NCBI GenBank assembly: GCA_026993785.1
Contig: JALWRZ010000008.1
Coordinates: forward strand, 1 to 63,228
Direction of reading: 5' to 3'
Length of the DNA stretch: 63,228 nt
From: DHVE2 group archaeon
GTDB taxonomy: Archaea > Thermoplasmatota > Thermoplasmata > Thermoplasmatales > Aciduliprofundaceae
The notes beneath the pieces are model-generated. The model worked only from the letters and a program-made list of their open reading frames with translations, was not told the DNA's origin and searched no databases. A program made the translations under genes and the position numbers. This document shows positions 1-63,228 of the stretch, one piece after another. Numbering within the stretch: position 1 is the first letter of the stretch; every line of letters begins with the position of its first letter.

Positions 1-175
1 CCGAGGCCATTATTGTCATTGCAAGTGTTGTTTAATATTACATTGTTGTTGGAAGACCATCTTAGATAGATGCCAGCCCTATTGTTGTCATTGCAGGTAT
101 TGTTTGAGATAATGTTGTTGCTGGAATCCTCTAACCAGATGCCAGCCCTATTGTTGTCATTGCAGGTATTGTTAT
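1..175. repeat. Tandem 69-bp coding repeat (beta-helix coils)
   Basis: Near-identical DNA units recur every 69 bases (for example TGCCAGCCC at 71 and 140), which is 23 codons. They encode consecutive NosD-like coils of the protease above. They are in frame and without unique spacers, so this is not a CRISPR array. Confidence 0.85.
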
Positions 176-2345
176 AAATTGTATTATAGATGGAGGAACT
201 CAGGTAGATGCCCATACCTGCCATATTTTTCAATATTGAATTTTTAATCATTATATTGCTAGAGTTTTCCAAGTAAATTCCGCCCACTGTGTTTTCTATA
301 TGTGCTCCATTTATAACTGCATATACATCCGTGGAACTTATATAAATTCCAATAGTCGATTCATCTATAATGTACAAATTATTAATTATGTATGGATTGT
401 TTTTACTGCCATTGCCTGGCCATCCATACTTCTGCGCCTGCTCTGCAAAATCAGTATCATTCTCTATCTGAATTGGTCTTGATACATAATATGCATTATA
501 CTCTAATTCATATACTTTTGATGTATCATTCTCTGATACAGCTTTGATTGTTATAAGTGATGAATCTCCTAACTTAGCATTGCTCGGCAATTCTACCCCC
601 ATATATACTTTTTCATTTTCTCCAAGAGAGAATGATATTTTAGAGGGGAGAGATACATTCCAGCCATTAGTTGCTTCCGTTGTAACTACCAAAGTATCGG
701 ATTTATTTCCCGCATTTCCTATCCATATAGGATACTTAAGGCTATCCTTGTATATATGGGCAATGCCATTTACCAACGGTGCATACACATATGGAAAATA
801 TTCACTAGGTGAAAATTGAGCAGAAGAAATAACGGCGGGAGTAGTAGCAGGTACATCTGGAGACTCTGTGGAATTTTGCCATAGATATTTATAGCCGTAT
901 GGGTAGTATTCTATCTTAAAAGAATCCACAGTGCTAGAGCCACTATTGCTTGATCCTATCTTCACATAAAATTTATCCTGGTAACTTGAATTTACCCACT
1001 CGTTGTAAAACTCCGTGATATCAAGAATCATAAATTTTGGAAAATTATAATTTCCACCATACCAGATTGGACTTCTATACTCATTTGAATCTGGAGAACC
1101 TATGGTAATCTTTATGAAGGCATCTCTTGGTCCTGGATTGCTAAAGTGCCAAGTAGCTATGAGTTTGGGATTGTAGGGATGGTTGGATATAGGAACTAGT
1201 ACATAGGCATAGGGCCACCCTTGAGAGACTTTATCCTCTAATGCTTTGTATGTGAGCCAGTAAAAACCATGATCTCCCCACCATGTACCCCATGAATTCA
1301 CAACTCTGAACGCTCCAACATCCCCATCATCTGTTATGTTATCATCATATCCCACAATTGTCTGTGCATGGTTTACCCCAGCAGAATTGTATTCTTGTGA
1401 AGATATGATATAGTTTCCATCAACAAATCCATTATAATACTGAGAAGCATCTATGCCAAATGTAACAAGATATCCCTCTCGAAGCAACTCTTTTATCGTT
1501 GCTATTCCACTATCGTTTCCCAAATAAACAAGGTAATAATCTCCAATTCTATGCTTTGGCGCGTCTCTCCAAGCACTCTCATTTCCCCAAGATACATAAT
1601 CTGAAGGGTTATAACTCATATTAGCCAATGTTGCATCTCCCACAGATTCAATCAACTGTGCATTACCCGCAAAAGTGCTTCCACCATCATAGCCCCAATT
1701 AACCTTATTGTAGGTCCAGGCTGGGCTCATAAGATGTGCAGGAGAGGTGTCGGTCCAGTTGTAAATCATTCTCTGCAAAAATCCATTTTGATAATAGCTT
1801 ACAGCCCAAGAAGTGCAAGATCCCTGCCATTCTTGATCTCCAACAGGAGGGAAATGCGGATCCAAATCCCATCTCATACTGCTTGGCTCTTTTACTTGCG
1901 TATTCAATCCAACTATCATCTTGTGCCCAATCAAATTCTCAAGCTCTTTTTTATCGGGCAATATCAACCCAGTACCGTGCCCGTCTATTATTGGTGTGGC
2001 ATTATTCTTAAAGTCTATACTAGGATTCATATATGGTAAATATTTTCTAGGAAAATCTTGATATGCCTTTTCATCCTTTATTACACTACTATTTTCATTT
2101 AACTCAATCCATCTTTCTCTCAACTGCAACATTTTATTTATATCATTTTGATTGACCTGCCTGAATTTGAAACTTGAAAATGATGTATCAATAGTACCCA
2201 ATTTCAAAGAGTTTTCATCATTGACCGTTGAGGTGATTTTGTTTGTTCTCTCACCTGTGACGTTCATCATGCTCACGAGTCCACTAAAAATCACTAAAAG
2301 AATTAAAGGAAGTACCAATGTTCGGATAAATGTATTTCTCTTCAT
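1..2345 (-). CDS. Secreted papain-like (C1A) cysteine protease with NosD-type beta-helix repeats, 3' end outside window
   Basis: The reading frame stays open from an ATG at 2345 to the left edge (at least 781 residues), so the C terminus is missing. A signal peptide covers about residues 1-30. The peptidase domain shows the C1A triad: Cys177 in QEWQGSCTSWA, His326 in VNHAQTIVGYDD and Asn350 in VVNSWGTWWG. After a beta-sandwich-like stretch (about 400-620), the C-terminal part consists of 23-residue Asn-rich repeats (NNTCNDNNRAGI) of the NosD/right-handed beta-helix kind. The start is supported by GGAAGGTAG about 8 bases upstream and a TATA box near 2387-2398. It is probably an extracellular, surface-bound protease for peptide scavenging. 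The protease call is firm; the beta-helix role (attachment or substrate binding) is inferred. Confidence 0.9.
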   Translation of the reverse strand, partial: MKRNTFIRTLVLPLILLVIFSGLVSMMNVTGERTNKITSTVNDENSLKLGTIDTSFSSFKFRQVNQNDINKMLQLRERWIELNENSSVIKDEKAYQDFPRKYLPYMNPSIDFKNNATPIIDGHGTGLILPDKKELENLIGHKMIVGLNTQVKEPSSMRWDLDPHFPPVGDQEWQGSCTSWAVSYYQNGFLQRMIYNWTDTSPAHLMSPAWTYNKVNWGYDGGSTFAGNAQLIESVGDATLANMSYNPSDYVSWGNESAWRDAPKHRIGDYYLVYLGNDSGIATIKELLREGYLVTFGIDASQYYNGFVDGNYIISSQEYNSAGVNHAQTIVGYDDNITDDGDVGAFRVVNSWGTWWGDHGFYWLTYKALEDKVSQGWPYAYVLVPISNHPYNPKLIATWHFSNPGPRDAFIKITIGSPDSNEYRSPIWYGGNYNFPKFMILDITEFYNEWVNSSYQDKFYVKIGSSNSGSSTVDSFKIEYYPYGYKYLWQNSTESPDVPATTPAVISSAQFSPSEYFPYVYAPLVNGIAHIYKDSLKYPIWIGNAGNKSDTLVVTTEATNGWNVSLPSKISFSLGENEKVYMGVELPSNAKLGDSSLITIKAVSENDTSKVYELEYNAYYVSRPIQIENDTDFAEQAQKYGWPGNGSKNNPYIINNLYIIDESTIGIYISSTDVYAVINGAHIENTVGGIYLENSSNIMIKNSILKNMAGMGIYLSSSIYNTIYNNTCNDNNRAGIWLEDSSNNIISNNTCNDNNRAGIYLRWSSNNNVILNNTCNDNNGL

Positions 2346-2609
2346 TCCAACTACCTTCCTAATTAATAAAAAAGATAGGTATCTACCCTATAAATATCTT
2401 ACGACCAACAATTAAAATTGATAATTCCAAAAACATCTCCATTTCACATCTAGATTGGCTCATTTCCATCTCGTTGTACCTGTCGCTGTACCTGCAATAC
2501 TCATATGCCACCTGTTGGAGGACATTATGCTCTGGTTAATATGAACCCTATGGATGAGGAATATCGAAAACTCTAAATCTTATATTGTGCTACTATTGGT
2601 TGAATTACA

Positions 2610-3347
2610 ATGGGTTATGCTTCCAAAATAAAATGGGATATTCGAAGTCTTTCGGAGGAAATGATATCTCAAATTGCAGAGCTTTTCTATGATGAATGGG
2701 ACGATGACATAGAGAGGTGGTTAGATGATGTACGATTCTATATCGCTAAAAAGCACTGGAAACTTGCATATTTGAGAGAGGGCAATCAGCTCATAGGAGT
2801 ATTGATATACAAACATCTTCCACTTAGTAACTCAACAGCCCTCTCTTATTTAATCGTTCATAGAAAATTCAGAAGAAAAGGTATAGGGACACTATTAATG
2901 AAAGAAATCGAAAAACGTGCACAATATGCTGGAAATTTAGCTATTTTTTTTGACACTCATGAGCCTATAAGGGAACAAGGAAAATACTTTTTCTTAGAAA
3001 AACTGAAGTATCGTATAGTAAATATCCCCATTCTCCTTCCAGATGAACCTCCAGCTACTTATCTTTTTATTAAGTTTTTAAAAGATAAGAAGTATTTGAC
3101 ATCTTTATATTTTGAAACATTACTTAAAGAATACGTAAATGAAAGTTACTCAGATGATGAGTTGAAAAGATACACAGACATCTTCACTCTTATGCTTCAT
3201 TCTATTAATTCTTCAAATAAAATTCATCTCACGAAGAATTTGTTCTTAAAGAAGTATGTGGATACTAAATATATTACAAACTCCTGCAGGGAACTCTCCT
3301 TAGAAGACTTAGAAAAGTTTGTAGAAGATGTTAAAAAGATTATCTAA
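2610..3347 (+). CDS. GNAT-family N-acetyltransferase
   Basis: A 245-residue protein whose first about 150 residues form a GNAT fold. The acetyl-CoA binding motif A is visible as VHRKFRRKGIGTLLMKEIEKRA around residues 84-105, following the beta strand ALSYLIV. The remaining about 90 residues are charged, helical and not recognised, which makes it longer than a typical 150-170 residue GNAT. A TATA-like TCTTATATTG at about 2576-2586 places the start near the ATG, so the mRNA is probably leaderless. It converges with the next gene and overlaps it tail to tail by 8 bases. The substrate (protein lysine, amine or amino sugar) cannot be read from the sequence. Confidence 0.8.
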   Translation: MGYASKIKWDIRSLSEEMISQIAELFYDEWDDDIERWLDDVRFYIAKKHWKLAYLREGNQLIGVLIYKHLPLSNSTALSYLIVHRKFRRKGIGTLLMKEIEKRAQYAGNLAIFFDTHEPIREQGKYFFLEKLKYRIVNIPILLPDEPPATYLFIKFLKDKKYLTSLYFETLLKEYVNESYSDDELKRYTDIFTLMLHSINSSNKIHLTKNLFLKKYVDTKYITNSCRELSLEDLEKFVEDVKKII

Positions 3348-4794
3348 CAACTCTACGGTATAGAGTAACTACAAATAGAGACATAAGAATCATACCCAAT
3401 ATGGCTTCACTAGCTGCAAGATATTGAAATGCTGCACAATGCTTTGGATAATAATCTCCATATCCCAGAGTTGTAAAAGTTACAATGCTAAAATATAGTG
3501 CCTCTTTAAATGTTATTGATGTGGATACACTTGAAGTTACTGAATTGAAACCCCAATAAAGCAGTGAGAATATAAAAATTACTATTCCTGAAACCCAAAG
3601 AACCTTCATAAAATCGGTAAATAGTCCCCAGGCCAAAATATTGTAGTATTTTATTTTTAGCCACATCCAAATCTTGAGAATTTTTAAGCTCTTTCTTGAG
3701 TTCCATGATAGTGAAAACACATCTAATAGCAACTTCTTCTCTTCCTCTCTTATATCCCTCGAGTTAAATCTGAGAAACGCCTCTCCTGCTTTTTTATTCA
3801 TTTTCCATTTTTTCTTAAGGAACTCATCCTCTTTTCCTCCTCTACCCCTATCTTTGAAGTAGTAACTTAGGTCGTTGTATATTTTCGAAGCATGGGAGAA
3901 TTCTATAAACGCCTCTCTCCAATTTCTGTTTTTCTCACATTCTTTACCCTTCTTCTCATTTTTGAGGGGAATTAGGTTCTTCGAGTATTCCCACTCCCGA
4001 GCATATCTAACTCCTGCATTTATCAATTCCATATCTTTAACATCAGTTCCATGGAAGATACAGTCTTCCATAGTGGCATCTGAAAAATCTGCTCCAGTTA
4101 GATCTGTGTACGAAAAATCAGCGCCTTTTAGTGTGGCTTTTGATAAGATCGCATTGTGGAGATTTGCATGAGAAAAATCAGCATTCACAGCGTTTATTTC
4201 CCTCATATCCGCATTCTCCAAATTAGCGTATGAAAAATCAGCATTTACGGCTTTGGTGTTTTTAAGATTTGCACCTTTCAAGTTAGTAGATGATAAATCA
4301 CAATTAGATAGATCATCTGTTTCTAAGTTAGCACCATTGAGTTGTGCCTCACTTAAATCGCTATTTGCTAAGGTACTATTCCTTAAAATAGCATAAGACG
4401 CATGCACCTTGCTCATATCTGAGTTTCTTAAATTAGTTTCAATTAAATTAGCCTCAGTTAAATTAGCCTCAATTAGATTTGCCTCCGGAAGATCAGCTTT
4501 AAAAAGATTTGCTTTGTGAAGATTTGCTTTTAAAAGTTTAGTGTGAGAGAGATCTGCATTAACAAGGGAGGCTTCTTCCATCTCTGCATAATTTAATGCA
4601 GCACCTGTAAGCTTAGCATCATCTAACTTGGCCCGTACCAAATAGGCTTCTTCCAGATCTGCTTCTTCTAAGTCCCAACTTCGAAAATCTTTAAATTCTT
4701 TCTTTACATGAAATATGCAGTATTCAGAACCTTCTATAGCCTCATAAGGACACTGTTTTTCAGGGTTGTGATGATACTTATATTGACATCTCAT
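3340..4794 (-). CDS. Pentapeptide-repeat protein fused to a two-helix potassium-channel pore
   Basis: The N terminus has a small Cys/His motif (C..C..C..H, about residues 3-30), probably zinc binding. Residues about 40-240 are pentapeptide repeats of the A(D/N)LXX type (for example DLSHTKLLKANLHKANLFKADL), which fold as a right-handed square helix. The C-terminal about 110 residues have one hydrophobic helix, a pore segment with the potassium selectivity signature TLGYGD, and a second helix, as in KcsA-like 2TM channels. The likely function is a potassium channel gated by the cytosolic repeat domain. The start chosen is the ATG at 4794, because GAGGTG at 4801-4806 is a ribosome binding site with proper spacing only for this codon; GTG 4803 and ATG 4800 overlap or touch it. 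The ligand or partner of the repeats is unknown. Confidence 0.85.
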   Translation of the reverse strand: MRCQYKYHHNPEKQCPYEAIEGSEYCIFHVKKEFKDFRSWDLEEADLEEAYLVRAKLDDAKLTGAALNYAEMEEASLVNADLSHTKLLKANLHKANLFKADLPEANLIEANLTEANLIETNLRNSDMSKVHASYAILRNSTLANSDLSEAQLNGANLETDDLSNCDLSSTNLKGANLKNTKAVNADFSYANLENADMREINAVNADFSHANLHNAILSKATLKGADFSYTDLTGADFSDATMEDCIFHGTDVKDMELINAGVRYAREWEYSKNLIPLKNEKKGKECEKNRNWREAFIEFSHASKIYNDLSYYFKDRGRGGKEDEFLKKKWKMNKKAGEAFLRFNSRDIREEEKKLLLDVFSLSWNSRKSLKILKIWMWLKIKYYNILAWGLFTDFMKVLWVSGIVIFIFSLLYWGFNSVTSSVSTSITFKEALYFSIVTFTTLGYGDYYPKHCAAFQYLAASEAILGMILMSLFVVTLYRRVVR

Positions 4795-4929
4795 CGACAT
4801 CACCTCATTTTTAAACTATACTCATAAAAAACTATAAACTTTCCGAATAAATAGGATTATGCTCCTAAGATAAGTAGTTGATGAATGAGCTTCAAGTATC
4901 TAAGCTCTTCATAAAACCTCACCTCCTGG

Positions 4930-5030
4930 GTACAAAATGCCCCCGTTGGGTTGGTCAACAAAGTGATAGTTGCCCCCACTACCTGGGTTCGGGGGCAACC
5001 GAAAGCTTTATAGGGGGCAATTGCCCCCGG
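4930..5030. repeat. Cluster of TGCCCCC/GGGGGCA repeats with a 16-bp palindrome
   Basis: The 307-base gap between the channel gene and tRNA-Trp holds no convincing gene. It contains five copies of TGCCCCC or its complement, including a perfect palindrome GGGGGCAATTGCCCCC at 5013-5028. The same heptamer is the acceptor stem of the adjacent tRNA-Trp. ACCTGGGTTCG near 4982-4992 also matches the T arm of that tRNA. It may be tRNA-derived debris, for example from duplication or integration; this is inference. Confidence 0.5.
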
Positions 5031-5101
5031 TTTTTCAAATAAAACCTGTAGAGAACTTAAAAAATTATTTTTATTCAACGCCTTGAATGTTGGGTAAAAA
5101 G

Positions 5102-5239
5102 TGGGGGCACTGGGATTCGAACCCAGGTCCGCGGGTCTCTCCTCGGGTCAGCGCTCCAGTTATTCATCATCCTTCAGCCGACCCGCTTTTCATCATCTTA
5201 ACTGGAGCCCACCAGGATGCCTGACTACCCCATGCCCCC
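5102..5239 (-). tRNA. tRNA-Trp (CCA) with a 65-nt intron
   Basis: The acceptor stem GGGGGCA pairs with TGCCCCC, the discriminator is A73, and the T arm is CTGGG-TTCGAAT-CCCAG. The anticodon CCA lies at 5203-5205. The anticodon stem GTGGG pairs with CCCGC only after removal of an intron at 5137-5201, between G37 and A38, the canonical archaeal site. Exons are 5202-5239 and 5102-5136. A TATA box (AAGATTTATATTT, 5264-5276) lies 25-37 bases upstream and a T run follows the 3' end. CCA is not encoded. Confidence 0.95.
5137..5201 (-). ncRNA. Box C/D guide RNA inside the tRNA-Trp intron
   Basis: The intron has all four boxes in order: C (ATGATGA, 5190-5196), D' (CTGA, 5174-5177), C' (ATGATGA, 5164-5170) and D (CTGA, 5148-5151). 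The nine bases before box D pair with the pre-tRNA anticodon region, and the fifth base upstream of D (G5156) faces C34. The bases before D' (GCGGGTC) pair with GACCCGC of the 3' exon side, and the fifth base (G5182) faces C39. In Haloferax the homologous intron guides 2'-O-methylation of C34 and U39 of tRNA-Trp; here the second target would be C39. Confidence 0.9.
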
Positions 5240-5263
5240 TTTCAAGACGGATATTTTCATCAC

Positions 5264-5276
5264 AAATATAAATCTT
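5264..5276 (-). promoter_or_regulatory. TATA box of tRNA-Trp
   Basis: AAGATTTATATTT read on the minus strand, 25-37 bases before the tRNA 5' end. The same 13-mer stands upstream of the eL41 gene, suggesting a shared strong-promoter form. Confidence 0.7.
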
Positions 5277-5378
5277 GCTCTTTGGATAGGTAATTCCCAT
5301 AACCCAGAAAAATATCTGTGAAACTCTCACACGACATGATTTAATAATCTTATAGAGATACGGAAAAGTGAGTGGAGA

Positions 5379-6239
5379 ATGAAGGAGATCTACAGGCCCG
5401 TGTTGGTAAGCATCATCGGCAATATACTTCTTTCGCTAGCCAAGCTGATAGTGGGTTTCTTTTACTTGAGCATAGCTCTAGTATCAGATGGGATTCATTC
5501 TCTAAGTGATGTTATCACAAGTGTCATTGGACTGACAGGTATTAAAATATCCACTAAGCCCCCTGACGAGGGACACCCCTTCGGACATTCGCGCTTTGAA
5601 GCACTAGTGGCATTTATTATAGGTGAGGCACTCATTATAGCAGCCTATGAAATTGGGAGAGACTCAATTTATAGGATTATGGAGGGGCGCAGCATAGTGG
5701 TTAACTCTCTTATGCTCTTGGTAACCATCATCTCTATACTTTCAAAGGAGGCTATGTTCCGTTACACTTACCATACAGGCAAAAAATACGGCAATGAGAT
5801 ACTCTTGGCAGATTCCTATCATCATCGTAGCGATGCCTTAAGCAGCCTAGCGGTGCTAGCGGGTTTGGGGGCACAGAAACTTGGGTTCATATATGGGGAT
5901 TCTATTGCTGGTATTGTTGTGGCTCTATTTCTCACAAAGGTGGCTTTGGAGATAATGCTTAAGAACGTTGGGTATCTAACAGGGCGCGCACCCTCTATGG
6001 AAGTCTATGAGAAAATAAGGAGAATGGCGTTGAGTGTATCCCAGGTAATGGGAATACATGATCTTAAGGCTCACTATGTGGGAAATAAACTACATGTTGA
6101 GCTTCACATAGAAGTTCCACAGGAATTAACATTGAAGGAGGCACATGACATAAGCGAGGAGGTGAAAAGAAAAGTGGAAGACATAGATTCAGTGGATGCC
6201 GCCTTTGTTCATGTGGATATAAAGAACATTACTGAATAG
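5379..6239 (+). CDS. Cation diffusion facilitator (CDF) metal exporter
   Basis: A 286-residue integral membrane protein of the CDF family, which exports Zn2+, Fe2+, Mn2+ or similar ions in exchange for protons. The first metal-site motif is in the second helix (SDGIHSLSD, about residues 36-44), followed by GHPFGHSRFEA after the loop and the second site HHRSD (about residues 149-153) in helix 5. The C-terminal about 85 residues form the cytosolic ZT-dimer domain (HDLKAHYVGNKLHVELHIEVP). The length is normal for the family. A TATA-like TTTAATAAT/CTTATAG lies at 5340-5355. The exact metal cannot be told from these motifs alone. Confidence 0.92.
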   Translation: MKEIYRPVLVSIIGNILLSLAKLIVGFFYLSIALVSDGIHSLSDVITSVIGLTGIKISTKPPDEGHPFGHSRFEALVAFIIGEALIIAAYEIGRDSIYRIMEGRSIVVNSLMLLVTIISILSKEAMFRYTYHTGKKYGNEILLADSYHHRSDALSSLAVLAGLGAQKLGFIYGDSIAGIVVALFLTKVALEIMLKNVGYLTGRAPSMEVYEKIRRMALSVSQVMGIHDLKAHYVGNKLHVELHIEVPQELTLKEAHDISEEVKRKVEDIDSVDAAFVHVDIKNITE

Positions 6240-6250
6240 TTCCTCAAAAA

Positions 6251-6358
6251 TCAGCGCTTATTTGCTCTCCTCTGTCTCATAAGGCGGCGCATTCGCTTCT
6301 TTCTCCACTTCCATCGCATTTTTCCTCGTTTTTTCCAGTGCCTTGAACTCCGTTTCAT
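6251..6358 (-). CDS. rpl41e: Ribosomal protein eL41
   Basis: A 35-codon reading frame encoding an almost entirely basic peptide that starts MKRSSRHWKKRGK and continues MRWKWRKKRMRRL. This matches the archaeal form of ribosomal protein eL41, a single helix that bridges the ribosomal subunits. Its size makes it easy to miss. On the minus strand a TATA box AGATTTATAT lies at 6391-6400 and GGTG stands just before the ATG. The remaining gap (6359-6546) holds only this promoter and AT-rich sequence before the next gene. Confidence 0.9.
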   Translation of the reverse strand: MKRSSRHWKKRGKMRWKWRKKRMRRLMRQRRANKR

Positions 6359-6546
6359 TGTGACACCAATCCAGGGTAATTTAAACTGAAATATAAATCT
6401 TACCCACTAACAATGAGAGTTTTATCTCATCCGGGGAAATTTTTGCAGGCAAATTTAAAATTTATGAATTTAAAATTTGAAAAATTGAAGAAAAATCTTG
6501 AAAAAATTTAAATATTAAATTCCCAATATGTGGGGGAGGTGAAGGT

Positions 6547-7593
6547 ATGATGCACAAATTATCCCCGGAAGTTCTAGATGGTGCGTATAAGCTTCTGAAG
6601 GATGTTATGAAGATGGAAAAGGGAGAAAGTGTGGTAATCACTGCCGATAGCGGTGCAGATATGGATGTGGTAGAAGCCACGGCGCAGGCGGCCAAGCTGC
6701 TTAAAGCGAAGCCTTTAGTGCTGTGGTATCCCATGCCTCCGCATGTGGGAAAAGCGGCAGACCCATATCTTCCCATGGGGCCCCTGGAGAATGCGTTAAA
6801 GCATGGGGACGTATGGATCGAATACAACAAGAGCTGGCTTCTTTACTCCACCCCATGGGACAATGTTATGCGAGAGAAGAGGGTGAGATATATATGTCTA
6901 GTGGGAATGGATAAGGATATGATGGTCAGGAACATCACAAGGGTGAATGTCCCAAAGCTTCTGGAGTTCCAGAGGGTTCTGGGGGAAATCACAAGAAAAA
7001 CGAGAAAGATGCATCTAACCACGCCGGCAGGCACGGATCTTTATTTTGAGAACGATCCATCCAGGCCCATATTTATGGAAGGTGAGGTAAATGGACCTGG
7101 TGGGTATATGCTGTTTGGCCAGGTGGATTGGGCACCGGTAGAGGAAAGCATAAATGGCGTTCTTGTTTTCGATGGCTCAGTTTGGCCCCCCGCAGAACTT
7201 GGACTCTTGAAGGATCCCATAATAATGGATGTTGAAGAAGGTGTGGTTAAAAATATACGAGGAAAGCAGGAGGCAAGGGTATTTGAAAGCTGGCTCAAAA
7301 GTTTCAAGGATCCAAATATGTTCAACATTGCCCACATATCCTATGGTTGCAATCCCGGAGCAAAATTGACAGGAAATATCTTGGAGGATGAGAGGGTCTG
7401 GGGCGTCGTTGAATGGGGCCTGGGTAACCAGGCGGAAGATTTTGGAGGGAAATTTGGAGCGGCTAAGAGCCACACAGATGGCATATGCCTCTCTCCCACC
7501 TTAGAGGGTGACGGAGAGAAAATAATTGAGAACGGTGAATACGTGCATCCAGATCTTAGAGACCTTGTGGAAGAGGTGAAAAAACTACTTTGA
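6547..7593 (+). CDS. M29-like (thermophilic metalloprotease / NicX-related) aminopeptidase
   Basis: A 348-residue cytosolic protein related to the M29 aminopeptidase / 2,5-dihydroxypyridine dioxygenase superfamily. The N-terminal half (SVVITADSGADMDVVEATAQAA) is the substrate-lid region. The C-terminal half carries the metal-binding hallmarks: the Glu of FMEGEVN (about 178-184), ISYGCNPGAKLTG (about 262-274) with EDERVWGVVEWGLG, and SHTDGICLSP near the C terminus. An M29 peptidase fits a peptide-fermenting lifestyle. GGAGGTGA just upstream supports the ATG at 6547 or 6550. It stands alone between eL41 and a tRNA. Assignment to peptidase rather than dioxygenase is by family size and context only. 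Confidence 0.8.
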   Translation: MMHKLSPEVLDGAYKLLKDVMKMEKGESVVITADSGADMDVVEATAQAAKLLKAKPLVLWYPMPPHVGKAADPYLPMGPLENALKHGDVWIEYNKSWLLYSTPWDNVMREKRVRYICLVGMDKDMMVRNITRVNVPKLLEFQRVLGEITRKTRKMHLTTPAGTDLYFENDPSRPIFMEGEVNGPGGYMLFGQVDWAPVEESINGVLVFDGSVWPPAELGLLKDPIIMDVEEGVVKNIRGKQEARVFESWLKSFKDPNMFNIAHISYGCNPGAKLTGNILEDERVWGVVEWGLGNQAEDFGGKFGAAKSHTDGICLSPTLEGDGEKIIENGEYVHPDLRDLVEEVKKLL

Positions 7594-7599
7594 AAATAA

Positions 7600-7674
7600 C
7601 GGGCGCGGCGGGATTTGAACCCGCGATCACTGACTTAGAAGGCCAGCGCCCTATCCATGCTAGGCCACGCGCCC
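7600..7674 (-). tRNA. tRNA-Arg (UCU)
   Basis: Acceptor GGGCGCG/CGCGCCC with discriminator G, anticodon loop CTTCTAA giving UCU, and T arm GCGGG-TTCAAAT-CCCGC. No intron. A TATA box CTTTATAAAT lies at 7699-7708, 25-34 bases upstream. Confidence 0.95.
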
Positions 7675-7692
7675 TACTCAGGGAGATATTAG

Positions 7693-7989
<297 letters not shown>

Positions 7990-8027
7990 AGCGATAAATT
8001 TATTACCCCCTCATCCTTTCCTTTTTT

Positions 8028-8603
8028 ATGCTTCTTATTATTGAGGAGTACTTTAAAAATTTCCCAGCCAGGAAAAAAGTTGCGGAGCTTTTAGTGACCC
8101 TAGGAATTTCGGTGAAGGATTCCAAACTTTATTTAGGGGATGTGGACATTCCAATTAATGCCGTGGCCGAAGCTGCGGGTGTGAACAGGAAAATTGTGTA
8201 TCACACAATAGATTACATAGAGAAAACCTATGAGCTTAGAAGCATATTTGAGAGGATTAAGCCGCATATGAGCTTAGTGGATGTGGCGCCCATCATGGGA
8301 TGGGAAGTGCTCGAGATCACATTCAAAAAGGGCAAGTTTGGATGCGCGCTGGAGAAAATTTTTAGAATAATAAGCGAGAGATCCTGCGAGATCAGGCAGA
8401 TCATTGGTGAGAGGGAGCTCGTGGATCATAGTCGAATTTCCATAATTTTTGAAAAACCTATAAATATGGAGGTTGTGGGAGAGATAAGAGATATAGAGGG
8501 CGTGGACTCACTTACTCTGCATACCTCTGAGATGGATAAAAAGAAGATTGTGTGCAGCTTCTGCAAGGTAAAATATTGCCCGCGGAAAGTTTCATTTAAG
8601 TAA
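8028..8603 (+). CDS. HTH/ACT-domain regulator of amino acid metabolism (COG2150-like)
   Basis: A 191-residue protein with an N-terminal helix-turn-helix-like segment (IPINAVAEAAGVNRKIVYHTIDYIEK, about residues 45-70), an ACT-like ligand-binding part (VLEITFKKGKFGCALEKIFRII, about 90-155), and a C-terminal Cys cluster (CSFCKVKYCPRK). Archaeal proteins of this make-up are annotated as predicted regulators of amino acid metabolism. It is preceded by a pyrimidine-rich leader and a short TATA-like TTTATTACC at about 7996-8004, so the mRNA may be leaderless. The 3' end overlaps the convergent suf operon by 12 bases. Targets and effector are unknown. Confidence 0.75.
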   Translation: MLLIIEEYFKNFPARKKVAELLVTLGISVKDSKLYLGDVDIPINAVAEAAGVNRKIVYHTIDYIEKTYELRSIFERIKPHMSLVDVAPIMGWEVLEITFKKGKFGCALEKIFRIISERSCEIRQIIGERELVDHSRISIIFEKPINMEVVGEIRDIEGVDSLTLHTSEMDKKKIVCSFCKVKYCPRKVSFK

Positions 8604-9551
8604 TCCCTGCACTATTATCTCGATAGCCTGTTCCTCGCTTAACCCCCGGGCCATAAGGGTTATGAGCTGCTTTTTATCCACACTTCCTATGGCTGCCTCG
8701 TGGGTTACTTTCGCCCTGGGATTTTTTGCAATTACAACAGGCGAAGCCTCTGCATATGCATCATCCATTATTATCTCTGTGCAGTCCACATGGCCCCTAG
8801 AATAATTTCCCAGCCCTATGGTCTTCCCGATCACTCTACTCCTCGCCCTATCTTTTAAAGCCATCCGTGTTTTTATTAGCCCTACAGAGTAATCTCCTTC
8901 CAGTATTATGCTCTCTCTGGCCCTTATTTCATCGTCCTCCTTTCCGTAAATCTTTGAGATAAGGGTGCTCTTAGCTCTGTTACTCAAATGCACCTCGAAA
9001 TCTATATTTATTAGACCTGCTCTTCCACTCTTTACTACGAAAGAGGAGGTGTATTCGCCTCCTTCCTCCACATACGCCCTGGTTTTGGGAATCACGATCA
9101 CACCACCGCTCTTTCCGTGATAATGAGTTTCCTCATACTCTATTTTCGCATCTTTGCCAACAAAGACCTCCGCATCCATTACATGCTCAATCTTCTGGGC
9201 ATTGGGGAATATGCAGTGGGCCACAAATTTCACATCACTCCCAGCACCTGCAATTATCTTGGTTTTTATTCTCTGCTTTCCTTCCCGGGGCAGCATGCCG
9301 AAACACAGGTGCACGGGATATTTTGTCCTAAAACCCTCCTTTATCACGATTTTTGCACTCACGCCGTCTTTTATTCTCCTGGTGGATATCAATATTCCCC
9401 GCGTGCTGTTTTTTGCCAGCACCCTATTACCATTGATAACCATAGACGCATAATCCTTAGAGAATAGGGCTCTGGAGTTGCCTCCAGAGGATTCGTAATA
9501 TTTAACCAGTGACTCAAATTCTTTCTTAATAATCTCATCCAAATTCCTCAC
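8592..9551 (-). CDS. sufB: SufB/SufD-type Fe-S cluster scaffold protein
   Basis: A 319-residue SufBD-family protein, shorter than bacterial SufB (about 480), as is usual for archaeal two-gene systems. Family features include the parallel beta-helix core (KIVIKEGFRTKYPVHLCFGML) and the conserved C-terminal stretch THEAAIGSVDKKQLITLMARGLSEEQA, with the GLSEEQA motif typical of SufBD. It assembles and transfers Fe-S clusters together with the SufC ATPase. Its ATG overlaps the sufC stop by four bases (ATGA), showing translational coupling. The product probably serves the ferredoxin, AOR and Cas4-like proteins of this window. Confidence 0.9.
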   Translation of the reverse strand: MRNLDEIIKKEFESLVKYYESSGGNSRALFSKDYASMVINGNRVLAKNSTRGILISTRRIKDGVSAKIVIKEGFRTKYPVHLCFGMLPREGKQRIKTKIIAGAGSDVKFVAHCIFPNAQKIEHVMDAEVFVGKDAKIEYEETHYHGKSGGVIVIPKTRAYVEEGGEYTSSFVVKSGRAGLINIDFEVHLSNRAKSTLISKIYGKEDDEIRARESIILEGDYSVGLIKTRMALKDRARSRVIGKTIGLGNYSRGHVDCTEIIMDDAYAEASPVVIAKNPRAKVTHEAAIGSVDKKQLITLMARGLSEEQAIEIIVQGLLK

Positions 9552-10234
9552 CTCTTAAGGGGGCAGGGAGAGTATTTGAAGAGCTTTTTTACCTCATCTC
9601 TGGGACCTGAGGCGATCACTTTTCCAGAGCAGAGAATGGTGGCCGTATCTGCGATGTCTATCATGTCTTCGCTGTGGGTTATGAGCAGCACCCCTGTGCC
9701 AAGCTCTTTCATCTTTTTTATGACCTCTGAGATAAGCTTGAAGGAGAGCATATCTATGCCACTATCGGGCTCATCAAGAATTGCAAGTTTAGGTTGCATT
9801 AATATCACCGCCGCAAGTTCGATTCTCTTTCTCTCACCCCCGCTCAAATTCTCGCCTATCTCGTGGAATAGTATACTTCTGGGCAATCCCACCATTTTGA
9901 TGACGTTTTCCAGATTACCCATGCTTTTGTTCCTAGCGCTGATCATGAGATAATCCTTTACAAGCAAACCCTCGAATCTTGCAGGCTCCTGAAAGGCTAG
10001 CGTGATGCCCAATCTTGCTCGCTCCCACACACTCAGGGAGTCTATATTTTTTCCTTCAAAAAATATGTTTCCCTCGTAAGAATATATGCCCATTATTGCC
10101 TGAGCCAGAGTGGTTTTTCCAGAGCCATTTACGCCCAGTAAAAGATGGATTTCAGCTGCGTGCATCTCAAGATTCACGTTCTTCAGGATCTCTCTTCCAT
10201 CCCGGATCACTGTTAGATTCACGACCTTAAGCAT
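9548..10234 (-). CDS. sufC: SufC Fe-S assembly ATPase
   Basis: A 228-residue ABC-type ATPase without membrane segments. Walker A is GVNGSGKTT (about residues 34-42), the signature is LSGGERKR, and Walker B is LAILDEPDSGID, which contains the SufC-typical DEPDSGID. It powers cluster assembly on SufB. It is the first gene of a sufCB operon. On the minus strand a TATA box GATTTATATC lies at about 10253-10262, only 19-28 bases before the ATG, so the transcript is probably leaderless. Confidence 0.93.
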   Translation of the reverse strand: MLKVVNLTVIRDGREILKNVNLEMHAAEIHLLLGVNGSGKTTLAQAIMGIYSYEGNIFFEGKNIDSLSVWERARLGITLAFQEPARFEGLLVKDYLMISARNKSMGNLENVIKMVGLPRSILFHEIGENLSGGERKRIELAAVILMQPKLAILDEPDSGIDMLSFKLISEVIKKMKELGTGVLLITHSEDMIDIADTATILCSGKVIASGPRDEVKKLFKYSPCPLKR

Positions 10235-10495
10235 TGAAACGACAATGTGGATTTGATATAAATCATTTATCAGATTTTCCCCTTCCCTTCTTATTTTGGG
10301 AGCGCCTAATCTTTGGAAGTGCGTAGAGATCGTTGCTTTTCATATTTCTCTAAAAGATGATTCGTCCTCATAGGAAAAGAGATTCACTGGGTCTGCAAAC
10401 AAGGAGGCGAGAAATCTTTAATAAATTCTCTTCATCTGGGGTTCCAATACTCTTTGACCGATGATTATAAATCCTTTCATTTCTTCATGAGAAGC

Positions 10496-10768
10496 ATGGT
10501 CAACCTGGAAGATCTTCAAAATGAGATTGAGGGGCTGAAACTGGAGATTGAGGCGTTGAGAAAAGAGGTGAAGGAGGTTCAGCCCCACAAGCACTGCCTT
10601 AATTGCGGTATCGCCATTCCTCCGGATAAGGATTTCTGCTCTAAAAAATGCGAGGATGAATGGAACAGGGCCGTGAAGAGGAAGAAGCAGATTACGTACA
10701 TCTGGCTTCTTTTCATAGGAATACTGCTACTGATCCTCTTGATAAGTGGTGGGTTTGGAGGAAAATGA
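10496..10768 (+). CDS. Small zinc-ribbon membrane protein (DUF2116-like)
   Basis: A 90-residue protein with an N-terminal coiled coil (LQNEIEGLKLEIEALRKEVKEV), a zinc-ribbon-like set HCLNCGIAIPPDKDFCSKKCEDEW, and one C-terminal transmembrane helix. This layout matches archaeal DUF2116 proteins of unknown function. The ATG at 10496 is chosen because the TATA element ATTATAAATC at 10463-10472 lies 24-33 bases upstream, giving a leaderless mRNA; ATG 10487 is an alternative. Its stop overlaps the next start (ATGA), so it is co-translated with the PPAT fusion gene. The upstream gap 10235-10495 shows only the two promoters. Confidence 0.75.
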   Translation: MVNLEDLQNEIEGLKLEIEALRKEVKEVQPHKHCLNCGIAIPPDKDFCSKKCEDEWNRAVKRKKQITYIWLLFIGILLLILLISGGFGGK

Positions 10769-11727
10769 AGAGGGTTGTGGTAGGCGGTACATTCGAGTAT
10801 CTTCATCGCGGTCATAGGGAACTGCTGAAAAAAGCCTTTGAGATGGGAGACTACGTTTTAATAGGTGTGACCTCTGACGATTTTAAGAGAGAATGCACCA
10901 AAAGTTTTAAAGAAAGAAGAAAAGCGGTGGAGAATTTTGTGAGGGGCTTCGGAAAGAAATACGAGATTGTGGAAATTCACGATAAATATGGGCCAACGTT
11001 GGAAGAGGATTTCGATATAATTGTGGTTTCTCCGGAAACAAGGAAGACGGCAGAGGAGATAAACAGGCTCAGGGAAGAGAGAGGTATGAAAAGAATGGAG
11101 ATTTTGGAAATACCCCTTGTAATCGGGGAGGATCTTCTTCCCATCTCATCCTCAAGGATAAGAAGCGGAGAAATAGATACCGAGGGAAAGAGATTGAAGC
11201 CGCTTCGTGTAGGCATAGGCTCTACGAACCCATCTAAAATAAAGGCTGTTGAAAGTATATTCAGAAAAATAATTCCCGGTAAGATTATTTTCGAAGCAGT
11301 AGAGGTGGATCCGGAAGTACCACCGCAGCCCTTTGAAGAGCAAACTGTGAAAGGCGCCATTAACAGGGCCAAGAAGGCTCTGGGAGATCGGGATTACGGG
11401 GTTGGCATAGAAGCGGGGCTTTTCTGGAACGAGGAAGTGGAGGAATACTTTGATAAGGCATTCTGCGTGATCGTGGATAAGTACTCTCGGGTAACCTATG
11501 GTTATTCGGGAGGCTTTGTATATCCTCCCAAGATAATAGAGATGGTGAAAAGAGGTATGGAAATCGGCGAAGCCATGGAAATACTCTCAGGAATTAAGGA
11601 TATAAAGAAAAAGATGGGCGCCATTGGCTATCTCAGCAAGGGACTGATCGATCGCTCTGAGTTCAACGCACAGGCGGTTCTTATGGCTATGATTCCCCGA
11701 ATCAGCTCCGAGCTCTACTTCTCATAA
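10765..11727 (+). CDS. coaD: Phosphopantetheine adenylyltransferase fused to inosine/xanthosine triphosphatase
   Basis: Two enzymes in one 320-residue chain. Residues 1-147 are an archaeal/eukaryotic-type PPAT of coenzyme A synthesis, with the nucleotidyltransferase motifs GGTFEYLHRGHRELL and ISSSRIRSGEI. Residues about 150-320 are a YjjX/DUF84-type ITPase/XTPase (GIGSTNPSKIKAVESIF, EQTVKGAINRAKKAL, GVGIEAGL), which removes non-canonical purine nucleoside triphosphates. The ATG at 10765 follows TTTGGAGG. The join is in one open frame with no sign of a frameshift. The two reactions are not consecutive in any pathway; the fusion may be structural or regulatory. Confidence 0.9.
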   Translation: MKRVVVGGTFEYLHRGHRELLKKAFEMGDYVLIGVTSDDFKRECTKSFKERRKAVENFVRGFGKKYEIVEIHDKYGPTLEEDFDIIVVSPETRKTAEEINRLREERGMKRMEILEIPLVIGEDLLPISSSRIRSGEIDTEGKRLKPLRVGIGSTNPSKIKAVESIFRKIIPGKIIFEAVEVDPEVPPQPFEEQTVKGAINRAKKALGDRDYGVGIEAGLFWNEEVEEYFDKAFCVIVDKYSRVTYGYSGGFVYPPKIIEMVKRGMEIGEAMEILSGIKDIKKKMGAIGYLSKGLIDRSEFNAQAVLMAMIPRISSELYFS

Positions 11728-13618
11728 TAATTAGGGCGAGAAAGAGAATCGGTATTGCCAGGAGCTCCAGCTCCGGGATAGGGTTGATTACCGGCACCTC
11801 ACTTATTCCTGTGGTTCTCTCGATGCCTGTGGAATTTACCAGTGTTATGTAGAAGTAGAGATTTCCCTCCTTCTGAGGTGGGATATACCCAACATATTCT
11901 CCGTTTTCATAGCTCATCCAGACGGCGTGGTACTTATCTCCGGTGGTGTTTCTGTAATAGAGGATAGCCTGATATCCCTCGGGAGAGGTGAAAGATACTC
12001 TTATAGTGGCATTTGTCACAGCATTGCTAACCTTAACATTTCCTATTTGCGGGAGTGTGTTGTTGCGACTTAACGCATATAGATACCCATTATTGGAGGC
12101 TACGAGAAGGAGGGAATCTCCGATGACGGGGGAGGATAGTATGTAATTGGAGGGCTGCGGTGTGAAATTCCACAGCGATGCTCCAGATTCTGAAAAGACG
12201 TATACGCTACCTTCCTGTGTATTCGTATATACAATAATCTTTCCGGAGGCGTAAAGCACTCCGCCTTGAATTGCACCATCGACCTTAGTTTTCCATAGCA
12301 ATTGAGGGGAGCTTCCTCCATCTTCAATAGCGTAGATTTCCCCTTCCTGATTTCCCACGTATATTTTGCCGCGGACTACAGCGGGGGATGATGTACTTTC
12401 TCCTATGTTGTAGCTCCATATAAGCTGACCATCTTTGCTAAGCAAGGTTAGATTTCCACCCGTGGTTACAAAGTATATCCTCCCATTGGAGGCGACGATG
12501 GAAGAGCGAATTGAGTCCTGGGTGGTATAGTTCCATACGTAGCTTCCATTCTCAGCGATGCATTGGACCCCGAAAGGCGGGTTCCAGGTATAGCTGCTAT
12601 CCTCTATACCGGCGATGGGTATGTAGAGCTTTCCCCCATAGGATGCAGGAATGCCGAAGTAATTGCTTCCCATAAGCTCCAGTTTCCAGGCTACGCTTCC
12701 ATTCTGGAGATATAGCGCGTACACATGCCCGGGAGCGCCAAAGCTGAAGGTGGCCGCGAATACCATGGGAACCTTGTTCACAATATCCACTATGGGTGAG
12801 GATGTTATATCCTCTCCCAGGTATGTTTCCCAGGCCAGAGTGCCGTTGAGGGCATAAAATGCACGGATATACTGGTCAGATGTGCCTATTATCACATAGG
12901 AACCAAAAAGCACAGGTGAGGCAATCCCATATCCTCCCGCAGCCCCCTTGGAGTTATTCCATACCAAAGAACCGTTAAAGTTCAGGGCGTAGAGGGAGGA
13001 AGAATCAGCTACGTATATCATTCCATTTCCCACCACCGGCGTGGATGAGAACCCCCAGGGAGAGTTGCCCTTGAATTTCCATATCACATCATCTCCATAA
13101 ACATCTCCGTATGATACGCCACTGTTATTTTCATTCCCTCTAGGATAAGCCCAAACAGTGTAATGGCCAGGAGTGCTCTTGGGCAGGTTATAGGGATTCC
13201 AGCTGGGATCATCCACCGTATAAATCCATGCCACCACATCACCATATTTTAGATGCAGTTGTGAGGCGCCCACCATACTACCTTCCCATATGTAGCTGTC
13301 GTTTCTCCATACCAGGAGATGCCAGTAGTATCCAGAGGATGCGTAATCGTTCTTCTCCCATCCAATTTGATTTACCCATGCACCGTAGGTGCTCCAAGAG
13401 TAATTGAGCGTTAGAGACAGATTCTGACACGCCAGCTCCGTGGCCTTTATAGCCGTGTCATTATCGGGGGGGAGAACCACCGTTGCGCTTCTCTCTTCTC
13501 CATTTCCAAATGAAATTATCACCGTAACCCTGGCCTGAGAAGCTGCCACTTGGGAATTTGCCACAGCAAACACTCCCAGAAAGAGGAGAAATATTAAACC
13601 AGCTGCCAGGACTCTCAT
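11702..13618 (-). CDS. Surface PQQ-type beta-propeller protein with DUF4430 domain
   Basis: A 638-residue secreted or anchored protein. It has a signal peptide at residues 1-25 (LAAGLIFLLFLGVFAVANS), a DUF4430-like domain at about 30-140 (YYWHLLVWRNDSYIWEG), PQQ/WD40-like propeller blades at about 175-520 (repeats of the form GKIYVGNQEGEIYAI, SSPVIGDSLLLVASNNGYLYAL), a beta-sandwich (about 525-610), and a C-terminal helix followed by RSRARS. The tail IPELELLAIP-hydrophobic-basic resembles archaeal PEF-CTERM-like sorting signals. GAGGTG precedes the ATG. It overlaps the convergent PPAT gene by 26 bases. No catalytic function is visible; ligand binding or cell-surface adhesion is a guess. Confidence 0.8.
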   Translation of the reverse strand: MRVLAAGLIFLLFLGVFAVANSQVAASQARVTVIISFGNGEERSATVVLPPDNDTAIKATELACQNLSLTLNYSWSTYGAWVNQIGWEKNDYASSGYYWHLLVWRNDSYIWEGSMVGASQLHLKYGDVVAWIYTVDDPSWNPYNLPKSTPGHYTVWAYPRGNENNSGVSYGDVYGDDVIWKFKGNSPWGFSSTPVVGNGMIYVADSSSLYALNFNGSLVWNNSKGAAGGYGIASPVLFGSYVIIGTSDQYIRAFYALNGTLAWETYLGEDITSSPIVDIVNKVPMVFAATFSFGAPGHVYALYLQNGSVAWKLELMGSNYFGIPASYGGKLYIPIAGIEDSSYTWNPPFGVQCIAENGSYVWNYTTQDSIRSSIVASNGRIYFVTTGGNLTLLSKDGQLIWSYNIGESTSSPAVVRGKIYVGNQEGEIYAIEDGGSSPQLLWKTKVDGAIQGGVLYASGKIIVYTNTQEGSVYVFSESGASLWNFTPQPSNYILSSPVIGDSLLLVASNNGYLYALSRNNTLPQIGNVKVSNAVTNATIRVSFTSPEGYQAILYYRNTTGDKYHAVWMSYENGEYVGYIPPQKEGNLYFYITLVNSTGIERTTGISEVPVINPIPELELLAIPILFLALIIMRSRARS

Positions 13619-13744
13619 CCTTTCACCTCAAATATATTTGATTTTTTTCCATAAAACTTTACAAATAGATAAAGTTTTCTCCGCTCTTGGGAATAAATTC
13701 CTGTGCCTAAAATTTTATATTCAAAACCTCATTTATCCTTGGTG

Positions 13745-14446
13745 ATGAAAAGGATATCTCCCATCATAATCGTGATCATTCTTATCTCCATCAATTTGGT
13801 AGGAGCCATCTATTTTCTAAGAGTTCCTGAAAGGCCTTTGATCGTGTATAATACCGTTGATATGGGATACAACATAACGATTCCCAGAAACTCCACACTT
13901 CTTCAGAATTTCTCCTTTGAGAAAAAGGACGCTTATGGTAACTTAATCACTGTGAGGGCCTATGTGTATATTACTCCAAGAATGATACCCAACGATACGT
14001 ACACGGAGAGATACCTCCTGTTTTTCTTCACCACGGATATCCTATCCAACGGCTCCTATCTTAGATATGGAAAAGAAGGATGTTCCTTTGTCATAAATAT
14101 CTCTGAACCGAGAACCCCAAAGGAGGAATGGAACCATTTTGATATCCCCGTATATCCAGAAGCTCCTGTGATAAAGGATCATATGGAGATGTATCCGGGA
14201 TACTTGACAGGCGATCTGAACATTTTTCGAGGCAAATCCTTCGCTCCTGTAAGGAATGCTGTAAATATAACCACTGGAGTGGGCATATATATCCCGTCGC
14301 TCCTTATCGATCCCTATCCCAAGCCGGGAATATTCAGCGTGAATTTCAAAGTAACCGCGTATTTTGTCACCCATGGAAAGATAGAGTCCCTGAGCCTGGA
14401 AAAGAGGGTGGGGGTTTATGTCTCAGAGGAGTATTTGAAATCCTGA
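13745..14446 (+). CDS. Secreted or membrane-anchored protein of unknown function
   Basis: A 233-residue protein with an N-terminal hydrophobic helix (IIIVIILISINLVGAIYFL) acting as signal or anchor, followed by about 200 residues of predicted beta-rich extracellular sequence with many N-glycosylation-type sequons (NIT, NST, NFS, NDT, NGS, NIS). No family is recognised. The ATG at 13745 is chosen over upstream codons because it begins the hydrophobic helix and the TATA element AATTTTATATTC is at about 13711-13722, 23-34 bases upstream. It is divergent from the propeller gene, with about 125 bases between. Confidence 0.65.
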   Translation: MKRISPIIIVIILISINLVGAIYFLRVPERPLIVYNTVDMGYNITIPRNSTLLQNFSFEKKDAYGNLITVRAYVYITPRMIPNDTYTERYLLFFFTTDILSNGSYLRYGKEGCSFVINISEPRTPKEEWNHFDIPVYPEAPVIKDHMEMYPGYLTGDLNIFRGKSFAPVRNAVNITTGVGIYIPSLLIDPYPKPGIFSVNFKVTAYFVTHGKIESLSLEKRVGVYVSEEYLKS

Positions 14447-14496
14447 GATGAGAAAGATTTTTAAGTTTTCTGCCCATAGTTGCCCTGGTGAGATAG

Positions 14497-16347
14497 ATGA
14501 AGGGATACAATAACAAGATTGCGAGGGTGGACTTAAGCGAGGGGAAAGTGAGACTGGAAGAACTAAGGGAGGATATCATAAGAAAATTTGTAGGTGGTAA
14601 AGGATTTGGCTATTATTTCATCTACAATGATGTTCCTCCAGGAACCCGAGCACTAAGCAAATATAATGAGCTAATATTCGCGCCAGGTGCTTTTAGCGGA
14701 TTGGTTCCTGGCAGCAGCAAGGTGGCGGTGGTATCGGTGTCTCCACAAACGGGGCTCATTAATGATAGCTATGCAGGAGACAGATTTGGCCCATGGCTAA
14801 AGCGTGCGGGTTTGGACGCATTAATTGTGCGGGGAAGAAGTGATAAGCCCATATATCTCCTTGTGGAGAAGAATAGAGTGAGAATTGAGGATGCCTCAAA
14901 GCTCTGGGGCAAGGGCGCCTACGAGACCTTCGATGCCCTGTGGAAAGAGTATGGGGAGGCATCCATCGCGGCCATAGGTCCTGCAGGTGAGAAGCTTGTG
15001 AGATTCGCAAACATACTCTTCGATAAGGAGCGGGCAGCCGGGCGTGGGGGGTTGGGCGCAGTTATGGGAAGCAAGAATCTTAAAGCCGTGGTGGTTCTTA
15101 AATCTCAGCCATCCATGGAGTTGCATGATGGGGAGAAACTGGAGGAGATGAAAAAGAGGTACTATGAGGAATATAAGAGAGCGGAGAATCTTAAAGAGCT
15201 TCGAAATTATGGAACTACCAATGGTCTAATTACCTCAGCATTCAGCGGCATGGCTCCCGCATACAATTTTCAGAAGCCTTATATTGAGAAGGAACTTGCC
15301 TCTAAGCTTGCAGGTGAGGAGATAAAGAAGTACGAGGTGGAGCCGGAAGATTATATCCATGGCAGCTCCTGCCCTGTAAAGTGCGCGAGGTATGTGAAGG
15401 TAAAATACAAAGGTGAGGAGTTCTTTGTCAAACCTGAATATGAGAGCATAGCCATGCTCGGCACTGCTACCGGAGTATTCGATTTTCCCGCGGTGGCTCA
15501 TTTCATCCATCTCACCAACGATTTGGGCATGGATAGCATCGCCGCTGGAAATGTCATAGCCTGGCTATTCGAGCTTGTGCATCGCGGCCTTCTTTCTGCG
15601 GATGAAATAGGTATGGAGCTCGGTGGGTTTGGAGATGCAGAAGGCGAGGAAAAGCTTTTGAGAATGATGGCAGAGAGAAAAGGCATAGGAGCAGTTCTGG
15701 CTGAAGGGGTGAAAAGAGCCGCCGAGATTCTCGGAAGGGGAGAAGAATTTGCGGTGCATGTCAAATGTCTGGAATCCCCTGCCTGGGACCCCAGGGGAAG
15801 GAGAACCTATGCGCTCAGCTACGCAACTGCGGATATAGGTGCATCACATCTTCGTGGCTGGCCACATCCCCACTCTTTGCCCAATGATGGAGCTGCGAGA
15901 GAGCTTGTGCCTTCACTCATAGAGAGCAGGGATAAGGATGCGCTCTTCGATTCCCTGGGTATTTGCAAGTTCCTCCCCTACAGCTTTGAAGATTTGGAAG
16001 AATTTTACAGCGTGATAGTTGGCGAGAGCGGAGCTACCTTAAAAAATCTTGGATGGAGAATTGAAACCCTAGCGAGGATTTACAATGTGCTTGGGGGCAT
16101 GAACCCTCCCGAGGACGATGTTATACCTCCGCGCTGGTGGGAGAAAGAGAGTGAGGGTCCCGCGAAGGGCAATGCTGCTTTCATAAACTATGACGATTTT
16201 CTTGAAGCACGAAAAACTTTTTACAGGCTTCGTGGCTGGGACGAGGAGTTGGGAGTACCCCTTCCAGAGACCCTCGAAATATTGGATATACCTGAATATC
16301 GCAGCTCTGCAGAGAGAGCCCTGGAGATTGTGAGAAGAAGAGTTTAA
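14497..16347 (+). CDS. aor: Tungsten-type aldehyde:ferredoxin oxidoreductase family protein
   Basis: A 616-residue AOR-family protein that would oxidise aldehydes to acids with ferredoxin as acceptor, using a tungsto-bispterin centre. Family motifs include GGKGFGYY, the pterin-binding DSYAGDRFGPWLKRAG, GRGGLGAVMGSKNLKA, PAWDPRGRR and LGICKF, where the last Cys is the distal cluster ligand. The cluster-binding segment reads GSSCPVKCARY, where known AORs have C-x2-C-x3-C; the first Cys is replaced by Gly, so only three Cys ligands are present. GGTGAG precedes the ATG. It is followed by an SDR and a Nudix gene. Such enzymes detoxify aldehydes from amino acid fermentation. Confidence 0.9.
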   Translation: MKGYNNKIARVDLSEGKVRLEELREDIIRKFVGGKGFGYYFIYNDVPPGTRALSKYNELIFAPGAFSGLVPGSSKVAVVSVSPQTGLINDSYAGDRFGPWLKRAGLDALIVRGRSDKPIYLLVEKNRVRIEDASKLWGKGAYETFDALWKEYGEASIAAIGPAGEKLVRFANILFDKERAAGRGGLGAVMGSKNLKAVVVLKSQPSMELHDGEKLEEMKKRYYEEYKRAENLKELRNYGTTNGLITSAFSGMAPAYNFQKPYIEKELASKLAGEEIKKYEVEPEDYIHGSSCPVKCARYVKVKYKGEEFFVKPEYESIAMLGTATGVFDFPAVAHFIHLTNDLGMDSIAAGNVIAWLFELVHRGLLSADEIGMELGGFGDAEGEEKLLRMMAERKGIGAVLAEGVKRAAEILGRGEEFAVHVKCLESPAWDPRGRRTYALSYATADIGASHLRGWPHPHSLPNDGAARELVPSLIESRDKDALFDSLGICKFLPYSFEDLEEFYSVIVGESGATLKNLGWRIETLARIYNVLGGMNPPEDDVIPPRWWEKESEGPAKGNAAFINYDDFLEARKTFYRLRGWDEELGVPLPETLEILDIPEYRSSAERALEIVRRRV

Positions 16348-16383
16348 ATAAGAGGAAAAGGTAAATGCATTGGGGGATTGAGC

Positions 16384-17187
16384 ATGGCCAAAAAGGAGAG
16401 GAAAAGCATAAATGAGCTCCTGTCCTTGAAGGGAAAAAGGGCCCTGATAACAGGAGCAGCTGCAGGAATAGGGAGAGCCATAGCTTACAGAGTTGCGGAG
16501 GCGGGAGCGGATCTTGAGCTTGTGGATATAAATCTCCGGGAAATGAAGAAGATCGCCGCGGAGCTTCGTGACTTTGATGTTAAGGTAAACGTTCACAAGG
16601 TTGATCTTTCTAAAAGGGAGGAGATCCTAGCTCTCTGGGAAGAGCTGGGCGATGGAGTGGATATACTCATAAACAATGCGGGCATATACCTTTTCAAAGA
16701 TTTTACCGATGTTGATGAAGAATTTTTCGAGAAGATTCTCAAGGTGAACTTCAAATCCGTGTTCTGGATGTGCCAGGAGATGATAAGGCGCCGGGGGAAG
16801 AAAGGGGGAGCGATACTCAACGTTGCATCCATCGAGGCAGTGCTTCCCTTTGCCAAAGGTCTGATTCATTACGATGTGAGCAAGATGGGGGTAATAGCCC
16901 TAACAAGGGCCCTGGCCAGGGAATACGGCAAGATGGGGTTCAGGGTCAATGCCATAGTGCCGGGAGGAATCAAAACTCCTGGAGTGAAGAAGCTTGAGCG
17001 CGAAGCTGCGATGAAGCTCAACGTGGATCTTATAAAGACTGCCATAAACTTTAGAAACAGGCTTCCCTTAGGAAGATTTGGCGATCCTGATGAGGTTGCG
17101 CGCATGGTGGTGGTTCTTGTCTCCGAGCTTGCATCCTATATGACCGGAGCAATGATAGCCATAGATGGGGGGTTCCTCTCTTCCTGA
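16384..17187 (+). CDS. Short-chain dehydrogenase/reductase (SDR)
   Basis: A 267-residue classical SDR. The NAD(P)-binding motif is TGAAAGIGRAIA (about residues 23-34), NNAG lies at about 94-97, the catalytic Ser is in NVASIEA, and Tyr/Lys are in YDVSK. It ends with the usual YMTGAMIAIDGGF. Asp at the end of the second strand (LVDIN) suggests NAD(H) preference. The ATG at 16384 is used because GGGGGA at 16372-16377 fits as ribosome binding site; the in-frame TTG at 16378 is too close. It lies 36 bases after the AOR gene and may share its transcript. The substrate is unknown. Confidence 0.88.
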   Translation: MAKKERKSINELLSLKGKRALITGAAAGIGRAIAYRVAEAGADLELVDINLREMKKIAAELRDFDVKVNVHKVDLSKREEILALWEELGDGVDILINNAGIYLFKDFTDVDEEFFEKILKVNFKSVFWMCQEMIRRRGKKGGAILNVASIEAVLPFAKGLIHYDVSKMGVIALTRALAREYGKMGFRVNAIVPGGIKTPGVKKLEREAAMKLNVDLIKTAINFRNRLPLGRFGDPDEVARMVVVLVSELASYMTGAMIAIDGGFLSS

Positions 17188-17222
17188 AAAATTTTTATGC
17201 TTTAGGATGTCATGGCTTAGGG

Positions 17223-17672
17223 ATGATAGAGGCGGTGATAGTTCATATAATCCGCGACGGCAAGATTCTGCTTAACTACAAAAAGAGGGGGCATGGGCAA
17301 GGTAAGTGGAACGGATTTGGAGGCAAGCTAAGTGCCGGAGAAACCCCTGAAGAATGTGCACGCCGTGAAACCTGGGAGGAGGGGCGCGTAGCTCTTAAAG
17401 CTCTTGAGAAGATAGGAGTGATAAAATTTTATGATGTGTACGGAGAAGACTGGCTCGTGCATGTCTTTCTTGGAGATATAGAAGGCGAGCCCAGAGAGAG
17501 CGAAGAATCCTATCCCCGATGGTTCTATCTGCAGGATATACCCTACGATGAGATGTGGGAAGATGACAGATACTGGCTCCCTCTGGTTATCAATAGAGTT
17601 AGATTCGAAGCAGAGTTCAAATTTTCAGGAGAGAAGCTGCTGGAGTTTCAAATACATGGATGGAAAAGCTAA
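17223..17672 (+). CDS. Nudix hydrolase, MTH1-like (8-oxo-dGTPase type)
   Basis: A 149-residue Nudix protein. The Nudix box is complete: GKLSAGETPEECARRETWEEGRV (GX5EX7REXXEEG). Preceding it, GKWNGFGGK, and later WFYLQDIPYDEMWEDDRYWLPL, closely resemble the layout of animal MTH1, which cleaves oxidised purine nucleotides to monophosphates. A TATA-like AATTTTTATGC at 17190-17200 lies 23-33 bases before the ATG, suggesting its own leaderless transcript. It overlaps the convergent racemase gene by 4 bases. Substrate preference is inferred from resemblance only. Confidence 0.88.
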   Translation: MIEAVIVHIIRDGKILLNYKKRGHGQGKWNGFGGKLSAGETPEECARRETWEEGRVALKALEKIGVIKFYDVYGEDWLVHVFLGDIEGEPRESEESYPRWFYLQDIPYDEMWEDDRYWLPLVINRVRFEAEFKFSGEKLLEFQIHGWKS

Positions 17673-18343
17673 ATTTCTGCACCTGCCTCTCGAATCAATC
17701 GCCTCATATGAATGGTGGAAGAATCAAGAACGGGTATGGATACATCACCCTCTTTAATTATGAGGGGTAGCTCCGTGCATCCGAGAATCACACCATCGAC
17801 CTGTGATGTGTAATTCTCCATGAGCCCCACGAGATATTCTTTGCTTCTGAAATTATGAAACGTGAGCTCTTCCCTTATAATCCTATCCACCTCATCTCTC
17901 TCCCCAGCTTGAGGCGTAATTGCATTAACTCCATGCGGCCGGAGTCCTTCACGGTAGAAATCCTCCTCCATGGTGGTTTTTGTGCCCAGAAGAAGGAGCT
18001 TTTTTAATCCTCTTTTTCTCGCCTCTTCACCCACAGCATCTATTATGCTCACCATCTTTGCATCTATCTTTTCCGCTATTCTGGGAAATACTTTATGCGG
18101 AGTGTTGGCAGCTATCCCGATTACTCTAGCACCCGCATTCTTCAGAGCTATGGCAGCGTTGAGAAGAATCTCAGCTCGGGTGTCCCAATCAGCATCCTGA
18201 AACTCCTTAAAGTTCACACTGTATATGATAAGCTCTGGATAATAGTTTCTGGGAAACAAGCTGTGGGAGATCTCTATGAATTTCTCATAATAGTAGAGCG
18301 TGGATTCGGGACTGAGGCCTCCTATAATGCCAATTCTCTCCAT
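17669..18343 (-). CDS. Aspartate/glutamate racemase family protein
   Basis: A 224-residue member of the Asp/Glu racemase superfamily, starting with the typical IGIIGGLSPESTLYYYEKF. The second catalytic Cys is present in GVILGCTELPLI. At the first catalytic position the sequence is AANTPH, where two-Cys aspartate racemases have CNTxH, so one of the two acid/base cysteines is Ala here. Some relatives with a non-Cys residue at this place (E. coli YgeA has Thr) act on only one enantiomer. The protein may therefore be a stereospecific or altered enzyme. It is cytosolic and stands as a single gene facing the Nudix gene. Confidence 0.85.
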   Translation of the reverse strand: MERIGIIGGLSPESTLYYYEKFIEISHSLFPRNYYPELIIYSVNFKEFQDADWDTRAEILLNAAIALKNAGARVIGIAANTPHKVFPRIAEKIDAKMVSIIDAVGEEARKRGLKKLLLLGTKTTMEEDFYREGLRPHGVNAITPQAGERDEVDRIIREELTFHNFRSKEYLVGLMENYTSQVDGVILGCTELPLIIKEGDVSIPVLDSSTIHMRRLIREAGAEI

Positions 18344-18416
18344 GCGTGTAAATTCTTAGCCTTGTAATTAAATTTTTCCAAAAGGTTTTTATCTTCCATT
18401 CCTTTAATCTGCGAGA

Positions 18417-19586
18417 ATGAATGAAGGAAACAGGGAGCTTGTGAAGGATTCGATGAAGGATTTGCTCATCTCCATAATAATCGTTGCCGTGATATTTCTA
18501 TCCCTCTATGCCTATACCCAGAACTGGCCTCCAATAGTGATTGTTGAATCTGGAAGCATGCAGCATGGTGAAAGCTCTCACATTGGCATAATAGACACGG
18601 GAGACATTGTGCTCGTGAAGAAGATCTATTCCGAGGAGGATGTGGTTACCTACGTGGAGGGTCGCATGAGCGGCTACGAGAGATATGGAGACTACGGGGA
18701 TGTTATAATCTACAATTATCAAGGTAAATCCATAATACACAGGGCCATCGTTTATCTTAAATGGAGCGGCTCTCACTGGGAGCTTCGGGGCTGGAACTCT
18801 AAGGATTTTGGTATTTATGTGAAGCTTAAATCATACGAGATTGAGAATGGAGGTGTCGCTGCTAACATCACTCTTGAAATTACAAAATGTGGAAAGAAGT
18901 TAGATATTCAAGCTTCTAAGCTATCCGTATTAGGGGTGGGTGTGCCGCAGGATGTTCTAAATAGCATATCCATATCCAGCAGTGAGAATAAAATAAAGGA
19001 AGGAACCTTCATATATCTCAATGGAGTAAAGATAAGATACCTGCCCCAAATTCAGCTCAGCTTCTACGATTCATACACTCAGGCCAAGAGATCCGTGCCG
19101 TTACTTGCTTTGCAACAAAACGAGATAAAGCTCACTTTCTCGCCGTCCTGGCTACACGTGAGCCCGCAAAGCATAGTGATTGACGATGCTGGCTATGCCC
19201 ACAAAGATATAGTGATCGACCTGAACAATTTGAATCATAACGTAGTTGGGGATGCAGGATTCATTACTATGGGCGATAACAATCTCGCAATTTATGGGTC
19301 CAAGGCCTATGATCAGAATAGCGAAAATTTCATACCCATATGCCCCAAGCTTGTAAGCTACAATATGATTAAGGGCGTAGCCAGGGGTGAGATTCCCTGG
19401 TTTGGAGCCATAAAGCTTTATGTTACGCATACCAACACCAATGAGATACCCGCTAATACCAAAACGTATCTGATCCTCTCCATCCTGGGTATATTCGCTT
19501 TAACCTTCATAGGAGACTATATAAGCGCGCATAGAAAGGAGATATGGAGCAAAATTAAGAGCTGGCGAAGAAGATCAGAAGAATAG
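18417..19586 (+). CDS. Archaeal signal peptidase I (S26B) with a large inserted domain
   Basis: A 389-residue membrane protease that cleaves secretory signal peptides outside the membrane. An N-terminal helix (about 15-33) is followed by the catalytic Ser47 in ESGSMQH. His108 in IIHRAI replaces the bacterial Lys, as in archaeal/ER signal peptidases, and the Asp box is GDNN at 286-289. Between boxes D and E about 165 residues (113-278) are inserted, much longer than the 20-40 usually found. A second helix (about 352-372) anchors the C terminus. A TATA-like AGGTTTTTATC lies about 25-35 bases before the ATG. The 3' end overlaps orc1/cdc6 by 12 bases. Confidence 0.88.
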   Translation: MNEGNRELVKDSMKDLLISIIIVAVIFLSLYAYTQNWPPIVIVESGSMQHGESSHIGIIDTGDIVLVKKIYSEEDVVTYVEGRMSGYERYGDYGDVIIYNYQGKSIIHRAIVYLKWSGSHWELRGWNSKDFGIYVKLKSYEIENGGVAANITLEITKCGKKLDIQASKLSVLGVGVPQDVLNSISISSSENKIKEGTFIYLNGVKIRYLPQIQLSFYDSYTQAKRSVPLLALQQNEIKLTFSPSWLHVSPQSIVIDDAGYAHKDIVIDLNNLNHNVVGDAGFITMGDNNLAIYGSKAYDQNSENFIPICPKLVSYNMIKGVARGEIPWFGAIKLYVTHTNTNEIPANTKTYLILSILGIFALTFIGDYISAHRKEIWSKIKSWRRRSEE

Positions 19587-20822
19587 CTTCTTCTGGGCAG
19601 TAACCTTCACATTTTTAAGTCCCTCGATAATCTCGTCTTCGAAGAGTATGTTTTTCACCTCGATGGTGGGCAGTGCCAGCTCCACCACCTTGGTTCTTCC
19701 GTATCTGCCGAAGGATTTGACCTTGGCATTTATAAGTCCCAGCATATCCATCTCAGAGATGAGGTCCGATATCCTTCTCTGCGTGAGAGGCGTTAACCCA
19801 GCTCTCCGGGATAGATTCTTGTAAATATCATAGATTTCCCCGGTAGTTAGCTGCGTTCTTCCCACCTCGTCGTTGAGAGCAACGGTAAGCAGGATAAGCT
19901 TAGAATGAAGGGGCAGGGTTTTTATAGCCTCTCTCACACAGTCCATCTCTATCTTGTTCTTTGCCAGATACACATGCCTATCTTCCACCTTCGTAGCCCC
20001 TTCCCTCTCTGCCATCTCTACAGCGATGCGAAGCAGCTCTATGGCACGACGTGCATCACCGTGCTCCTGCGCTGCAATGGCGGCACAGGTGCTTATCACT
20101 TCACGATCTACAACGCCGTCCTTCACAGCTATCTTCACCCTCTCCTCCAGTATATCCTCAAGCTGATAGGCATTGTAGGGTGAGAATATGAGCTTCTCCT
20201 GTGTGAGCCTGCTCCTGACCCTGGGATCTAGGAGATCTGTGAACTTTAGCTCGTTGGATATGCCTATAACGCTGAGCCTGGAGTTCTTCATCTCGGTATC
20301 TAGGAGAAGGAGCTGATAGAGTATATCGTCGCCGCTCTTGGCCACAAGCTTGTCAACTTCGTCAAGAACTACAATGACGATTCCACCCCAGCTATCTATC
20401 CTCTCCTTTACTGTGCTGAAAACCTTGTCCAGGGGCCAGCCTGTGAACGGTATCTTCTCGTCCCATTCCTCGATAAAATAGTTTCCCAAATTCTGGAGCA
20501 CGGAATATGGTGTATCCACAGTTTCACAGTTGATGTATATATACTCCACGTTCTTCTTTCCATATACTTCTTGCGCTCTCCTAAGCTCGCGCCCCACAAA
20601 TCTCACAACTGCTGTTTTTCCAGTGCCTGTCTTACCGTAGATGAGAATATTGGATGGCTTCTCACCCCTCAGCGCAGTTACGAGAATCTCTGCAAGCCTG
20701 TCAATCTCCTCCTCCCTGTGAGGCAAATAATCTGGAAGATAATCGGGATACAAGGCCTCTCTATTCCCCTTAAACAGTGTTTCTCGCCGCAGATGCCTCT
20801 CAAATATGTTCTCTGCCCTCAT
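19575..20822 (-). CDS. cdc6: Orc1/Cdc6 replication initiator
   Basis: A 415-residue AAA+ ATPase that binds origin recognition boxes and loads the MCM helicase. Walker A is IYGKTGTGKT (about residues 61-70), Walker B is VIVVLDEVDKL, sensor 1 is VIGISNE and the arginine-finger region is DPRVRSRL. The C-terminal winged helix (about 315-400) includes LTTGEIYDIYKNL and LTQRRISDLISEMDMLGLI. The length is normal. GGGTGG just before the ATG is the likely ribosome binding site. Its upstream region holds candidate origin boxes. It lies downstream of hflX on the same strand, 76 bases apart. Confidence 0.95.
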   Translation of the reverse strand: MRAENIFERHLRRETLFKGNREALYPDYLPDYLPHREEEIDRLAEILVTALRGEKPSNILIYGKTGTGKTAVVRFVGRELRRAQEVYGKKNVEYIYINCETVDTPYSVLQNLGNYFIEEWDEKIPFTGWPLDKVFSTVKERIDSWGGIVIVVLDEVDKLVAKSGDDILYQLLLLDTEMKNSRLSVIGISNELKFTDLLDPRVRSRLTQEKLIFSPYNAYQLEDILEERVKIAVKDGVVDREVISTCAAIAAQEHGDARRAIELLRIAVEMAEREGATKVEDRHVYLAKNKIEMDCVREAIKTLPLHSKLILLTVALNDEVGRTQLTTGEIYDIYKNLSRRAGLTPLTQRRISDLISEMDMLGLINAKVKSFGRYGRTKVVELALPTIEVKNILFEDEIIEGLKNVKVTAQKKLFF

Positions 20823-20823
20823 G

Positions 20824-20935
20824 GTTCCACCCGAAGCAAGGGTAGATATGTATTGGAAGTAGAAAAAGATTTTTTTATCAACACGATTACCAAAACCCTT
20901 ATATTTCGATTAACCCCCCATCGTTTCCTGTGGAG
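20824..20935. other. Candidate replication origin: two inverted ORB-like elements around an AT-rich stretch
   Basis: On the minus strand 20916-20935 reads CTCCACAGGAAACGATGGGG, with two more G after it. This matches the remembered archaeal ORB form (CTCCAGTGGAAAC...GGGG). On the plus strand 20824-20842 reads GTTCCACCCGAAGCAAGGG, a weaker version sharing TCCAC..GAA.C.A.GG. The G runs point toward each other across about 70 bases with long A/T runs (20843-20913), as expected for an unwinding element beside the initiator gene. The weaker box overlaps the cdc6 ribosome binding site and the stronger one lies in the hflX 3' end. Confidence 0.4.
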
Positions 20936-22116
20936 CTATCCTTCATTAAAGCTTTGAGAGCCTCAAGCTTATCCAGGGGAATCTCAAACTCGATTCTCAT
21001 ATTTTCTCCTGAATGCAGCTCCAATATTCTTCCAAAACGACGAATGAACTCAAGAACGTCTTTTCTTATAGGGGATACACGTAGCGAGTATCTTCTTATT
21101 CCTGCCTCCCTCTTTATTCTCTCTATTAAAGTGTCGAGCCCCACCCCTTCTTTGGCAGATATTAGCACAGGCTCAGCAATGCTCTCTGCGATCTTTATCT
21201 TCTCCTGCAACTCTTCTGCCATATCAATCTTGTTTATCACAGGCACAATCTTCCCCTTCACCTTAGAGCCCAGAATATCAAGAGAGAGGTTCATCTTTCT
21301 TTCAAAGAGCTCCACGGGATCGCTTCCGTCAAGAAGGAGAAGCACTATATCAGCGTTGTATATCTCTTCCAGTGTAGGCTCAAAGGCATTGATGAGCCAG
21401 GGTGGCATATCTTCCACGAATCCCACAGTGTCCGTAACGAGGATTCTCTCCTTCCCTATCCTGGATGTTCTTGTGCTCAGGGTAGAGAACATTCTTTCCT
21501 CGATTATCACATCCCTGCCGCTCAGAGCTTTGAGAAGCGTGCTCTTGCCGCTATTGGTGTATCCAGCTATGCCCACCAGTATATAGCCCGCATCTTTTCT
21601 CATCTTTCTCCTCTCTTCCCTGTGAACCTTGAGCTTCTCTATGCTTCTCCTTATCCTGCTCATCTTCCTTCTTATCATCTCATAGTAATCGGCAACTTGG
21701 TATTCTCCGCCGCCCATCCAGCCTGGATGCTCACCGCGCCTAACCTGATGCACCAGCTCCTTCAAGTGCGGTATCTCATACTGCAACCTTGCGTATTCTA
21801 CCTGCAGCATAGCCTCCTTGCTCTTGGCGCGATCTGCAAATATGTCTATGATCAATCTTATTTTATCATCCACGGGCACGTTTAGCTCCTTCTCTAAGTT
21901 ATACCACTGCGAAGACTTGAGCACCCCGTCAATTATCACACGCTCAGCTTTTAAATCCTCTACTCTCCGCCTCAGCTCTTCAAGCTTGCCCTTCGTAATA
22001 TAGTATCTCGCGTTTCTCTTCTCTCCTATTTGCAGCGAGGAGATTATCTTATAGCCGAGAGACTCTACAAGCTTGAGAAACTCTTCACTTTTGTAGGCTA
22101 CAATGACCTCAGACAT
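20899..22116 (-). CDS. hflX: HflX-type ribosome-associated GTPase
   Basis: A 405-residue GTPase. The N-terminal HflX domain covers about 1-100 (GKLEELRRRVEDLKAERVIIDG). The glycine-rich linker RRGEHPGWMGGGE is followed by a coiled coil (IRRKMSRIRRSIEKL). The G domain has G1 GYTNSGKST, G3 DTVGF with the HflX-typical FVEDMPPWLI, and G4 NKID. The C-terminal extension ends in ...GLIEI. HflX proteins bind the large subunit and rescue or split stalled ribosomes. The start overlaps the folC 3' end by 19 bases, so it follows folC in an operon. It ends only 76 bases before orc1/cdc6. Confidence 0.92.
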   Translation of the reverse strand: MSEVIVAYKSEEFLKLVESLGYKIISSLQIGEKRNARYYITKGKLEELRRRVEDLKAERVIIDGVLKSSQWYNLEKELNVPVDDKIRLIIDIFADRAKSKEAMLQVEYARLQYEIPHLKELVHQVRRGEHPGWMGGGEYQVADYYEMIRRKMSRIRRSIEKLKVHREERRKMRKDAGYILVGIAGYTNSGKSTLLKALSGRDVIIEERMFSTLSTRTSRIGKERILVTDTVGFVEDMPPWLINAFEPTLEEIYNADIVLLLLDGSDPVELFERKMNLSLDILGSKVKGKIVPVINKIDMAEELQEKIKIAESIAEPVLISAKEGVGLDTLIERIKREAGIRRYSLRVSPIRKDVLEFIRRFGRILELHSGENMRIEFEIPLDKLEALKALMKDSSTGNDGGLIEI

Positions 22117-23366
22117 TCTTCCAGCTCCCCCAGCAGGTATATGGAGCCTGTGGCTATAATCACCTCTCCTTTTTCAAGAGCTTGGCGCAGTGCAGCACAG
22201 GAACTCTTTATTGCCTTTACCTCCCTGAAATACTCCCTAGCCCTTCTCTCCAAGATATCCAGCGATGTTTTTCGCTTCTCATAATCTATCTCCGTCACAA
22301 TTATTCTATCTGTCACTTCCCGAATCTTTGAGAATATCCCATGCAGATCCTTATCCGATAGCGCGGAGAAGAGGAATAAAGGGTGCTCTATATTCAAGCT
22401 TTTCACAGTATCTACAAGAACCCTCATGGCTGAGGGGTTATGCGCCGAGTCAAAGATCAGAAGCGGGTTCTCTCTCTTTATCTCGAATCTGCCGCGCCAT
22501 CGGGCTGTGCGCAGCCCTTCCACAATATCTTCTTTCCCTATAGTATAATTCTCGCTTAGAATCTCCGCGATTCTTATGGCTACAAGGGCGTTGGTTATCT
22601 GGTGCCTGCCAACAAGGGGAAGTTCAATCTCGTATTCGCGCAAAGGTGTGGCTGCTTTGAATTGCATGCTGTGAAGCTCCATGCTGAGATCTGAGACAGA
22701 GCATTCCTCATGCACGTTATGATACGCAGCATTCTTCGATTCTGCAATCTTTCTTATTACTTCAAGAGCCTCCTTCTTTTGCTCCCCCACCACCACGGGC
22801 ACGTTGGGCTTGATTATTCCTGCCTTCTCTCGGGCAATATCAGCGATGGTGTTTCCCAGTATATTTGTATGCTCCAGATCCACGGTTACGATTCCCGAGA
22901 TCTCAGGCGTGATTATATTCGTAGCATCCAGTCTGCCACCTAATCCTACTTCCACCACGGCAAAATCCACATTTCTCTCGCTAAAGTATTTGAATGCAAG
23001 CATGGTGGTCACTTCGAAGAATGTAGGGTTTCTGTTTTGTGCGGCAAGAGCTTCAATCTCTTCTCTCCAATCTCTTATAAATTGAATAGCGTAATCAAGC
23101 TCAATCTCTCTATCATCCACAATAATTCTCTCCGTGTACCTGGATATGTGGGGTGAGGTGTAGAGCCCCGTGCTGTATCTTCTTTTCAATATAGAATAGA
23201 GAAACGCGCAAACTGAGCCCTTGCCATTTGTGCCTGTGATATGCACACTCTTAAAATCGTTCTGGGGATTGCCAAGCTTTGCAGCAAGCTCCCTCATAAT
23301 GCTCAGATCCATCTTCATTCCAAATCTTCGAAGATTGTAAATATACTCTATCTCTGGAGGTTCCAC
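22098..23366 (-). CDS. folC: Folylpolyglutamate / dihydrofolate synthase (Mur ligase family)
   Basis: A 422-residue FolC-family ligase that adds glutamate to folate-type cofactors. The ATP loop is HITGTNGKGSVCAF (about residues 43-56). Other family motifs are SPHISRYTERI, FEVTTMLAFKYF, VEVGLGGRLDATNI, LEHTNILGNT, REKAGIIK and FDSAHNPSA. The start is a GTG at 23366; a TATA box GTTTAAATAAG at about 23390-23400 lies 24-34 bases upstream, so the mRNA is probably leaderless. In an archaeon the substrate could be a methanopterin- or tetrahydrofolate-type pterin. It is followed by hflX in the same operon. Confidence 0.9.
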   Translation of the reverse strand: MEPPEIEYIYNLRRFGMKMDLSIMRELAAKLGNPQNDFKSVHITGTNGKGSVCAFLYSILKRRYSTGLYTSPHISRYTERIIVDDREIELDYAIQFIRDWREEIEALAAQNRNPTFFEVTTMLAFKYFSERNVDFAVVEVGLGGRLDATNIITPEISGIVTVDLEHTNILGNTIADIAREKAGIIKPNVPVVVGEQKKEALEVIRKIAESKNAAYHNVHEECSVSDLSMELHSMQFKAATPLREYEIELPLVGRHQITNALVAIRIAEILSENYTIGKEDIVEGLRTARWRGRFEIKRENPLLIFDSAHNPSAMRVLVDTVKSLNIEHPLFLFSALSDKDLHGIFSKIREVTDRIIVTEIDYEKRKTSLDILERRAREYFREVKAIKSSCAALRQALEKGEVIIATGSIYLLGELEECLRSL

Positions 23367-23464
23367 GGGTGTGGCTAAAGAACTCGCTTATTTAAACTCT
23401 TTGTAAACTATTTCGCAAATATGTCTTCGAAGAAATAAAATAGTGGCAAGTGTTTCCCTGCAGC

Positions 23465-24595
23465 ATGGGCTCTATGCGCTACAGGAACCTCGTGCTCCCA
23501 GGACTTTTCTGGGCCTCTTCCGCGTACAATATGGCGGTTGTGAGCTTCACAACCCTTGCCATAAAAAATGCGCTCAATCTTGAGAACAATCCTTCCGGTA
23601 ACTTTCTTGTGGGGCTGCTCACTTCCATCACGCTCATAGGCTGGTTCTTTGGCTCTCTCATATTTGGCTACCTTTCAGACAAGCTGGGAAGAAGAAAAAT
23701 TGTGATTATTGGACTCCCGCTTCAAGTTCTCGCCACCGCTGCCATGTTCCTCGCAGATACCTACCTCGCTTTTCTCCTGCTTCGATTCTTTGCAGGCGTA
23801 GGGTTTGGCATGATCCTTCCCACACTCAGCGCGTTAGTAAGCGAGAAAGCTCCTGAGAAGGTTAGGGGCAGAATGGTCGTGCTCTTAGATTCTTTCTGGA
23901 CCTACGGCTGGATTCTATCGTCTCTGGCTTCCATATTCTTAGCCACGCCCTCCTGGTGGAGATACTACTATCTCTCATCCCTGCTCTGGCTTCTTCTGCT
24001 GCTATTCAGCATGCACATCCCCGAATCGGCGCCAGCCAAGAGAGAGCGGGTTCCCGTGGCCATGGTTCTAAAGTACCGGCACACCTACGTGCTCTGGGGC
24101 ATATGGTTCATAATGGCTATGAGCTATTACGGCATATTCTCCTGGCTGCCAGAGATAGTTAAAGAGAGCTATCCCATCATTGCATCTCGAGTTTTCGTGT
24201 TCATCACCTATCTCTTCCAGATTCCTGGCTATTTCTTGGCAGCGTACCTGATCGAGAAGATTGGACGCAGATACGTTCTCTTTATATTCATACTTCTCAC
24301 CTCCGTGGCAGCGTTCCTGTTCAGAAGCGGAATAGTGGTGCTCGGCGCCATAATGCTCTCTTTCTTCGATCTCGGTGCCTGGGGCGCGCTTTACGCGGTC
24401 ACTCCCGAGCTCTATCCCTCCAAGGTGAAGGGCACAGGCTCGGGCGCTGCAAACTCTGTGGGCCGTGTTGGCGGACTAATAGGACCTCTAATAAAAGGCG
24501 CGTTCAGCAACACTGCTCTATTTGGCATATTTACATTCTCCCTGTTCTTGGGCTCTCTGCTATCCTTGCTGCTCCCCTCACAGCGGGAGAAATAA
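23465..24595 (+). CDS. MFS transporter, sugar/metabolite porter type
   Basis: A roughly 376-residue carrier with about 11-12 membrane helices. The loop 2-3 signature is GYLSDKLGRRKIV, and its counterpart in the second half is EKIGRRYVLF. Family-like motifs also include PEKVRGRMVVLLDSFWTYGW and TPELYPSKVKGTGSGAANSVGRVGG, the latter typical of sugar- or organic-acid-type porters. The ATG at 23465 (or 23474) is preferred to GTG 23450; a TATA-like AAATAAAATAG is at about 23434-23444. It is slightly shorter than the usual 400-450 residues. The substrate is unknown. It lies 19 bases before the ABC exporter genes. Confidence 0.85.
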   Translation: MGSMRYRNLVLPGLFWASSAYNMAVVSFTTLAIKNALNLENNPSGNFLVGLLTSITLIGWFFGSLIFGYLSDKLGRRKIVIIGLPLQVLATAAMFLADTYLAFLLLRFFAGVGFGMILPTLSALVSEKAPEKVRGRMVVLLDSFWTYGWILSSLASIFLATPSWWRYYYLSSLLWLLLLLFSMHIPESAPAKRERVPVAMVLKYRHTYVLWGIWFIMAMSYYGIFSWLPEIVKESYPIIASRVFVFITYLFQIPGYFLAAYLIEKIGRRYVLFIFILLTSVAAFLFRSGIVVLGAIMLSFFDLGAWGALYAVTPELYPSKVKGTGSGAANSVGRVGGLIGPLIKGAFSNTALFGIFTFSLFLGSLLSLLLPSQREK

Positions 24596-24614
24596 AAATA
24601 TAGAGGTTCGATAT

Positions 24615-25577
24615 GTGCATGTGAACGCAATTGAAGTCCGCAACGTATGGCGCATATTTAAAAGCAGGGACGGTATTGTTGAAGCTCTCAAAGATGTTAA
24701 TCTGGAGGTTCGAAAAGGAGAGCTATTTGGATTGCTTGGCCCCAACGGTGCCGGCAAGACCACACTCATCCGTATTCTCACCACGCTTCTTCTTCCCACC
24801 CGGGGAGAGGCGTATGTTCTCGGCTACAATACCGCTAAAGAGGAGGATAAGATAAGGCCCCTAATCAACATGGTATCTGGAGGTGAGTATTCTGGCTACG
24901 GACTTCTCACAGTGAAAGAGAATCTATGGATGTTCTCACAATTTTACGGCATTCCCAGCAGGGTAGCAAAGGGCAGGATCCTTGAGCTTGCAAAGGAGCT
25001 TAAATTTGAAGATATACTGAACAAGAAGGTTCGCAATCTATCCACAGGGCAACGGCAGAAGATGAATATTGCCAGGGCATTTTTAACGGATCCAAAGGTG
25101 ATATTTCTCGATGAGCCTACATTAGGCTTGGATGTGGAGGTTGCCAGAGAAATAAGGAGTTTTGTGAAGAGATGGATAACGGAGAAAGAAGATAGAACTG
25201 TGGTGCTCACAACCCACTATATGCACGAGGCTGAACAGCTTTGCGATAGGATAGCCATAATCAACGAGGGAAAAATAATCGCGCTTGATACTGCAGAGAA
25301 TCTTAAAAAGCGCGTATCTTCAGAGTTCTCTCTTTTGCTGAGAATAGCCCCCAAGATCGATGTTTCTTGGATTAAGAATATTGAAGGAGTGCTCAACTTC
25401 ATATCCCGCGTTGAGGATGATGGATTGAGGCTCAGAATAATCATGGAGAGGGAAGAGAGCATAGGCGATATAGTAGACGGATTTATCAGGAGGGGCGGAA
25501 AGATAACTTATCTGAGCAAGGAAGAGCCGACCCTGGAGGACGTGTTTCTCAAGCTCACCGGGAGGGGTTTAGAATGA
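24615..25577 (+). CDS. ABC exporter ATP-binding protein
   Basis: A 320-residue ATPase of the drug/antibiotic (ABC-2, DrrA-like) exporter class. Walker A is GPNGAGKTT, the signature is LSTGQRQKMN, Walker B is VIFLDEPTLGLD, and TTHYMHEAEQLCDR forms the switch region. After the nucleotide-binding domain about 80 residues form the usual C-terminal extension (VEDDGLRLRIIMEREE ... SLEDV-like EPTLEDVFLKLTGRG). The start is taken at GTG 24615, about eight bases after AGAGGT; GTG 24621 is an alternative. Its stop overlaps the next start (ATGA). It forms a three-gene exporter with the two permeases. Confidence 0.88.
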   Translation: MHVNAIEVRNVWRIFKSRDGIVEALKDVNLEVRKGELFGLLGPNGAGKTTLIRILTTLLLPTRGEAYVLGYNTAKEEDKIRPLINMVSGGEYSGYGLLTVKENLWMFSQFYGIPSRVAKGRILELAKELKFEDILNKKVRNLSTGQRQKMNIARAFLTDPKVIFLDEPTLGLDVEVAREIRSFVKRWITEKEDRTVVLTTHYMHEAEQLCDRIAIINEGKIIALDTAENLKKRVSSEFSLLLRIAPKIDVSWIKNIEGVLNFISRVEDDGLRLRIIMEREESIGDIVDGFIRRGGKITYLSKEEPTLEDVFLKLTGRGLE

Positions 25578-26380
25578 TGAGCTTTTTAAGAGCGGTAAAG
25601 GGTCGTGCATATCCTCGCGTGATTGGGGCACTGAGAGAGCCATCCTGGATGTTCTGGGAGATATTTCTTCCACTTCTTTCCATCTCCGCTTATGTGTTTG
25701 TTTATCGTGCACTGCATGCGCCTCCAGAGTTTGAAGGCTTTGTTATACTTGGCGGTATAATGACTGCCTACTGGCTCAATGTGCTGTGGGGCATGGCATC
25801 CCAGTTTTACTGGGAGAAAGAGACGGGAAATTTGCAGCATTACATAATGGCTCCGGCTCCCTTGGAGAGCATCTTGGCAGGCATGGCTCTTGGAGGAATG
25901 TTTAATACCACCACTAGAGCAGTAAGCATCTTGCTTTTAGGTACCTGGCTCTTTCATGTGCATATGGTCATCACAGATCCTCTTCTCCTCGCTCTAATAT
26001 TTCTAATATGCCTTGCTGCCATGTACGCTATGGGGATGATGTTCTCCTCTCTCTTCCTTCTGTGGGGCAGGGAGGCATGGGTTCTCAATAGCCTGTTTGA
26101 AGAGCCCATATATTTCCTATCGGGCCAAAACTTTCCAATCAAGGCTCTTGGCAGCTATGTGGCTCTAGCCGCATCCATAATACCCCTTACCTTAGGACTC
26201 GATGCTATGAGACAGCTGATATTTCCATCTTCGCTGCCCTACGCGCTTATGAATCCGTATATTGAGCTGCTTATACTCTCACTGCTCACCATCGTGTATC
26301 TCATTCTTGCACGCATATTTTTGAAGAAGATGGAGCTGCTGGGCAAGACGAAGGGTACAATACTTACGAGGTGGCTTTGA
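25574..26380 (+). CDS. ABC-2 type exporter permease 1
   Basis: A 268-residue membrane protein with about six helices, typical of ABC-2 permeases (WEIFLPLLSISAYVFVYRA, then GGIMTAYWLNVLWGMASQFYWEKETGNLQHYIMAPAPLESILAG, the EKE-type coupling motif). The ATG overlaps the ATPase stop by four bases and its own stop touches the next start (TGATG). It pairs with the second permease to form a heterodimeric pore. The exported compound cannot be inferred. Confidence 0.85.
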   Translation: MMSFLRAVKGRAYPRVIGALREPSWMFWEIFLPLLSISAYVFVYRALHAPPEFEGFVILGGIMTAYWLNVLWGMASQFYWEKETGNLQHYIMAPAPLESILAGMALGGMFNTTTRAVSILLLGTWLFHVHMVITDPLLLALIFLICLAAMYAMGMMFSSLFLLWGREAWVLNSLFEEPIYFLSGQNFPIKALGSYVALAASIIPLTLGLDAMRQLIFPSSLPYALMNPYIELLILSLLTIVYLILARIFLKKMELLGKTKGTILTRWL

Positions 26381-27210
26381 TGAGAGAGCATATAAGAACC
26401 ATAAAGACCGCCATGTGGTTAGATTATCAGATTACTGCTAACTGGACCAGGCCCATCACATTTTTTACATACAATATAGCCAAGCCTGTAGGCGCATCGC
26501 TTCTTCTATTAGCCATGTATTACGTGGTTACAGGCAGAATTATGGGTACCATGGCTCTTTCTTTCATCTATGTAGGCAACGCTTTCTACATGATTCTGGG
26601 CCAGGTGATGATGGATCTTGGCTGGCTAGTGCACGAAGATAGAGAGCATTATCAGACTTTGAAATATATAATGATCTCACCCTCATCTTACTACTCTTAT
26701 CTTATGGGCAGAGCCGCCACAAGGTTCCTTCTCAGCGTTTTTCCCGTCATATTTCTACTTCTTTTAGGGCTGCTGATCCCCATTCCCTACAGATTCAATT
26801 ATCCACTTTTAATATTCACTACCCTATTTGGCTGGATATTTATGGTCTCTGCAGGATTGCTTCTCAACACCATAACACTCTTAACTGCAAGATACGGAGG
26901 CTCTATAGGTGAGGCATTTGCCGGACTGTTCTATCTTCTATCTGGAGTTATATTTCCTCTTTCTGTGCTGCCAGAATATCTGACAAAATTTGCATTGTTT
27001 CTTCCCTCCACCTACTGGTTCTCTTTAGTTAGAAGAAGCGTGCTGGGAGTAGAAACCGATCCCTTTCTGTCTCAGCTCTCGCTTAACCTATGCATAGGTC
27101 TATTCTTCCTCACTACCCTGTGTTTTCTTGTGCTATCTCTCGCTTTCTATTTCTCTATGGATTATCTTGCAAGGAGAAAAGGAGTGCTGGAGATGATTAC
27201 CACCTATTAA
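26380..27210 (+). CDS. ABC-2 type exporter permease 2
   Basis: A 276-residue permease with six predicted helices. Conserved features are LVHEDREHYQTLKYIMISPSSYYSYLMGRAATRF, the cytosolic coupling segment, and LSGVIFPLSVLPEYLTKFALFLPSTYW, typical of the family. The ATG at 26380 shares one base with the previous stop and follows GAGGTGG within the upstream gene. It is the last gene of the exporter operon; a small RNA gene follows after about 45 bases. Confidence 0.85.
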   Translation: MREHIRTIKTAMWLDYQITANWTRPITFFTYNIAKPVGASLLLLAMYYVVTGRIMGTMALSFIYVGNAFYMILGQVMMDLGWLVHEDREHYQTLKYIMISPSSYYSYLMGRAATRFLLSVFPVIFLLLLGLLIPIPYRFNYPLLIFTTLFGWIFMVSAGLLLNTITLLTARYGGSIGEAFAGLFYLLSGVIFPLSVLPEYLTKFALFLPSTYWFSLVRRSVLGVETDPFLSQLSLNLCIGLFFLTTLCFLVLSLAFYFSMDYLARRKGVLEMITTY

Positions 27211-27256
27211 TTCTAATCTCGAAAATTTTTTATCTCCAAATTTATTTGAGAGAATT

Positions 27257-27316
27257 GGGGTTCGGTAAGGGAGAGCTCTCTGAACGATGAGGAGAGCTTG
27301 ACGACCCGAACCCATA
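27257..27316 (+). ncRNA. H/ACA-like guide sRNA with k-loop
   Basis: The lower stem GGGTTCGG (27258-27265) pairs with CCGAACCC (27306-27313). An internal pocket follows (TAAGGGA on the left, TGACGAC on the right), then an upper stem AGCTCTC (27274-27280) with GAGAGCT (27292-27298). The loop TGAACGATGAG has the UGA/GAUGA bases of an archaeal k-loop bound by L7Ae. ATA at 27314-27316 fits an ANA box, and 15 bases separate it from the upper stem, within the 14-16 rule. A TATA-like AAATTTATTTG (27238-27248) lies about 10-19 bases before. If the left start is a little downstream or processed, this fits. The target is unknown. Confidence 0.6.
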
Positions 27317-27319
27317 TCC

Positions 27320-28543
27320 TTATGTTCCCTCTTTCCACTCTTCCAGATATCTCTTCTGCTCTTCTGTGAGCTCGTCTATATCTATGCCCATGCTTCTGAG
27401 CTTGAGTCTCGCAACCTCATAATCTATCTCGTCTGGCACCGCGTAAACTTTAGGCTCAAGATTATGATGGTTCTTCGCAATATGCTCCGCAGTCAGCGCT
27501 TGAATTGAGAAGCTCATATCCATTATCTCTGCAGGATGACCCTGGCCAGCAACGAGGTTTATGAGCCTGCCATCTCCAAGAAGATACAGCTTCTTATCTC
27601 CAATTTTATACTCTTCTACAAATCTGCGAACCTCTCTCTTTTCCTCGCTGAGCCTTTCTAATGCTTCTTTCGATACCTCGTTGTCAAAGTGGCCGGCATT
27701 GGCAAATATGCAGCCATCTTTCGCTACGAGAAAATGCTCGTCACGCACCACATCCTTCATACCTGTCGCTGTGACTACGAAATCTGCCTGCTTGACCGCG
27801 TCGATCATGCGCATAACGCGAAACCCGTCCATGCGCGCCTCTATCGCCTTAACAGGATCGATCTCGGTAACTATGACATCGGCGCCCATCCCGCGCATAC
27901 GCATAGCTATGCCGCGGCCGCACCAGCCATAGCCTGCTACCACCACGGTCTTGCCTGCAATGGTGAGATTTGTGGCGCTCATTATCCCGTCCAGGGTGCT
28001 TTGCCCGGTGCCGTAGCGATTATCAAAAAGATGCTTCATGCGTGCATCGTTCACGTCAAACATGGGGAACCGGAGTATTCCGCGCCTCTGCATGTTCTTC
28101 AATCTTATCACTCCCGTGGTGGTCTCTTCGTTGCCTCCTAAAACCTCGATATCTTTAAACTCTGTATGCAGAAGCGTGGTAAGGTCTCCACCATCATCGA
28201 TTATTATATCTGGATTTAGCTCAAGAACTCGATAGAGATTATCATAATACTCTTCCTTGCTCTCTCCCTTCTTCGCGTAAACTTCCATGCCTAGATCGCG
28301 CAGCGCGGCTACCACATCATCATCGGTGCTGAGAGGATTGCACGAGGCTAGGCGCACCTTAGCACCGCTTTCCCGCAGCGTCAATGCGAGAACTCCTGTC
28401 TTGGCTTCCACATGCAGCGCCATGCCGATTCGCAGCCCTTTAAACGTCTTCTCCTCCGAGAATCTCTCCGCTATGATTTTCAGCACGGGCATATGCTCTC
28501 TGGCCCACTCAAGCTTGAGCTTTCCATCCTTTAAAGATGCCAT
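27320..28543 (-). CDS. ahcY: S-adenosylhomocysteine hydrolase
   Basis: A 407-residue NAD-dependent enzyme that splits S-adenosylhomocysteine (or S-inosylhomocysteine in some archaea) into homocysteine and the nucleoside, relieving product inhibition of methyltransferases. Family motifs are [49 protein letters not shown], the NAD loop [19 protein letters not shown] and [18 protein letters not shown]. The ATG at 28543 is chosen because [14 protein letters not shown] aligns with the usual N terminus; GAGGAG lies about 10 bases upstream. The C-terminal Lys/Tyr tail of eukaryotic enzymes is absent, as usual in archaea. Confidence 0.95.
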
Positions 28544-28697
28544 GGATGGATATCTCCTCGCTGTATTAAAAGGATGCGCGAGGAGATGGGATAAGAATTG
28601 CCCCACCTTTGAAGCTTACTAAAAATTGAGTCTCATATTAAGCCATCTTTACCATCGCATACTATTACCCCGGTGGCTGGTGTTTTATAGATAATTG

Positions 28698-30470
28698 CTA
28701 CTGCTCCATTTCCTGGAGAACTTTGTTTTCCTCCTCGTAGTAGTGCCTCATCACTATCTCCCTGAAATCCTCCACGGCTTCATGCCACTTCTTTGTCTCC
28801 CGTCTCCACTTTTTAGACCATGTTCTAAACTTCTTCCGCTCCTCATCTGACAGCGGGGCAGGATTTAGTATGCCCCTCTCTATCTGGGCTCCTATATCTA
28901 TTATCTCCTTTTTATACTCGTCAATCTGCTCTGCAACTCTCGTTAGTTCCACATAATACATATCAGAAACGTCTCCTGTGTCCAAATAATCCACTATATC
29001 CGCCCAAATGTCTCTTGCGGTGATTATGTAGCTCAACAGCGTCTCAATCATCAGTTCTGCCTCAAACTCATCCACCTCAACACTCCATGTCCTTTCAAGG
29101 CTGTTCTTTAGCTCAACCTCCCTTTTTATGTAGCGAAAGAAATCACTCACAACACCCTTGTTCTTCAGAATTTTCAGTGTCTCTCTGAGTGTGGCCTCAT
29201 GCCTCTCCATGGCGTCTATCAAAGCCCGGTAAAACTCCGGCTCATCGTCGTAAATGCTCCTGTATTCTTCTCTCACCTTCAACAGCACTCCGAAGTTCAG
29301 TACTACTGCCAGGTTCTTCAGAACCGATTTTGTAATAACTATGTGATTCTCCCCTGGAAGCTTCACAAAGAACATCTCCTCATCCCCCTCTATCTCCTCG
29401 TCTCCCAGCCAGAACATTCTTTCAACATCTCTTCTCTCTGAGGCAACAGCGTCGTAATCCTCTGAAGGCACAACTTTCATCACAACATCCATGAGCATAC
29501 TCTCTGCCTTTTGAAGCTTCTCCTTCTCCACGGCATCAGCGTTGTTGAAGGGTATTTCGCTAAATGCCATCAAGATGGTATCCGCATTTTTAAGGAGTGT
29601 ACTCCAGGGCTTCTTTTCCCTGTTACTCCACTTCTCACATGCCCCACTTGCCCAGCTCTTTACCGTGGTATGACTCAACTCGGACTCGGGATATTCCACC
29701 AGTAACATAAGCCCTGACTCAAAGTATTCAGATTGCAGTTCCTCCATGATGGCGGGAACTACCTTGAATCCTTTACAGTGGAGCATCTCTCCCAGGATTT
29801 TTTCAAAATGGTTTATGATTTCTGTGGCTCTTCGGAGCATTTTGTTAATAGCATCCGCCTTTACCTTCCCATCCATATACTTTCTTATCGCCTCTGCCAT
29901 AATTCCAAGGTGTGCAACCCATCCATCCTTTGCATATCCCAGCAGGTCTATTATATTTGAGCGAAGCCCCACCACCTGTTTATCCTCCACATTCTTCATT
30001 ATTTCGTATGTTCTTCTGTTGTATATGCCCAGAAAGCTGTATATAACCCAGCTCCAAATCATGTCTAGCAGCTCCCTTCCCGTTATCTTGATATTCCTCC
30101 CTTCGCAGTCAAAGGAGACAAACTTCTCCCTGGAAAATGCATCTTCCAACTCCCTTACCTTTGATATGAAATTCGCATGGCACGGATCAAACTTACCTCG
30201 CTTTATGCCCATCATGTCTACCTTCTTCAAAAGCTCCGCAACCCTCTTTCCTTTCTCTGTAAGGGCAATGAGATATTGCTTCCTGCCCCGGTCCATGCGC
30301 TCCTTCATGCGTATTAGCCCGTCAGCCTCTAGAACTTTCAGAATTTTCTCCCTCGTGTAGGGGTTCTTTACCTCATCTGAAAGCTCACTAAACATCATTC
30401 CCGTTGGATTCTCTGCAAGTCGCAGCAGCACTCCATATGCATATCTTTCGTTTAGGGATTTTAGATACAT
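28698..30470 (-). CDS. Winged-helix protein with a large uncharacterised C-terminal region
   Basis: A 590-residue protein. Residues about 1-85 form a winged helix of MarR/PadR-like type (FSELSDEVKNPYTREKILKVLEADGLIRM, then a wing RGRKQYLIALTEKGKRVAELL). The remaining 500 residues are acidic and mostly helical, with no recognised motif, Walker box or nuclease centre. The ATG at 30470 is preferred to GTG 30491, because the TATA box TATTTAAATA (30495-30504) lies 25-34 bases upstream. It is divergent from the RHH/methyltransferase genes and marks the left end of the accessory island. It could be a regulator with a sensor domain or part of a defence system; nothing decides this. Confidence 0.6.
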   Translation of the reverse strand: MYLKSLNERYAYGVLLRLAENPTGMMFSELSDEVKNPYTREKILKVLEADGLIRMKERMDRGRKQYLIALTEKGKRVAELLKKVDMMGIKRGKFDPCHANFISKVRELEDAFSREKFVSFDCEGRNIKITGRELLDMIWSWVIYSFLGIYNRRTYEIMKNVEDKQVVGLRSNIIDLLGYAKDGWVAHLGIMAEAIRKYMDGKVKADAINKMLRRATEIINHFEKILGEMLHCKGFKVVPAIMEELQSEYFESGLMLLVEYPESELSHTTVKSWASGACEKWSNREKKPWSTLLKNADTILMAFSEIPFNNADAVEKEKLQKAESMLMDVVMKVVPSEDYDAVASERRDVERMFWLGDEEIEGDEEMFFVKLPGENHIVITKSVLKNLAVVLNFGVLLKVREEYRSIYDDEPEFYRALIDAMERHEATLRETLKILKNKGVVSDFFRYIKREVELKNSLERTWSVEVDEFEAELMIETLLSYIITARDIWADIVDYLDTGDVSDMYYVELTRVAEQIDEYKKEIIDIGAQIERGILNPAPLSDEERKKFRTWSKKWRRETKKWHEAVEDFREIVMRHYYEEENKVLQEMEQ

Positions 30471-30598
30471 ACAAAATATCACATGATACACAACTATTTA
30501 AATATTATGTTTCGACATATCTGTAGGAGATTAAATTATTTTGGAATACTACAACTATTATGGATAGCAAAAATCTTTTATAGTTGAACACATTAACG

Positions 30599-30612
30599 AC
30601 ACATATATGTGT
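30599..30612. promoter_or_regulatory. 14-bp perfect palindrome, likely operator of the RHH gene
   Basis: ACACATATATGTGT sits 16 bases before the RHH start codon. A TATA element (CTTTTATAG, about 30576-30584) lies about 20-30 bases upstream, so the palindrome covers the expected transcription start. A dimeric ribbon-helix-helix protein binding here would autoregulate the downstream methyltransferase genes. Confidence 0.5.
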
Positions 30613-30628
30613 TTAAGAGGTGTGATAT

Positions 30629-30823
30629 ATGAAAAGAATACAGGTCACCTTTACTGATGAGCAATGGAATCTAATTAAAAAATTAAAGGGAGAAATGGGA
30701 ATTACAGATTCTGAGGTAGTTAGAAACATAGTTATGGCGTGGTTGGTGGAAAAATCTTTTATTTCCACCACATTAAAATCTAAATTATTAAAAGAGGTAG
30801 ATAATTATGAGAGAAGCAAATAG
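30629..30823 (+). CDS. Ribbon-helix-helix (CopG-like) DNA-binding protein
   Basis: A 64-residue protein beginning KRIQVTFTDEQWNLIKKLKGEMGITDSEVVRNIVMAWL, which fits a ribbon-helix-helix fold: a short beta strand followed by two helices. Such dimers bind palindromic operators. AGAGGTG lies about 7 bases before the ATG. The 3' end overlaps the first methyltransferase by 17 bases, so the genes are co-translated. It may act as a controller of the restriction-modification genes, or as an orphaned antitoxin. Its DNA is AT-rich like the following genes. Confidence 0.7.
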   Translation: MKRIQVTFTDEQWNLIKKLKGEMGITDSEVVRNIVMAWLVEKSFISTTLKSKLLKEVDNYERSK

Positions 30824-31502
30824 TTTAAAGAATTTAAGATTTCCCCAAGATTTTATAAATAACGTTATTGTAGGTGATGCTTTAGAGCTAATAAAATATA
30901 TTCCAGATGAGAGTATTGACATAGTGATTACCGATCCACCTTATGGGCTTCAGAAAGGACGATTTGAAGGTGATAACAGTTTAGATACATACTACGGAAT
31001 ATTACCAGAGCTTTATAGAGTTCTTAAAAAAGATAGTTGGTTTATCACTTTCTTTAGTACTAAATTTTTGCCCTATGCTTTTATAAATAATCCTTTTACA
31101 TATTTCTGGCAAATAATATTTTATTCACCAAGAGCAAGAGTTAAATCTCCTATAGGAACAACCAAGTATATGTCTATTTTAATATTTAAAAAGGGGAATC
31201 CCAAGATTGAACACCCTGATAAAGATCTATTTGAGCATATACGCGGAACAAAGATGATAGAACCTGATGAAGGATTCATAGCTCATCCGTCACCTAAGCC
31301 CAAGCACTTAATAATAAAAATTTTGAGAATGTTTACCCATGAAGAAGCTCTGGTTTTAGATCCATTTGTAGGTAGTGGTAGTATAGTTGTAGCTTGTAAG
31401 TTATTACGTAGATTTTTCATAGGGTTTGAAATAAATAAAAAATATGTTGAAATAGCAAAAAAAAGATTAATAAATATCAGTGGGATTGAGGAGTGGCAAT
31501 AA
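30807..31502 (+). CDS. DNA methyltransferase, DPPY type (N6-adenine or N4-cytosine)
   Basis: A 231-residue modification enzyme. The catalytic motif DPPYGL is at about residues 44-49, after VGDALELIKYIPDESIDIV. The S-adenosylmethionine-binding motif DPFVGSGS lies near the C terminus, followed by RRFFIGFEINKKYVEIAKKR. The order catalytic motif then SAM motif is that of the beta class. GAGGTAG precedes the ATG. It overlaps the RHH gene upstream and shares one base with the second methyltransferase downstream. Base composition is markedly more AT-rich than the flanking core genes, which suggests transfer. Confidence 0.9.
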   Translation: MREANSLKNLRFPQDFINNVIVGDALELIKYIPDESIDIVITDPPYGLQKGRFEGDNSLDTYYGILPELYRVLKKDSWFITFFSTKFLPYAFINNPFTYFWQIIFYSPRARVKSPIGTTKYMSILIFKKGNPKIEHPDKDLFEHIRGTKMIEPDEGFIAHPSPKPKHLIIKILRMFTHEEALVLDPFVGSGSIVVACKLLRRFFIGFEINKKYVEIAKKRLINISGIEEWQ

Positions 31503-32629
31503 TGAACGAGAAAAAATATATATTAGGGCAATATTTCACACGTGAAGAAATCGTTAGAAAGGTTATTGATTTAATTTTAGAGTTTAAGAAGTATGACAAA
31601 AATATTAGAATACTTGAACCCTCATTTGGAACTGGTAACTTTATAAAAGTTTTAAGAGAAAAAGGATTTAAAAATATAGAAGGGTGCGAAATAGACCCTG
31701 CGTTTACGAATACGCCCCAAGATTTCTTTCTTTATCCATTAGATAAAAAATTTGACTTGATTGTAGGTAACCCACCTTTCACAAAGTACAATGTTAAAGA
31801 GAGTTATTTTTATCCTAAAAAGTATTTTTTAAGCCCATTACATCCTGGAAACTATTTACCTAGAGATTTATTAAAAAGAAATAAAATTCGTATGGAAAAT
31901 GCATTTATATTAAAATCCCTTAAACATTTAAAAGATGAAAATTCTGCGATTGGATTTGTTTTACCTATATCTTTCTTTATAGAAGGAAAAAATCTGGAAA
32001 CTAAGAAAATGATTATAAAAAAACTTAGAACCATCATAGTCTATCAAAATGATAAAAAATGGGTAGATGAACCAATTCCCTGTGGATTTGGGATATTTAC
32101 TAATATTGAGGAGTATCGAGATAAAGTAATTCTTATATATGAGAATGAAGAAAAAATGAAAGTTGTTTTAAATATCTCCAAAATATTAACCGATGAACTC
32201 ATACCTAAGTCATACCTATATAAGAAGCATAACAATTTAGATGGTGAGTCGCTTTCTAAATTTTTATCTGATAGACCTGTTAAATATAAAAAATCATATA
32301 TTAAAAATAATATATCAGGATCAAATATACTAGAAAGGACTAAAATACCTGATGAGGAGAATGTAAAAGATTATTACCTGGCGGTGGTTAGAGTAGGTAA
32401 TGCTAGTGTTGGAAGAGCAGGACTGATAAATATTAAGAAAGATATTTTGAATGATATGTTTTATGTATTTGCATTTAAAGAAGAGTATAATAATAATAAA
32501 GAGATTAAAGAAAAAATCTGTAAAATTTTAAATGAAAATCAAAACTATTTTAAAAATATAACATTTAGAGTAGGAAGTAAATCAATTAAAAAAAGAGATA
32601 TTCTAAACTTTAAAATAAACTTAAAATAG
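31502..32629 (+). CDS. N6-adenine DNA methyltransferase, gamma class
   Basis: A 375-residue enzyme with the order SAM motif first (GQYFTREEIVRKVIDL, then ILEPSFGTGNFI) and catalytic motif NPPFTKY at about residues 92-98, as in gamma-class N6A methyltransferases. The C-terminal half should hold the target recognition region. The ATG at 31502 follows GAGGAG by nine bases and shares one base with the previous stop. With the first methyltransferase it could modify the two strands of an asymmetric site. Very AT-rich. Confidence 0.88.
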   Translation: MNEKKYILGQYFTREEIVRKVIDLILEFKKYDKNIRILEPSFGTGNFIKVLREKGFKNIEGCEIDPAFTNTPQDFFLYPLDKKFDLIVGNPPFTKYNVKESYFYPKKYFLSPLHPGNYLPRDLLKRNKIRMENAFILKSLKHLKDENSAIGFVLPISFFIEGKNLETKKMIIKKLRTIIVYQNDKKWVDEPIPCGFGIFTNIEEYRDKVILIYENEEKMKVVLNISKILTDELIPKSYLYKKHNNLDGESLSKFLSDRPVKYKKSYIKNNISGSNILERTKIPDEENVKDYYLAVVRVGNASVGRAGLINIKKDILNDMFYVFAFKEEYNNNKEIKEKICKILNENQNYFKNITFRVGSKSIKKRDILNFKINLK

Positions 32630-32667
32630 TATTAAATATATTATCCTAAATATATTATCATAACCTA

Positions 32668-33330
32668 TCATCCCAAATCCTTCTCTATTTGCTTAATGAT
32701 TCTGAGAATATCTCTATTATGTTTTTTAGATAGAATTCCAAAAGTTTTAATTATCTCAATAACATCTCTACTTGTCGGATACCATTTAACAACCTCTTTT
32801 TTCATTGCTTTTCTACCAACTATAGAATTTGTTAAGCTGGTGGAGATAACATTTTTAACAGGAATAAAAACATACAGCATAGGCTGATATCCAACAGCTT
32901 TTTGTTTATGTTTAAGTTCTGCCTCTAAGAAGCATCCATTATCTAAGTTTTTATGAATTATTGGCACTTCTCTATACATAACTTCAAATTCGCCTAGAAA
33001 TTTCTCTACAGTTTTTCTTTTAAAAATTTTAAATCCTTCCTCAAACAAGATGGGGACATTATTTATATAATCTATCAACTCAGTTAATTGATTCTTATTA
33101 ATTAGCCTATGAGCATATGCTATCATTAACATTTTTCCTGCCTCAATTAATCCTCTACCCTCTTTATAATAAGATATTTGCCATTCTAATACATCTCCCT
33201 CCTCTATTTTATATTTTCTTACTGCTACTGGCTCATCGTTTCTTTTTACTCTAATGTGGCTTGTAGGCAAAGTTATAGGAAGTACGCAGACTATTTTTCC
33301 ATCTTCCCATTTAACATCCGATTCCACCAT
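32668..33330 (-). CDS. Unknown protein, candidate restriction endonuclease of the two-methyltransferase system
   Basis: A 220-residue protein that converges on the methyltransferase genes. No family is recognised with certainty. The segment DNGCFLEAELKHKQKAVGYQ (about residues 129-148) has an acidic residue followed by E-L-K, compatible with a PD-(D/E)XK nuclease centre, but this pattern is weak. Its similarly AT-rich composition and position directly after two modification genes make a restriction enzyme the simplest guess. The C terminus (KKHNRDILRIIKQIEKDLG) is helical. Confidence refers to it being a gene. Confidence 0.65.
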   Translation of the reverse strand: MVESDVKWEDGKIVCVLPITLPTSHIRVKRNDEPVAVRKYKIEEGDVLEWQISYYKEGRGLIEAGKMLMIAYAHRLINKNQLTELIDYINNVPILFEEGFKIFKRKTVEKFLGEFEVMYREVPIIHKNLDNGCFLEAELKHKQKAVGYQPMLYVFIPVKNVISTSLTNSIVGRKAMKKEVVKWYPTSRDVIEIIKTFGILSKKHNRDILRIIKQIEKDLG

Positions 33331-33506
33331 ATGAATCGCCTCATGGGTTTATGGAATGACTTCATGGAATAAAATTATTTAAGCATGTAGTCCAAATCAA
33401 TGCAGCTACAACAATATAGAGCAAATTTAATATTGAGCATTCTATTCCTCTTTAACACAGAATATTAGAAGGCATCACAAAAGAATGGATATACCAAAAT
33501 GCTAAA
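33331..33506. other. Non-coding gap downstream of the mini-gene
   Basis: AT-rich sequence holding the probable promoter of the preceding minus-strand gene (TTAAATAATTTTAT on the minus strand near 33371-33384). Nothing else is recognised. The stretch 33653-33837 on the other side of the mini-gene is likewise without a supported gene. Confidence 0.4.
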
Positions 33507-33620
33507 TTAGCTTTCATCCTCCAGAAGAAGGCCTGAAAAATCTATATCCTTTACTACGCCTCCATACCAATATTTATCCGCGCTAATCTTCACTCGTGCT
33601 TCCGTAAGCTGGATTGACAT
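33507..33620 (-). CDS. 37-residue mini-gene of unknown function
   Basis: A short frame starting MSIQLTEARVKIS and ending SGLLLEDES. It has all expression signals in order on the minus strand: a TATA box TATAAATAGA at 33642-33651, then AGAGGT about 6 bases before the ATG. The sequence alternates like beta strands (ARVKISADKYWYGGVVKDIDFSG). No family is recognised. It could be a small antitoxin-like or regulatory protein in this defence-rich stretch, or the remnant of a longer gene. Confidence 0.45.
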   Translation of the reverse strand: MSIQLTEARVKISADKYWYGGVVKDIDFSGLLLEDES

Positions 33621-33837
33621 AGGGAACCTCTTCTCGCGCCTCTATTTATATGTTTTTACGAACTGTCACCCTCCTATTTCAGCAGCCTCGCCGACATAGA
33701 TTCTACGATAGATTCTTACATTCGCGATTTTATTTGTCCGTACATGCGGGAATGATGCCGATCCAATCATATGGAGACTTTACTACAGAAATAAGAATTC
33801 ATAAAGTAGCCCGTTATATCCGGGAGGACATGTAAGA

Positions 33838-35013
33838 TCATACCTGGGCCAGCATATTATGTAGCTCCATTAGGTCTCCAAACATCACATCTGTATTGCC
33901 TATCCTTCGCTCCCCCTTCTCTCCCAGGTAGGTAACGACTACCGCGATTTCAGGTGAGTATTTCTCTATGAAGGCTCTCAAACCGCGCTCCACTTTTTCT
34001 GGAGAGGCATGGAGCTTTACCTCTATAGGTATTATCTTCCCATTTTTTTCAACCACGAAGTCCACTTCCGCCTTTGCCTTGGTTCTCCAGTATTTGGGAA
34101 CAAAACCTGTCTTAACAAGTTCGGAGAAAACATAGTTTTCAAATAATTCCCCGCTCAAGTTCACAGGATATACCCCAGCTACAGAGTTCCTCAATCCTGA
34201 ATCTAGGAAATAAACCTTGGGCTGCTTGCTTATCTCCTTCGTCCTGTTGGTGAAAAACGGAGGAACTTCCAAAACGATTTGGCTTTTAACCATAGCGTCA
34301 AGGTACTTTCTCACAGTTTGATAAGACACACCAATGATATTGGAAGCATTTGTATAGGAGAACAATGCTCCGCTGTTAATTGCAATATACCTTGAGAATC
34401 TTTCAATGGCACCTATGTCATCTATGGAGAACGTCCTCGTAACATCCTTCATAATCATGGTTTCGTGGAGATTCTTCAGATACTCCTTTTTCATCTCCAC
34501 GCTATCTTCAAGCACAACCCGAGGGAATCCCCCGTAGAGGGCATGTTCCCATATTGCCCTTCTAATTATCTCATCGTCCACTACGCGATAGCCCTTTGCC
34601 CTTATGAATTCGTGGATGTTGAAGGGATAGAGCCGCAGGATTCCAACACGTCCAACGAGATAGGAAAGGATATCCTTGCTCAGTAGAATTTCTGAAGAGG
34701 AGGTCACCCAGATTCTATGGCCTGTATCTGCGAGATATTTGAGTTTAGAACCTGCGTCTTTGCAGTACTGAATCTCATCCAGAACTGTGAGATCGTATCC
34801 CTCCATGTACTGCACCATGAATTTCTTGATGTCTTCGTCAAACAATCTCCTAGCATCTGGATCATCGAAGAGAACATACGAAGCATTATATCTCTTCATT
34901 AACTGCTTAAGCATGGTGGTCTTACCCGCCTGCCGTGGTCCTACAAGCGCAACCACAGGATACCGCTCCGCAATTTTCAGAAATTTGTCTTCTATGATTC
35001 TGTGAACATACAT
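33838..35013 (-). CDS. AAA ATPase with DUF4143-type C-terminal domain
   Basis: A 391-residue P-loop protein of the archaeal/bacterial AAA_14 plus DUF4143 family. Walker A is GPRQAGKTT (about residues 23-31), Walker B is LTVLDEIQY, and sensor 1 is IWVTSSSEILLSK. The middle has a winged-helix-like segment (TNASNIIGVSYQTVRKYLDAM). The C terminus carries VYFLDSGLRN and KAEVDFVVEKNGKIIPIEVK, a nuclease-like D-ExK pattern. Family members are frequent in mobile and variable regions and have no firmly known role. The ATG at 35013 starts the conserved MYVHRIIEDKF; in-frame upstream codons give an AT-rich, unconserved extension. Confidence 0.85.
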   Translation of the reverse strand: MYVHRIIEDKFLKIAERYPVVALVGPRQAGKTTMLKQLMKRYNASYVLFDDPDARRLFDEDIKKFMVQYMEGYDLTVLDEIQYCKDAGSKLKYLADTGHRIWVTSSSEILLSKDILSYLVGRVGILRLYPFNIHEFIRAKGYRVVDDEIIRRAIWEHALYGGFPRVVLEDSVEMKKEYLKNLHETMIMKDVTRTFSIDDIGAIERFSRYIAINSGALFSYTNASNIIGVSYQTVRKYLDAMVKSQIVLEVPPFFTNRTKEISKQPKVYFLDSGLRNSVAGVYPVNLSGELFENYVFSELVKTGFVPKYWRTKAKAEVDFVVEKNGKIIPIEVKLHASPEKVERGLRAFIEKYSPEIAVVVTYLGEKGERRIGNTDVMFGDLMELHNMLAQV

Positions 35014-35066
35014 GGTGGTGATATTGAGCTCATGGTATATCAACCTTACTAAAATTGAACTGCAGT

Positions 35067-35091
35067 TTAATTTTAGTCGGGTTAAAATTAA
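35067..35091. promoter_or_regulatory. Inverted repeat upstream of the AAA ATPase gene
   Basis: TTAATTTTA and TAAAATTAA are perfect inverted 9-mers separated by seven bases, 54-78 bases before the ATPase start. A third related half-site (CTAAAATTGA) lies at about 35049-35058. A TATA-like GATATACC is at 35036-35043. It may be an operator; the binder is unknown. Confidence 0.4.
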
Positions 35092-35169
35092 TGTGTAGTT
35101 GAAAAATAGCAATGCCAAAGTCATCATAAATCTCGAAATATCTCATATGAATGATGAAAACCTGAGAAA

Positions 35170-35254
35170 TGCAGGGGGAGGGATTCGAACCCTCGAACCC
35201 CTACGGGACGGGACCCTAAATCCCGCACCTTTGACCTGGCTCGGTAACCCCTGC
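35170..35254 (-). tRNA. tRNA-Leu (UAG)
   Basis: Acceptor GCAGGGG/CCCCTGC with discriminator A, anticodon stem CGGGA/TCCCG with loop TTTAGGG giving UAG, a long variable arm and T arm GAGGG-TTCGAAT-CCCTC. Length 85 as expected for a class II tRNA. A TATA box GATTATAATTC is at 35276-35286. It splits the accessory island in two. Confidence 0.95.
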
Positions 35255-35275
35255 TCCTTATCCGCATTGCCTTGT

Positions 35276-35286
35276 GAATTATAATC
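35276..35286 (-). promoter_or_regulatory. TATA box of tRNA-Leu
   Basis: GATTATAATTC on the minus strand, 22-32 bases before the tRNA 5' end. Confidence 0.65.
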
Positions 35287-35369
35287 TTTTTGCTGGTCAT
35301 AACTCCATCACTCTGGGCACTCGGAAAAACTGATCGGATCGTGGTTTTTACTCCAGGTTTTTCAACTTT

Positions 35370-35862
35370 TTCGAGTTTCAAAGGTTTCGAAGGTATATTT
35401 TCCGAAACTACATGAAAGAATCATGCAACTTCATCATACTCCTTCACCTAATTAGATGCTTCACTTTGAAGGCCATTATGACCCTTGAATCCCCGATTAT
35501 CATCCCTGTTTAGCATCAATTTAGGGGAATTAACATCCCTTAACTACCCTCCTGAGGGCTCCTATGTGCTCTATATATACCTCTATTATTTAGAGAGGTT
35601 TTACTGCTTATACTCCCTAAAGTTTCGAAATAAATGCGTCGAAACCATCGAAACTTTCGAAACCTCTTGCAAGGAAAAATAGAGTAGCACACATTTTCCA
35701 CAGAGTATCGAACAACAGATGCAAATGTCGAAACTTTTCGAAACTTTTTCAAAAATTTAAAATAGAAATATAAGGTTGCACGGGTTTTCACCATATTTTT
35801 CGAAACTAGTTCCAAACCTTAATACTCATTTGCATGAACTTCTTAACAAACTCCTCCGAAAC
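35370..35862. repeat. Repeat-rich region with many CGAAAC motifs
   Basis: The 639-base gap between tRNA-Leu and the next gene has no supported gene but at least eight plus-strand copies of CGAAA(C/T), often within TTTCGAAAC, at about 35403, 35626, 35640, 35649, 35658, 35729, 35739, 35801 and 35857. Four of them are spaced 14, 9 and 9 bases, two others 10 bases, so they lie on one helix face. The core TTCGAA is palindromic. The last copy abuts the TATA box of the 266-residue gene. It could be an operator array, iterons or a partition site of an integrated element. Confidence 0.6.
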
Positions 35863-35872
35863 TTTTAAATAC
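35863..35872 (+). promoter_or_regulatory. TATA box with BRE of the 266-residue gene
   Basis: CGAAAC followed directly by TTTTAAATAC gives a good BRE-TATA pair 22-31 bases before the ATG at 35894, implying a leaderless mRNA. Confidence 0.6.
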
Positions 35873-35893
35873 TTGTAAAGCATGTAAATTAAT

Positions 35894-36694
35894 ATGGATG
35901 ATAAAGATATCAAAAATACCAAACAAAATAAAGATTCCAAAGAAGACAGCATTCAGAGGCTGTATTATCTTGCAGAGAGGATGATTTTCAGACAATCGCC
36001 AGTATACAAAGAGAAGAACAGAACAGGATACTTCTACTTCATAAACGATAAGGGAATCTCAGAAGTTGTGAAAGTTGAGGATATCTCAAGGCAGGAGTTC
36101 GATAGGCTGAGAGATGCAATCGCTGCAGAGATACAACACATACACGGCAGGATTTACTCCCCAAAGGATGAGAAGAATAGAAGAAGAAAAGAAGATAAGG
36201 AAGTTACGGAGGAAATACATAAGATGGAAGGAGGGCTAAGTGCCCCACGTATGGCAGAGGTGAAAAAACAGTATGATAAGGCGTTCGCAGCACAAGTGAT
36301 GCAGATAGCGAAGAGGCAGGAGTGGCTAACGGAGATCATCGAAGAGCTTGGTATATCAACGCTATTTATGATTCTGCAAATTGCGAAGATAGCTCCAGCA
36401 CGATGGTACGAAGAGATAGAGAAATACAAAGAAGATCCAAAAGCTTTCTTAAAATTCGCAGATCAGTACCTGGTAGCACTGTTCGAAGCTAAGGAGGATG
36501 CGGAGAAATACATTGAACTGAGAGAGAAATATGCCTACTGTATTGCTAAAGAGGTATACTATGAGCATGAGATTATCGATTACAAAAAATTGGTTCAAGA
36601 GTTATATACAGAACTTAATGCTGCAATTTCTTTATTATCTAAAAGCGGGTTACAGAGATTTTTACTTTGGTTAGCCTTAAGAAATATGAACTAA
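35894..36694 (+). CDS. Charged coiled-coil protein of unknown function
   Basis: A 266-residue soluble protein, not recognised. It has a polar N terminus, a central very charged segment (YSPKDEKNRRRKEDKEVTEEIHKMEGG, about 93-120), and helical segments with coiled-coil character (AEVKKQYDKAFAAQVMQIAKRQEWLTEIIEELG; EKYIELREKYAYCIAKEVYYEHEI). No enzymatic motif is visible. It directly follows the CGAAAC repeat array, whose last unit forms its BRE. It could be the DNA-binding or replication/partition protein of a former mobile element. It converges on the gene block behind hsdS. Confidence 0.6.
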   Translation: MDDKDIKNTKQNKDSKEDSIQRLYYLAERMIFRQSPVYKEKNRTGYFYFINDKGISEVVKVEDISRQEFDRLRDAIAAEIQHIHGRIYSPKDEKNRRRKEDKEVTEEIHKMEGGLSAPRMAEVKKQYDKAFAAQVMQIAKRQEWLTEIIEELGISTLFMILQIAKIAPARWYEEIEKYKEDPKAFLKFADQYLVALFEAKEDAEKYIELREKYAYCIAKEVYYEHEIIDYKKLVQELYTELNAAISLLSKSGLQRFLLWLALRNMN

Positions 36695-36777
36695 GTAAAT
36701 GTCATAAACGAGAAGGATCTAAAATAAAGAAAATCAAGAGGATATAAAAGAATAATATTTAGTTACTATAATATAAT

Positions 36778-37248
36778 TTATTTTAGTTTAATAAGTGAAA
36801 TTATCATACTAATAGCACCTAAAGCTACAGATATCAACCCTAATCTTATGGAGTATTTAACAAAGATATTGGGATGCTGTGAAGAAGCTACCCACAATTT
36901 ATCCCACATATTTGCCTTTTTTATTTTCAGATTCACCGTCTCTCCGGTAGAGACTCCTAACAAAGTTCTATAATTGTAGTTCATTACAATGCTTTTAGTA
37001 TCTTTTTCTTTATCTAAGTCGCTTTTTGTATGTTCCCTTTCATTGTAAATATTTACAAAATTTTCGTCAATAACCCTCTTCTCAACTACAATTTTTTTCT
37101 TATTATCTGGCCTTATAATCTTTATTACTCTCCATTTTTTATTTTCAATGCCGTTTAGTGGAGATATCCAAACCCAACCTTCTTTGCTTTCCTCATGAAG
37201 TGCTGCATAAACTTTGAATTTTCCCTCATACATCTCTCCTATTTTCAT
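36778..37248 (-). CDS. Tail-anchored small protein at the end of the type I restriction operon
   Basis: A 156-residue protein with a cytosolic beta-rich part and a single C-terminal helix (IRLGLISVALGAISMIISLI), the layout of a tail-anchored membrane protein. The stretch YRTLLGVSTGETVNLKI resembles double-psi or swapped-hairpin barrel motifs of AbrB/CDC48-N type, which is only a suggestion. The start lies inside the preceding gene: ATG 37248 directly follows GGAGGTG, and ATG 37233 is an alternative with longer spacing. It overlaps the 571-residue gene by about 23 bases and so is translationally coupled to it. Confidence 0.65.
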   Translation of the reverse strand: MKIGEMYEGKFKVYAALHEESKEGWVWISPLNGIENKKWRVIKIIRPDNKKKIVVEKRVIDENFVNIYNEREHTKSDLDKEKDTKSIVMNYNYRTLLGVSTGETVNLKIKKANMWDKLWVASSQHPNIFVKYSIRLGLISVALGAISMIISLIKLK

Positions 37249-38941
37249 CACCTCCTTCTGGAATTATTAATATCATTAGAATTACCCCACCATCGTTACC
37301 AAATGGTATTGGGAACGCCTTTATTTTTATTGGGTCATTGGATAGTTCTTTGTTCGCTAAATCAACAATAGCCGTAATAATATCACTCTTTAGGTTGTAA
37401 ATGGGTTGTATTTTTCCATGGTCACCAACTCCATAAAGTATTGCTAATCTCTGTGGTTCGTCTCCTTGGGTATACCTTTGTATAAGGGGTATTAATGATT
37501 TATTCACGAATTTATTTGGTGAGAGAATATTCTTACTGTCAGCAGATTTGAAATCTATTAGCTTTTCCGTAGTCATCAATCCGCTGTGCTTAAAATGATA
37601 ATTTATTTCAGGAATTATGCAATCGGAAATCATGTATTCAAATAATGCTCCAAAATGCTTGTTTCTTATGTTTTCTTTCCAAATTTCCGAAAGTATTAAC
37701 TGTAGTATACTTCTCTCTTTTTTACTTGATGAGTCTCTATAGAACTCCAGTATAGCTTTTGACAATTCATTCACTTTTCGTGGTACTTCGATAATATTAT
37801 ACACTTCTAGTCCACCTATTTTAAAAGGTTCATCTGAACTATCTTCTCCTGCGTGCCATATAGACATGGGTTTATCCTCAAATATAGAACTCACAAATTT
37901 ATATATGAATTCATTTTTCATTTTCACCACAGGATATGCTGTAGTGAAAAAGCAAATAGTATATGTTGAGTGCTCCTTCTTCTCTAATACTTTCTCTCCT
38001 TCTGGCGTTATTTCATATATCTTTCCCTCATCTTCAATGTACTTATATCTTTTTTCAGCCCCATATGCAAACAGAGAGTGAGGATTTATAATCCTTTTAA
38101 ACAACTCTCTGTATCTCGTTAGTTTCTCCCGTTGGGTGACATAGAAATCATAAAACTCTATAAAAGACATTTTTCTTCTAATAACATCCACATGCTTAAT
38201 CCAACCTTCGTCTCTACCTAGTCTTATTCGTCCACTTTTAGATATGTATCCATTTTTTGCCATATCTATTATATTCTCAGGATCTAATGGTAATTGTATA
38301 GGATAATCGAAATTGTCTAGTTTAATGACCAATACAACATCTCCTAAAGACTCCCATGAAATATACGATGGGTCAATTTGCCAGAATTCAGCATGGCCCT
38401 TACTCCATTTCCTGCTATATTCATAGGCCTCAAATACAAATTTTGTGCCATCCTTTTTTATTATGGCAGCTCTCAGAATGTTCTTAGGATGTATTATTAA
38501 CTTTGCTGGAAATATTTCTCCTTTATATTCTGCTATAGATGGGTCTTTTTTAGAATGTATAATAAGAAGCAACCCTTTCGCTAGAACTAACCCTACAATG
38601 AGTCTTTCCCTCTCTTTAGAACGGGAATATAATGAGGCTCTAAAGGCATCCAACAGATATGTTGCAGAGTCATCATCCTTATTGGGGTATCCCTCAAGCA
38701 GTTTCATAATCCATTTTTTAACATATTTTTGCTTGGGATGTACTTCGTCAAAGTCTATTTTTTCACCCAGAATCTTTCTTTCTAAGTCCCTTATGACATC
38801 ATTTAATGTTGTGACTGTCTCATCCATAGGTGCATTTTTATCTTCTATTCCCTCTTCAAATTCATGAAATCTAACTTCATCCTCCTCATCTGAATCGGGT
38901 TTTCTTGCAGCCATCTCCCAATAATATACCTTATCTCCCAT
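37226..38941 (-). CDS. Uncharacterised 571-residue protein coupled to hsdS
   Basis: No family is recognised. The N terminus is acidic (EEDEVRFHEFEEGIEDK). Residues about 90-215 look like a beta-rich domain (RLIVGLVLAKGLLLIIHSKKDPS, VVLVIKLDNFDYPIQLPL). The middle contains a winged-helix-like segment (KIYEITPEGEKVLEKKE), and the C-terminal third has AILYGVGDHGKIQPIYNLKSDI. No Walker, nuclease or methyltransferase motif is certain. Its ATG lies within the last codons of hsdS, 11 bases overlapping, with GGAGGTG positioned ideally inside hsdS. It is therefore made together with the type I enzyme and may be an accessory effector or a control subunit. Confidence 0.75.
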   Translation of the reverse strand: MGDKVYYWEMAARKPDSDEEDEVRFHEFEEGIEDKNAPMDETVTTLNDVIRDLERKILGEKIDFDEVHPKQKYVKKWIMKLLEGYPNKDDDSATYLLDAFRASLYSRSKERERLIVGLVLAKGLLLIIHSKKDPSIAEYKGEIFPAKLIIHPKNILRAAIIKKDGTKFVFEAYEYSRKWSKGHAEFWQIDPSYISWESLGDVVLVIKLDNFDYPIQLPLDPENIIDMAKNGYISKSGRIRLGRDEGWIKHVDVIRRKMSFIEFYDFYVTQREKLTRYRELFKRIINPHSLFAYGAEKRYKYIEDEGKIYEITPEGEKVLEKKEHSTYTICFFTTAYPVVKMKNEFIYKFVSSIFEDKPMSIWHAGEDSSDEPFKIGGLEVYNIIEVPRKVNELSKAILEFYRDSSSKKERSILQLILSEIWKENIRNKHFGALFEYMISDCIIPEINYHFKHSGLMTTEKLIDFKSADSKNILSPNKFVNKSLIPLIQRYTQGDEPQRLAILYGVGDHGKIQPIYNLKSDIITAIVDLANKELSNDPIKIKAFPIPFGNDGGVILMILIIPEGGDENRRDV

Positions 38942-40226
38942 GGTTAAACACCTCCTCCAGTATGCTTTCTTTCATCTCCTCCAGCTGGCTTATCTGGTTC
39001 TGGACTTTCTCCTTTAGCATCCTAATTTTCTCATAGACGGAATCAAGATAATGTGCAATCTCCTTTTGTTTTTCCAAGTCGGGTTTGCCGTTGCGGAAGG
39101 GAAGTGGAATTTTAGAATAATATAGGTCATTGTCTAAAACTGCAGGATATGAAGTTCCTCGCATTTTAGAAGAAATGTACTCAACAAAAGGTTTTCGTAT
39201 AACATTAAAGAAAATCCATTTTGATATTGTGTATTCTGGATTTGGCCTTAGAACACAAAATCCAGTAGAACCAACCTGATTATCAAGCTCTTTGGGAACA
39301 ATCGCTATGTTTTTAAGATAGGGACGAGTTGTCGCAAAAACAACATCTCCCTCCCTTATCTCTTTTCTGGCTCTAGACGGAGCATTTTTCCATTTGATTC
39401 TCTTATATGAAGCCACTTTAAATTTGCTGTTATCAATCCCCGCAATATCAAGATATAAGAATTCACTCTCAGGATTTTTCTTAGAGGGATTTATCTTTTT
39501 TATGGGCAATGTTATTTTCTTTAGTTTAACTTCCTTCCACTCCTCCCCCGCCTTCGGCCTGAACGCCTGCTCCAGTGCGCTTTCCCAGAGCTCATTCAGA
39601 TGCTCAAGCTCTCTCTTCTTCCTCTCAATTATGCCATCAATGCGGGAGAAGTTTGCCTCTATGTACTCCACAATTTTCCGCTGCGTCTCCAAGTCAGGTT
39701 TGCCGTTGCGGAAGGGAACAAAAATCCTTGAGTTTATCACAAACTCCTTGGGAACCCTCCTATGTCCAACCGTACCAGTAAAATGGGCTTTAGCCTCCTC
39801 ACGAAATTGCTTTCTTCGTATGTAATAGAAGATGTACTCAGAAGATATGTTTTCTTTTGGTCTCAATACATGAAACTCCGTGGAACCGAAACCAATCCCG
39901 TTTCTAAGTCCTCTAGCAACAGCCGCCTTGCCATTTTCCATACACGGAGTTATTTTGGCAAACAACACATCTCCATCTCTAAAGTATGTGTATCCTTTGT
40001 AGACTTCTTTAATGGGTCTTATTCTCATATCCACAATTTCTCCTTTTTCATCATCAACAAACTCCATAGGTACAAAAGATACTTTCACATTCTTTTCAAG
40101 CAAATCTTTTACTTCAGATTTTTTCGGGTTAATAAAGCAAATCTTTCCTAATTTTTCCTCTTTCCACTCAATCTCCACATCTTCCCACGGTTTCTTCTCC
40201 TCTTTTATGAAATCGTCAAGCTTCAT
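38931..40226 (-). CDS. hsdS: Type I restriction-modification specificity subunit
   Basis: A 431-residue HsdS with two target recognition domains, each followed by a conserved helix. The first half ends with PFRNGKPDLETQRKIVEYIEANFSRIDGIIERKKRELEHLNELWESALEQAF and the second with PFRNGKPDLEKQKEIAHYLDSVYEKIRMLKEKVQNQISQLEEMKESILEEVF. The domains bind the two halves of a bipartite DNA site and the helices set the spacing. The start overlaps the hsdM stop by four bases (ATGA). The two conserved segments contain 31-base DNA repeats (listed separately). Confidence 0.93.
   Translation of the reverse strand: MKLDDFIKEEKKPWEDVEIEWKEEKLGKICFINPKKSEVKDLLEKNVKVSFVPMEFVDDEKGEIVDMRIRPIKEVYKGYTYFRDGDVLFAKITPCMENGKAAVARGLRNGIGFGSTEFHVLRPKENISSEYIFYYIRRKQFREEAKAHFTGTVGHRRVPKEFVINSRIFVPFRNGKPDLETQRKIVEYIEANFSRIDGIIERKKRELEHLNELWESALEQAFRPKAGEEWKEVKLKKITLPIKKINPSKKNPESEFLYLDIAGIDNSKFKVASYKRIKWKNAPSRARKEIREGDVVFATTRPYLKNIAIVPKELDNQVGSTGFCVLRPNPEYTISKWIFFNVIRKPFVEYISSKMRGTSYPAVLDNDLYYSKIPLPFRNGKPDLEKQKEIAHYLDSVYEKIRMLKEKVQNQISQLEEMKESILEEVFNHGR
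39073..39103. repeat. Direct repeat copy 1 within hsdS
   Basis: A 31-base stretch around GGTTTGCCGTTGCGGAAGGG that recurs at 39688-39718 with a single mismatch. The distance is 615 bases (205 codons), so recombination would stay in frame and remove or swap one recognition domain. Confidence 0.85.
39688..39718. repeat. Direct repeat copy 2 within hsdS
   Basis: The partner of the repeat at 39073-39103; 30 of 31 bases agree. It encodes FRNGKPDLE at the start of the first conserved helix. Confidence 0.85.
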
Positions 40227-41659
40227 TTGAGCAACCCTCGCAGCTCTTCAAGGAGATTCATAACTTCCTTCTCCTCTTTCATAACATCTTCCAGAATCTC
40301 CCTCGGTGGCCTGTACTCTTTCTTCTTCAACTTGCTCGGATTTCTGGGCGTGAGCTCATAGGTATCATTGTCAATATCTTCAATGCTCACTATCCACGAA
40401 TTCTCGCCAACTTCCCTCTTCTTCCATTTCTCAAGGCAGTCTTTCCAGTCCTCATCCTTCATAGGTCTAGTCTTTGTAAAATTCTTCATCCCCTCTGGCG
40501 GCTGAATCTCGTAGTACCATATCTCCTCCGTGGGGCCAGTTCTGTCAAAGAATAGGAGATTTGTCTTAACAGAAGTCTTTCCAGTGGCGGTGAACACGCC
40601 CTTGGGGAGAGAGATTATCGTATGCACATTGTAATTTTGCAGCAGTTCTTTTCTCACTCTCACAAATGGCCCTGTGGTGTTGGAAAGCACACCCTCTGGC
40701 ACAACTATGCCCACTCTTCCACCATGCTTTACTTTTCTCATCACATACTGCAACGCCATTAACTCTGTATCAGAGCTTTTAATGGGGAAATTTGCTTTGT
40801 ATCTCTTATCAAATTTGCCTCCAAACGGCGGATTAGTGAGAATGATATGGAATCTATCCTTCTCCTGAATCTTCATAATATCCTCTGCGAAGGTATCTAC
40901 CTTGTGAATATGCTTTGTGGGAACACCGTGAAGTATGACATTCATAATCCCTAGAAGGTAAGGAATATCCTTCTTCTCCTGTGCGTGGAACATGTCTTTG
41001 AGAATCTCGGATTCCTTCGTGGTGAATACCTTCTTACTCTTCAGAATGTGATTATAGCTCTCAACAAGGAAACCTGCAGAGCCCATAAAAGGGTCGAGAA
41101 TCCTCTCCCCGATTTTAGGATTGACAATATTCACCATCAGCCTAATCACTGGCCTAGGGGTGTAATATTCCCCCGCATACTTGCCCATCTCTCCAATCTC
41201 TGGAAGCAATTCCTCGTATAGTGTAGATATCACATAGATATCTTCTCTCTTCTTTAACTCCAAGGCATCAAGCAGTTTGGCAACATCCTTTAGAATATAC
41301 CCATCGTGCAAGTAATTCTGAATCTCCTTTCCACGAAATATGGTGGCTACGAGCTCACTTTCCTCATCGCCATCCAGATTTCTCAGGAAGGGAAACAGCT
41401 TGTTATTTATGAAATCTATAACCTCTTCATCTCTCATATCTTTGTAAACCCAATCCTTCCAGCGATATGGTGAAGGTATCTTTCTTTTGTATACTTCTCC
41501 CCTCAACTTGGCTTTTATCTCCCTTTCATCTTCTAGCTCATCGTAGAGCTTTAGAAACAGCATCCAAGAGAGCTGCACTATGTAATTTACAGAAGCAATT
41601 TCATTTCTTAAGATATCGCATGCTTGCTTGAACTTTGATTTCAACATAGCCCTATCCAT
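40223..41659 (-). CDS. hsdM: Type I restriction-modification methyltransferase subunit
   Basis: A 478-residue N6-adenine methyltransferase subunit. The N-terminal HsdM helical domain covers about 1-130 (ILRNEIASVNYIVQLSWMLFLKLYDELEDE). The SAM motif is ILDPFMGSAGFLVE and the catalytic motif NPPFGGKF. The usual GEYYTPRPVIRLMV precedes the SAM motif. It methylates the HsdS-defined site and is required for both activities. The ATG at 41659 shares one base with the hsdR stop (TGATG). It overlaps hsdS by four bases. Confidence 0.95.
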   Translation of the reverse strand: MDRAMLKSKFKQACDILRNEIASVNYIVQLSWMLFLKLYDELEDEREIKAKLRGEVYKRKIPSPYRWKDWVYKDMRDEEVIDFINNKLFPFLRNLDGDEESELVATIFRGKEIQNYLHDGYILKDVAKLLDALELKKREDIYVISTLYEELLPEIGEMGKYAGEYYTPRPVIRLMVNIVNPKIGERILDPFMGSAGFLVESYNHILKSKKVFTTKESEILKDMFHAQEKKDIPYLLGIMNVILHGVPTKHIHKVDTFAEDIMKIQEKDRFHIILTNPPFGGKFDKRYKANFPIKSSDTELMALQYVMRKVKHGGRVGIVVPEGVLSNTTGPFVRVRKELLQNYNVHTIISLPKGVFTATGKTSVKTNLLFFDRTGPTEEIWYYEIQPPEGMKNFTKTRPMKDEDWKDCLEKWKKREVGENSWIVSIEDIDNDTYELTPRNPSKLKKKEYRPPREILEDVMKEEKEVMNLLEELRGLLK

Positions 41660-44181
41660 CAATTAATCCCTCCTCCGATATTGTAGAGGCCCTCAGAAAG
41701 CTCTTGCAACGCCTCTTGTAATTTATCAATGCCACCAAATGCGTTTATTATCTCTTGGAGCCTCCCTATCCTCTTCATATCTGGGGTGTCCAGTGCCTCT
41801 GGAGTTATCTCGTCAATTCCACCAACCCTGTATTTCTCAATAAGATTCAAAAGTACCTCTTTGGCCACCTCATTAAATGAGTTTATTATCTCCTGCTTCT
41901 TCATCATTAACATCTGGGCTCTATCATCCCTACTCAATATAGGAGCATCAAATGCTATGTGTGCAAGGATATCAAATGTGTCTGCATCTGGCCTATCTAG
42001 GAGTCTTGCTATTAACTCAGGGTTCACACTCTTTAATTTTAGCTCCTTTAAGAATCTCTCCCTACTCTCCCTATTAATCCAGATCTTCCTCAAATCATCA
42101 AGGGTGAGTACCTTTGCTTTTACATTCTCCCTTGCATATTCTATATACTTCGCTTTATTCAGCTTCTTCCCTTCAACTTCTATATATATCTCCTCCTCAA
42201 TGTAAACATTTATTCCCTCTACAACTACTTTTCCTTCCTTTGGTTTCTTCTTTTTGAGTTCAATCACTACAGATATCTTATCGTCAGAAGGTGTGGTTTC
42301 CACAGTAACCGTTCTCGGCTTGTAATTCTTAGCCTCAACCTTTACCTTAACTGGTGTTCGTGGAAGTTTGCTTACTCTAAATTCACCATTATCATCTGTC
42401 TTAGCGGGAACTATTGAATTTACACCTATTTGAACGGTAATTCTGGCATTTGGAATGCCCCTTCCATTTTCCTCATCCACAACTTTTCCACGAACAAAGT
42501 AATCATAGGGCCCTTCAGGGAGTGCTGGAGGCTCCACTTCAGGAGGCAAATCCCATGGGTCAAGAAGTCTAGTGGCATCTACAAAATCAATTATTCTGAA
42601 ATAGAATTTATCCGCATCTTCACTTACTCTACTTCCTCTACCCATAATCTGTTTAAAAAGAACTTTGGATGCAATGGGTTTCATAAAGACAATATTTTTA
42701 ACAGGAGGGATATCTACGCCAGTACTCAATAAATCTACGGTGACCGCAATAACTGGTGTTTGAGATTCTGCATCTGCCATCTTATCTATGAGCTCCTTAA
42801 CATTTGGCTCTTCGTCAACTATTCTCACAACATAATCGTCGGCATCAATGCCCGTGCTCATAACCTCAGGAGCAAGCTCATTCTGAAGAATCTTAACAAC
42901 CTCTAATGCGTGTTCTTTAGTCACACAAAACACTATAGTCTTTTCCATTGGTCCGTAAGTCCTTAATATTTCGGCAAGTTTCTTTGTCATAGTCTCTGTC
43001 CTATCAGGAAGAATGATCTTCTTTTCAAACTCACCTACTGTGTAAAATTCTTTAGGTTTTACATCCTCTGGCACTTTAATTATGGCGCCCTCGCTAGCCA
43101 CTTCTCCTAATATAATCCCTCCTTTCTTATCAACATTCATATAAATTTTGTGAATTTTGTATGGTGCTAGGAATCCATCTTCAATACCCTGTCCCAAGCT
43201 ATAAACATATACCGGCTCTCCAAAATAAGCATAGGTATCTATGTTATCATCTCTCTTCGGTGTTGCAGTCATGCCAAAGTGTACCGCTCCAGAGAAATAA
43301 TCCAATATCTCTTTCCAGTAACCATATCCAGAACGATGACACTCGTCAATAATAATTATATCAAAGAAATCGGGTGGATAGTTTCTATAGAGTCTTTTTC
43401 CATCTTTCTCTGAATAAAGCGTCTGGTATGTGGCAAAATAAATATCCCTTGTTGTGGGGGTCTTTCCTTCTATAATCATATCTCTCTTATTTCCAAAGGG
43501 CTCAAAGCGGTTATATGCTTGGTCTCTTAGCATTGTTCTATCTGCAATGTAAAGTACCCTCCTTATCTTCTTCGTATGGTAAAGTTTCCACACGACCCAG
43601 AAGGCAACTTCTGTTTTACCTGTACCTGTAGCCATTGTTAGCAATATCCTCTTTTTACCATCAAGAAACGCCTCAATTACTCGCTTCACTGCCGCAATCT
43701 GATAGTACCTTGGTTTTCTTCCCATGACAACTTTAAAGGGATGAACTAAGGGATTATTCTCCTTATCTAATGGCACCACTCTCCCAAATTTCCAGATAGA
43801 GTACCTTTCCCATAGCTCTTGTGGTGATGGAAATCTCTCCAGCGTTGTTTGTCTCTTCGTTATAAAATCATACTCCTCTATTTTATGACCGTTGGTAGAA
43901 TAGGCAAATGGAACATTCAACATCTGAGCATATCTTTTAGCCTGCTGCAATCCCGCAGCATGATGATGACTCTCATCTTTTGCCTCTACAACGGCTATTG
44001 GAAAATTATTCTCCAGGAAAAGTATATAATCTGGCTTTAAGGCACCTTTTCTATTCCCATAATCATCAATTATTTTCCCTTGTGTAATGGGTAACTCTCT
44101 ACCTATTTTATTCTCTCTCCATCCAGCTTCATATAACTTTGGATTTATGAGTTTCGCACGGGTATCCGCTTCATTCAACAT
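41659..44181 (-). CDS. hsdR: Type I restriction enzyme motor/nuclease subunit with an inserted beta-sandwich
   Basis: An 840-residue HsdR. The N-terminal PD-(D/E)XK nuclease has D51 and E66-x-K68 (PIAVVEAKDE). The helicase motor has Walker A ATGTGKTE (184-191), DECHR (289-293), TATPKRDD and QIMGRGSRVSED (motif VI). At about 562-643 an extra domain is present: VRGKVVDEENGRGIPNARITV ... TDDNGEFRVSKLP ... VEAKNYKP ... VVIELKKK, the pattern of carboxypeptidase-regulatory-like (CarboxypepD_reg) beta-sandwiches. An EcoEI-type C-terminal region then follows (about 650-840). GGTGAG precedes the ATG. It is the first gene of a five-gene operon. The upstream gap (44182-44435) shows only promoter-like AT-rich sequence. 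Confidence 0.93.
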   Translation of the reverse strand: MLNEADTRAKLINPKLYEAGWRENKIGRELPITQGKIIDDYGNRKGALKPDYILFLENNFPIAVVEAKDESHHHAAGLQQAKRYAQMLNVPFAYSTNGHKIEEYDFITKRQTTLERFPSPQELWERYSIWKFGRVVPLDKENNPLVHPFKVVMGRKPRYYQIAAVKRVIEAFLDGKKRILLTMATGTGKTEVAFWVVWKLYHTKKIRRVLYIADRTMLRDQAYNRFEPFGNKRDMIIEGKTPTTRDIYFATYQTLYSEKDGKRLYRNYPPDFFDIIIIDECHRSGYGYWKEILDYFSGAVHFGMTATPKRDDNIDTYAYFGEPVYVYSLGQGIEDGFLAPYKIHKIYMNVDKKGGIILGEVASEGAIIKVPEDVKPKEFYTVGEFEKKIILPDRTETMTKKLAEILRTYGPMEKTIVFCVTKEHALEVVKILQNELAPEVMSTGIDADDYVVRIVDEEPNVKELIDKMADAESQTPVIAVTVDLLSTGVDIPPVKNIVFMKPIASKVLFKQIMGRGSRVSEDADKFYFRIIDFVDATRLLDPWDLPPEVEPPALPEGPYDYFVRGKVVDEENGRGIPNARITVQIGVNSIVPAKTDDNGEFRVSKLPRTPVKVKVEAKNYKPRTVTVETTPSDDKISVVIELKKKKPKEGKVVVEGINVYIEEEIYIEVEGKKLNKAKYIEYARENVKAKVLTLDDLRKIWINRESRERFLKELKLKSVNPELIARLLDRPDADTFDILAHIAFDAPILSRDDRAQMLMMKKQEIINSFNEVAKEVLLNLIEKYRVGGIDEITPEALDTPDMKRIGRLQEIINAFGGIDKLQEALQELSEGLYNIGGGIN

Positions 44182-44435
44182 AGCCTCACCTTAACCAAGT
44201 AGTGGAATTTAATATAATTATGATATTTAAAATGTTTTCCGAAATGAGATCCCATTTAAAAATCAAGTTAGATGGGGTTTTTATTCCTTACCTCAAGTCC
44301 ATCCAGAAATCCTTGAACTTTCTAGGTTATGTCTCCTTTTTCCCCTTATCTGGATATAAATTTATTAGAGAAGAAAAAAGGACTTGATAGATAACCCTGA
44401 AAAATATTAATAAGAGAGAACTCGCTATCTCTCTT

Positions 44436-45491
44436 ATGAGATGGAGCCTAAGATGCCGGAGCTGCGGTAGAGAGTATAGAGATTTCAGGCTAAGATGCGA
44501 TTGTGGTGGGATTTTGGATGTGCATACTACGCTTGAAAGAGACCTGGCCTCGCTTATCGATTCACGATATACGGATATTCGCCGTTATCTAAACCTGCTC
44601 CCCATTGATGAGCATGAGCTTCCCAGGCTCACACTTCCCATCACGCCCCTGGTGCATCGAAGCTATCGCGAGCGTGATCTATTTTTCAAGCTCGACTATC
44701 TCATGCCCTCAGGCTCGTTCAAGGACCGTGGCACATATGTCACGGTGTCCAGGCTCAAAGCTGAAGGAATAGATGAGGTGGTTATAGACTCTTCGGGCAA
44801 TGCTGCCATAAGCTTTGCACTGTTTGGAAGGAGCGAGAATCTCAAGGTCCATCTTTTCATACCTCATTATACCAGCGAGGGAAAGAAGAGGCTCCTACGC
44901 ACCTTAGAGGCAGAGATACACGAGATACAGGGAACCAGGATGGATACCCACAAGGCTGCGGAAGAATATGGTCACGGAGTATATGCATCGCACTGGCTAA
45001 ACCCCTACTTTATAGAGGGCACAAAACTCATAGCCTATGAGAGCTATGAAGTAGCTGGCGATATGGATTATGCCATAGTTCCCGTGGGCAGCGGAGGCAT
45101 TTTCCTCGGAATCTATAAAGGCTTTAAAGAGCTTAATAAGCTGACAGATGCCAAGCTCCCAAGAATGATAGCGGTACAGGCTAAGGGCTATGAGGCTCTA
45201 TGCAAAAAGAGCACAGAGAAGGCAACGCTTCCCGAGGGCATATTCATACCCGAGCCGCCGAGAAAGGAGGAGCTATTAGATGCGATTCACGAAACTCATG
45301 GGGCATGCATCTCTGTAGGTGACCCTGAGGTAAGAGATGCGCTGCACAAGCTCATCTCCATGGGCTTCCTTGTAGAACCCACCTCTGCGACGGTTCTGGC
45401 AGCATTAGATAAGCTTATCGATGAAGAAAAGATAGAAAAAGGAGCGAGAGTGCTGCTCCCGCTCACAGGCTCGGGACTGAAGAATGCATAA
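44436..45491 (+). CDS. thrC: Threonine synthase-like PLP enzyme
   Basis: A 351-residue fold-type II PLP enzyme. The N terminus has a zinc-ribbon-like CRSCGREYRDFRLRCDCGG, as in archaeal threonine synthases. The PLP lysine lies in PSGSFKDRGT (about residue 94), phosphate binding is GSGGIFLG, and DSSGNAAISFA positions the cofactor. It converts O-phosphohomoserine to threonine. The serine near the C terminus is in PLTGSGLKN. A TATA-like AAAATATTAATAAG at about 44401-44414 lies 22-35 bases before the ATG. It marks the return to core-genome composition after the island. Cysteate synthase-like relatives remain an alternative. Confidence 0.85.
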   Translation: MRWSLRCRSCGREYRDFRLRCDCGGILDVHTTLERDLASLIDSRYTDIRRYLNLLPIDEHELPRLTLPITPLVHRSYRERDLFFKLDYLMPSGSFKDRGTYVTVSRLKAEGIDEVVIDSSGNAAISFALFGRSENLKVHLFIPHYTSEGKKRLLRTLEAEIHEIQGTRMDTHKAAEEYGHGVYASHWLNPYFIEGTKLIAYESYEVAGDMDYAIVPVGSGGIFLGIYKGFKELNKLTDAKLPRMIAVQAKGYEALCKKSTEKATLPEGIFIPEPPRKEELLDAIHETHGACISVGDPEVRDALHKLISMGFLVEPTSATVLAALDKLIDEEKIEKGARVLLPLTGSGLKNA

Positions 45492-45549
45492 ATTATCCAA
45501 AGAGGTTCAAAAAATTTTAAGAAGAAAGAAACAATCTCCATAAACTCAG

Positions 45550-46752
45550 ATGACACTTTCCTTGGCACATGGATTCACCTCGGGACAGGGAAGCATCTAC
45601 ATAACTGTAGCTCTGATTATGCTGTTAGGCCTCATTTTTGGGTACCTGTTCAAGAAGGTTCGCCTCACCGAGGTTCTTGCATATCTATTTGCCGGGCTCC
45701 TCGTCTCGATCATGGGCTTTAAAGCCACATCTTCATTTTTCAACATTACCACGGGAGTGACCCTGGCGCTGGTTGGCTATATAGTCGGGCTCAGCTTCTC
45801 TTACACGTTCCTTAAGAGGATGGGCAAGAAGGTTCTGATCATCCTTGTTGTCGAAGTGCTTGTAACCTCATTCGTCGTGCTTCTTTTCATCTACGCCTTC
45901 ACGGGAGACCTTGCACTTGCAGTGCTGCTCGCATCGCTCGCACCTGCAACTGCGCCTGCAGGCACCATCGCCGTGTTTCGCTCTCTATCTTCGCACGGCA
46001 TACTCACCGATGTGGCCACTGCTGTGGTGGGCCTGGACGATGCTGCCGGCATAATCATGTACGTAGTGGGCATAATCTGGACCAAGAGCCTGCTGGGATA
46101 CCAGGTAACCATAGAAGCTTCAGTATTGCACGCGCTGTGGGAGATATTTGGCGCGTTTATTTTAGGAGGCAGCCTGGGCCTTGGATTAAGCTATGTGGGC
46201 AAGCGCATAAACTTAACAAGGGACCAGGAGCTGGTTGTGGGCGTGGCCGTAGCGCTGCTTGGCTGGGGCCTAGCTTACGTGATAGGCGTGTCCAACATTC
46301 TCACAACCATGGCTGTAGGCATGACCACCATAAACCTTCACAGAGAGCTGGGGCTGAGCAGCTATAGAGCTATTGATACGATTATGACCCCCGTATACAT
46401 ACTCTTCTTTGGAGCTATAGGCATGGAGATAAATTTCAGTCTCCTAGCGGCTACCTGGGCTGTTGCCATAGTTTATTGCATTGGTAGAACTGTTGGAAAG
46501 ATAACAGGCTGCAGTTTGGGCTCATGGATGGCTAGGGCAGAAGAGAAGCTCAAAAAATATTTGGGCGTTGCCCTTTTGAATCAAGCAGGTGTGGCCGTGG
46601 GATTGGCAGCGCATGCAGCTCAAGAGCTTGGAGGTACTTATCTCGGAGCATTAGTGATAACGCAGATTGCAGTTACCACGGCAATATTTCAGATAGTATC
46701 TCCATTAGGAACCCAGTACGCCGTTAAGAAAGCGGGAGAGGCCTACGCGTGA
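45550..46752 (+). CDS. Na+(K+)/H+ antiporter, CPA2 family (first copy)
   Basis: A 400-residue protein with about 12-13 membrane helices. The CPA family core is seen in LASLAPATAPAGTIAVFRSL and in AVVGLDDAAGIIMYVVGIIW, where DDA matches the conserved ND/DD ion-binding pair. It exchanges sodium or potassium for protons, supporting pH or ion homeostasis. A TATA-like AATTTTAAGAAG lies 25-36 bases before the ATG. The 3' end overlaps the convergent DUF402 gene by 10 bases. It differs clearly from the second antiporter at 58.1 kb. Confidence 0.85.
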   Translation: MTLSLAHGFTSGQGSIYITVALIMLLGLIFGYLFKKVRLTEVLAYLFAGLLVSIMGFKATSSFFNITTGVTLALVGYIVGLSFSYTFLKRMGKKVLIILVVEVLVTSFVVLLFIYAFTGDLALAVLLASLAPATAPAGTIAVFRSLSSHGILTDVATAVVGLDDAAGIIMYVVGIIWTKSLLGYQVTIEASVLHALWEIFGAFILGGSLGLGLSYVGKRINLTRDQELVVGVAVALLGWGLAYVIGVSNILTTMAVGMTTINLHRELGLSSYRAIDTIMTPVYILFFGAIGMEINFSLLAATWAVAIVYCIGRTVGKITGCSLGSWMARAEEKLKKYLGVALLNQAGVAVGLAAHAAQELGGTYLGALVITQIAVTTAIFQIVSPLGTQYAVKKAGEAYA

Positions 46753-47243
46753 TTTAAAGAATATCGATGCACAATATCCGGAGGAAAAGCATGCTCCTCT
46801 ATCCCCTCTATTATCTTTCGCATCGTGCTGCGAGCATCCCTATAGAGCTTCTCATTGATCAAACCTTTCTTAAACGCAGCATCGAGCTCTTCCTCGTCAA
46901 GAACCTTGAATCTTCCGTCGGGAAAGATGAATATATCGATAAAAAGATCGAGCATCTCAATCTTTGTTCCCTCTCTCTTTGTATACGCAAGTACATCTAC
47001 ATAGATCCCGAGATATCTTCCCTGCAAATCGTAGATTTTGAGTATATCGTATTTCTTACCGGGAAAGGCAAAATAGAGCATGGGATATCCATTCTTCAGG
47101 ACCACATCATCTATGCGAAGCTCTCTGCTCATTCCTTCAAGCTTAGAGCGGGCAACGATGACATCTTTCAAATCTGCAATTACTTCATCGTCCCTCTCAA
47201 TATCTCTGCCCGATATTCTTCGATAAACAAGATGCACCTTCAT
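46743..47243 (-). CDS. DUF402 family protein (FAU-1 / nucleoside phosphatase-like)
   Basis: A 166-residue protein with the DUF402 signature: GYPMLYFAFPGKKYDILKIYDLQGRYLGIYVDVLAY, LDLFIDIFIFPDGRFKVLDEEELDAAFKKGLI. Relatives include the C-terminal part of archaeal RNase E/G-like FAU-1 and bacterial nucleoside tri-/diphosphatases. The ATG at 47243 is preferred to 47258 because a TATA element TTTTAATAT at 47269-47277 lies 26-34 bases upstream. The biochemical activity in archaea is uncertain (RNA binding or phosphatase). Confidence 0.78.
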   Translation of the reverse strand: MKVHLVYRRISGRDIERDDEVIADLKDVIVARSKLEGMSRELRIDDVVLKNGYPMLYFAFPGKKYDILKIYDLQGRYLGIYVDVLAYTKREGTKIEMLDLFIDIFIFPDGRFKVLDEEELDAAFKKGLINEKLYRDARSTMRKIIEGIEEHAFPPDIVHRYSLNHA

Positions 47244-47270
47244 ATTCCCCGCAAACATATTTCCGCGATA

Positions 47271-47942
47271 TTAAAATCTTTTTGAGAGATATAGCGAGAA
47301 ATCTTGCAAACTGTTAAACATCAAATCTGGCGTGCCGCTTATCGGAAGTGTGGCACCGTAGCCGCGTCTTCTTATCCATACGGCTGTTATGCCGTAGCTT
47401 TTTGCAGGTCTTATATCGTGGTATATGCTCTGAGCCACGTGGATCCATCGAGATTTGGGAACCTTGAATATGCTGTGTGCAAGCTCAAAAATTTTCAAAG
47501 AAGGCTTATAAGCACCTGCCATCTCTGCCGTTATGATAAAATCGAAATCTACGCCCAAATTCTTCACAGTTTTCTCTATAAGTGCGTTATCAATATTGGA
47601 TATAATTGCGATCTTGCCCTTCTCTTTAATCTTAAGCAATGCGTCTCGCGAATCTGGAAACGGGGGCCAGGAGGGTAGAGAGGATACGAGCACATTCTTC
47701 TCATCTTTACTTAGCTCCACCCCAAAGCTCCTGGCCAGCTTAACTGCTACTTCTCTCAAAATCTCGCGGTAGGGTCTATAGCTGTTCTCAAGCTCCGCCT
47801 CTATTTTAGCGTAGCGGCTCAAAAGCTCCTCGCTGCTCACTTCCATGCCCCTCCTCTTCAGCAGCTTCTCAAATGCGACCGTGATGCCCTCTTCCCAGTC
47901 AATTATGGTGCCGTAGCAGTCAAAGCTTATTATTCGATCCAT
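47271..47942 (-). CDS. HAD-superfamily hydrolase (haloacid dehalogenase type II-like)
   Basis: A 223-residue HAD enzyme. Motif I is SFDCYGTIIDW (about residues 6-16), motif II is IAIISNIDN, motif III Lys is in AGAYKPSLKIFE, and motif IV is HVAQSIYHDIRPAKSYGI. The FDCYGT motif and SxYHD resemble 2-haloacid dehalogenase-like members, but small-molecule phosphatase activity is as likely. A TATA element ATTATTATATG at about 47963-47973 lies 21-31 bases before the ATG. It stands between DUF402 and an MFS carrier, all on the minus strand, with its own promoter. Confidence 0.85.
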   Translation of the reverse strand: MDRIISFDCYGTIIDWEEGITVAFEKLLKRRGMEVSSEELLSRYAKIEAELENSYRPYREILREVAVKLARSFGVELSKDEKNVLVSSLPSWPPFPDSRDALLKIKEKGKIAIISNIDNALIEKTVKNLGVDFDFIITAEMAGAYKPSLKIFELAHSIFKVPKSRWIHVAQSIYHDIRPAKSYGITAVWIRRRGYGATLPISGTPDLMFNSLQDFSLYLSKRF

Positions 47943-47975
47943 GGCTCGAGGATTCTAAACAAAGCATATAATAAT

Positions 47976-49199
47976 TTAGGCGAGCAGCCTGCGCTTCTCT
48001 TTGTAGAGGATATGAAACATGGCCACTCCAAACATGGCAATAAAGCCCATGGAGAGTATCCCCAGCCCGTAAGAATGCGTTGCTCCATAAATGGCGCCTA
48101 TCAGCACGGGCCCTATTACGCCCATCCCGTTGCCCACCCCGTTCATAAGCCCGGTGGCAGAGCCCACCATCTCTCTGGGAACACGAGCCTGGAGAAGTGC
48201 AAAGAACACCGGGGTCATCATGTCGGCAGTGAAGAAGATGAGAAAGAATAGAAGATCTGCAACGAGCCAGGAGCTGGTGTTTATAAGCGCGAGAATGATG
48301 ATGAATAAGGTGCTGAGAGAGAAGCTTGCCACCACCACGCTTTTTCTTCTTCCCGTCACATCGCTTATCCAGGAAGCTACAAATAATCCCAAAAGCCCGC
48401 CAAGATAGGGCAAGGTGGGTGCGTAGGACATCTGCTTTGCAGGCACGCCCACAGCATCCATCAGATATGTGGGAAGCCACATTGCCAGCCCCCACCAGAT
48501 TATGGCTCCTGCACTGTAGCCGGTAAGCACGCCCACAAAGTTTCTGCTGGTGAGCAGCGTGCGAAATAGTGAAGAGGTCTTTAGAGCTCTCTCTTCCTTA
48601 TCGCCTCTAAGGGGAGTTTTTATGTACATTGCTACGAAGGGTGCAAGAACAAATCCTAATAGTCCTGCAAAGTAAAATGCAAAGTTCCAGGACACGCTTA
48701 TAATCAGGGGAGTGAGAAGAAGGGGGGTGAGCACATTTCCCACCGTTGCGCTGCTTAGAAACACAGAGCTTGCCCTGGCACTTTCACGCTCTGAGAACCA
48801 GTATGCCGTCACCTTATTCGCTGAAGGAAATAGAACTCCCTGAGTCAGTCCTAACAGAAATCGAGAGAGTAGAAGCACAGAGTAAAGATAGCCCAGAGCT
48901 CCTGCAAGAAACAGGGTTAGGGACCATGAAATCATGGATATCAATAGCACGTTTCGAGCGCCCCATTTATCTATGAACGGGCTCAAAAATATGTTGGATA
49001 TGCCGTAGCCTACAAGGAATATGCCCAGAAGCACGCCACCAAGGTTTCCAAGCTGCGAGGTATCCCATCCGTAATCTATGGCGATGAACTTAAGAGCTAC
49101 GGATATGCTCATCCTGGCAATATAGCCCACTACGGCTGTGAAGAATAGCGTGGTGAGAATTATCAGCTTCATCCTTGCTGAACTGCGGGATATGCTCAT
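47976..49199 (-). CDS. MFS transporter (anion/sugar-phosphate-like)
   Basis: A 407-residue carrier with 12 predicted helices. The loop 2-3 region reads SPFIDKWGARNVLL and the second-half counterpart is SWISDVTGRRKSVV. The motif FLLGLTQGVLFPSANKVTAYWFSERESARASSVF resembles the anion:cation symporter/phthalate-glucarate group, in which the carrier imports organic anions. The C terminus is LYKEKRRLLA. The ATG at 49199 overlaps the end of a possible short upstream frame. The substrate is unknown. Confidence 0.85.
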   Translation of the reverse strand: MSISRSSARMKLIILTTLFFTAVVGYIARMSISVALKFIAIDYGWDTSQLGNLGGVLLGIFLVGYGISNIFLSPFIDKWGARNVLLISMISWSLTLFLAGALGYLYSVLLLSRFLLGLTQGVLFPSANKVTAYWFSERESARASSVFLSSATVGNVLTPLLLTPLIISVSWNFAFYFAGLLGFVLAPFVAMYIKTPLRGDKEERALKTSSLFRTLLTSRNFVGVLTGYSAGAIIWWGLAMWLPTYLMDAVGVPAKQMSYAPTLPYLGGLLGLFVASWISDVTGRRKSVVVASFSLSTLFIIILALINTSSWLVADLLFFLIFFTADMMTPVFFALLQARVPREMVGSATGLMNGVGNGMGVIGPVLIGAIYGATHSYGLGILSMGFIAMFGVAMFHILYKEKRRLLA

Positions 49200-49399
49200 A
49201 CTCTACTACCTCTCAATCTTGTGAAAGATCTTATCATCTTTTGCAATTTTGAAATCTCACACATAAAATTTTGAGCATTGTTTGCCCTGATATTGCCAGG
49301 CATATCCTGCATGCTTGACAATATGAATAATGTTCTCTTAAATTTTTGCCTCATATTTGCTGTATATCTTTCAAATTTTGGCACGAGGCAAACTCTCAT
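49196..49399 (-). CDS. Doubtful 67-residue frame upstream of the MFS gene
   Basis: An ATG-started frame whose stop overlaps the MFS start (ATGA), as coupled genes do. The product is rich in Met and Arg (ANMRQKFKRTLFILSSM), is not recognised, and the DNA is AT-rich. The overlap is the only support. If not a gene, the 225-base gap 49200-49424 holds only the two divergent promoters. Confidence 0.25.
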   Translation of the reverse strand: MRVCLVPKFERYTANMRQKFKRTLFILSSMQDMPGNIRANNAQNFMCEISKLQKMIRSFTRLRGSRV

Positions 49400-49424
49400 A
49401 TAGTAGAGTTACGGTACAATATCG

Positions 49425-49838
49425 ATGATGAGCATTGAGAGCTTGCCTGAGCGGGGAATCTACGCACTTCTTTTAAGGTATGAAGGCGGAGATATAGAGA
49501 TCGGAGCTCTAGGCAAGCTCCATTTTCCTCCAGGGTACTATGTTTACATAGGCTCTTCCCAGAACAATCTTAGAAAGAGGATTGAGAGGCATATGCGTCG
49601 AGAGAAGAAGCTTAGATGGCACATAGACTATTTTGTGAAGAATGCGAAAATCGTGGATATAGTGGCTGCAGAGCTGTCCAAGCTGTGGGAAGAGAGAATC
49701 GCGCTGGAGCTGCAACAGAGATACGAGTTTATAAAAAATTTCGGAGCTGGAGATTCTTCGGCTCGCTCGCATCTTTTCTATTCCCCTTCTTTAGAGATCT
49801 GGGAGTTTGTAAAGTTGCTGTTGAGAAAGCTTAAATAA
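49425..49838 (+). CDS. DUF123 (GIY-YIG-like) protein
   Basis: A 137-residue protein of the DUF123 family, related to GIY-YIG nucleases. The motif pair is GIYALLL ... YYVYIGSS, followed by NLRKRIERHMRREKKLRWHIDYF, and a later FGAGDSSARSHLFY. In some archaea this domain is fused to endonuclease III, suggesting a repair role; a catalytic Glu as in true GIY-YIG enzymes is not obvious. The TATA-like TCATATAGTAG is 21-31 bases upstream. The PfkB gene follows after 20 bases. Confidence 0.82.
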   Translation: MMSIESLPERGIYALLLRYEGGDIEIGALGKLHFPPGYYVYIGSSQNNLRKRIERHMRREKKLRWHIDYFVKNAKIVDIVAAELSKLWEERIALELQQRYEFIKNFGAGDSSARSHLFYSPSLEIWEFVKLLLRKLK

Positions 49839-49858
49839 TCTCAGGAAATTTTGCATCC

Positions 49859-50683
49859 ATGTTTCTCCTCTATTTCGGACACGTGAACTTCGATACCATT
49901 CTCCGCGTCTCTAGGCTCCCGGGAAAGGGTGAGAGCACTGAAGTTCTCAACATATTTGAGAGAATTGGCGGCACCGCGTACAATGCGTATATGGGCCTCA
50001 GAGCTTTAGGTGTGCCTGTGCACCTATTCACCGTGGTAGGTGAGGATTTTAGCGACAAGCTTGAGGGCTGGGTTATTAAGGGCTCTCGTACTCCCAGATG
50101 CTGGATAGTTAGCGATGGAAAGGAGCAGAGCGCCTTTATGTATCAGGGACTGTGGAAAAATGAGGAAGAGCTGCATATAGATTTCGATGCTCTCGGTGAA
50201 TACGAGTATCTTCATTTCTCCACGGGCAACCCCAAATTCTATCTTAAAGTTGCAAGAGAGGGAAAAAGAAAAGGCGCGAAAATTGCATTTGACCCGTCCC
50301 AGGAGATTCATTACGTATATGATAGACGCATGTTTCGAGAGCTTTTAGATCTTGCAGATCTCTTTTTCTGCAATGAGAGAGAATATGAGAAGGCGGAGGA
50401 ATACGCTTCAGACATACTTTACTCTAAGATAATTGTGAGAACGGAGGGAGATAGAGGCGCTTCTCTTTACCTTCCAGAGGAAGGATGGAAACATTTCCCC
50501 GCAAATAAGGTGGATGTTGTGGATACTACCGGCGCCGGAGATTCTTTCAGAGCGGGGTTCTACGCAGCCCTCTATCATGGTTATTCGATTGAAGATGCAG
50601 TAAAATGCGGTAACAGCATAGCTGCGAAGGTTGTAAGCTCCACGGATACCTATTACACGGGTCCCTGGGATGGCTCATGCTAA
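49859..50683 (+). CDS. PfkB-family sugar/nucleoside kinase
   Basis: A 274-residue ribokinase-family enzyme. The N-terminal signature includes GGTAYNAYMGLRALGVPVHLFTVVGED, where the substrate-binding Gly-Gly is at about residues 37-38. The C-terminal catalytic signature is DTTGAGDSFRAGFYAAL, with the base Asp in GAGD. The family phosphorylates ribose, nucleosides, fructose derivatives or similar. It is slightly shorter than the usual 300 residues. It sits close behind DUF123 and overlaps the convergent Cas4-like gene by nine bases. The substrate is not predictable here. Confidence 0.87.
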   Translation: MFLLYFGHVNFDTILRVSRLPGKGESTEVLNIFERIGGTAYNAYMGLRALGVPVHLFTVVGEDFSDKLEGWVIKGSRTPRCWIVSDGKEQSAFMYQGLWKNEEELHIDFDALGEYEYLHFSTGNPKFYLKVAREGKRKGAKIAFDPSQEIHYVYDRRMFRELLDLADLFFCNEREYEKAEEYASDILYSKIIVRTEGDRGASLYLPEEGWKHFPANKVDVVDTTGAGDSFRAGFYAALYHGYSIEDAVKCGNSIAAKVVSSTDTYYTGPWDGSC

Positions 50684-51646
50684 TCTCTCAGGGCATATAT
50701 CACGGCGAGAGCAGTGAAGACACTTGCCCACCCTCTTGTGATTTCTGTGCACCTCCCCAGTTTCCAGTGTTTTTCTCATCTCCTCCACCTTTTTAAGAAG
50801 CAACGCTTTGAGATCTTCATCGTAGTCTATGCGATACACCACATCTCCGTACTTTAATAGTCCGTAGGGCGGTGTACCGTAATTTTCCTCGGTGAGAAGC
50901 ATGTACGCAGTTAGCTGCATTATGTGGGAGAATAGAGGACCTCGGGGCACGCGCCCGGTCTTGAGCTCTATAGGTATGTAATCTTTGCCCGCCTTTATTA
51001 GCAGGTCTGGCCTGCCCCAGATCTTGTACTTCTCGCTCTTTAAAAGCGGAGCCTCTTTCAAATCGTCAATATAGATAATCTCTCCGTCGGGAAGCATGAG
51101 CTCTTTTTTAAGCGAGTTGTACCTTATCTCGCCTCTAAGTGCAAGAAACAGAAAATAGGAGGCGAAGATGAGCCAGAGAAGTGAGGAAATCTCTAAAAGA
51201 TAGCCCAGAATATAGTTGGGCGGCAAAACGAAGGTGACGGCGAGAACGGAGAACACGGTGGCGGCTACGGCAAGAATGATCATGATTCTTTTTATCTTTC
51301 CCGTGCCCCAGGTGAGCGTGCCGCGCTCAGAGCGCCAGAGTAGATAAAGGGCTACGATGATCCAGAATATGGAGAGTGAGATGAATATCTTGCCAAGCAG
51401 CACGATGGTGTAGAAAAATGCTATGCCCAAAATTGCCACAACGGTGGCAGCGAGAGAATAGTACATTATCATGCTCTCAAAGGTCTTAATCTTCTTCTTC
51501 TCCTCTCTCAGCTCCTCCGCCTTCTCTCCAATCTCCCGATGCTTTCTAACCCCCTCTACATCCATATCTTTCTCTTCCCTGCTGAGCCACCAGCTGAGTG
51601 GACAGTAAGAATACTTCTCAATATCTCCTGCAGATATGTAATCCAC
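50675..51646 (-). CDS. Membrane-embedded Cas4-like nuclease
   Basis: A 323-residue protein combining a Cas4-type RecB-family nuclease with membrane helices. Conserved Cas4 parts are the first Cys in YSYCPLSWWLSRE, the nuclease core GRPDLLIKAGKDYIPIELKTGR (D and E-x-K) and three C-terminal Cys in CLHCSRRDICPERL, which with the first Cys should hold a [4Fe-4S] cluster. Between the first Cys and the core about 130 residues form four hydrophobic helices (about 60-190), absent from CRISPR Cas4. The start is GTG 51646 (TTG 51652 possible); a TATA element AATTTAAAATA is at about 51671-51681. No CRISPR array or other cas gene is near. Confidence 0.82.
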   Translation of the reverse strand: MDYISAGDIEKYSYCPLSWWLSREEKDMDVEGVRKHREIGEKAEELREEKKKIKTFESMIMYYSLAATVVAILGIAFFYTIVLLGKIFISLSIFWIIVALYLLWRSERGTLTWGTGKIKRIMIILAVAATVFSVLAVTFVLPPNYILGYLLEISSLLWLIFASYFLFLALRGEIRYNSLKKELMLPDGEIIYIDDLKEAPLLKSEKYKIWGRPDLLIKAGKDYIPIELKTGRVPRGPLFSHIMQLTAYMLLTEENYGTPPYGLLKYGDVVYRIDYDEDLKALLLKKVEEMRKTLETGEVHRNHKRVGKCLHCSRRDICPERLA

Positions 51647-51731
51647 CTGCAAAAATAAGAGTGCTCAATATTTTAAATTTTTGTTGAGATTTCCTGAGTT
51701 CGTTACTTTCTCCAGAATAAAGAGGAGCGAA

Positions 51732-53444
51732 TCAAATACCCATTAAGAAGTGGAACAGTAGAAGCGAGAAAAATATGCTAAGGAGGAGAGTCACGGGAGC
51801 CACAAGCTTGGCTCTGCCTACCCCGAGCCTCGTCATCTCAGTGAGCCTGTGCAGCTGACCTCTCGTTGCCATATGCAGCATCACATGCTTTGTGGAAGCT
51901 TCTACACTCACACTCTCCATATTCTGCAGAGCGTCCTTCACCGCAGCCTCTATCTCATCGAGCAAAGGCTCCCAGGGATCTCGCTCACCCACAGGATTCA
52001 GATCAAGGAAATTGTAATTTACAATATGGTTATCGGTGGAGAAAATCTCCGCCTCATCAACGATGCCAATAACTCTCTCTCTGGTTCTATCTCTAAGCCC
52101 CTTCTTTACATTGTTTCCGTCCAGGAGAATATACGCAATTTTCTTATCCTTATACTTGAAAACTGCAACCCTTATACCTCCAGGCCCTATACTCTTACCC
52201 TCCACTTTGCGCATCGCGCATCCCATTATAATGGGCGCATCAGCCTCCATGCCACGCAACTCTCTCTTTATGTTATTTATATGATGAGCATGCAGCGTGA
52301 GGGGCAGCGCGTTCACATCAAAGTTGTTATGCGCATCCACAACCATAACCTCTTCCATAGAGCTATTGAGCTTTCTGCGCAGGCTCATCCCGGCAGAAAA
52401 ATCCACATCGTCAAAAAGCTCTCCTGTGGGAATGAGGAAGAGCAAAGCATATTTTCCAAATATCTGGGCCGCGATATCTATGTTCTCTACCCTAAACCTG
52501 TGAAAATCGCTCATTTTATCGTATTTTCCTCCGCCATCGTAGTTTTTCACGATCTCAGCAATCTTCTTCACATCCTCCTCAGTGGCAATATTGTCATCGT
52601 GGGTAGTGGTAGTATGAAACACCATGAGATTCGATAACCCCGTATGCTTCTCAAGCTTGTTAGGGATATTGCTTCCTCCTACATCACCGAAGGGGCCAGG
52701 ATGGATATAGGGAAACACAAATAAGCATTTGAGAGAGCGATCTTTGCGATGAAAGCCTAGCAAGGTTACTGGCACCTCTCTGGGCCTGTATATGCTTTTA
52801 AAGAATCCGTTGAGCTGATTAACCTCGTCACCGTCCTGGCGACCCAGATAGTTGATGAAGGAAGAGAGGAACCACAGCGGATCCTCTCCAAACTCTCTGA
52901 TAAAATGAATAATAGAGAAATGAAGCGCGAATTCTGCCAGTGCAAGATAAACTAAGGTGGATAGAAGATAGGGCACAAAGTATGCGGGAAAGAAAAAGAG
53001 AGAGATGAGGATGTAGATTATATTGTAGAGGCTTCCAATCCAGGGTGCCAAGAGCTTTCTATTATGAAAAAATACCCTATAGACGATGTGTCTCAGGTAC
53101 ACGAGGGACGCGAATCCGAGAAAGAAAGAGAAGAAGAAGGAAAAGAATATGCGAAATATAACAAAGAGAAGCAGCGCAAAGGCGAAGGCGAGAATATTGA
53201 GGTACGAGATCCTCTTGATTGGAAAATACACTCGTGAGATGCGAACAAAAAAGTAATCTAAGAAGGTTATGACCACATAGGGAAGCGCAAAGAGGAGGAG
53301 CGCCTTTATAAAATCGAGGGAGGTGATGTAGGAGAAGAGTATGATTAGAAGTATTGAGGTTATGAAAGTGAATGTGAAAGACGGAACCTTCTTGGGCAGA
53401 TACCTGCGAAGGTCAATCACATACTTTTCTTCCGCCTGTGCCAT
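51732..53444 (-). CDS. DUF2070 archaeal membrane protein
   Basis: A 570-residue protein of archaeal family DUF2070. About six to seven helices fill residues 20-180. A soluble domain (about 200-540) has conserved His/Asp motifs: FPYIHPGPFGDVGGSNIPNKLEK, MVFHTTTTHDDNIATEEDV, VDAHNNFD and STDNHIVNY. A final helix ends the protein (VTLLLSIFFSLLLFHFLMG). The His/Asp-rich motifs suggest a metal-dependent hydrolase acting near the membrane, though no activity is established. It lies upstream of the Cas4-like gene on the same strand, 86 bases apart. Confidence 0.88.
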   Translation of the reverse strand: MAQAEEKYVIDLRRYLPKKVPSFTFTFITSILLIILFSYITSLDFIKALLLFALPYVVITFLDYFFVRISRVYFPIKRISYLNILAFAFALLLFVIFRIFFSFFFSFFLGFASLVYLRHIVYRVFFHNRKLLAPWIGSLYNIIYILISLFFFPAYFVPYLLSTLVYLALAEFALHFSIIHFIREFGEDPLWFLSSFINYLGRQDGDEVNQLNGFFKSIYRPREVPVTLLGFHRKDRSLKCLFVFPYIHPGPFGDVGGSNIPNKLEKHTGLSNLMVFHTTTTHDDNIATEEDVKKIAEIVKNYDGGGKYDKMSDFHRFRVENIDIAAQIFGKYALLFLIPTGELFDDVDFSAGMSLRRKLNSSMEEVMVVDAHNNFDVNALPLTLHAHHINNIKRELRGMEADAPIIMGCAMRKVEGKSIGPGGIRVAVFKYKDKKIAYILLDGNNVKKGLRDRTRERVIGIVDEAEIFSTDNHIVNYNFLDLNPVGERDPWEPLLDEIEAAVKDALQNMESVSVEASTKHVMLHMATRGQLHRLTEMTRLGVGRAKLVAPVTLLLSIFFSLLLFHFLMGI

Positions 53445-53523
53445 TTATCCCCCAATAGGTTACTTTTATTTACCTTTATCCCTCACTAAAAATTAAAAAG
53501 CTATGGGGCATATACCATGGGCA

Positions 53524-55014
53524 ATGAAAGAGTATATTCTGGCGCTGGATGAGGGCACGACCTCGGCCCGTGCCATAGTTTTTGATAAAAATAGCGAGAT
53601 AAGGGGGATGGGGCAGTACGAGTTTCCCCAGTACTATCCGCATCCGGGCTGGGTGGAGCAGAACCCTGAGGAGATATGGAACTCGCAGATTAAAGCTATC
53701 AAAGATGCCCTTGAAACAGGGAAAATCGAGCCCAAAAATATAGTGGCCATAGGAATAGCAAATCAGCGAGAGACTGTAGTTGCATGGAACAAGGATGGGA
53801 AGCCTGTGCATAATGCCATAGTCTGGCAATGCAGAAGAACCGCAAAGATGAGCGAGCAGCTTCGCAGAGAGTATGGTGATCTAATAAAGGAGAAGACGGG
53901 ACTTGTGGTAGATGCCTATTTTTCTGCAACTAAGCTCAGATGGCTTCTTGAGCATGTGCCAGGGCTAAGGGAGAAGGCAAATAAGGGCGAGGTCATGTTT
54001 GGCACCATAGACTCTTTCTTGATTTACAGGCTTACGGGAGAGCATGTGACGGATTATTCTAACGCATCGCGCACCATGCTTTTCAATATCAGAACCCTGC
54101 GCTGGGATGATGAGCTTTTGGAGCTTTTCAACGTCCCCGAGGATGCGCTTCCAGAAGTTCGAGATTCCAGTGAGATTTACGGGTACACAAAGAGAGAGCT
54201 TTTGGGAAAAGATATACCGGTAAGCGGCGTCGCAGGAGACCAGCAAGCCGCATTGTTTGGACAGGCTGCTTTTCACCGGGGCATGGTTAAGGTCACCTAC
54301 GGCACAGGAAACTTCATCCTTGCCAATACAGGAAAGGAGGTATCCCTCGCTGAGAATCTTCTTACCACGATAGCCTGGAAACTCAAGGACGAGGTCAGCT
54401 ATGCTTTGGAAGGAAGCATATTCGTCACGGGCGCTGCAGTCAAATGGCTTAGGGATGCGATCAGGATAATCAAAGATGCCGGAGATACTGAATATCTTGC
54501 GGAGAAGCTGGATGGCAACGAAGGCGTCTATTTCGTTCCCGCCTTTGTGGGACTGGGTGCGCCCTACTGGGACCCCTATGCCCGGGGCCTGATTATTGGC
54601 ATAACTGCAGCCACGGGAAGAGAGCATATAGCAAGGGCAGCCTTAGAGTCTATAGCCTATCTTACCCGGGACGTGGTGGATGAGATAGAGAGATACGCAC
54701 CTGTTAAAGAGCTGCGCGTGGATGGAGGAGCTACGAGAAACAAATTTCTCATGCAGTTTCAGGCGGATATTTTGGGAAAGAGGATACTGAGGCCCAGGGT
54801 AAGGGAGACCACAGCCTTGGGTGCCGCCTATCTTGCAGGATTAGCCGTGGATTACTGGCAGAGCCTGGAAGAGATAGAAAAGCTTTGGCGCATCGATACT
54901 ATTTTTGAGCCCAAGATGGATGCGAGAAAGAGAGAAAGGCTCTATAATGCATGGAAACTCGCGGTTCATCGCGCCATGGGCTGGGCAAAGGTTGTTGAAG
55001 GAGGTGAATCTTAA
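53524..55014 (+). CDS. glpK: Glycerol kinase
   Basis: A 496-residue FGGY-family kinase that makes sn-glycerol 3-phosphate from glycerol and ATP. Motifs: [16 protein letters not shown] at the N terminus, [39 protein letters not shown] and the C-terminal FGGY signature [20 protein letters not shown]. The ATG at 53524 is preferred over 53503, because [14 protein letters not shown] matches the family N terminus and an AAATTAAAAAG TATA-like element lies about 27-37 bases before it. It is first in a four-gene glycerol operon; the next gene starts right at its stop. Confidence 0.95.
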
Positions 55015-56499
55015 ATGCGTTACAGAGTAGCGATCATTGGAGCGGGTATTGTGGGCACGAGCATAGCAAGGGTGCTCAGTAGATACGAGAATCTTGATAT
55101 CCATGTTATTGAGAAAAATCCCGATGTGGGATGGGGCGTGAGCAAGGCCAATACAGGACTGATCCACGGAGGCTACGATGATGACCCTGATAAGTATCCT
55201 CTGAGAGCAAAGCTATGCATAAGGGGCAACGAGATTTGGCATCGCTGGGTCAAGGAGCTTGAGATACCGCATGTTTGGAACGGTGCCCTGGTAGTTGCGC
55301 TTAGAGATGAGGATATAAAGGAGCTAGAAGTTCTGCGTAGAAGGGGTGAGAGAAACGGAGTCGAGGGGCTTAGAATAATCTCGAGAAAAGAGCTGCTTGA
55401 TATGGAACCCTTGCTCACCCCGGACGCCAAGGCTGCGCTTTTTGTCCCCAATGCGGGACAGCTCTCTCCGGTTCCTGCAGTCATTGCTCTTGCAGAAAAC
55501 TCTGTGAGCAATGGAGTGAAGTTTCATCTAGCCACAGAGGTTCGGAAAATTGGGGTGAAAAATGGAGCGGTAAGATGGCTTGAGACAAATCGTGGAAGAA
55601 TAGATGCGGATATTATAATCAACGCATCGGGATTGTACGCTGATAGCATATCGAGAATGCTGGGCATCGGTTATTTCACTATAACTCCGCGAAAGGGAGA
55701 GTATCTGATATTTGATGAAGGAATTCCCGCACCCTCAAGGATACTTTTCCCCACACCCACTCCCAAATCCAAGGGGGTGGTGGTAACTAAGGAAATTGGC
55801 GGACATCTTATGATAGGACCCAATGCCCAAGATCTTGACCGCAAGGATAAGGAGAATTTTGCAACTACCCTTGAAGGTCTTAAAGAGGTGCGAGATAAGG
55901 CTAAAAAGCTCTGGCCCAGGATCCCGGAAAATGGAGTTATAAGGAGCTTTGCAGGATTGAGGCCTGAACCCACAGGTGGAGATTTTATAATAAGAAGCGA
56001 GGAGCTCTGGGGGTTCTTGAACGTGGCAGGAATACGCTCTCCAGGATTGACAAGCGCACCTGCCATCGCTTACCATGTTCGTGATCTGCTTATCCATGAA
56101 TTGGACGTTAAGCTTGTGGAGAAGAAGAAATGGAACCCTTATAGAAAAGATATCCTGAGGATTTCGAGGATGAGCAAAAATCAGGCAAGCTCCCTTATAG
56201 GAAAAAGGCCCCAGTATGGGAGAATAGTGTGCAGATGCAATCTCGTAACTGAGGGAGAGGTGATGGAGGCCATAGAGAGAATGCGCTACATAGGCGTGCC
56301 TCAGCCGAGCATAGACTCTGTAAAATTCAGAACCAAAGCTACTGGAGGCACCTGTCAAGGCAGCTTCTGCAGACCCAAAATAGCTTGGCTCTTGGCTCGA
56401 GAGTATGAGGTACCCCTATGGAAGGTTACCCTCAAGGGCGAGGGCAGCGAGCTTGGAATAGGCGATATAAAGGTGCTTCTGCGGGGTGATGGAAAATGA
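55015..56499 (+). CDS. glpA: Anaerobic-type glycerol-3-phosphate dehydrogenase, FAD subunit
   Basis: A 494-residue flavoprotein (DAO family). The FAD loop is AIIGAGIVGTSIARVLS, then VIEKNPDVGWGVSKANTGLIHGGYD. At the C terminus (about 395-470) a BFD-like iron-sulfur domain has CRCNLVTEGEVMEAI and GGTCQGSFCRPKI, a four-Cys [2Fe-2S] set. It oxidises glycerol 3-phosphate to dihydroxyacetone phosphate. GGAGGTG precedes the ATG directly behind glpK, and the end overlaps the next gene by four bases. Together with the two following genes it forms the GlpA/NoxA-like/DUF1667 complex known from Thermotoga and Thermococcales operons. Confidence 0.9.
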   Translation: MRYRVAIIGAGIVGTSIARVLSRYENLDIHVIEKNPDVGWGVSKANTGLIHGGYDDDPDKYPLRAKLCIRGNEIWHRWVKELEIPHVWNGALVVALRDEDIKELEVLRRRGERNGVEGLRIISRKELLDMEPLLTPDAKAALFVPNAGQLSPVPAVIALAENSVSNGVKFHLATEVRKIGVKNGAVRWLETNRGRIDADIIINASGLYADSISRMLGIGYFTITPRKGEYLIFDEGIPAPSRILFPTPTPKSKGVVVTKEIGGHLMIGPNAQDLDRKDKENFATTLEGLKEVRDKAKKLWPRIPENGVIRSFAGLRPEPTGGDFIIRSEELWGFLNVAGIRSPGLTSAPAIAYHVRDLLIHELDVKLVEKKKWNPYRKDILRISRMSKNQASSLIGKRPQYGRIVCRCNLVTEGEVMEAIERMRYIGVPQPSIDSVKFRTKATGGTCQGSFCRPKIAWLLAREYEVPLWKVTLKGEGSELGIGDIKVLLRGDGK

Positions 56500-57725
56500 G
56501 CAGCGAAGATTACCATGTGGCGGTGATAGGTGGTGGCCCTGCAGGAATGGCTGCTGCTTACAGGGCCTGGGAGTTTGGAGCGAAGGTGATCCTTCTGGAC
56601 GAGAACTCATACCTTGGGGGAATCTTGCCCCAGTGTATACATCCAGGGTTTGGAATACATTACTTTAAGGAAGAGCTCACCGGTGGAGAATTTGCCCACA
56701 GACTTCAAAAAAGGATTGAGGATAGCGATGTGGAGGTTCTATTCTCTGCTAGAGTTATGAAGATGAAGAATGGAAAAAAGAAGAGGCTCGTGGTCATATC
56801 CCCCAAGGGCATTGAGGAGATAAGCGCATCCACCGTTATATATGCTGCAGGTGCCAGAGAGAGGCATGTCTTCGAGCTGGGGATCACTGGAGATAGGGTT
56901 GCTGGCATCTACACGGCAGGAGAGGCACAGGCACTCATGGACCTATATGGAATAATGCCAGGCAAGGAGATTCTCATAGTGGGTTCTGGAGATGTAGGGC
57001 TCATAATGGCACGAAGATTTGCTTTAGAGGGAGCACAAGTTAAGGGTGTAGTTGAGCTGATGCCCTATCCTGGAGGTCTTGCAAGGAACCTGGTTATTCT
57101 GCAGGATTTCAATATACCCCTCTACCTCTCTCACAAGGTTGTGGAGATAAGAGGAAAGGGCAGAGTGGAGCGTGTAAAGGTAGTAAAGCTAGATTCCTCA
57201 GGTCAGGAGATTCCGGGAAGCGAGTTATGGATCCACGCTGATACCGTCATCATATCGGCGGGATTGATACCCAATATCAAGCTCCTGAAGAATTTGGGCG
57301 TTAGAATCGATGCTGCTACAGGAGGTCCGGAGATTAACGAGCTATGGGAAACTTCCCTTCAAGGAATCTTTGCTGCCGGAAACTCTGTGATAATAAACGA
57401 TCTTGTGGACTACGCGGTAGAACAGGGAGAACGCGCTGCAGAGGGTGCTTGGCATCGTATCTTGGAGAATAGAGATGGGAGATGGAAAAAAGTTAGGAGA
57501 GGGAACAATATTAGATTCGTTGTGCCCCATTATATAAGCGGAGAAAGGGATGTGGTTCTATATCTTCGGGTCTCTGCGCCCATGGAAAACGCTACCCTCA
57601 TGATCCCAGAGCTTGAGAAAGCATTACATTTCTCGGTGCTCAAACCTGCAGAGATGGTGAGAATATCCATCAAGAAGGAAGAATTGGAAGATGCGAAGGG
57701 TATAACCGTGGAGGTGAAACCTTGA
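56496..57725 (+). CDS. FAD/NAD(P)-binding oxidoreductase subunit of the glycerol 3-phosphate system
   Basis: A 409-residue pyridine nucleotide-disulfide oxidoreductase-like flavoprotein. The first FAD loop is VIGGGPAGMAAAYRA, ILPQCIHPGFGIHYF follows, the second nucleotide loop is ILIVGSGDVGLIMARRFA, and GIFAAGNS is the C-terminal FAD motif. It probably passes electrons from the GlpA flavin to NAD or another carrier, as the NoxA-like partner. The ATG overlaps the glpA stop (ATGA). No redox-active CxxC is seen near the FAD loop, so it is not a thioredoxin-reductase-like enzyme. Confidence 0.88.
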   Translation: MSSEDYHVAVIGGGPAGMAAAYRAWEFGAKVILLDENSYLGGILPQCIHPGFGIHYFKEELTGGEFAHRLQKRIEDSDVEVLFSARVMKMKNGKKKRLVVISPKGIEEISASTVIYAAGARERHVFELGITGDRVAGIYTAGEAQALMDLYGIMPGKEILIVGSGDVGLIMARRFALEGAQVKGVVELMPYPGGLARNLVILQDFNIPLYLSHKVVEIRGKGRVERVKVVKLDSSGQEIPGSELWIHADTVIISAGLIPNIKLLKNLGVRIDAATGGPEINELWETSLQGIFAAGNSVIINDLVDYAVEQGERAAEGAWHRILENRDGRWKKVRRGNNIRFVVPHYISGERDVVLYLRVSAPMENATLMIPELEKALHFSVLKPAEMVRISIKKEELEDAKGITVEVKP

Positions 57726-58066
57726 TTTACAGGTTCACCTGTATAATCTGCCCCCTGGGCTGCTCCATAGAGGTGGAGATGGAAGGAGGAAAAATTAAGG
57801 AAATTCGGGGTCACACCTGTCCCCGGGGAGAAGAATGGGTGCTTGAAGAGCTCAGGGCACCTAAGAGAATTGTTATGACCGTGTTACCTGTGGAGAACTC
57901 ATATTTGCCTGTGGTAAGCGTTAAAACATCGCAACCTGTGCCCAGGGAGAAAATACCCGCGCTTATGAGATATCTCTCCAATATTAAGCTCAGAGCCCCA
58001 ATCACCATGGGCCAGGTGGTGGCGGAGTTCGAAGGCATAGAGATTGTAGCTACTCGCAACGCATAA
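57722..58066 (+). CDS. DUF1667 Cys-rich subunit of the glycerol 3-phosphate system
   Basis: A 114-residue protein with Cys pairs C-x2-C-x3-C near the N terminus (TCIICPLGCSI) and a later HTCPRGEEW, the DUF1667 pattern; these could bind an Fe-S cluster. It is the small third subunit found after the flavoproteins in glycerol operons of thermophiles. The start is a TTG at 57722: GGAGGTGA stands four bases before it and the codon overlaps the previous stop (TTGA), so a non-ATG start is well supported. Confidence 0.88.
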   Translation: MIYRFTCIICPLGCSIEVEMEGGKIKEIRGHTCPRGEEWVLEELRAPKRIVMTVLPVENSYLPVVSVKTSQPVPREKIPALMRYLSNIKLRAPITMGQVVAEFEGIEIVATRNA

Positions 58067-58116
58067 AGAAGAAAATTTCAAAAAAATTTAATTAACCCTA
58101 CATATATTAAGATGCA

Positions 58117-59307
58117 ATGTACGCCTTCGTATTCACCGTGCTTCTCCTCTCTCTGGCAATAATTGTGGGAAACAGGTTTGAGAGAGAGAAGCAGCCTGCG
58201 GTGGTGGGGAACATTATTGGCGGGATGCTTGTGGGTCCCGTGCTTATCCTAATACTTACCCTATTTCTTCCCTATACTCAGTCCCTCATCTCCTTTCTTT
58301 CTGTAGAATATGCTGATCAGTATATGGATGTACTTATAGATTTCAGTGTTGTAATTCTTATGTTTGGTGCTGGGCTGGAGGTAGATATAAGGGCCCTGCG
58401 CCATGCTGGCAAGACTGCAATTCTCGTGGCACTTCTTGGCGTATTCTTCCCCTTTCTTTTTGGATTTTTGATTGGCGAGAATTTTGGGCTCAGTTTCCTT
58501 GGCTCTCTGTATCTCGGCGCTGCATTATCCATAACGGCGGTAGCATTGAGCGTGACAACGCTCATGCAGCTGGGTGCATTGAGGAAAGATTATGGCATTG
58601 CCATTGTAGGAGCTGCGGTAGTGGACGATATAATAGGCACGTTCATACTAACCGTGCTACTGGGAATGGAAAAATATGGAACTATACCTCCAATAAACGA
58701 GCTAATTTACACCATACTCATAGCCTTTGGATTTGTGGCTGCCGGCATATATCTTGGCCCATTTCTCGCCAGGTACCTATTCAGAAGGGTATCAATGTTC
58801 ACCTCTGAGGAGAGATTGGGCATAAGTCTCATTTTCATATTCGTATTTGCCATACTTGCAGATGTGGCAGGATTACATGCCATGATCGGCGCTTTTATAG
58901 CTGGGATGGCCGTGAGAGAGGTGCTCACCAGATACGAGATGGAAGTAATCTCTAAATGGTCCTTCGGATTCTTTGGTCCCCTTTTCTTTGCCTGGGTAGG
59001 TTTTTCCATAACATTCTCCGGTGAGGTACTTTCCATATTTCTGCCTCTTATAATCGCAGGCGCATTCGCTGGTAAAATAGTAGGGGGTTTCATAGGGGCA
59101 AAGCTTGCAGGACTCGGCGCAAAAAGCTCCTTCATTGTTGGACTTGGAATGAATGCAAGAGCTGCCGTGGAGCTTGTGGTTGCCCAAGTTGCGCTGGAGG
59201 GAAACATAATTACAAGAGATGTTTTCTCCGCGGTGGTTATCATGGCAGTGATCTCCGCACTCTCCACGCCGCTCATGCTCCGCTATTTTGTTAAAAAGTA
59301 TGGGTAG
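58117..59307 (+). CDS. Na+(K+)/H+ antiporter, CPA2 family (second copy)
   Basis: A 396-residue antiporter with about 12 helices. CPA2 features are FGAGLEVDIRALRHAGKTAIL, LGAALSITAVALSVTTLMQLG and AIVGAAVVDDIIGTFILTV, with the conserved acidic pair in VVDDI, and GMNARAAVELVVAQVAL near the end. It probably exchanges Na+ or K+ for H+. A TATA-like AAAATTTAATTAACC at 58082-58096 lies 21-35 bases before the ATG. It has its own promoter downstream of the glycerol operon. Confidence 0.88.
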   Translation: MYAFVFTVLLLSLAIIVGNRFEREKQPAVVGNIIGGMLVGPVLILILTLFLPYTQSLISFLSVEYADQYMDVLIDFSVVILMFGAGLEVDIRALRHAGKTAILVALLGVFFPFLFGFLIGENFGLSFLGSLYLGAALSITAVALSVTTLMQLGALRKDYGIAIVGAAVVDDIIGTFILTVLLGMEKYGTIPPINELIYTILIAFGFVAAGIYLGPFLARYLFRRVSMFTSEERLGISLIFIFVFAILADVAGLHAMIGAFIAGMAVREVLTRYEMEVISKWSFGFFGPLFFAWVGFSITFSGEVLSIFLPLIIAGAFAGKIVGGFIGAKLAGLGAKSSFIVGLGMNARAAVELVVAQVALEGNIITRDVFSAVVIMAVISALSTPLMLRYFVKKYG

Positions 59308-59366
59308 ATGAGTATCAATAAAGCTTAAATACGGATTTTCTGTTATAGTGCTTTGGGTGATGGCAA

Positions 59367-62300
59367 ATGAGAAAAAGGATTCTTGTTATCTTGGTTCTAG
59401 GGCTCCTAATCTTCTCCAGCTTAGCAGCCATGGCCGCGACGTCTTCAGGGGCCCTACCAAAGATGAATAAAAAGGTTCAGGAGTTTCCAAAGATACTGCA
59501 GGTGGGAAAAAACCTTTATTTCATTGAGGGAAAGAGAGTCAAGGTTCTTGCAAGGAATGTGGTGGCTGAGAAGCATCTGAGTTTTAAAGGTGGTATCTAT
59601 CTAATCTACTCCATAGAGAAATGCAGGGAGCTATCCACATATTTTCTGAAATACGAGGGAGTATGGAGCGAGCCAGTTTATGTGGGTGGAGAATATGCGG
59701 ATCTTGCAGTAAGCAACCAAGGAATTTTTGTATCTTCTTCCATAGAGCACCACCCTTGGATTTACTTCAATCTTGGCAAAGGATGGAATAGGCAGAAGCT
59801 GGACGATGGATGGAGCACTGTTACGGCGGTATACGGAGGAAAGCAGGTAATTGTGGCATGGAGAGGCGAGCATGAGCTAAAAGTTGCTCTTCTAAAGAAT
59901 GGAAAATTCACAGAGCCCATAGTGGTGGACAAAGAGATGGCAGTGATAAGGGAGATAGGAATAATGAATCACCACATTGCAGTTCGTGAAGAGGGCTTGA
60001 ATTTCTGGTATATTCTGCGTTATACAACCCAGGATTTCATCAACTGGAATCTTGTGAAAATTAAGAAAGAAGCGAAAAATAACGAGGCGGAGAATCAAAA
60101 AATAGGGGTGCCCAAGCAGCATAAGGCCAAGTGGACATTTATGGTATATCTCAACGGTGATAACTCTCTCTCGGGAGCGTCTGATGGTGATATGGCAGAG
60201 ATGATGAGTGGTTACAACAACGCCTCTATAGACGATGTGAATCTCATCGCTCTCTGGGACAAGGCGGGCTATGGAGATTCAAAGCTTGTAAGGGTGTATC
60301 ACAATGGATATGAAGATATATCATCTCTTGCCTCATGGATGAGCAGCGAGGTGGATATGGGCAATGCGACCACACTGGTAAACTTTGTGACCTGGGTCGT
60401 TGAGAATTATCCTGCCGAGCACTACTTCCTGGATTTATGGGATCATGGAGGTCATTATTACGGAGCCATGTGGGACGATACCTCGGGGACGCATCTATCG
60501 CTGCAAGCGCTAAGAGATGCGGCATTGCACATAAAGCAAAATATTGGAAGGGATATAGATATCTGGGGCTACGATGCCTGTCTTATGAATGCCGGCGCTG
60601 ACAACTATCAGGTGAAGGAAGCGGCAAAAATAATTGTGGCTTCCGAGCACACTGAGGGTGGGGATGGCTGGGATTATGCAGCTCTTCTCTCCAATCTGAC
60701 TAATAATCCCAATCAAACGGCGGAGCAATTTGCCTATAATTTTGTGGTGCATGTGGATGATGAGTGGCACCATTACTCGGTGATGACCATGGCAGCCCTG
60801 AATGTATCTGCCTGGGACTATAATTTTATGCAGGCTTACAACTATCTTGCCCAAGCGATAAGGCATGTGGCGGGAAGCGAGAATGCTGCGATAAAGAATG
60901 CATTCAACTCTGCAGCTAAAGCAGACCCGGATTACTGGGTTACAGGCGTCGATTTAGGTGACTTTGCAAAACAGTTACTGAATTATGTGAATGACAGTAA
61001 TGTAAGATACTGGGCAGAAAGGTTGCTGGAGAATGTGAGCGGTAACGCGAGTAAAGGCATTCCTGCGGTGGTGATAAACTATTATGACTCGGATACCAAT
61101 GGAAGGAAGATTGTTATGGCGGAAACCGATTCTCTCCTGCTTGTGCAGATTTTCTCTGATGCCATGATATTCCGAGAGACCCAGTGGGATGAAATGATCA
61201 ATCAGGTTTACAACCTCTCCACGGATGATGAGAATCAGGAACCGCAGGTAACCATTACCTCGCCTTCAGATAATGAGGTGATTGAGCATTTAGGAACCTT
61301 GGAAATTAATGGTAGCGCGAGTGATCCAGACGGTTCGGTAGTGAGGGTGGAAGTTAAGCTGGACAAGGGAGACTGGATGGTTGCCAATGGAACGACGCTG
61401 TGGAGTTACGGGATAAATCTCTCATCTCTCTATCCCGGAGTTCATCATGTATTCGTTAGAAGCTTCGATGGAGACCTTTATTCCAGATATGCATCCATAA
61501 GCTTCAAGCTTAATGCAACCCCCGATTTGAAGGTAAGTAGCGTAACCTTAGATTCCAACGCCGTTAATGAGACCTCGGGAGGAAAGGTCAACATCACCGC
61601 TGAAATTGAGAATATTGGAAATTTCAAAGCCAGTAATGTTAAAGTGGCCTTCTACTACGATGTGATGGATGATGGCCATCTCATCTCTCTGGTAAATGCT
61701 GGTGACATAGAAAAGGGCGAAAAAGTTTCCGTTGTAGCCACTTGGAAACCTGTGAACGTGCTTCCAGGCAACCATAAAATAGTGGTGTATGTGGATCCTG
61801 AGAATTCCATTGCGGAGTCCAATGAGGAGAACAATATGAAAGTATCATCACCACTGCTTGTTATGGGATACGCCCTCCAGATAATGTGCATGGAGAATGA
61901 GTCTTATATACAGCCTCTAGAAAATACCTCTTACAGGATAGACATCTTGAATCTTGGAACCTTCTACGATACCTTTACCCTTGAGATTTCAAAGAGTGAC
62001 GGTTGGAGCGCTCAGCTATCGGCAGAGAGCATAACTCTTGCACCTGGAGAGAATGGAAGCGTGTATCTGCAGGTCGGATCTCCTTCTACGGCTAAGCCAG
62101 GAGATTACAGGATAATTGGCGTGTTAGCTATCTCACATGGCAACAGCACAAAGAGGGGTGAGATACTTACAACCACGCATATTCGCTCTCCCTATCTCCT
62201 CGTGGACGATGACGGTGGCGGACCTTGGGAAATTTATTTCGAGCAGGCACTGGATGCCAATGAATACCAGTACGATGTATGGGATGTATTTTCCAAGGGT

Positions 62301-63228
62301 TCACCCTCATATAAGGATCTTCTGCCCTATCAGCTTGTAATATGGAACATCGCCGATCAGTGGAGCGATACCCTGAGCCCTGATGATGAGAGGAATCTGG
62401 AAATTTACCTCGATTCCGGAGGCTCACTTTATCTCAGTTCCCAGGATTATCTCTACGAGCTGACTTGGGGATACAACGGAGAGATCCAGGAGGAATTTGT
62501 CAACGATTATCTTGGAGTGATTGGGGTGGTCAACGATGTGGGCTATACTTCTGTGGTTGGTGTAGAATCCAACCCCATTTCCGGAGAGTTTGGAGAGATT
62601 CAGCTTTCATATCCCTACTACAACTACGCTGATGAGATAAATATCTCTGGAGATGCCTCTCCTCTATTCCAAAATCCAGATGACGGTGCTATTGTCGGTG
62701 TGAATTACAAGGACAATAATTTCAGGACGGTGTTCACGCCCTTTGCATTTGAAGCTGTGGAGAATACTAACGCGACCATAGGAGCGAAGCTTATGTACAA
62801 CATAGTTGCCTGGTTAACAGGGGGAATGGAGAAAGCTCCGGCGTCTCCAAGAAATCCAAAGGCCGATGCATCGGGAGGCCCCGTGCATCTAACCTGGGAT
62901 AAGCCTCTTAATTCGCAGGTTACTAAATATAGGGTTTACAAGATGGTTCAGGGCAATTTCGTGCTGCTCGGCGAGACGCAGGGTAAGGAGTTTGTGGATA
63001 TCAATATTGAGGAGAACACCACCTACCAATACTATGTAACTGCGGTGAATTCCTATGGTGAATCAAGACCAAGCAGGATTGTGGAGGCAACCACACCTCT
63101 AGATACCGTTGCGCCAAAGATCACGTCCTACGGACCTGCGGATGTGGTGATAAATGATCGCAGTCCAACGCTGCAGATAAGCTATCACGATACAATATAC
63201 AGTGGCTTTTCGGAGATAAGTGTGAAGA
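59367..63228 (+). CDS. Secreted clostripain-family (C11) protease with Ig-like, CARDB and Fn3 domains, 3' end outside window
   Basis: An open frame of at least 1287 residues running off the right edge. A signal peptide covers residues 1-24. The catalytic C11 domain begins at about 255 (WTFMVYLNGDNSL), with the dyad His360 in LDLWDHGG and Cys405 in GYDACLMNA. Downstream are an Ig-like domain (EPQVTITSPSDNEVIEHLG, about 630-710), a CARDB domain (PDLKVSSVTLDSNAVN, about 715-830), a NEW3-like domain, a region with LLVDDDGGG, and an Fn3 domain (SPRNPKADASGGPVHLTWDKP). C11 proteases cleave after Arg/Lys. The ATG at 59367 begins the signal peptide; an ATG at 59359 is out of frame. Confidence 0.92.
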   Translation, partial: MRKRILVILVLGLLIFSSLAAMAATSSGALPKMNKKVQEFPKILQVGKNLYFIEGKRVKVLARNVVAEKHLSFKGGIYLIYSIEKCRELSTYFLKYEGVWSEPVYVGGEYADLAVSNQGIFVSSSIEHHPWIYFNLGKGWNRQKLDDGWSTVTAVYGGKQVIVAWRGEHELKVALLKNGKFTEPIVVDKEMAVIREIGIMNHHIAVREEGLNFWYILRYTTQDFINWNLVKIKKEAKNNEAENQKIGVPKQHKAKWTFMVYLNGDNSLSGASDGDMAEMMSGYNNASIDDVNLIALWDKAGYGDSKLVRVYHNGYEDISSLASWMSSEVDMGNATTLVNFVTWVVENYPAEHYFLDLWDHGGHYYGAMWDDTSGTHLSLQALRDAALHIKQNIGRDIDIWGYDACLMNAGADNYQVKEAAKIIVASEHTEGGDGWDYAALLSNLTNNPNQTAEQFAYNFVVHVDDEWHHYSVMTMAALNVSAWDYNFMQAYNYLAQAIRHVAGSENAAIKNAFNSAAKADPDYWVTGVDLGDFAKQLLNYVNDSNVRYWAERLLENVSGNASKGIPAVVINYYDSDTNGRKIVMAETDSLLLVQIFSDAMIFRETQWDEMINQVYNLSTDDENQEPQVTITSPSDNEVIEHLGTLEINGSASDPDGSVVRVEVKLDKGDWMVANGTTLWSYGINLSSLYPGVHHVFVRSFDGDLYSRYASISFKLNATPDLKVSSVTLDSNAVNETSGGKVNITAEIENIGNFKASNVKVAFYYDVMDDGHLISLVNAGDIEKGEKVSVVATWKPVNVLPGNHKIVVYVDPENSIAESNEENNMKVSSPLLVMGYALQIMCMENESYIQPLENTSYRIDILNLGTFYDTFTLEISKSDGWSAQLSAESITLAPGENGSVYLQVGSPSTAKPGDYRIIGVLAISHGNSTKRGEILTTTHIRSPYLLVDDDGGGPWEIYFEQALDANEYQYDVWDVFSKGSPSYKDLLPYQLVIWNIADQWSDTLSPDDERNLEIYLDSGGSLYLSSQDYLYELTWGYNGEIQEEFVNDYLGVIGVVNDVGYTSVVGVESNPISGEFGEIQLSYPYYNYADEINISGDASPLFQNPDDGAIVGVNYKDNNFRTVFTPFAFEAVENTNATIGAKLMYNIVAWLTGGMEKAPASPRNPKADASGGPVHLTWDKPLNSQVTKYRVYKMVQGNFVLLGETQGKEFVDINIEENTTYQYYVTAVNSYGESRPSRIVEATTPLDTVAPKITSYGPADVVINDRSPTLQISYHDTIYSGFSEISVK

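Follow-up and report, generated by a model that had tools for sequence, protein, structure and literature searches.

A Cas4-family nuclease interrupted by predicted membrane helices, with fused and split forms across Thermoplasmatota

What is the role of a Cas4-like nuclease that carries predicted membrane helices within its catalytic domain and lies apart from cas genes? The question is posed by one gene in the window, the whole 63,228-nucleotide stretch of DHVE2 group archaeon DNA analysed here. Comparison with relatives, whose N-terminus reads MDYISAGD, favours a GTG start over an alternative TTG at 51652 that would give an open reading frame of 325 aa (50675-51652). Residue numbers in the text (C17, H38, D216 and others) follow the 325-aa TTG form (P0001). 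The features of the locus are as follows.

50675..51646, minus strand: gene for the Cas4-like nuclease, predicted to be membrane-embedded; 323 aa from GTG, start set by comparison with relatives
51473..51646, minus strand: N-terminal half with the first cysteine (Cys1) and the G34-x3-H38 motif; equivalent to the stand-alone N gene in split relatives
51602-51604, minus strand: Cys1 (C17), present in 59 of 59 homologues
51539-51541, minus strand: H38, present in 58 of 59 homologues (G34 in 59 of 59)
51404..51469, minus strand: predicted membrane helix 1, residues ~62-83 (hydropathy and AlphaFold)
51332..51397, minus strand: predicted membrane helix 2, residues ~86-107 (hydropathy and AlphaFold)
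51227..51295, minus strand: predicted membrane helix 3, residues ~120-142 (hydropathy and AlphaFold)
51140..51211, minus strand: predicted membrane helix 4, residues ~148-171 (hydropathy and AlphaFold)
50678..51097, minus strand: C-terminal half with the nuclease core, Q246/Y250 and then Cys2-4 (C311, C314, C320); equivalent to the stand-alone C gene in split relatives
51005-51007, minus strand: core residue D216
50966-50968, minus strand: core residue E229
50960-50962, minus strand: core residue K231
51732..53444, minus strand: DUF2070 membrane protein (PF09843, 4e-120), upstream of the nuclease gene on the same strand
49859..50683, plus strand: PfkB-family sugar kinase (PF00294, 3e-38), convergent

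The 3' end of the PfkB-family kinase gene shares 9 bp with the nuclease gene; the kinase is not considered part of the nuclease system. A gene for a DUF123/GIY-YIG-like endonuclease also lies near the nuclease gene (49425-49838, plus strand).

The protein is a Cas4-family PD-(D/E)xK nuclease with four predicted membrane helices. It matched Pfam PDDEXK_1 (E = 2.9e-13) and Cas_Cas4 (E = 2.8e-7), and all three Cas4-family profiles scored above their curated cut-offs: the NCBIfam cas4 model TIGR00372 with 84.5 bits against 65, and PF01930 and PF12705 as well, the two remaining pairs of bits and cut-off being 31.2 against 22.7 and 50.7 against 22. By sequence, the protein also matched the Cas4 of Pyrobaculum in the PDB, though weakly (E = 0.002). 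Across 59 full-length homologues C17, C311, C314, C320, D216, K231, Q246 and Y250 were invariant, H38 was kept in 58, and position 229 was E in 57 and D in the other two. AlphaFold, supplied with the 59 relatives as alignment, returned a model (pLDDT 91.9, pTM 0.80) in which long helices (32-78, 84-109, 117-142 and 147-185) accompany a PD-(D/E)xK core. In Foldseek the best PDB match of this model was 8d3l, a type I-C Cas4 (E = 4e-5); the top matches were Cas4 of type I-C and of Cas4/Cas1 complexes, followed by MGME1 and Dna2. Profiles, fold, hydropathy and AlphaFold thus agree with the first-pass annotation, which had described a Cas4-like nuclease built around four membrane helices with its four cluster cysteines and D/ExK core kept. 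Loss of the catalytic residues in relatives, which that annotation had named as grounds for abandoning the idea, was not seen in this nearly invariant set. By analogy with known Cas4 proteins, the enzyme would be expected to bind an Fe-S cluster and to cut DNA from its ends.

The insert itself is real, and its position can be refined from the original description, which placed about 130 residues of transmembrane helices between the first cysteine and the core. It comprises ~115-125 residues and follows the G-x3-H motif, whose helix supplies a metal ligand, before the D-E-K core begins. Helices 3-4 repeat the hairpin made by helices 1-2 (HHalign E = 2.7e-15, 98.5%). Mean numbers of lysine plus arginine were 3.6, 0.46, 3.05, 0.49 and 3.8 for the N-flank, loop 1, loop 2, loop 3 and the C-flank, respectively, and the pieces of split relatives showed the same positive-inside bias as fused forms. 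Because the counts are high at both flanks and in the middle loop but fall to ~0.5 in the two outer loops, both catalytic halves are predicted most likely to face the cytosol. Conserved predicted helices together with this bias predict an integral membrane protein, and evidence for a protein outside the membrane, another proposed ground for refutation, did not appear. An origin of the insert by chance or as an assembly artefact was rejected, since it is conserved across the class.

How widespread is this architecture? The window gene belongs to a family that spans the phylum and whose membrane parts are modular. Members were present in 146 of 200 sampled Thermoplasmata genomes, mostly in single copy (E ≤ 1e-10), and in 188 of 294 genomes phylum-wide (E ≤ 1e-15); in a scan of genome contigs, the best 80 of 122 matches were all titled as Thermoplasmatota/Euryarchaeota-type archaea. 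Several complete genomes of the window's own order had no detectable copy, so the nuclease is not essential everywhere. The insertion point is constant, and the chain either contains 2, 4 or about 8 helices there or is divided between two neighbouring genes. A single hairpin was found in L239, L243, L246 and L241, two in the window and most relatives, and about four in L144, L145, L152, L236 and L245; wherever the count was clear, the helix number was even. Searches of viral contigs and phage records found no relatives, and Foldseek against viral models returned generic Cas4/RecB-like nucleases only. A viral origin was accordingly rejected.

The broken forms indicate how the two halves of the domain may relate. 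In families f6, f13 and f42, and in second copies in f12, f4 and f3, two adjacent genes on the same strand replace the single chain. In archaea, the N gene (~80-110 aa) encodes Cys1 and G-x3-H and ends in one hydrophobic helix, and the C gene (~170-200 aa) starts with one helix, ahead of the D, E, K and Q residues and Cys2-4. Every one of the 57 short C-halves inspected, six of them plasmid-borne in bacteria, had the N-half just upstream on the same strand, with a small gene between the two in one pair. The cysteines and D were kept in 57 of 57 pairs and H, E, K and Q in 56 each, the full residue set being complete in 56. Some genomes (G020, G039 and f12 members) hold fused and split copies together. 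Split genes as frameshift artefacts were rejected: the division is the same in all 57, some pairs lie in single-contig genomes, start and stop codons overlap or adjoin, and in archaea a helix stands at each cut end. AlphaFold modelled a split C-half poorly from its single sequence, with no alignment (pLDDT 47.8).

The one exception to the full set is the pair at L167:

L167, 5473-5742, minus strand: N gene of the split pair
L167, 4926-5471, minus strand: C gene of the split pair

Here G/H are lost from the N gene and E/K/Q from the C gene, all four cysteines are kept, and in L163 and L170, of the same genus, nothing of the residue set is missing. If the two genes contribute to a shared active site, losses in parallel would be expected; as one event, this is supportive but not proof. 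The L167 pair is possibly a structural or regulatory derivative. From these patterns we infer that N and C halves assemble into one enzyme, which would imply that genes annotated separately, as a PD-(D/E)XK nuclease and as a CFI-box-CTERM or hypothetical protein, are halves of one enzyme. The annotated nuclease half, expressed alone, would probably be a dead protein because it has neither the catalytic histidine nor the first cluster cysteine.

Bacteria carry the C gene as well: it occurs on a Pseudomonas plasmid and on MOBH plasmids, conjugative or mobilisable, from Marinobacter, Vibrio, Aeromonas and Thioalkalivibrio. An N gene was located upstream in all six plasmids inspected, in three of which it is absent from the (incomplete) gene table:

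L155:3582-4516, plasmid two-gene locus
L157:2508-3435, plasmid two-gene locus
L158:2513-3429, plasmid two-gene locus
L159:2490-3483, plasmid two-gene locus
L160:2197-3447, plasmid two-gene locus
L161:2618-3420, plasmid two-gene locus

One of these N genes matches the CFI-box model (NF041770), two more are annotated as CFI-box, two align with them, and the sixth is shorter. With the first-half gene annotated CFI-box-CTERM or left unlisted, databases treat the pair as unrelated.

To place these forms, we built a tree of 99 rows and 185 columns with few ordinary Cas4 proteins and several long branches. Fused forms grouped as a single clade (100/95), with the f6 split forms as its sister (97/90). 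Membrane forms as a whole stood apart from the ordinary Cas4 proteins in the sample (96/92), and the split ones among them were paraphyletic. The comparison with CRISPR Cas4 called for by the first-pass annotation therefore places the membrane form separately from cas1-linked Cas4. The topology suggests that the split state is ancestral and that the window's form arose by fusion, a direction kept tentative by the thin sampling of ordinary Cas4 and by the several long branches.

What, then, could the enzyme do? The DUF2070 gene, from which a functional link had been drawn, offered little guidance: in our neighbourhood survey it adjoined the nuclease gene only in the window and a same-genus relative (L002/L023), and with adjacency confined to one genus we rejected it as a conserved partner. 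Other neighbours recur more widely. Genes for SMC and a ScpA-like kleisin lie directly upstream, on the same strand, of 16 of 16 f6 split pairs, and the SMC, ScpA and nuclease genes mostly overlap or are separated by gaps of a few bases; the kleisin profile matched ScpA structures with E = 9.8e-6, its Pfam match being weak. The gene order in these Thermoplasmatales loci (L133-L138, L163-L172) is SMC, ScpA-like kleisin, N and C, in some cases followed by a Trp/Tyr-tRNA synthetase gene. Fen1 and RadB-like genes are close by in most of them. Directly upstream of 21 fused genes lies a gene for a TPD-motif nuclease (PF14811, 3.3e-43). This TPD nuclease is archaeal and CDIN1/C15orf41-like (L067:5170-5955 and 20 other loci). 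Common ancestry may account for part of the synteny shared inside a family, and as neighbours differ between families (SMC-ScpA, TPD, LTD-PLD or none), the physiological role is uncertain.

The best explanation, and a somewhat probable one, is a membrane-tethered Cas4/AddB-type Fe-S nuclease, its activity and cluster both predicted, that processes DNA ends for chromosome maintenance. According to this model, the N half, which brings Cys1 and the metal ligand of G-x3-H, and the C half, with D, E, K, Q and Cys2-4, would meet at the inner membrane face and form a single Cas4 fold in which they share an active site and an Fe-S cluster, held by 2, 4 or about 8 helices within a continuous chain or encoded as two subunits; in the window's form, two repeated hairpins would hold the halves together. 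The nuclease would process DNA ends or membrane-associated chromosomal DNA, in one family with SMC-ScpA. Given the SMC-ScpA and TPD contexts and the core-gene distribution, we infer chromosome maintenance rather than CRISPR adaptation. Membrane-linked repair, one of the roles first suggested, survives in this wider form, since the SMC-ScpA and TPD-nuclease neighbours agree best with membrane-linked repair or with maintenance of the chromosome. A bolder proposal, offered tentatively and with more doubt than confidence, is that Thermoplasmatota and bacterial conjugative plasmids share an undescribed membrane DNA-processing system, in which two membrane-held Cas4 halves share an Fe-S cluster and active site and, with SMC-ScpA in Thermoplasmatales, couple chromosome organisation to end processing at the membrane.

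Alternatively, the enzyme could be a barrier nuclease that sits under the membrane and degrades entering virus or plasmid DNA, with the plasmid-borne split copies acting in exclusion or counter-defence. The predicted membrane position and cytosolic active site would suit such a function, as would the pairs on MOBH conjugative plasmids, one of them beside TraG genes and another beside DNA methylases. Defence-library matches of the nuclease were to Cas4 models, and in Synechococcus a Cas4-like nuclease lowered the transfer or maintenance of RSF1010 plasmids (PMC10653904). However, the core-gene, single-copy spread and mostly housekeeping neighbours are unlike patchy defence islands, and Cas4 genes as a group carry no arms-race signature (PMC5704561); we regard the barrier function as a live but unlikely alternative.

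A role in DNA intake or scavenging, in which a secreted LTD-PLD nuclease cuts outside and the membrane Cas4 processes the strand inside, appears quite improbable. It draws on a gene for a secreted protein with an LTD and two PLDs, weakly similar to the nuclease NucT, that lies directly upstream on the same strand in 13 loci, with gaps of up to 24 bp and larger overlaps that reflect uncertain ORF starts, and ~1.2 kb downstream of the nuclease gene instead in Aciduliprofundum. Examples of this Thermoplasmatota protein are L085:1138-3177, L024:3385-5223 and L247:91-1914. The window's genome, however, carries its LTD-PLD gene on a different contig, and none was found near split or TPD-linked loci. 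ComEC was detected in 0 of 200 Thermoplasmata genomes, with 10 of 14 control genomes positive, and ComEC-type uptake was rejected. The suggested part in DNA uptake or virus DNA processing thus lost support from the ComEC survey and the viral and phage searches; a secreted PLD nuclease adjoining the gene in several families still leaves room for some kind of DNA intake.

As the first-pass annotation had stated, the neighbourhood has no CRISPR genes, and neither cas1 nor cas2 adjoins the nuclease gene, but the genome does hold a locus for Cas1 and an ordinary Cas4 on another contig. Cas1 occurred in 69 of 200 Thermoplasmata genomes and in 46 of 146 nuclease carriers, being absent from the other 100, with no association across the 200 genomes (Fisher p = 0.18). 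A CRISPR-adaptation Cas4 working with Cas1-Cas2 is thus scarcely credible and was rejected despite the Cas4 profile and fold matches, since most carriers have no Cas1, the gene is not cas-linked, and the tree separates it from the genome's own cas1-linked Cas4. In sum, there is good support for a membrane-bound nuclease of the Cas4 kind that stands outside CRISPR.

Comparison with known systems places the preferred reading among its relatives. The CFI-box-CTERM and PD-(D/E)XK pairs of MOBH plasmids likewise place Cys1/His in one gene and the core of D/E/K and Cys2-4 in the other, and their C-half has one membrane helix, as in archaeal split forms. Their N-half usually ends in the CFI-box (NF041770), whereas the archaeal N-half ends in a membrane helix, and the plasmid pairs are bacterial and form a deep separate branch in the tree. 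AddB, Dna2 and MGME1 are RecB-like nucleases of the same PD-(D/E)xK fold group; they have no membrane insert, and AddB and Dna2 are fused to helicase parts. The Cys1...Cys2-4 layout of the window nuclease is also that of AddB and Dna2. CRISPR-associated Cas4 proteins (PDB 8d3l, type I-C; 4ic1, SSO0001; 4r5q, Pcal_0546) have the core fold and residues in common with it but are soluble, have no insert, work with Cas1-Cas2 and occupy a separate branch. Searches of open-access articles turned up nothing on membrane-bound or split Cas4 or on SMC-ScpA with Cas4. By every feature tested the window protein belongs to the Cas4 family, and by context to its solo-Cas4 group: it lies outside known CRISPR and mobile contexts and is mostly vertically inherited, as judged from distribution only. 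The 2017 survey of Hudaiberdiev et al. (PMC5704561) describes solo-Cas4 (COG1468/pfam01930/TIGR00372) as a vertically inherited group whose function is not known, and the window protein shares with it the four cysteines, the H-D-E-K site, a location away from cas genes, single copy number and a wide spread in archaea. Helices inside the domain and two-gene forms set the present family apart, neither being described in the survey's main text (PMC5704561). For a group as common in archaea as solo-Cas4, a membrane version with SMC-ScpA or other nucleases as operon neighbours provides a concrete, testable lead.
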